NCBI GenBank assembly: GCA_016781635.1
Contig: JADDPY010000537.1
Location: 1-14,306, forward strand
From: Rubrobacter sp.
Lineage (GTDB): Bacteria > Actinomycetota > Rubrobacteria > Rubrobacterales > Rubrobacteraceae
Reading direction: 5' to 3'
DNA: 14,306 nt
How positions within the stretch are numbered: the stretch's first letter is position 1; the number at the start of each line of letters is the position of its first letter. The position numbers and the translations under genes are program-made. Shown here piece by piece: positions 1-14,306 of this stretch. The notes under the pieces were generated by a model. It did no database searches. It was given only the letters and a program-made list of their open reading frames with translations, and was not told the DNA's origin.

Positions 1-172
1 CTCCACCTTCCTGGGGCGCCGCCGGCTCGGCGGGCTCGGCCTTCTTCTCGGGCTCCTTCGGGGCGGCAGGGGCGTTCGCCGAGTCCGGCGCCCCGCCGCA
101 CGACGCCACGAACGCCATCAGCGCTACCGCCGCAAGCACCAATATCATTTTCCTGATAAACACGTCGGTCAT
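1..172 (-). CDS. Lipoprotein, N-terminal part (runs off left edge)
   Basis: Reading leftwards from the ATG at 172-170, the first 57 codons encode a basic start (MTDVFIRK), a hydrophobic stretch and then VASC at residues 22-25. That is a type II signal peptide with a lipobox, and Cys25 would be the lipidated residue. After it comes a low-complexity Ala/Pro/Glu/Lys linker, typical of the spacer tethering a surface lipoprotein domain. A purine-rich ribosome site (GGAGTGGAAGG) directly precedes the ATG. A second ATG at residue 9 would also leave a workable signal peptide. The functional domain lies outside the window, so the role is unknown. The gene diverges from the C39-like gene on its right. 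Confidence 0.75.
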   Translation of the reverse strand, partial: MTDVFIRKMILVLAAVALMAFVASCGGAPDSANAPAAPKEPEKKAEPAEPAAPQEGG

Positions 173-498
173 CCTTCCACTCCTCTGTTATCTCGGAACG
201 ACGGCCACCATGCAACGGTCGCTGGGGCCGCTAGGTTTCATGACGCATACTGTAGCAAAGTTTTTCCAAATACATCATCCGGGTGACTGATCCTTGCCAA
301 CCGTAAGTAGTAGTCTGGATTCTAGCCGCGCCTGCAACAGGTTATCACGGTATGCTCTGCAAGCCTGCGAGGAGTCGCAGATGGCGGAGATCGAGGAGAA
401 GGCGCTGCTGGACCCGTTAGCTACAAGAGAAGCGTCCGTATAATTATTCTCCAGGTAAAGTACGCTACGGAACTCTAGGGGGAGAATTTCCCCAAGCA
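173..498. other. Intergenic region between divergent genes
   Basis: This 326-base stretch is noticeably richer in A and T than the flanking genes and holds no convincing gene. A 20-codon reading frame at 381-443 starts with ATG a few bases after GGAG, but it shows no recognisable protein and overlaps the promoter hexamer below. The left half should carry the promoter of the leftward lipoprotein gene, but I could not find a well-spaced pair of hexamers there. Confidence 0.5.
417..444 (+). promoter_or_regulatory. Probable sigma-70-type promoter of the C39-like gene
   Basis: A perfect -10 hexamer TATAAT lies at 439-444. A poor -35 candidate (TTAGCT, 417-422) sits 16 bases upstream of it. A transcript from here would start near 451 and have a leader of about 48 bases before the GTG at 499. 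The hexamer stands out in such GC-rich DNA, but the weak -35 keeps this a prediction. Confidence 0.45.
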
Positions 499-1632
499 GT
501 GTCCCTAGCCGCAGAAGAGGCCCGAACGACGGACAGATCCTACATAGACCTTCGAAAGCACGAGGGGCCGGTCGGCCTCTTGGAGCCCCGAGCCACGACG
601 GGTGCTTCCACTACCCGCCCGTACATCGACTCCTTCGCCTCCCCCGTCCACGAGACCCCGTTCCCGTTCGACACGCTGGTCCCCTCCTGGAACGCGATGA
701 CGCCCCCCGGGACCTGGATCCGTCTGAGGTTTATGGTCCGGTCGGACGGACGCTGGAGCCCTTCGCTGGACCTGGGCGTATGGGCGAGCGGCGCCACGGA
801 TGTGCGGCGATGCAGTGCGAGCGGCGCTGATGCGGCAGATCGGGACACCTGGAGGGTCGAAACCGATACCGTCCGGAGCGGGAGCGCGGAGATCTACGCC
901 GACGCCTACCGCTACGACCTCGACCTCATTTCCATGGACCCGGCCCTTTCGCCGATCGTGAGTGAAGTCTCGGTCGTGGTCTCCGACTCCTCGCGACACG
1001 GCGAGGACCCGCGGCGCTCCGAACCTGCCGGTGGGACACGCGGCAAGAACCTATCCGTCCCGTCTCGCTCGCAGATGGTCTTCCAGGAGGGTGGGGAGGC
1101 GTGGTGCAGCCCGACCTCTCTCTCCATGGTCATGGCGTACTGGGGGAGGCAATCCAGCGATTCGGACCTCGACCGCTCAGTTCCAGAGGTAGCAGGCGGG
1201 GTATACGATCACGCTTACGCGGGATGGGGCAACTGGCCCTTCAACACTGCCTACGCCGCGGCACACGGTCTCGAAGCCCGGGTGGGGCGCTTCGCCTCCC
1301 TCACCGAGGCCGAGGACTGGGTGGCTGCAGGGGTGCCGCTGGTTACGAGCGTGGCGTGGGACAACGGGGAGGCCGGGCAGGCGCTCGTGGGTGCGCCGCT
1401 GGCACGCAGCGACGGGCACCTGCTCGTGGTCCGGGGGTTCACCCCCTCGGGCGACGTAATCGTCAACGATCCGGCCGCACCGGAAGACGAGGAGGTCACG
1501 AGGGTCTACGATCGCGGCGGGTTCTCGCGCGCCTGGCTCCGCAACCGAGGCTCCTCCGGCGGCATCGTCTACCTCGTGCATCCGCCGGGCTGGCCCACGC
1601 CCCGGGCGTCTGTGTCCCACGGCAACCCGTAG
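499..1632 (+). CDS. C39-like (papain-fold) cysteine peptidase family protein, two domains
   Basis: This 377-residue protein has two parts. Residues about 45-165 are beta-rich, with the motif PFDTLVPSWNA and a pattern of Trp and Gly found in the N-terminal half of actinobacterial 'peptidase C39 family' proteins. Residues about 190-365 form a C39_2-type papain-like domain: Cys203 in AWCSPTSLSM, His307 in DGHLLVVRGF, and Asn323/Asp324 in VIVNDPA. That is a complete Cys-His-Asp/Asn set, so a hydrolase is likely; the substrate is unknown. The GTG at 499 is the only usual start codon after an in-frame stop at 418-420, with a GGGGGAGAA ribosome site rather far upstream (478-486). Relatives usually carry a secretion signal, and I see none here, so the protein may be cytoplasmic or exported some other way. 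It precedes the MurJ gene by 66 bases. Confidence 0.8.
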   Translation: MSLAAEEARTTDRSYIDLRKHEGPVGLLEPRATTGASTTRPYIDSFASPVHETPFPFDTLVPSWNAMTPPGTWIRLRFMVRSDGRWSPSLDLGVWASGATDVRRCSASGADAADRDTWRVETDTVRSGSAEIYADAYRYDLDLISMDPALSPIVSEVSVVVSDSSRHGEDPRRSEPAGGTRGKNLSVPSRSQMVFQEGGEAWCSPTSLSMVMAYWGRQSSDSDLDRSVPEVAGGVYDHAYAGWGNWPFNTAYAAAHGLEARVGRFASLTEAEDWVAAGVPLVTSVAWDNGEAGQALVGAPLARSDGHLLVVRGFTPSGDVIVNDPAAPEDEEVTRVYDRGGFSRAWLRNRGSSGGIVYLVHPPGWPTPRASVSHGNP

Positions 1633-1698
1633 GTCGGCATCGTTCCTATACCCTCGTGCGGATTGCTAGTTGGGGATTTCCTCTAGTACCATCGCTCC

Positions 1699-3276
1699 AT
1701 GACAGGCATCCTGAGAGCCGTGCTCTCTATCTCGGCGGCGACCATCCTTTCGCGGGTAACGGGATACGGACGGACGATGGTGCAAGCAGCCGTCCTCGGG
1801 ACCGCCATCGTGGCCGATGCTTACGCTTACGCCGTCTTGTTGCCGACGCTCATCTACGAGCTCTTTCTGGGCGGCATCCTGTACTCCATCTTCATACCGG
1901 TACTCGTCGACCGCATCACCAAACATGGCGAGGACGACGCGCGTCGCCTCACCGAGGCCCTGTTCACCTTCATACTTCCGCTAACTGCCGTGGCGGCGCT
2001 CCTGGGCATCGTCTTCGCCGAGCCGTTGGTGAGCGTAGCCTCCGACTGGGGTGCGACGCGCGAGGTCTCGCAGGCGCAGGCGCGGGAGACCTCGGAGCTT
2101 GCGGTGTTCTTTTTCAGGATCTTCGCCCTGCAAATGCTCTTCTACGGCGTCACCACCATAGCCACCGGGGTGCTGCAAGCCCACCGCCGCTTCTTTCTGC
2201 CCACCTTCGCTCCCGTGCTGAACAACCTAATCATCATAGTCTCGTTCGGTGCCTACGCGGCCCTCCGTGAGACCAATCCGACGACTGCCTTGTACGTCCT
2301 CGCCGGGGGCGTGTCGGTGGGGGTCGCGGTCATGGCCCTGGCGCTCGTGCCGACCATGCTGGCCCTGGGCTATAAACCGCGCCCCCGGCTCCGGCACCCG
2401 GCCCTTCTCCCCACGGCGAAGCTCGCCGGGCCGATGGTCGTGCTCGTAGCGGCCTCCGTGGGGTTCCAGTTTTTCGGGGCCTACCTCGCCTCCGGGTTCG
2501 GGGCCGTCGCCGAGCTCGGCTACGCGTTTACGATCTTCTCGCTGCCCTACGGGGTGTTCGTGGTCGCCATCGCCACGGCGCTGATGCCCGAGCTCTCCGA
2601 GAAGCACTCCAGGGGCGACGCCGAGGGCTACCGCGAAACCTTCTCTTTCGGCCTACGGACGTTGAGCTTCGTCGTGGTGCCGTCCGCCGTAGGCATGGCC
2701 GCGCTAGCCCACCCCATGGTCGGCCTGCTCTACGAGCGCGGGGAGTTCCGACCCGAGGCCACCGCGACCGTCGCGAACCTTCTCGTCGCCTACGCGGTAG
2801 GTCTGCTCGGCTACTCGGCATACTTCTACCTCGTGCGGGCGTTCTACTCGCGGCAGAACACGAGCACCCCAGCCATTCTGAACGTCGCCATCTTCGTGCT
2901 GTACGTCGCCCTCGCCTACGGGCTCTCGCTTCTGTGGGAGGCGCAGGGCATCGTGCTAGCGCTCTCGGCGGCCTACGCCGCGTTAGCCCTCGTAGCGCTG
3001 GTCGCGACGAGCAGGGAGATCAAAGGCCTCGGCGGCCGGCGCTTGCTCTCCTCGTTCGCCAAGATGCTCGTCGCGGGCGCCGCGATGTACGCCGTCGCGT
3101 GGGGCGGAACGGCGCTTCTGGGGACGGGCTCTGGTGCCCTGGACCGCGCCGTCATCCTTGCCGTAGTCGGCGGCACCTCGCTCGCCGCGTACCTCGCAGT
3201 GGCCTACGCCCTCAAAGCCGAAGAGTTGAGCCCTGCCGTAGCGCTCTTCAAGCGTCGCTTCATCCGGGGATCGTAG
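1699..3276 (+). CDS. murJ: MurJ/MviN-type lipid II flippase
   Basis: The 525-residue protein is hydrophobic throughout, with about 14 predicted membrane segments, the usual length and topology for MurJ of the MOP flippase superfamily. The N-terminus carries the family signature: ILSRVTGYGR (Arg19 and Arg25), then an Asp-Ala-Tyr at 40-42 and ELFLGGILYSIFIPV where MurJ has LFAEGAFSSAFVPV. MurJ moves lipid-linked peptidoglycan precursor across the membrane. There is no C-terminal pseudokinase or sugar-binding extension like that of mycobacterial MviN. The ATG has no obvious ribosome site; TTGCTA (1663-1668) and TAGTAC (1684-1689), 15 bases apart, would start a nearly leaderless message, which is a weak possibility. 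Family membership is clear, but a MurJ-like flippase for another lipid-linked glycan cannot be excluded, especially with the acyl-transfer locus nearby. Confidence 0.88.
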   Translation: MTGILRAVLSISAATILSRVTGYGRTMVQAAVLGTAIVADAYAYAVLLPTLIYELFLGGILYSIFIPVLVDRITKHGEDDARRLTEALFTFILPLTAVAALLGIVFAEPLVSVASDWGATREVSQAQARETSELAVFFFRIFALQMLFYGVTTIATGVLQAHRRFFLPTFAPVLNNLIIIVSFGAYAALRETNPTTALYVLAGGVSVGVAVMALALVPTMLALGYKPRPRLRHPALLPTAKLAGPMVVLVAASVGFQFFGAYLASGFGAVAELGYAFTIFSLPYGVFVVAIATALMPELSEKHSRGDAEGYRETFSFGLRTLSFVVVPSAVGMAALAHPMVGLLYERGEFRPEATATVANLLVAYAVGLLGYSAYFYLVRAFYSRQNTSTPAILNVAIFVLYVALAYGLSLLWEAQGIVLALSAAYAALALVALVATSREIKGLGGRRLLSSFAKMLVAGAAMYAVAWGGTALLGTGSGALDRAVILAVVGGTSLAAYLAVAYALKAEELSPAVALFKRRFIRGS

Positions 3277-3420
3277 CCGCCGCTTCGGGAGAAGCAGTGG
3301 GTCCGTACCGACTCTCAGCTACCGGCTTTCGACCATCAGGGGGAGTAGAGGGACGAACACCGACCACAGTGACCCGAGAAACCCTTTCGAGCCGGACGCT
3401 GAGTGTGCTGGACGGCTAAA

Positions 3421-4959
3421 TTACTTGTGGCTCTGAGCCTTCCAGGCGGCCGCGGATACGTCCTTGATAAGCTCCTTGCCGACCTCCACGTCGTCCGGGC
3501 CATGCTTCGAGAAGATCGCGGCGACGTACGGCCGCTCGCCCTCCTGGACGACGCCGGCATCGTCGTAGACCTTGTAGAGCCAGCCGGTCTTGTTCGCGGC
3601 ATAGACGTCGTCGGGGAGGCCCGCTTCCAACCAGCGGTCCGTTACGTTCTGGTACATGAGGTAGAGCATGTCTTTACAGCTCACGTCGCTTGCGGCTTTC
3701 CCGGTGGCTATCCCCGAAAGGATCGTCGCCATGTCGCGGGGGGTGGTCTGGTTGTCGAGGCCGGTCACGATGGCCCGCTCGCTCGTGATCTTGTTGCGGA
3801 GCACGGTGTTCTCGGCCCCGAGGTCCTTCGCCACCTCGTTGACGTGCTCCGCCCCGCCGACCTTGCGGACGAGGGCGTTGGTCGCCACGTTGTCGCTCTG
3901 CGTCATCATCATGTACAGGTAGTCCTCGACGGTGTGGGCGATCCCGGCCTCCTCCCACTGAAGCCAGCCCGCGCCCGCGGCCCAGTCACCTTCCTCCGTC
4001 TCGAAAGAGTCGCTCAGGGCAAGTTCGCCCTCGTCGATTTTGCGGTAGACGGCGACCATGACCGGAACCTTCATAACGGAGGCCCCGAAGAACGGCTCGT
4101 CCGCGCGCACCCCGTACCCGATGCCCCCTTTAGGGTCCACGACGTAAGCGCCTGCGATGCCGGCGTGATCCTTCTCGTATCCCTCGACCGCCCGGCGGAT
4201 GGGCTCGAGCCCCTCGTCGACCCTTTTGCCCTCGTCCCCGTCCACGCCCTCGGTGACGGGATTCGGCGGGGAGAAGACGGCGGGCTCGACCTCTGGGAGC
4301 TTCCCCGGCTTTACGGGGTTCACGAGCAGCCCTTCCGCACCCCCTTCGAGGGCCAGGTTCTCCGGGTAGACGGACTTCACGAGGTCCTCGGGCACCCCGG
4401 CGAGCAAGACGTTCTCGTTATCCGGGTACTCGGGCTCGTCGGCCCGGATGGACTGCTCGACCGTCCACTTCCCGTCGTCGCCCCGCTTGGTGAAGAGGAA
4501 GTAGGTCCCCTCCTCGCCCGGGCAATCCACGCGCACCGAGGCCCACGCCGGGTCCTTCGTGCTCTTATAGACGCCCTCTATGTCCTCCGGCTTCATGCCG
4601 GGTATCTCGGAGGCCACGACCCGGTAGGCCGCCGCCTCCGGCGAGGCCTCCTTCTGCTCGGAGACGGGCACCCGTACGGGAGCCTCCTCCTCGGGCGCGA
4701 GCTTTGCTTCCCCCCTGTCTGCCGGACCCGCGACCGCCGCTTGCGACGGCGTCCCGTCGGGGCGCGACCCGGAAAGTTTCTCACCTATGTTCGGGGAGTC
4801 GCCGGGGGAGGAGAAGAGGACGAAGGCGGCGCACGCGACGGCGACGAGAACCACCGCGGGTATGCCGTAGCGGCGCCAAGGGCTGCGGCGCTGCTTCATG
4901 CTGAACTGCCGGGCGCGCCTCATCGCTCGCCCCCTTCGCCATCGAGGCCTGGGAAGCAA
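3421..4959 (-). CDS. Membrane-anchored serine hydrolase, class A beta-lactamase fold
   Basis: This 512-residue protein has a short basic N-terminus, one membrane segment (about 31-49), an Ala/Pro/Glu-rich linker, a domain of unclear identity at about 105-220, and a beta-lactamase2/class A-like domain at about 260-510. The catalytic motifs are present: Ser294-x-x-Lys297 (GASVMKVPV), Ser355-Asp356-Asn357 (TQSDNVATNAL) and Lys457-Thr-Gly (NKTGW). The class A general base Glu166 is not evident: aligning on the TTPRDM segment puts Lys at that place, with a Glu at 394 nearby. It is therefore more likely a peptidase or transpeptidase-like envelope enzyme than a resistance beta-lactamase. I chose the TTG at 4959 because GGGAGGGAGGAAGA lies just before it and it sits 24 bases after the VanW stop. 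ATG codons at 4923 and 4899 are alternatives. It is the second gene of a two-gene operon with VanW. Confidence 0.85.
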   Translation of the reverse strand: MLPRPRWRRGRAMRRARQFSMKQRRSPWRRYGIPAVVLVAVACAAFVLFSSPGDSPNIGEKLSGSRPDGTPSQAAVAGPADRGEAKLAPEEEAPVRVPVSEQKEASPEAAAYRVVASEIPGMKPEDIEGVYKSTKDPAWASVRVDCPGEEGTYFLFTKRGDDGKWTVEQSIRADEPEYPDNENVLLAGVPEDLVKSVYPENLALEGGAEGLLVNPVKPGKLPEVEPAVFSPPNPVTEGVDGDEGKRVDEGLEPIRRAVEGYEKDHAGIAGAYVVDPKGGIGYGVRADEPFFGASVMKVPVMVAVYRKIDEGELALSDSFETEEGDWAAGAGWLQWEEAGIAHTVEDYLYMMMTQSDNVATNALVRKVGGAEHVNEVAKDLGAENTVLRNKITSERAIVTGLDNQTTPRDMATILSGIATGKAASDVSCKDMLYLMYQNVTDRWLEAGLPDDVYAANKTGWLYKVYDDAGVVQEGERPYVAAIFSKHGPDDVEVGKELIKDVSAAAWKAQSHK

Positions 4960-4983
4960 TCTTCCTCCCTCCCGGGCACCATG

Positions 4984-6402
4984 CTAATCGGCCCAGCCGG
5001 TGGTGTTGGTCGGGTCGAGCCAGCCGGAGGTGCGGGGCTCGCTTGTCTCGTGCTTCATATCCTCGGGGACGGGCGGGTTGAAGCTGTAGATGCTCTCGCC
5101 GATGACCCCGTCGGAGATGACCTCACCGTTCTCGCCCGTCACCTTCTTGTAGGTGACCCATTTAATCCCCTCGGTGGGGCTCTGCTTGACCTTCTCGGCG
5201 CTCAAGACGACCTTGCGGCCGGTCGGCTCCTGCCCGAGAATCTGGGCGGTCAGGAAGCCGTCCTCGTCCACAAACTCTCGCACGAGGATGTTGCCGTCGG
5301 TGGTGTTCTTGAACTTCATGTCCAGGGGCTGCCAGTCACCGAACCACACCGTGGCGTCGAACCCGGGGGTGATGTACGGAAGCTCGGCGTAGTGCTGGTG
5401 GCGTTCGGTGATCTCGAGCCCGGCGTAGTTTGCCGCCATAAACAGGGTCGAGGAGACCTGGCAGAGTCCGCCGCCCTCCTCCGAGGAGACGCCACCCTCC
5501 GAGAAAACCTTGGCCTCCTCATAATCCAGGCTTCCGGCCTGCTCGGTGAAGGAGAACTCCTCCCCCGGCGCGAGCATGGTGCTGTCCACGGCCTCGGAGG
5601 CCATCTTGAGGTTCGCCTGGCGCCCCTCATCCGGGTCCCAGGCGTAGTCGGTCTTGTACTCGCCGAGAAGCTCGGTCGGCGCGCTCGCCCGGGCCTCCTC
5701 GGTCGAGACCGCGGGCTCCTTGCGCTCCGCCGCGAGAGCGACTTCGCCGCTCAACCCCTTCAGCGAACCTTCCAGGTTGTCCAGGGTAGCGTCGACGTCG
5801 ACGGCGCGGCCGGGAGCGGCCTCCTCGACCTCGACCTCGCCGCTCTTGGTTACTACCGGGGCGGCATCCTTGGGCTCCGTGTTCAGCTCGCTCGCCACCC
5901 CCTCGATAGCCTCGCGGGCGGCGGCCTCGTCGTACGTCGCGGCGGCCGGCACGCCTACCCCGCCGCCGAGGTAGGAGCCGACAAAGTCGGAGAGGCGCTG
6001 GAAAGCGCCGCCCCGACGACCGACGGAGTAAGCCTCTTCTACCGCGGATCCAGCATCGACCTGAACCCCGAGCTCCTCGCCCGTGAAGGTCGCCGCGCCG
6101 TCTCCGACGTCGATCTCGCCAAGCTTCCCGGAGACGTGGCGGGTCAGGGCCTCGCCGGCCTCGGCCTTCGTCATGCCACCAAGGTCCACCTCGCCGGAAT
6201 GGACGCCACGGCGGATCGTCTCCCCGTTGACCATCGAATAATCCACGACGAGCCCCCCGACGAGGAGGGCGCCCGCCGCGATCACGATCGCAACCAGGCG
6301 TCGACGCCTCCAGGCGGCGCGCTGCTCCTTGTTACTCGTCGCGTGCTCCCGACGATGTTTGCGGGGCCCTAAAGGCCCTGTCGTCTCGTTCAATTCTTTC
6401 AA
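4984..6402 (-). CDS. VanW family protein with peptidoglycan-binding-like domain
   Basis: Read from the TTG at 6402 the protein has 472 residues: a basic cytoplasmic tail, one membrane segment (about 36-53), a PG_binding_4-like domain (about 95-200), and a VanW domain (about 245-400) with APGEEFSFTE, GGGLCQVSSTL, HYAELPYITPG and DATVWFGD. The Cys in GGGLCQVSS is at about 314. VanW occurs in vancomycin-resistance clusters and widely in Gram-positive envelope genes; its activity is not established. The frame stays open to an ATG at 6561 (525 residues). I prefer 6402 because GGAGGGG sits seven bases before that TTG, the extra 159 bases are lower in GC, and they contain a promoter-like pair. The serine hydrolase gene follows after 24 bases, so the two are probably cotranscribed. 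The C-terminal tail (TSGWLDPTNTTGWAD) is not recognised. Confidence 0.85.
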   Translation of the reverse strand: MKELNETTGPLGPRKHRREHATSNKEQRAAWRRRRLVAIVIAAGALLVGGLVVDYSMVNGETIRRGVHSGEVDLGGMTKAEAGEALTRHVSGKLGEIDVGDGAATFTGEELGVQVDAGSAVEEAYSVGRRGGAFQRLSDFVGSYLGGGVGVPAAATYDEAAAREAIEGVASELNTEPKDAAPVVTKSGEVEVEEAAPGRAVDVDATLDNLEGSLKGLSGEVALAAERKEPAVSTEEARASAPTELLGEYKTDYAWDPDEGRQANLKMASEAVDSTMLAPGEEFSFTEQAGSLDYEEAKVFSEGGVSSEEGGGLCQVSSTLFMAANYAGLEITERHQHYAELPYITPGFDATVWFGDWQPLDMKFKNTTDGNILVREFVDEDGFLTAQILGQEPTGRKVVLSAEKVKQSPTEGIKWVTYKKVTGENGEVISDGVIGESIYSFNPPVPEDMKHETSEPRTSGWLDPTNTTGWAD

Positions 6403-6409
6403 GAGTCCG

Positions 6410-6416
6410 CCCCTCC
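6410..6416 (-). promoter_or_regulatory. Ribosome binding site deciding the VanW start
   Basis: GGAGGGG on the minus strand lies seven bases upstream of the TTG at 6402. No comparable site precedes the alternative ATG at 6561. This is the main reason for choosing the shorter protein. Confidence 0.5.
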
Positions 6417-6469
6417 GCGGTATCAGTCGGCGATGCCTGCTCCGAGAAACCTGCAGACGACCAGATCCA

Positions 6470-6498
6470 ATTATGTATTCGAGAAGCCCAACCTTCAA
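6470..6498 (-). promoter_or_regulatory. Probable promoter of the VanW-serine hydrolase operon
   Basis: On the minus strand TTGAAG (6498-6493) and CATAAT (6475-6470) are separated by exactly 17 bases, a good sigma-70-type arrangement. Transcription would begin near 6463, about 60 bases before the TTG at 6402. The pair lies inside the longer reading frame starting at 6561, which argues that the longer start is not used. Confidence 0.5.
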
Positions 6499-6553
6499 GG
6501 CTCGAAGTAGATCGTATATCAGTCGAACGTCGATTTGGCGGCCCGGTTTTGGC

Positions 6554-6583
6554 TTGGACATTGCGGTATCGCTCCTTTACACT
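6554..6583 (+). promoter_or_regulatory. Candidate promoter of the GNAT-ACP-ligase-decarboxylase locus
   Basis: TTGGAC (6554-6559) and TACACT (6578-6583) are 18 bases apart. A start near 6590 would give a leader of about 150 bases before the GTG at 6742, and that leader contains the inverted repeat at 6653-6692. The match is moderate and rests on sequence similarity alone. Confidence 0.3.
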
Positions 6584-6652
6584 CTGAGCTTTGGATCTAA
6601 CCGCGAACGGATCGCAGACGGCGGGTCGCACGGAGGGCAGAGAGTTTTGCGC

Positions 6653-6692
6653 GTTTCAACCGGAGAACAAGCAGGAAAGAGGCCGGTGAAAC
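6653..6692 (+). repeat. Imperfect inverted repeat in the leader of the GNAT gene
   Basis: GTTTCAACCGG (6653-6663) pairs with CCGGTGAAAC (6683-6692), forming a 10-bp stem with one bulged A around a 19-base loop. It lies about 50 bases before the GNAT start. It could be an operator or a leader hairpin; there is no U-run to make it a terminator. Confidence 0.3.
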
Positions 6693-6741
6693 GGGCCAGA
6701 ACTGCGGGCCCCGAGGCCCCGAAGATGGTAGTCCTCCAGCC

Positions 6742-7941
6742 GTGAAGGCCATAGTCAGACCCATGGAGGAGACCGACCTCGCAGGGGTCAACAAGCTGCG
6801 GACCCTTATATATCCTCACTATCCCGAGGCCTACTACACCGACTGGCACGAGTCCGTGTGGAACTGGCTGGGGACCCACCCTGCTGCGGATCATATGCAC
6901 CGCTGGGTCGTCGCCGCGGGGGATGAGATCGTGGGCCATCTGGCCGCGACGCCGCAGTACTATAGGGTCAACGGCCACCGGGTCCTCGCCCACACGCCGG
7001 CCGACTACCAGGTCATGCCCCAGTACGGCTTTCAGGCCCTCTCCATCATGCGAAAGTTCTTCCGCACCGTCGAGAACTGCGTAGCCTGCGACATGGTACC
7101 GACCGTGATCGCCGTGGAGACCCGCCTCGGGGCGGTGGAGGCCGGGAAGATGCAGTACGCTGCCAAGCTCCTCGACGTCTCCCGCCTCCCCTCGCCGACC
7201 ATCGACGACGTGCGCGGCCTCTTCTCCCGAAATGGCGCGGGGGCACGCGGACCCTACAGGGGGTTCGAGGAGCCCGGGGCGAGTGCGGCGGTCATGGAGC
7301 AAGAGACCGCCCCGCCGCCCAAGCGCCCCCGCGCCCCGATCCCCGCCCCCGTCAAGGGCCTCCTGAATCGGGGGCTTGCGCTGGTGGACGAGGCCCTCGG
7401 AGGCGGGATGGATGATCGCGTCAAGGTATCGCGCCTAAGCGGCGCCTTCGACGCCTCGTTCGACGAGCTCTTCGAGGACATCGCCGCGGTCGTGCCCTGC
7501 ATACCGGAGAAGGACGCGGCGTTCCTCAACTGGCGTTACGGACCGAGCTCGCCCCAGCATCCTGTCACCGTCCTGGTGGCGAGGGAGGGCGTGAAGCTCC
7601 TCGGTTACGCCGTGTTGCGCGTCACCAGGGAGGGCGAGGACGGGTACATACTCGACCTGACGGCGAAACCGGGCCGCCACGACGCGGCGCGGGCGCTCTT
7701 GCGGGAGACCGTCCGGGAATTCAGGGAGCAGGGAGTCCACATCATCAGGTATCGCTTCTCTGACTCGCCAACCTCCGCTCGTGCAGCGGATTTATGGCGC
7801 CTGGGCTTCTTCCCGCGCAACGACCGGAGCAACACTTTGCTCGTCAAGTTGGCGGACAAAGGGCTCCACGAGACCGCTCGCGACATCGCCAACTGGTCGT
7901 ACGATGTCGGAGATGGCGAGGCTACTTTCTGGGTAAGGTAG
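6742..7941 (+). CDS. GNAT-family N-acyltransferase, two-lobed
   Basis: This 399-residue soluble protein begins with a typical GNAT first strand and helix (KAIVRPMEETDLAGVNKLR), followed by a first acyltransferase-like lobe to about residue 150. A Pro/Ala-rich linker lies at about 165-230. A second lobe at about 235-399 has FLNWRY (261-266), a core strand VKLLGYAVLRV and DGYILDLTA. The CoA-loop signature of a normal GNAT is degenerate in lobe one (VMPQYGFQAL). The GTG at 6742 is chosen because the next start, ATG at 6763, would cut into the first strand; the ribosome site is poor. The gene sits 49 bases before the ACP gene and points the same way. The likely role is transfer of an acyl group to an amine, perhaps taking it from the ACP rather than from CoA. 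Acceptor and donor are unproven. Confidence 0.75.
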   Translation: MKAIVRPMEETDLAGVNKLRTLIYPHYPEAYYTDWHESVWNWLGTHPAADHMHRWVVAAGDEIVGHLAATPQYYRVNGHRVLAHTPADYQVMPQYGFQALSIMRKFFRTVENCVACDMVPTVIAVETRLGAVEAGKMQYAAKLLDVSRLPSPTIDDVRGLFSRNGAGARGPYRGFEEPGASAAVMEQETAPPPKRPRAPIPAPVKGLLNRGLALVDEALGGGMDDRVKVSRLSGAFDASFDELFEDIAAVVPCIPEKDAAFLNWRYGPSSPQHPVTVLVAREGVKLLGYAVLRVTREGEDGYILDLTAKPGRHDAARALLRETVREFREQGVHIIRYRFSDSPTSARAADLWRLGFFPRNDRSNTLLVKLADKGLHETARDIANWSYDVGDGEATFWVR

Positions 7942-7958
7942 TACGGTGTCGTTTCGTG

Positions 7959-7968
7959 TTACCGGTAA
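7959..7968. repeat. Short palindrome upstream of the ACP gene
   Basis: TTACCGGTAA is a perfect 10-base palindrome in the 49-base gap between the GNAT and ACP genes, about 22 bases before the ACP start. It could be part of an operator or a chance match. Confidence 0.2.
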
Positions 7969-7990
7969 GATGAAATAAGGAGGCAACACC

Positions 7991-8242
7991 ATGTCAGTAA
8001 GCACCGAGAACGCCGCCGCCGCTATTCGCGAGTGGCTGCAGGAGAACGTAACCGGGAACCGCGAGGTCTCCGACGACGAGCAGCTTATAGAGAACGGCGT
8101 TCTGACGTCGCTGCAGACCGTCGAGCTCGTGATGTTCCTGGAGGACCGCTTCGGGGTCACGGTCGAGGACGAGGAGCTGGACGAGGAGAACTTCGCCTCC
8201 GTCCGGACCATCGCCGACCTGGTCACCAGCAAGTCCGCCTGA
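7991..8242 (+). CDS. Acyl carrier protein (phosphopantetheine-binding)
   Basis: This 83-residue acidic protein has the size and four-helix pattern of an acyl or peptidyl carrier protein: DDEQLIENGVLTSLQTVELV followed by MFLEDRFGVTVEDEELDEENF. The expected phosphopantetheine attachment residue is Ser40, in TSLQ. The usual Asp before that Ser is Thr here, so the motif is TSL rather than DSL. A strong ribosome site, AAGGAGG (7976-7982), precedes the ATG. The stop codon lies two bases before the ligase ATG, so the two are probably translationally coupled. It is a dedicated carrier for the neighbouring ligase and decarboxylase rather than the fatty-acid ACP, judged from context. A holo-ACP synthase encoded elsewhere would be needed to activate it. 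Confidence 0.88.
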   Translation: MSVSTENAAAAIREWLQENVTGNREVSDDEQLIENGVLTSLQTVELVMFLEDRFGVTVEDEELDEENFASVRTIADLVTSKSA

Positions 8243-8244
8243 TC

Positions 8245-9822
8245 ATGCGCCCAGAGTTCACACTACACGACCTGCTCTTCAACTCCGCCGAGCGCGCCCC
8301 CCAAAAGGTCGCGGTCGTCGACGGCAACGCGGAGCACACCTACGAGGACATGCACCGCGAGAGCGGCGCGTTGGCCGCCGCCCTGCAGGACGCCGGGGTA
8401 AAGAAGGGCGACCGGGTCGGCGTCCTCATGGATAAGTCCTGGGAGGCGATCATCGCGATGATAGCCGCCTCGCGCGCGGGAGCGGCCTTCGTCAACATCA
8501 ACCCTCAGCTCAGGGCCCAGCAGGTCCGCTACATCACCGAGGACTGCGACGCCCGTGTCATCATCGGCGACTCCGCCAAGCTCGGCGAGCTGGAGCCGAA
8601 GACGGGAGAGAGGGCATTCTACAAGGGCGAGGAGCCGGACGCCGGGGGCATCTCCGGCGAGCTCACCGACCTCGCCGAGGTTCTCGCCGGCGACGGCTCC
8701 CCCCGAGAGACGTCCGTCTCCGAGGTCGACCTCGCGACGATCCTGTACACCTCCGGCTCGACCGGGATGCCGAAAGGCGTCTCCACGAGCCACCGCAACT
8801 TCGTGGCGGGGTCCCAGATTGTCTCGACGTACCTGGAGAATACCTCCGAGGACCGCATCCTCTCGGCCCTCCCGTTCAACTTCGACGCCGGGCTCAACCA
8901 GTTCACGACGTCGCTGCGGGTGGGCGCGACCCTGGCCCTGCTCCGGTCGAGGCTGCCGGGCGACCTATTGAAGGGCCTTCGCCGCCACGAGATCACGGGT
9001 GTCACCGGCGTTCCACCGCTGTGGGCGCTCTTGCTCCGCGGTTCGAAGTCCCTCCAGGAGCAGCCGCTCACGCATCTGCGCTACATCTCCAACACCGGCG
9101 GGCGCATCCCGCAGGCCAACCTCGACGAGTTGAGACGTCTGTTGGAGCCAAACGGCACCAAGATCTACCTGATGTACGGCCTCACGGAAGCGTTCCGTTC
9201 CACGTACCTGCCGCCCGAGGAGATAGAGCGCGGCACCGAGTGCATCGGCAAGGCCATCCCGGACACTCAGATTATCGTCATAAACAAGGAAGGTAAGGAG
9301 TGCGCCCCCGGCGAGGTCGGCGAGCTCGTCCACCGCGGCCCCACGGTCGCGATGGGCTACTGGGGGAAGCCCGAGAAGACGGCGAAGGCGTATCGTCCGA
9401 ACCCGCTCGCCCCGCCGGAGCTTCTGGACGTCGAGAGGGTGGTGTACTCCGGGGATCAGGTCAGACGCGACGAGGACGGTTTTCTGTACTTCGTCGGGCG
9501 CGAGGACGCGATGATAAAGTCCCAGGGCTACCGGATGAGCCCCGAGGAGATAGAGAACCTCCTTATAAGCTCGGGGTACGTGCACGAGGCCTGCTCCTTC
9601 GGGGTGTCGAACCCTGACGTCGGGCACGACGTGGTCGCGGTCGTCTCGTTGAAGGGCGACGTGGACGGCGACGATCCCATTGGGGCCATCAAACGGTACG
9701 CGGTGAACAACGGGCCGCCATACATGGTGCCAAAGGAGATTTTGGTCCAGGACGAGCTCCCGAAGACGCCCTCCGGCAAGATCGACCGCAAGGGGATTAG
9801 CAATGCGTACGCAGATAGATAA
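8245..9822 (+). CDS. AMP-forming acyl ligase resembling exosortase A system-associated ligases
   Basis: This 525-residue ANL-superfamily adenylating enzyme has all the core motifs: the P-loop LYTSGSTGMPKG (167-178), YGLTEAFRSTYLPPEE (311-326), YSGDQVRRDEDGFLYFVGR with Asp404, and the C-terminal PKTPSGKIDRK with catalytic Lys512. It should activate a carboxylate with ATP and pass it to a thiol, here most likely the ACP encoded just before it. The TEAFRSTYLPPEE wording and the CAPGEVGELVHRG segment match my recollection of the family named 'acyl-CoA ligase (AMP-forming), exosortase A system-associated'. The frame is open further upstream, but that region is the ACP gene in another frame. ATG 8245, two bases after the ACP stop, is the natural coupled start. 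The gene overlaps the decarboxylase by 20 bases. Substrate unknown. Confidence 0.88.
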   Translation: MRPEFTLHDLLFNSAERAPQKVAVVDGNAEHTYEDMHRESGALAAALQDAGVKKGDRVGVLMDKSWEAIIAMIAASRAGAAFVNINPQLRAQQVRYITEDCDARVIIGDSAKLGELEPKTGERAFYKGEEPDAGGISGELTDLAEVLAGDGSPRETSVSEVDLATILYTSGSTGMPKGVSTSHRNFVAGSQIVSTYLENTSEDRILSALPFNFDAGLNQFTTSLRVGATLALLRSRLPGDLLKGLRRHEITGVTGVPPLWALLLRGSKSLQEQPLTHLRYISNTGGRIPQANLDELRRLLEPNGTKIYLMYGLTEAFRSTYLPPEEIERGTECIGKAIPDTQIIVINKEGKECAPGEVGELVHRGPTVAMGYWGKPEKTAKAYRPNPLAPPELLDVERVVYSGDQVRRDEDGFLYFVGREDAMIKSQGYRMSPEEIENLLISSGYVHEACSFGVSNPDVGHDVVAVVSLKGDVDGDDPIGAIKRYAVNNGPPYMVPKEILVQDELPKTPSGKIDRKGISNAYADR

Positions 9823-11131
9823 GGCTCACGACCTCGCCGAGCGCTTCGGTGGCTGGAAGGACGGTGTACTCGCCCCCGGTGGCGTGAAGGTCTCGGATAT
9901 CGCCGCCGAACACGGCTCGCCGTTTTACCTCTACCACGGCGAGATGATCGTGGATAGGGTTCGGCGCGTCCGCGAAGCCCTCGGCGGCGACGTCGAGGTC
10001 ACCTACTCGGTCAAGGCGAATCCGAACCTCGCGGTGAACCAGGTGATCGCGCGCGAGCATCTCACAGGGGCGGAGGTCGCCTCCTCGGGCGAACTCGTGG
10101 TGGCGCGCAAGGCGGGGTTTGCTCCGGAGGACATCGTTTTCGCCGGTCCCGCAAAGACCGACGAAGAGCTCGGCATGGCCGTCGAGGAGGGCATCTTCGC
10201 GGTCAACGTCGAGTCGGTCTACGAGATCAACCGTCTGGCCGCCGTCGCCGAGCGCCAGAACAAGAACATCGGCGTCGGCCTCCGCGTAAACCCGGCCCAG
10301 CAGCTTATGGGCAGCGGGATGCGGATGGGCGGCACGGTCGGGCAGTTCGGCCTGGACGAGGCTGATCTCGAAGAGGCGGTCCGCCGGACGCTCGCCCACC
10401 CCGACCACATGACGCTCCGCGGCATCCACGTCTACACGGCGACGCAGGTCTTCGAGGTGGATCCCCTGATCGAGCACTGCCGCAACATCTTCGAGCTCGC
10501 CCTGAAGACCGCCGACCTCGCGGGCCGGCCGATGGAGATGGTCGACTTCGGCGGCGGCTTCGGCGTCCCGTACTTCGAGAAGCTGGAGGAGTTCGACCTG
10601 GAGCGCTTCGGCGCCGGGTTCCAAGAGCTTCTTGCCCACTACCGGACCGACCCTCGCCTCGAAGGCTGCCGATTCGTCTTCGAGCTCGGCCGCTACCTCG
10701 TCGCCGACGCGGGCCTCTACGTCACCAAGGTGATTGACGTCAAGGACATGAAGGGCAAGACCTTCGTGACCACCGACGGCGGAATGAACCACCACCTCAC
10801 CGCGACCGGCAACATGGGCCAGGTCTTCAGGAAGGCGTACCCGATCCTGAACCTCTCCCGCTCCCCCGGCGAGGGGGAGCCCGTCGCTCTCGCGGGCCCG
10901 TGCTGCACGCCGCTGGACATGTTCGGAACCAACATCCCGCTCGCCGACCCGCAGCCCGGCGACCTTGTCGGCGTCTTTTACAGCGGGGCCTACGGTTTCA
11001 GCGCGAGCAACCTCGGCTTCCTCAGCCACCCGAACCCGGCCGAAATACTGATCTGGCAGGGCGAGCCACGACTCTTGCGCCCTGTCGGCAAGCCCGAGGA
11101 CGTTCTCAAGGGCCAGGAAGCACTCGTTTAG
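9803..11131 (+). CDS. PLP-dependent decarboxylase, fold type III (DAP/ornithine decarboxylase-like)
   Basis: This 442-residue alanine-racemase-fold decarboxylase shows the PLP-binding Lys71 in VTYSVKANPN, His209 in HVYTATQ, the glycine-rich phosphate loop VDFGGGFGVPYF (247-258), ELGR (294-297, where DAP decarboxylase has EPGR), the GPCCTPLDMF segment with Cys367/Cys368 and Asp372, and SGAYGFS with Tyr397. The run TDGGMNHHLTATGNMGQ fits the family named 'pyridoxal-dependent decarboxylase, exosortase A system-associated', better than a biosynthetic LysA. It should remove an alpha-carboxylate from an amino acid. With the ligase and ACP alongside, an ACP-bound amino-acyl group is a plausible substrate, as for BtrK in butirosin biosynthesis. 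The ATG lies inside the last codons of the ligase gene, with AGGGG about nine bases upstream, indicating coupled translation. Confidence 0.87.
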   Translation: MRTQIDKAHDLAERFGGWKDGVLAPGGVKVSDIAAEHGSPFYLYHGEMIVDRVRRVREALGGDVEVTYSVKANPNLAVNQVIAREHLTGAEVASSGELVVARKAGFAPEDIVFAGPAKTDEELGMAVEEGIFAVNVESVYEINRLAAVAERQNKNIGVGLRVNPAQQLMGSGMRMGGTVGQFGLDEADLEEAVRRTLAHPDHMTLRGIHVYTATQVFEVDPLIEHCRNIFELALKTADLAGRPMEMVDFGGGFGVPYFEKLEEFDLERFGAGFQELLAHYRTDPRLEGCRFVFELGRYLVADAGLYVTKVIDVKDMKGKTFVTTDGGMNHHLTATGNMGQVFRKAYPILNLSRSPGEGEPVALAGPCCTPLDMFGTNIPLADPQPGDLVGVFYSGAYGFSASNLGFLSHPNPAEILIWQGEPRLLRPVGKPEDVLKGQEALV

Positions 11132-11158
11132 CCCTTAGCGGCCAACTTTCGGTAAAAA

Positions 11159-11195
11159 GAAGAAGGGGAGCTGCTTCGAGCAGCTCCCCCCTCTT
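11159..11195. terminator. Bidirectional rho-independent-type terminator
   Basis: GGGGAGCTGCT (11165-11175) pairs perfectly with AGCAGCTCCCC (11179-11189) over a TCG loop. After one mismatch the stem continues for five more pairs. It begins about 30 bases after the decarboxylase stop. On the plus strand the tail is only weakly U-rich (TCTTCC). On the minus strand the hairpin is followed by TTCTTCTTTTTACC, a good U-rich tail. It probably ends both the ACP operon and the convergent VanW transcript. Confidence 0.75.
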
Positions 11196-11223
11196 CCCTG
11201 GCTAGAGCTTCAGAACTCGCGCT

Positions 11224-11490
11224 TCAGGGGCTCGACCTTGCCTCTCTCGATCTTTTTTCTTTTGCCTCCCCCACCACACGACGGAGTTCCGTTAGTGACA
11301 GGCTTTCAATGCGCCGGACGACGGGGTCTCCGAGTTCGTCGCGAACCGCGAGGGTGATCCCCTTGCATGTCCCGCGCCATCCATCGCCCCTGCTGATGGC
11401 TATCGTGGACAGATTATTGCAGCATTGGTTATAAGCAGCAACGCCTGGAGCGGCCTTATAAGCGCGTTCCGGGCGATTGGCGCGAGGCAA
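11224..11490 (-). CDS. Possible small hypothetical protein or gene remnant
   Basis: An open frame of 88 codons lies between the second VanW gene and the terminator. The C-terminal half has GC-rich third positions and a helical, protein-like pattern (PVVRRIESLSLTELRRVVGE followed by a basic tail). The N-terminal half looks less coding, and the only usual start is a TTG at 11490 with no ribosome site. I do not recognise it. It could be a poorly started small gene, the tail of a decayed gene, or simply open sequence. If transcribed, it would be on the VanW message ahead of the terminator. Confidence 0.25.
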   Translation of the reverse strand: MPRANRPERAYKAAPGVAAYNQCCNNLSTIAISRGDGWRGTCKGITLAVRDELGDPVVRRIESLSLTELRRVVGEAKEKRSREARSSP

Positions 11491-11502
11491 GCGTGGGCCT
11501 GG

Positions 11503-13314
11503 TTATTGCCTGACGGCCGGGACCGGGACCTCGGGCGGCGGGATGGTCTTGCCTTTTTCGTCTATCAGGGGGTTGTAGGTGTCTTTGTGGAGGAGGCCGT
11601 CGTAGATCACCTCTCCGTCCTTCGTCACCTTCTGGTAGGTGTTCCACTTGGAGTAGTCCGCGCCCATGTACTTGGGCTCTGAAGTCATCTCGACCTTCGT
11701 GTTGCTGGGCTTGCCGTAGACCTCGGCGTAGAGGTAGCCGTCAGCGGCGACGCGCTGGCGGATGAGCACGTAGCCGTCGGAGGTATTCTCGAACTTCATG
11801 TCGAGGGCGCCGACGCCGTTCTCGTCACCGAACCACACCGTGGCGTCGAGGCCGGGCCTTATGTACGGCAGCTGAGCGTAGTGGGGGCTGCGCTCGGTGA
11901 TGTCGAGCCCGGCATAGTTGGCGGCCATATACAGGGTCGAGGTAACCTGGCAGAGACCGCCGCCATCAGCCAGTGTCTCCTTGCCGTCGATGATAACCTT
12001 GGTCGCGTTGTAGTCGAGCCCGGCGACATTCTCGTTCATGGAGAAGATCTCGCCCGGCGCTACAAACAAGCCGTCCACGGCCTCTGAGGCTATCTCGAGG
12101 TTCTCCACACGCTTACCGTCATCCGGAACGACGGCATAATCGGTGCGGTACTTGCCGAGAAGATCGGTCGGCTTGAGGGCTTCGGCCTCGGCGGTGACGA
12201 GCTCGGGCTCGTCGGTGACGACCGGGATCTCGTACTCGCGCCGCCCCTCGAAGAGCCCGGTCTCGAGGTCCGCGAAGAACGCTTGCTCGTCGACCGCCAT
12301 ACCGGTTTGGCTGGCCGTCACGACTACCTCGTCGCCGTTCAGCTCATAGCCCGCCTCGCGTGGCTCGGCGGTGAGCGCCTGTATCGGCTCGGACGCAGCG
12401 GCCCGGAGCCTCTCGCGATTCAGCGCAACGTCGATCTCACCGCCCTTCGGCACGAAGTCGAGCGTCTGGCCGACCTCGGCGGGTGTCAGGGTCCACTCCT
12501 CCTCCCCGGTGGAGAGCGAAACTTCCCCGGACATGACGTCCCGGGCCTCGGTGGCCGCGGCCTCGGCGGCCGGCGTATCCACGGCGGGTTCGACGGTCTC
12601 ACCCACCATCTCGGTCTCCCCGGTGGCCCCCTCGATGGCCGCCCGGATGTTCGCGGCGGTCGCCGGCACGTTCATCCCGTACCCCTCGCGCGATTCCCCG
12701 ACCAGGACCTCGGCCCCCTCCACGGCGACGGATGCCTCGCGAGGCTGCCCGTCGACCCTCTGGGCGACGGCCTGGGTCAAGGCGTCGACCCGCGCGGGGT
12801 CGTACCCGATCTCGGGAGACACCTCAGCGGAACCGTAAGCGGCCTGAAGCCGACTCGTCAGGCGCTCGAGAACGTTGCCGCCGCGGCCGATCTCGTAGGC
12901 CCGATCCATGGTAGCGGGGACATCGTAAGAGACGCCCAGTTGCCGGGCACCGAGGGTGAAGTCTTGGGGCCCGCTCAGGTCGATCTCGTCGAGGTTCTGC
13001 GCGAGGCGCTCCTGGACCTGCGCTTCGGCCTCCCCGGTGGTCTTGCCACCGACGTCCACGCCGGCCACGGAGACGCCGTTGTAGATCCTGCCGGAATTGC
13101 TCCAGTAGTCCAGTGCCACCGCCCCGGCAAGCACGGCACAGACGACGAGCACGACAATAGAGACCTTGCGCCGTCCCCTCGAAGAGCCGCGAGGATACCC
13201 CCCGCCGCTAACCGTCTTCCTCGAAGATTTGTAAGTCTCCAATCGTCCCCCCACACGTGGATTGCTCGCCAAGTCTATCCCATAAATCTTGTGGTTAAAG
13301 CCCGTCAGCGCCAA
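11503..13314 (-). CDS. VanW family protein with two peptidoglycan-binding-like domains
   Basis: This protein of up to 603 residues has a basic cytoplasmic tail, one membrane segment (about 51-69), two PG_binding_4-like repeats (about 75-250 and 255-385), and a VanW domain (about 393-525) with DLLGKYRTDYA, APGEIFSMNE, GGGLCQVTSTL, HYAQLPYIRPG and DATVWFGD. A C-terminal segment with YQKVTKDGEVIYDGLL matches the equivalent part of the other VanW protein in this window. The start is uncertain: TTG 13314 (AGGGG ten bases upstream) gives the full length, while TTG 13242, with GGGGGG four bases upstream, gives a shorter cytoplasmic tail like that of the other paralogue. It lies 13 bases after the stop of the 108-residue gene and is probably cotranscribed with it. 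It is predicted to sit in the membrane facing the cell wall; the catalytic role of VanW is unknown. Confidence 0.85.
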   Translation of the reverse strand: MALTGFNHKIYGIDLASNPRVGGRLETYKSSRKTVSGGGYPRGSSRGRRKVSIVVLVVCAVLAGAVALDYWSNSGRIYNGVSVAGVDVGGKTTGEAEAQVQERLAQNLDEIDLSGPQDFTLGARQLGVSYDVPATMDRAYEIGRGGNVLERLTSRLQAAYGSAEVSPEIGYDPARVDALTQAVAQRVDGQPREASVAVEGAEVLVGESREGYGMNVPATAANIRAAIEGATGETEMVGETVEPAVDTPAAEAAATEARDVMSGEVSLSTGEEEWTLTPAEVGQTLDFVPKGGEIDVALNRERLRAAASEPIQALTAEPREAGYELNGDEVVVTASQTGMAVDEQAFFADLETGLFEGRREYEIPVVTDEPELVTAEAEALKPTDLLGKYRTDYAVVPDDGKRVENLEIASEAVDGLFVAPGEIFSMNENVAGLDYNATKVIIDGKETLADGGGLCQVTSTLYMAANYAGLDITERSPHYAQLPYIRPGLDATVWFGDENGVGALDMKFENTSDGYVLIRQRVAADGYLYAEVYGKPSNTKVEMTSEPKYMGADYSKWNTYQKVTKDGEVIYDGLLHKDTYNPLIDEKGKTIPPPEVPVPAVRQ

Positions 13315-13327
13315 GCGTCATGTGCCC

Positions 13328-13654
13328 CTAGCGCGGTTCGCGAAGCGTGCGGACGAAGTCCTCGACGGTGTAGAGGTACTCAGCGGAGCCCGGGGTTGGC
13401 TCCGGGCTAACGGAGACGAGGTCGAAGTTCTGGAGCACCCCGATTAGATCTTCGTTCGAGAGTCGCACGGCACCCCAACCTTCGCCCGGAATCCTGGCGC
13501 GCCAGTGCATGTAAAATCCCTCCGCCTCCGTGGCCCCGCGAAATACGCAGACCACCTCCCCCTCGTCCGCGTTATAAGAGAGATATCCGGGTACGTTCCC
13601 CTCCATCCTCCCGAGCAGCACATAACCTTCATCCCCCTGCAAATAATCGAACAT
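13328..13654 (-). CDS. Hypothetical protein (108 residues)
   Basis: I do not recognise this family. The protein is small, acidic and soluble-looking, with no signal peptide or membrane segment. It is rich in aromatic residues in a mixed alpha/beta pattern (YVLLGRMEGNVPGYLSYN, then VVCVFRGATEAEGFYMHWRA, then a helix around NEDLIGVLQNF). The ATG at 13654 has a good AGGAAGG site five bases upstream, and codon use looks genuine. It is followed after 13 bases by the second VanW gene, so the two probably share a message. Confidence 0.65.
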   Translation of the reverse strand: MFDYLQGDEGYVLLGRMEGNVPGYLSYNADEGEVVCVFRGATEAEGFYMHWRARIPGEGWGAVRLSNEDLIGVLQNFDLVSVSPEPTPGSAEYLYTVEDFVRTLREPR

Positions 13655-13975
13655 GAGACCTTCCTATCTTCTACAAGAACGCGCCTCGAGGATACAACAG
13701 CCGAGACCTCCTCCGATAAAAGAAATGGCTTTGCACGGAAAGCCCATACATATGGAGGTACTTCTCGTGCAACCGGCGATCCCGCGCACGTAGTCCTTGC
13801 GGCAAAGTTTCATACAATATTTGCCACAAGTATCGTATAGTTTGTGCAGATAGCTTATAAGCGTCATGCTTGCAAAAGCATAACGCTTCGGCGTATCGGC
13901 GACCTCGAAGCCAGAAGAATAACGAATGACACCCGAAGAAAGATCCGAGTCTGACCGCAAAGCCGCCAGGGCTCG
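13655..13975. other. Intergenic, lower-GC region rich in inverted repeats
   Basis: This 321-base stretch separates the divergent 108-residue and Cys-rich genes and is clearly more AT-rich than its surroundings. It holds several inverted repeats: GGCTTT/AAAGCC (13727-13744), TTGCACG/CGTGCAA (13731-13737 and 13766-13772) enclosing CCATACATATGG, GGCAAA/TTTGCC (13801-13806 and 13820-13825), the palindrome GCTTATAAGC (13853-13862), and the hairpin listed separately. It must contain the promoters of both flanking genes; TATAGT (13836) and TATAAG (13856) are possible -10 elements without convincing -35 partners. A 13-codon frame at 13752-13793 is not convincing as a gene. Confidence 0.5.
13859..13888 (+). 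repeat. Hairpin with GCAA (GNRA) loop
   Basis: AAGCGTCATGCTT (13859-13871) pairs with AAGCATAACGCTT (13876-13888) with a single C/A mismatch, closing a GCAA tetraloop. There is no U-run on either side, so it is not an obvious terminator. It lies about 90 bases before the GTG of the Cys-rich gene and could be a leader structure, part of a small RNA, or a protein-binding dyad. Confidence 0.5.
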
Positions 13976-14221
13976 GTGAGAGAAGAAGCGCCAGCAGGAG
14001 CAGCAGGAGAATTGAAAGATTACTACGGTTGCAATAAGGCCAAGATGCTGATGCTCCACAGGCGCGTGGAGTGCTGTCCGACGTGCCACAATTGGGACGA
14101 GTTGGAGGATTGGACGGGTTACCGCTTCAAGTTGCCCGACGGGGAAGAGGTCAGGGTGTGCTGCGAGGTAGGTGATAGGCTGGCCGAGAAGCACCTGGAC
14201 GGCTTCTACGCCAGCGCCTAA
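13976..14221 (+). CDS. Small Cys-rich protein, possible metal binder
   Basis: This protein of up to 81 residues has five Cys downstream of the first: YYGC, then ECCPTCHNWDELEDW, then VRVCCEVGD. The CPTC pair and following Cys-Cys suggest a small zinc-binding or redox module, but I do not recognise the family. The start is uncertain. GTG 13976 gives the longest form; a TTG at 14012 directly after AGGAGAA, and ATG 14045 with AAGG five bases upstream, are alternatives, the last losing the first Cys. The ATG forms retain ECCPTC and VCC. A hairpin follows the stop within 30 bases, supporting a real transcription unit. There is no signal peptide, so a cytoplasmic location is expected. Confidence 0.55.
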   Translation: MREEAPAGAAGELKDYYGCNKAKMLMLHRRVECCPTCHNWDELEDWTGYRFKLPDGEEVRVCCEVGDRLAEKHLDGFYASA

Positions 14222-14245
14222 CCCCTACGGATTCTTGCGAACGCA

Positions 14246-14275
14246 GCCCGCCGTTCTCATGCGACGGGCCTTCTT
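14246..14275 (+). terminator. Probable terminator of the Cys-rich gene
   Basis: GCCCG (14246-14250) pairs with CGGGC (14265-14269). After one mismatch, CG pairs with CG around an eight-base loop. TTCTT follows immediately, a short U-rich tail. It is about 25 bases past the stop codon. Confidence 0.5.
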
Positions 14276-14306
14276 ACTGTCCAAGCAACACCTCGTAATT
14301 TTGGTG

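Follow-up and report, generated by a model that had tools for sequence, protein, structure and literature searches.

A four-gene cassette from a Rubrobacter-like bacterium, encoding a tandem-GNAT acyltransferase, an acyl carrier protein (ACP), an AMP-forming ligase and a PLP decarboxylase, looks like a variant of carrier-bound amino-acid chemistry in an apparently new use. Its genes keep together in a nearly constant order across related loci, which often include FemAB and MurJ genes. Two ways of supplying peptidoglycan cross-bridges are already familiar, one from aminoacyl-tRNA (Fem) and one through ATP-grasp ligases. With slightly less than even confidence, we propose a third, in which a carrier-bound decarboxylated beta-amino acid would be attached by the tandem-GNAT and/or by a cassette-specific FemAB clade.

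The cassette and its distribution

The window analysed here spans an entire contig (G000:C705, 14.3 kb) from a Rubrobacter-like assembly of 3.2 Mb and 77.7% completeness; its decarboxylase shares 97% identity with the enzyme of Rubrobacter marinus SCSIO 52915. The sequence-only reading of the window had described four same-strand genes, with a 2-base gap and a 20-base overlap among the last three, and the coordinates bear this out (Table 1): the ACP gene follows the GNAT gene after 49 bases, the ligase gene begins 2 bases further on, and the decarboxylase gene overlaps the end of the ligase gene by 20 bases. The same overlap is found in 18 of the 21 junctions compared, the others having 17 bases (both Sphaerobacter loci, L047 and L077) or 4 bases (L048), so that the arrangement is conserved and does not reflect chance.

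Table 1. Position of the cassette genes, the hairpin and the neighbouring genes in the window
Feature	Position	Strand	Details
MurJ lipid II flippase, neighbour	1699..3276	+	TIGR01695 297.2 bits, cut-off 235.55
VanW-like protein with peptidoglycan-binding domain, divergent neighbour	4984..6561	-	PF04294, PF12229 over cut-off
Tandem-GNAT acyltransferase	6742..7941	+	399 aa, GTG start
Carrier protein (ACP)	7991..8242	+	83 aa
AMP-forming amino acid:carrier ligase	8245..9822	+	525 aa
BtrK-like PLP decarboxylase	9803..11131	+	442 aa
Terminator hairpin in the decarboxylase–VanW intergenic region	11163..11191	-	T-run on minus strand
VanW-like protein with peptidoglycan-binding domains, converging neighbour	11503..13314	-	PF04294, PF12229 over cut-off

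Among the 39 Rubrobacteraceae genomes searched, the GNAT (E ≤ 1e-3) and the decarboxylase (E ≤ 1e-60) occur as a pair in 24, and the remaining 15 encode neither; weak GNAT matches occur in 2 of the 60 other genomes searched. Twenty related loci were compared, the window not being counted and one of an original 21 (L051; 34%, partial, Micrarchaeota) being set aside. The order ACP-ligase-decarboxylase is kept in 19 of them, the remaining locus (L050) starting inside the ligase and so giving no view of the GNAT position. The GNAT gene lies directly 5' of the ACP gene in 18 of the 20, and in L042 a FemAB gene stands between the two. The co-conservation on which the earlier reading had staked itself, and the conservation of the GNAT for which it had proposed a neighbourhood survey, thus both hold.

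The cassette is also found on contigs labelled Thermomicrobiales, Chloroflexota, Chloroflexi and Sphaerobacter (L039, L046, L047, L048). A sample of 120 genomes from the class of the Sphaerobacter MAG contained the decarboxylase in 5. Among 400 sampled Chloroflexota genomes, three encode a decarboxylase of 64–67% identity (E ≤ 1e-90). At E ≤ 1e-55 a further 24 matched with 33–40% identity; within about 1.5 kb on each side of these weaker decarboxylases there was no relative of the ACP, the GNAT or FemAB, and beside one of them (L122) lies a ligase-like ORF of 29% identity.

The idea that a strong terminator closes the cassette stood only in part. The hairpin is indeed strong, a 51-base fold having a free energy of -27.4 kcal/mol, but the terminator scan reports it on the minus strand only. 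Its T-run lies on that strand, so that its chief role is best read as ending transcription of the converging VanW gene. Judged from its plus-strand tail, CCTCTTCCCTGG, action as a bidirectional terminator is possible but weak. The converging VanW-like gene is also present in 12 of the 20 related loci. Further neighbours in the window encode a C39-like protease domain protein and a class A beta-lactamase-fold protein.

Links to peptidoglycan and the proposed destination of the acyl group

The suggestion that the cassette is a stand-alone decoration pathway fits poorly with the neighbourhood of the related loci and with the wall recorded for one of its carriers. In 11 of the 20 loci a FemAB gene lies next to the cassette, confirmed by Pfam in eight (L032, L033, L035, L036, L039, L042, L044 and L046) and by BLAST to these in L034, L045 and L049; L037 and L047 end too early downstream to show such a gene. 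MurJ is found in 11 of the 20 loci as well as in the window, with differing arrangements in Chloroflexota. In one genome (G563, locus L106) a divergent MurE gene (TIGR01085, 481 bits; cut-off 257.3) is followed by ACP-ligase-decarboxylase and then by a convergent MurJ gene, and on another contig of this genome the GNAT gene and a FemAB gene are 2.5 kb apart. Sphaerobacter thermophilus (G132) carries the set as GNAT-GNAT-ACP-ligase-decarboxylase, and its murein is described as cross-linked via beta-alanine, GABA not being mentioned in the passage cited (PMC3035262). Cassette and recorded beta-alanine bridge coincide in this one species. Taken together, the FemAB and MurJ neighbours, the MurE-containing locus and the Sphaerobacter murein point to peptidoglycan as the rather likely destination of the acyl group.

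In a tree of the FemAB proteins (42 rows, 40 different sequences; the L044 and L085 rows are the same gene), 17 Rubrobacter-type cassette rows including that of L039 form a clade with 100/100 support. Nine stand-alone Rubrobacteraceae FemABs, among them those of the window genome and of R. marinus, form a separate clade (100/100), and the FemABs of L046, where they are neighbours of the cassette, of G100 and of G563 form another (100/100). A second FemAB (L060) near the L039 cassette, on the far side of MurJ, falls outside the Rubrobacter-type and L046/G100/G563 clades on a long branch. Seven FemABs from beside the cassette have matches to the FemX lysine-alanyltransferase model, with scores far short of its cut-off. 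FemAB was found in 8 of 9 cassette-free Rubrobacteraceae genomes (the exception being G020) and in 13 of 15 cassette genomes. Three cassette genomes, G014, G015 and the 97%-complete G028, gave no FemAB match, and G034 has a FemAB fragment only. No FemAB gene lies within the 14.3-kb window, and in its genome as in R. marinus the single copy is the stand-alone one.

The GNAT is one candidate for transferring the amino acyl group from the carrier. Pfam assigns it PF00583 (34.0 bits, over cut-off) and PF13527 (21.6 bits, under the cut-off of 25) and no PF02388 (FemABX) domain; by BLASTP it shows no similarity to the stand-alone FemAB of its own genome, and its best sequence match among solved chains has an E value of only 0.19. 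The fold of its AlphaFold model (pLDDT 84.7) is that of a tandem-GNAT, NMT, Eis and similar acetyltransferases filling the 50 matches listed, and 56 alignment columns are invariant over 37 rows. In S. thermophilus the FemAB-like genes are on the other replicon, one of them having the XrtA-type FemAB model as its best match (126.4 of 260.35 bits), so that the GNAT is no more than a candidate transferase there.

The main competing explanation is that the acyl group ends up elsewhere, on a polysaccharide, lipid or small metabolite; the GNAT would then act as an N-acyltransferase and the murein neighbours would be inherited synteny. The MurJ synteny inside Rubrobacteraceae could be plain inheritance, the GNAT is NMT/Eis-like, the best NCBIfam model of the carrier is an ornithine-lipid ACP (52.4 bits, far under the cut-off of 130), and the genes on either side of the S. 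thermophilus cassette encode MgtC/DUF4010 and peptidase proteins, with no murein genes adjoining. Against this, FemAB and MurJ recur at Chloroflexota cassettes in other arrangements (L038, L039, L046, L106), the GNAT of G563 is itself close to a FemAB on a separate contig, and a FemAB clade is specific to cassette loci. We consider a target other than peptidoglycan unlikely, although it is the strongest of the alternatives.

The wall chemistry on record for other taxa bears on how general a peptidoglycan route could be. A literature search found no wall analysis of cassette-bearing Rubrobacter, R. marinus included. The Rubrobacteraceae genome G027, which we take to be that of R. xylanophilus DSM 9941, is without the cassette. 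This fits the Lys<-Ala (A3alpha) type given for Rubrobacterales in PMC3035278. All seven Dictyobacter species tabulated in PMC12453558 have beta-alanine and ornithine among their whole-cell amino acids, yet in the sample of 400 Chloroflexota the decarboxylase matched 27 genomes at E ≤ 1e-55, none of them larger than 4.1 Mb. Beta-alanine-bearing Ktedonobacteria thus seem to be without the cassette, which we count against universality. The amino acids on record for Ktedonobacter racemifer are Orn, Ala, Glu, Ser and Gly, beta-alanine not being mentioned in the passage cited (PMC3236041).

Ligase, decarboxylase and the amino acid handled

The carrier protein has a PF00550 domain (27.7 bits, cut-off 20.8) in which the phosphopantetheine serine sits in a TSL motif instead of the usual DSL; the three residues are invariant in 20 rows. 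The ligase (PF00501, 286.9 bits) is closer to VinN than to the other single-module ligases of the solved set, BtrJ not being among these. VinN is a 3-methylaspartate ligase, and an alignment to it shows that the cassette ligase keeps the VinN-like head-group residues Asp, Thr and Arg. The Asp and Arg are invariant in 21 rows, and in the 9 rows compared at the middle position the residue is Thr or Ser; these positions presumably correspond to those by which VinN holds the amino group and the alpha-carboxylate of its amino acid. The nearest relative of the decarboxylase among solved chains is BtrK (E = 1.1e-81), followed by 6knh (3.5e-52) and 2p3e (5.8e-46). BtrK, the L-glutamyl-[BtrI] decarboxylase, takes as its substrate an amino acid attached to a carrier protein, and our comparison suggests that the cassette enzyme probably does likewise.

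Both enzymes have an exosortase-A model as their best NCBIfam match, TIGR03098 for the ligase (583.4 bits, just under the cut-off of 592.35) and TIGR03099 for the decarboxylase (407.2 bits, and 426.7 for the S. thermophilus copy, the former clearly under the cut-off of 478.45 and the latter also below it). No PF09721 exosortase was matched in the window's own assembly or in eight further cassette genomes (0 of 9, some incomplete, the window's being the 77.7% one), in agreement with the earlier remark that no exosortase is visible with the cassette; the control search matched 1 of 14 well-known genomes. We reject an exosortase association on this absence from the nine genomes.

The BtrK kinship, the retained VinN residues, the co-conservation and the lack of an exosortase, together with the presence of a separate LysA, make a carrier-bound omega-amino acyl group well supported. 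The core of the earlier proposal, an ACP-bound group of this kind transferred to an envelope amine, is thereby supported, and we sharpen its probable destination to peptidoglycan.

If glutamate were loaded, the product would be gamma-aminobutyryl-S-ACP, as in butirosin, serving the wall or some other amine of the envelope, and the assignment of BtrK as a glutamyl decarboxylase speaks for this. The nearness of the ligase to VinN (within a solved set that does not include BtrJ) and the Sphaerobacter wall, with beta-alanine recorded and GABA unmentioned, speak against it, and we regard glutamate as quite improbable. The preference for aspartate is drawn from these two observations, the S. thermophilus wall and VinN; given carrier chemistry, we are fairly confident of beta-alanine over GABA.

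That the decarboxylase acts on free diaminopimelate or aspartate, the ligase then loading the free product, is very improbable: the enzyme belongs to the superfamily of LysA (TIGR01048, 271.4 bits; cut-off 297.9) and the G011 copy is just at that cut-off (297.9 of 297.9), but the cassette copies are below it in the other five of six genomes tested, all six have a true LysA (445–503 bits) elsewhere, BtrK scores above the best solved chain named diaminopimelate decarboxylase, and the ligase retains the Arg, presumably the alpha-carboxylate-binding residue, which free beta-alanine would not need. On the cut-off and the separate LysA we reject the identification of the decarboxylase as LysA, the G011 copy at the cut-off notwithstanding.

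Proposed route and known systems

The sequences themselves establish which genes are present and in what order, their families, key residues and neighbours, their joint conservation and their occurrence in S. thermophilus; the substrate, product, acceptor and acting transferase of the following route are what we infer. The ligase would adenylate the side-chain carboxylate of L-aspartate and attach the amino acid to the carrier's phosphopantetheine arm; the BtrK-like decarboxylase would then decarboxylate the bound amino acid at its free alpha-carboxylate, yielding beta-alanyl-S-ACP. The tandem-GNAT, alone or with the cassette-type FemAB where present, would move the beta-alanyl group to the stem-peptide side-chain amine of a peptidoglycan precursor (Lys in Rubrobacter, Orn in Sphaerobacter), and MurJ would flip the modified precursor. 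The whole chain from Asp-S-ACP through beta-Ala-S-ACP to a cross-bridge is in our estimate about evenly balanced between right and wrong.

The cassette shares with the BtrI/BtrJ/BtrK system of butirosin a carrier, an AMP-forming ligase and a PLP decarboxylase. It differs in having no visible antibiotic gene cluster, in its tandem-GNAT, often with FemAB, as transferase, and in its more VinN-like ligase. In the vicenistatin system (VinN/VinL/VinO), carrier-bound decarboxylation gives a beta-amino acyl group. The cassette ligase retains the VinN places for the amino group and alpha-carboxylate, but has Phe where VinN has K330, and the window contains no polyketide synthase. The exosortase-A system resembles the cassette in its ligase and decarboxylase models and in having a FemAB model of its own (TIGR03019); the scores under cut-off and the missing exosortase set it apart. 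In the FemX/FemAB pathway, whose genes adjoin the cassette at many loci, the donor is aminoacyl-tRNA and not, as proposed here, a carrier protein, and the cassette GNAT is not FemAB by Pfam. D-alanylation of teichoic acids by Dlt likewise uses a ligase and a small carrier to feed an envelope amino acyl group; the Dlt models score under cut-off (DltC 38.6 of 68 bits for the carrier, DltA 202.9 of 476 for the ligase), the cassette has a decarboxylase, and no DltB- or DltD-like gene is present among the window genes scanned.

Among the matches listed from the open full-text literature, none named genes for the Sphaerobacter beta-alanine cross-link or a carrier-protein route to cross-bridges. If the proposed route is correct, antibiotic-type carrier chemistry works for the cell wall, a non-coded residue reaches peptidoglycan without tRNA, and genomes such as G028 depend on the carrier route in the absence of any FemAB. 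The Sphaerobacter cross-link would be explained, beta-alanine would be predicted in the walls of species of the Rubrobacter marinus type, and wall type would be partly predictable from genomes. The comparison also suggests a possible job for the ligase, decarboxylase and FemAB genes of exosortase-A systems, namely carrier-bound amino acyl supply to a Fem-type transferase.

Genes flanking the cassette

On one side of the cassette in the window lie a beta-lactamase-fold gene and a VanW gene, on the other a second VanW gene, which is kept in 12 of the 20 related loci; the beta-lactamase-fold gene is kept in half of them (10/20). Near the window end, the cysteines of a small ORF are spaced in a zinc-ribbon-like manner and its GC pattern is coding-like.

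Features in the window and in related loci
Feature	Location	Position relative to neighbours
Class A beta-lactamase-fold protein and first VanW/peptidoglycan-binding protein	window 3421-6561	flank cassette
Second VanW/peptidoglycan-binding protein	window 11503-13314	flanks cassette
81-aa ORF	window 13976-14221	
AAA_21/AAA_15 ATPase, Rubrobacter marinus	L031:9434-11200	between decarboxylase and VanW genes
Tandem GNAT pair, Sphaerobacter thermophilus	L077:2611-4976	upstream of carrier gene
Phosphopantetheinyl transferase	L038:12462-13259	adjoins MurJ, about 3 kb downstream of cassette
Group II PLP decarboxylase and aldehyde dehydrogenase	L048:10946-14731	downstream of Chloroflexota cassette
FemAB fragment	L089 (G034:C53:27257-27385)	about 300 bases from cassette GNAT

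Possible insertion, decay and transfer in related loci

The R. marinus ATPase gene has a GC3 of 0.60, whereas the stretch running from MurJ through the decarboxylase gene has values of 0.91-0.98 per gene; the ATPase gene appears to have been inserted recently and may be of defence type. The FemAB fragment in genome G034 occupies an 89-aa frame, scores below the cut-off and is perhaps a decayed FemAB.

Three cassettes on contigs labelled 'bacterium' or Thermomicrobiales (L037, L038 and L039) encode decarboxylases with 79-80% identity to the window copy, compared with 64-68% for those of the contigs labelled Chloroflexota, Chloroflexi or Sphaerobacter (L046-L048), which may reflect either horizontal transfer or misbinning.

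Possible carrier activation and additional GNATs

The phosphopantetheinyl transferase of L038 could activate the cassette carrier. The two S. thermophilus GNATs might add two residues; the beta-Ala:Glu ratio of this species is given as 1.6 (PMC3035262). Genome G028 holds three further GNAT copies (L144, L151, L153) and one fragment, all away from the cassette, with one of the extra copies placed on the 205-kb second contig within a 973-aa frame.
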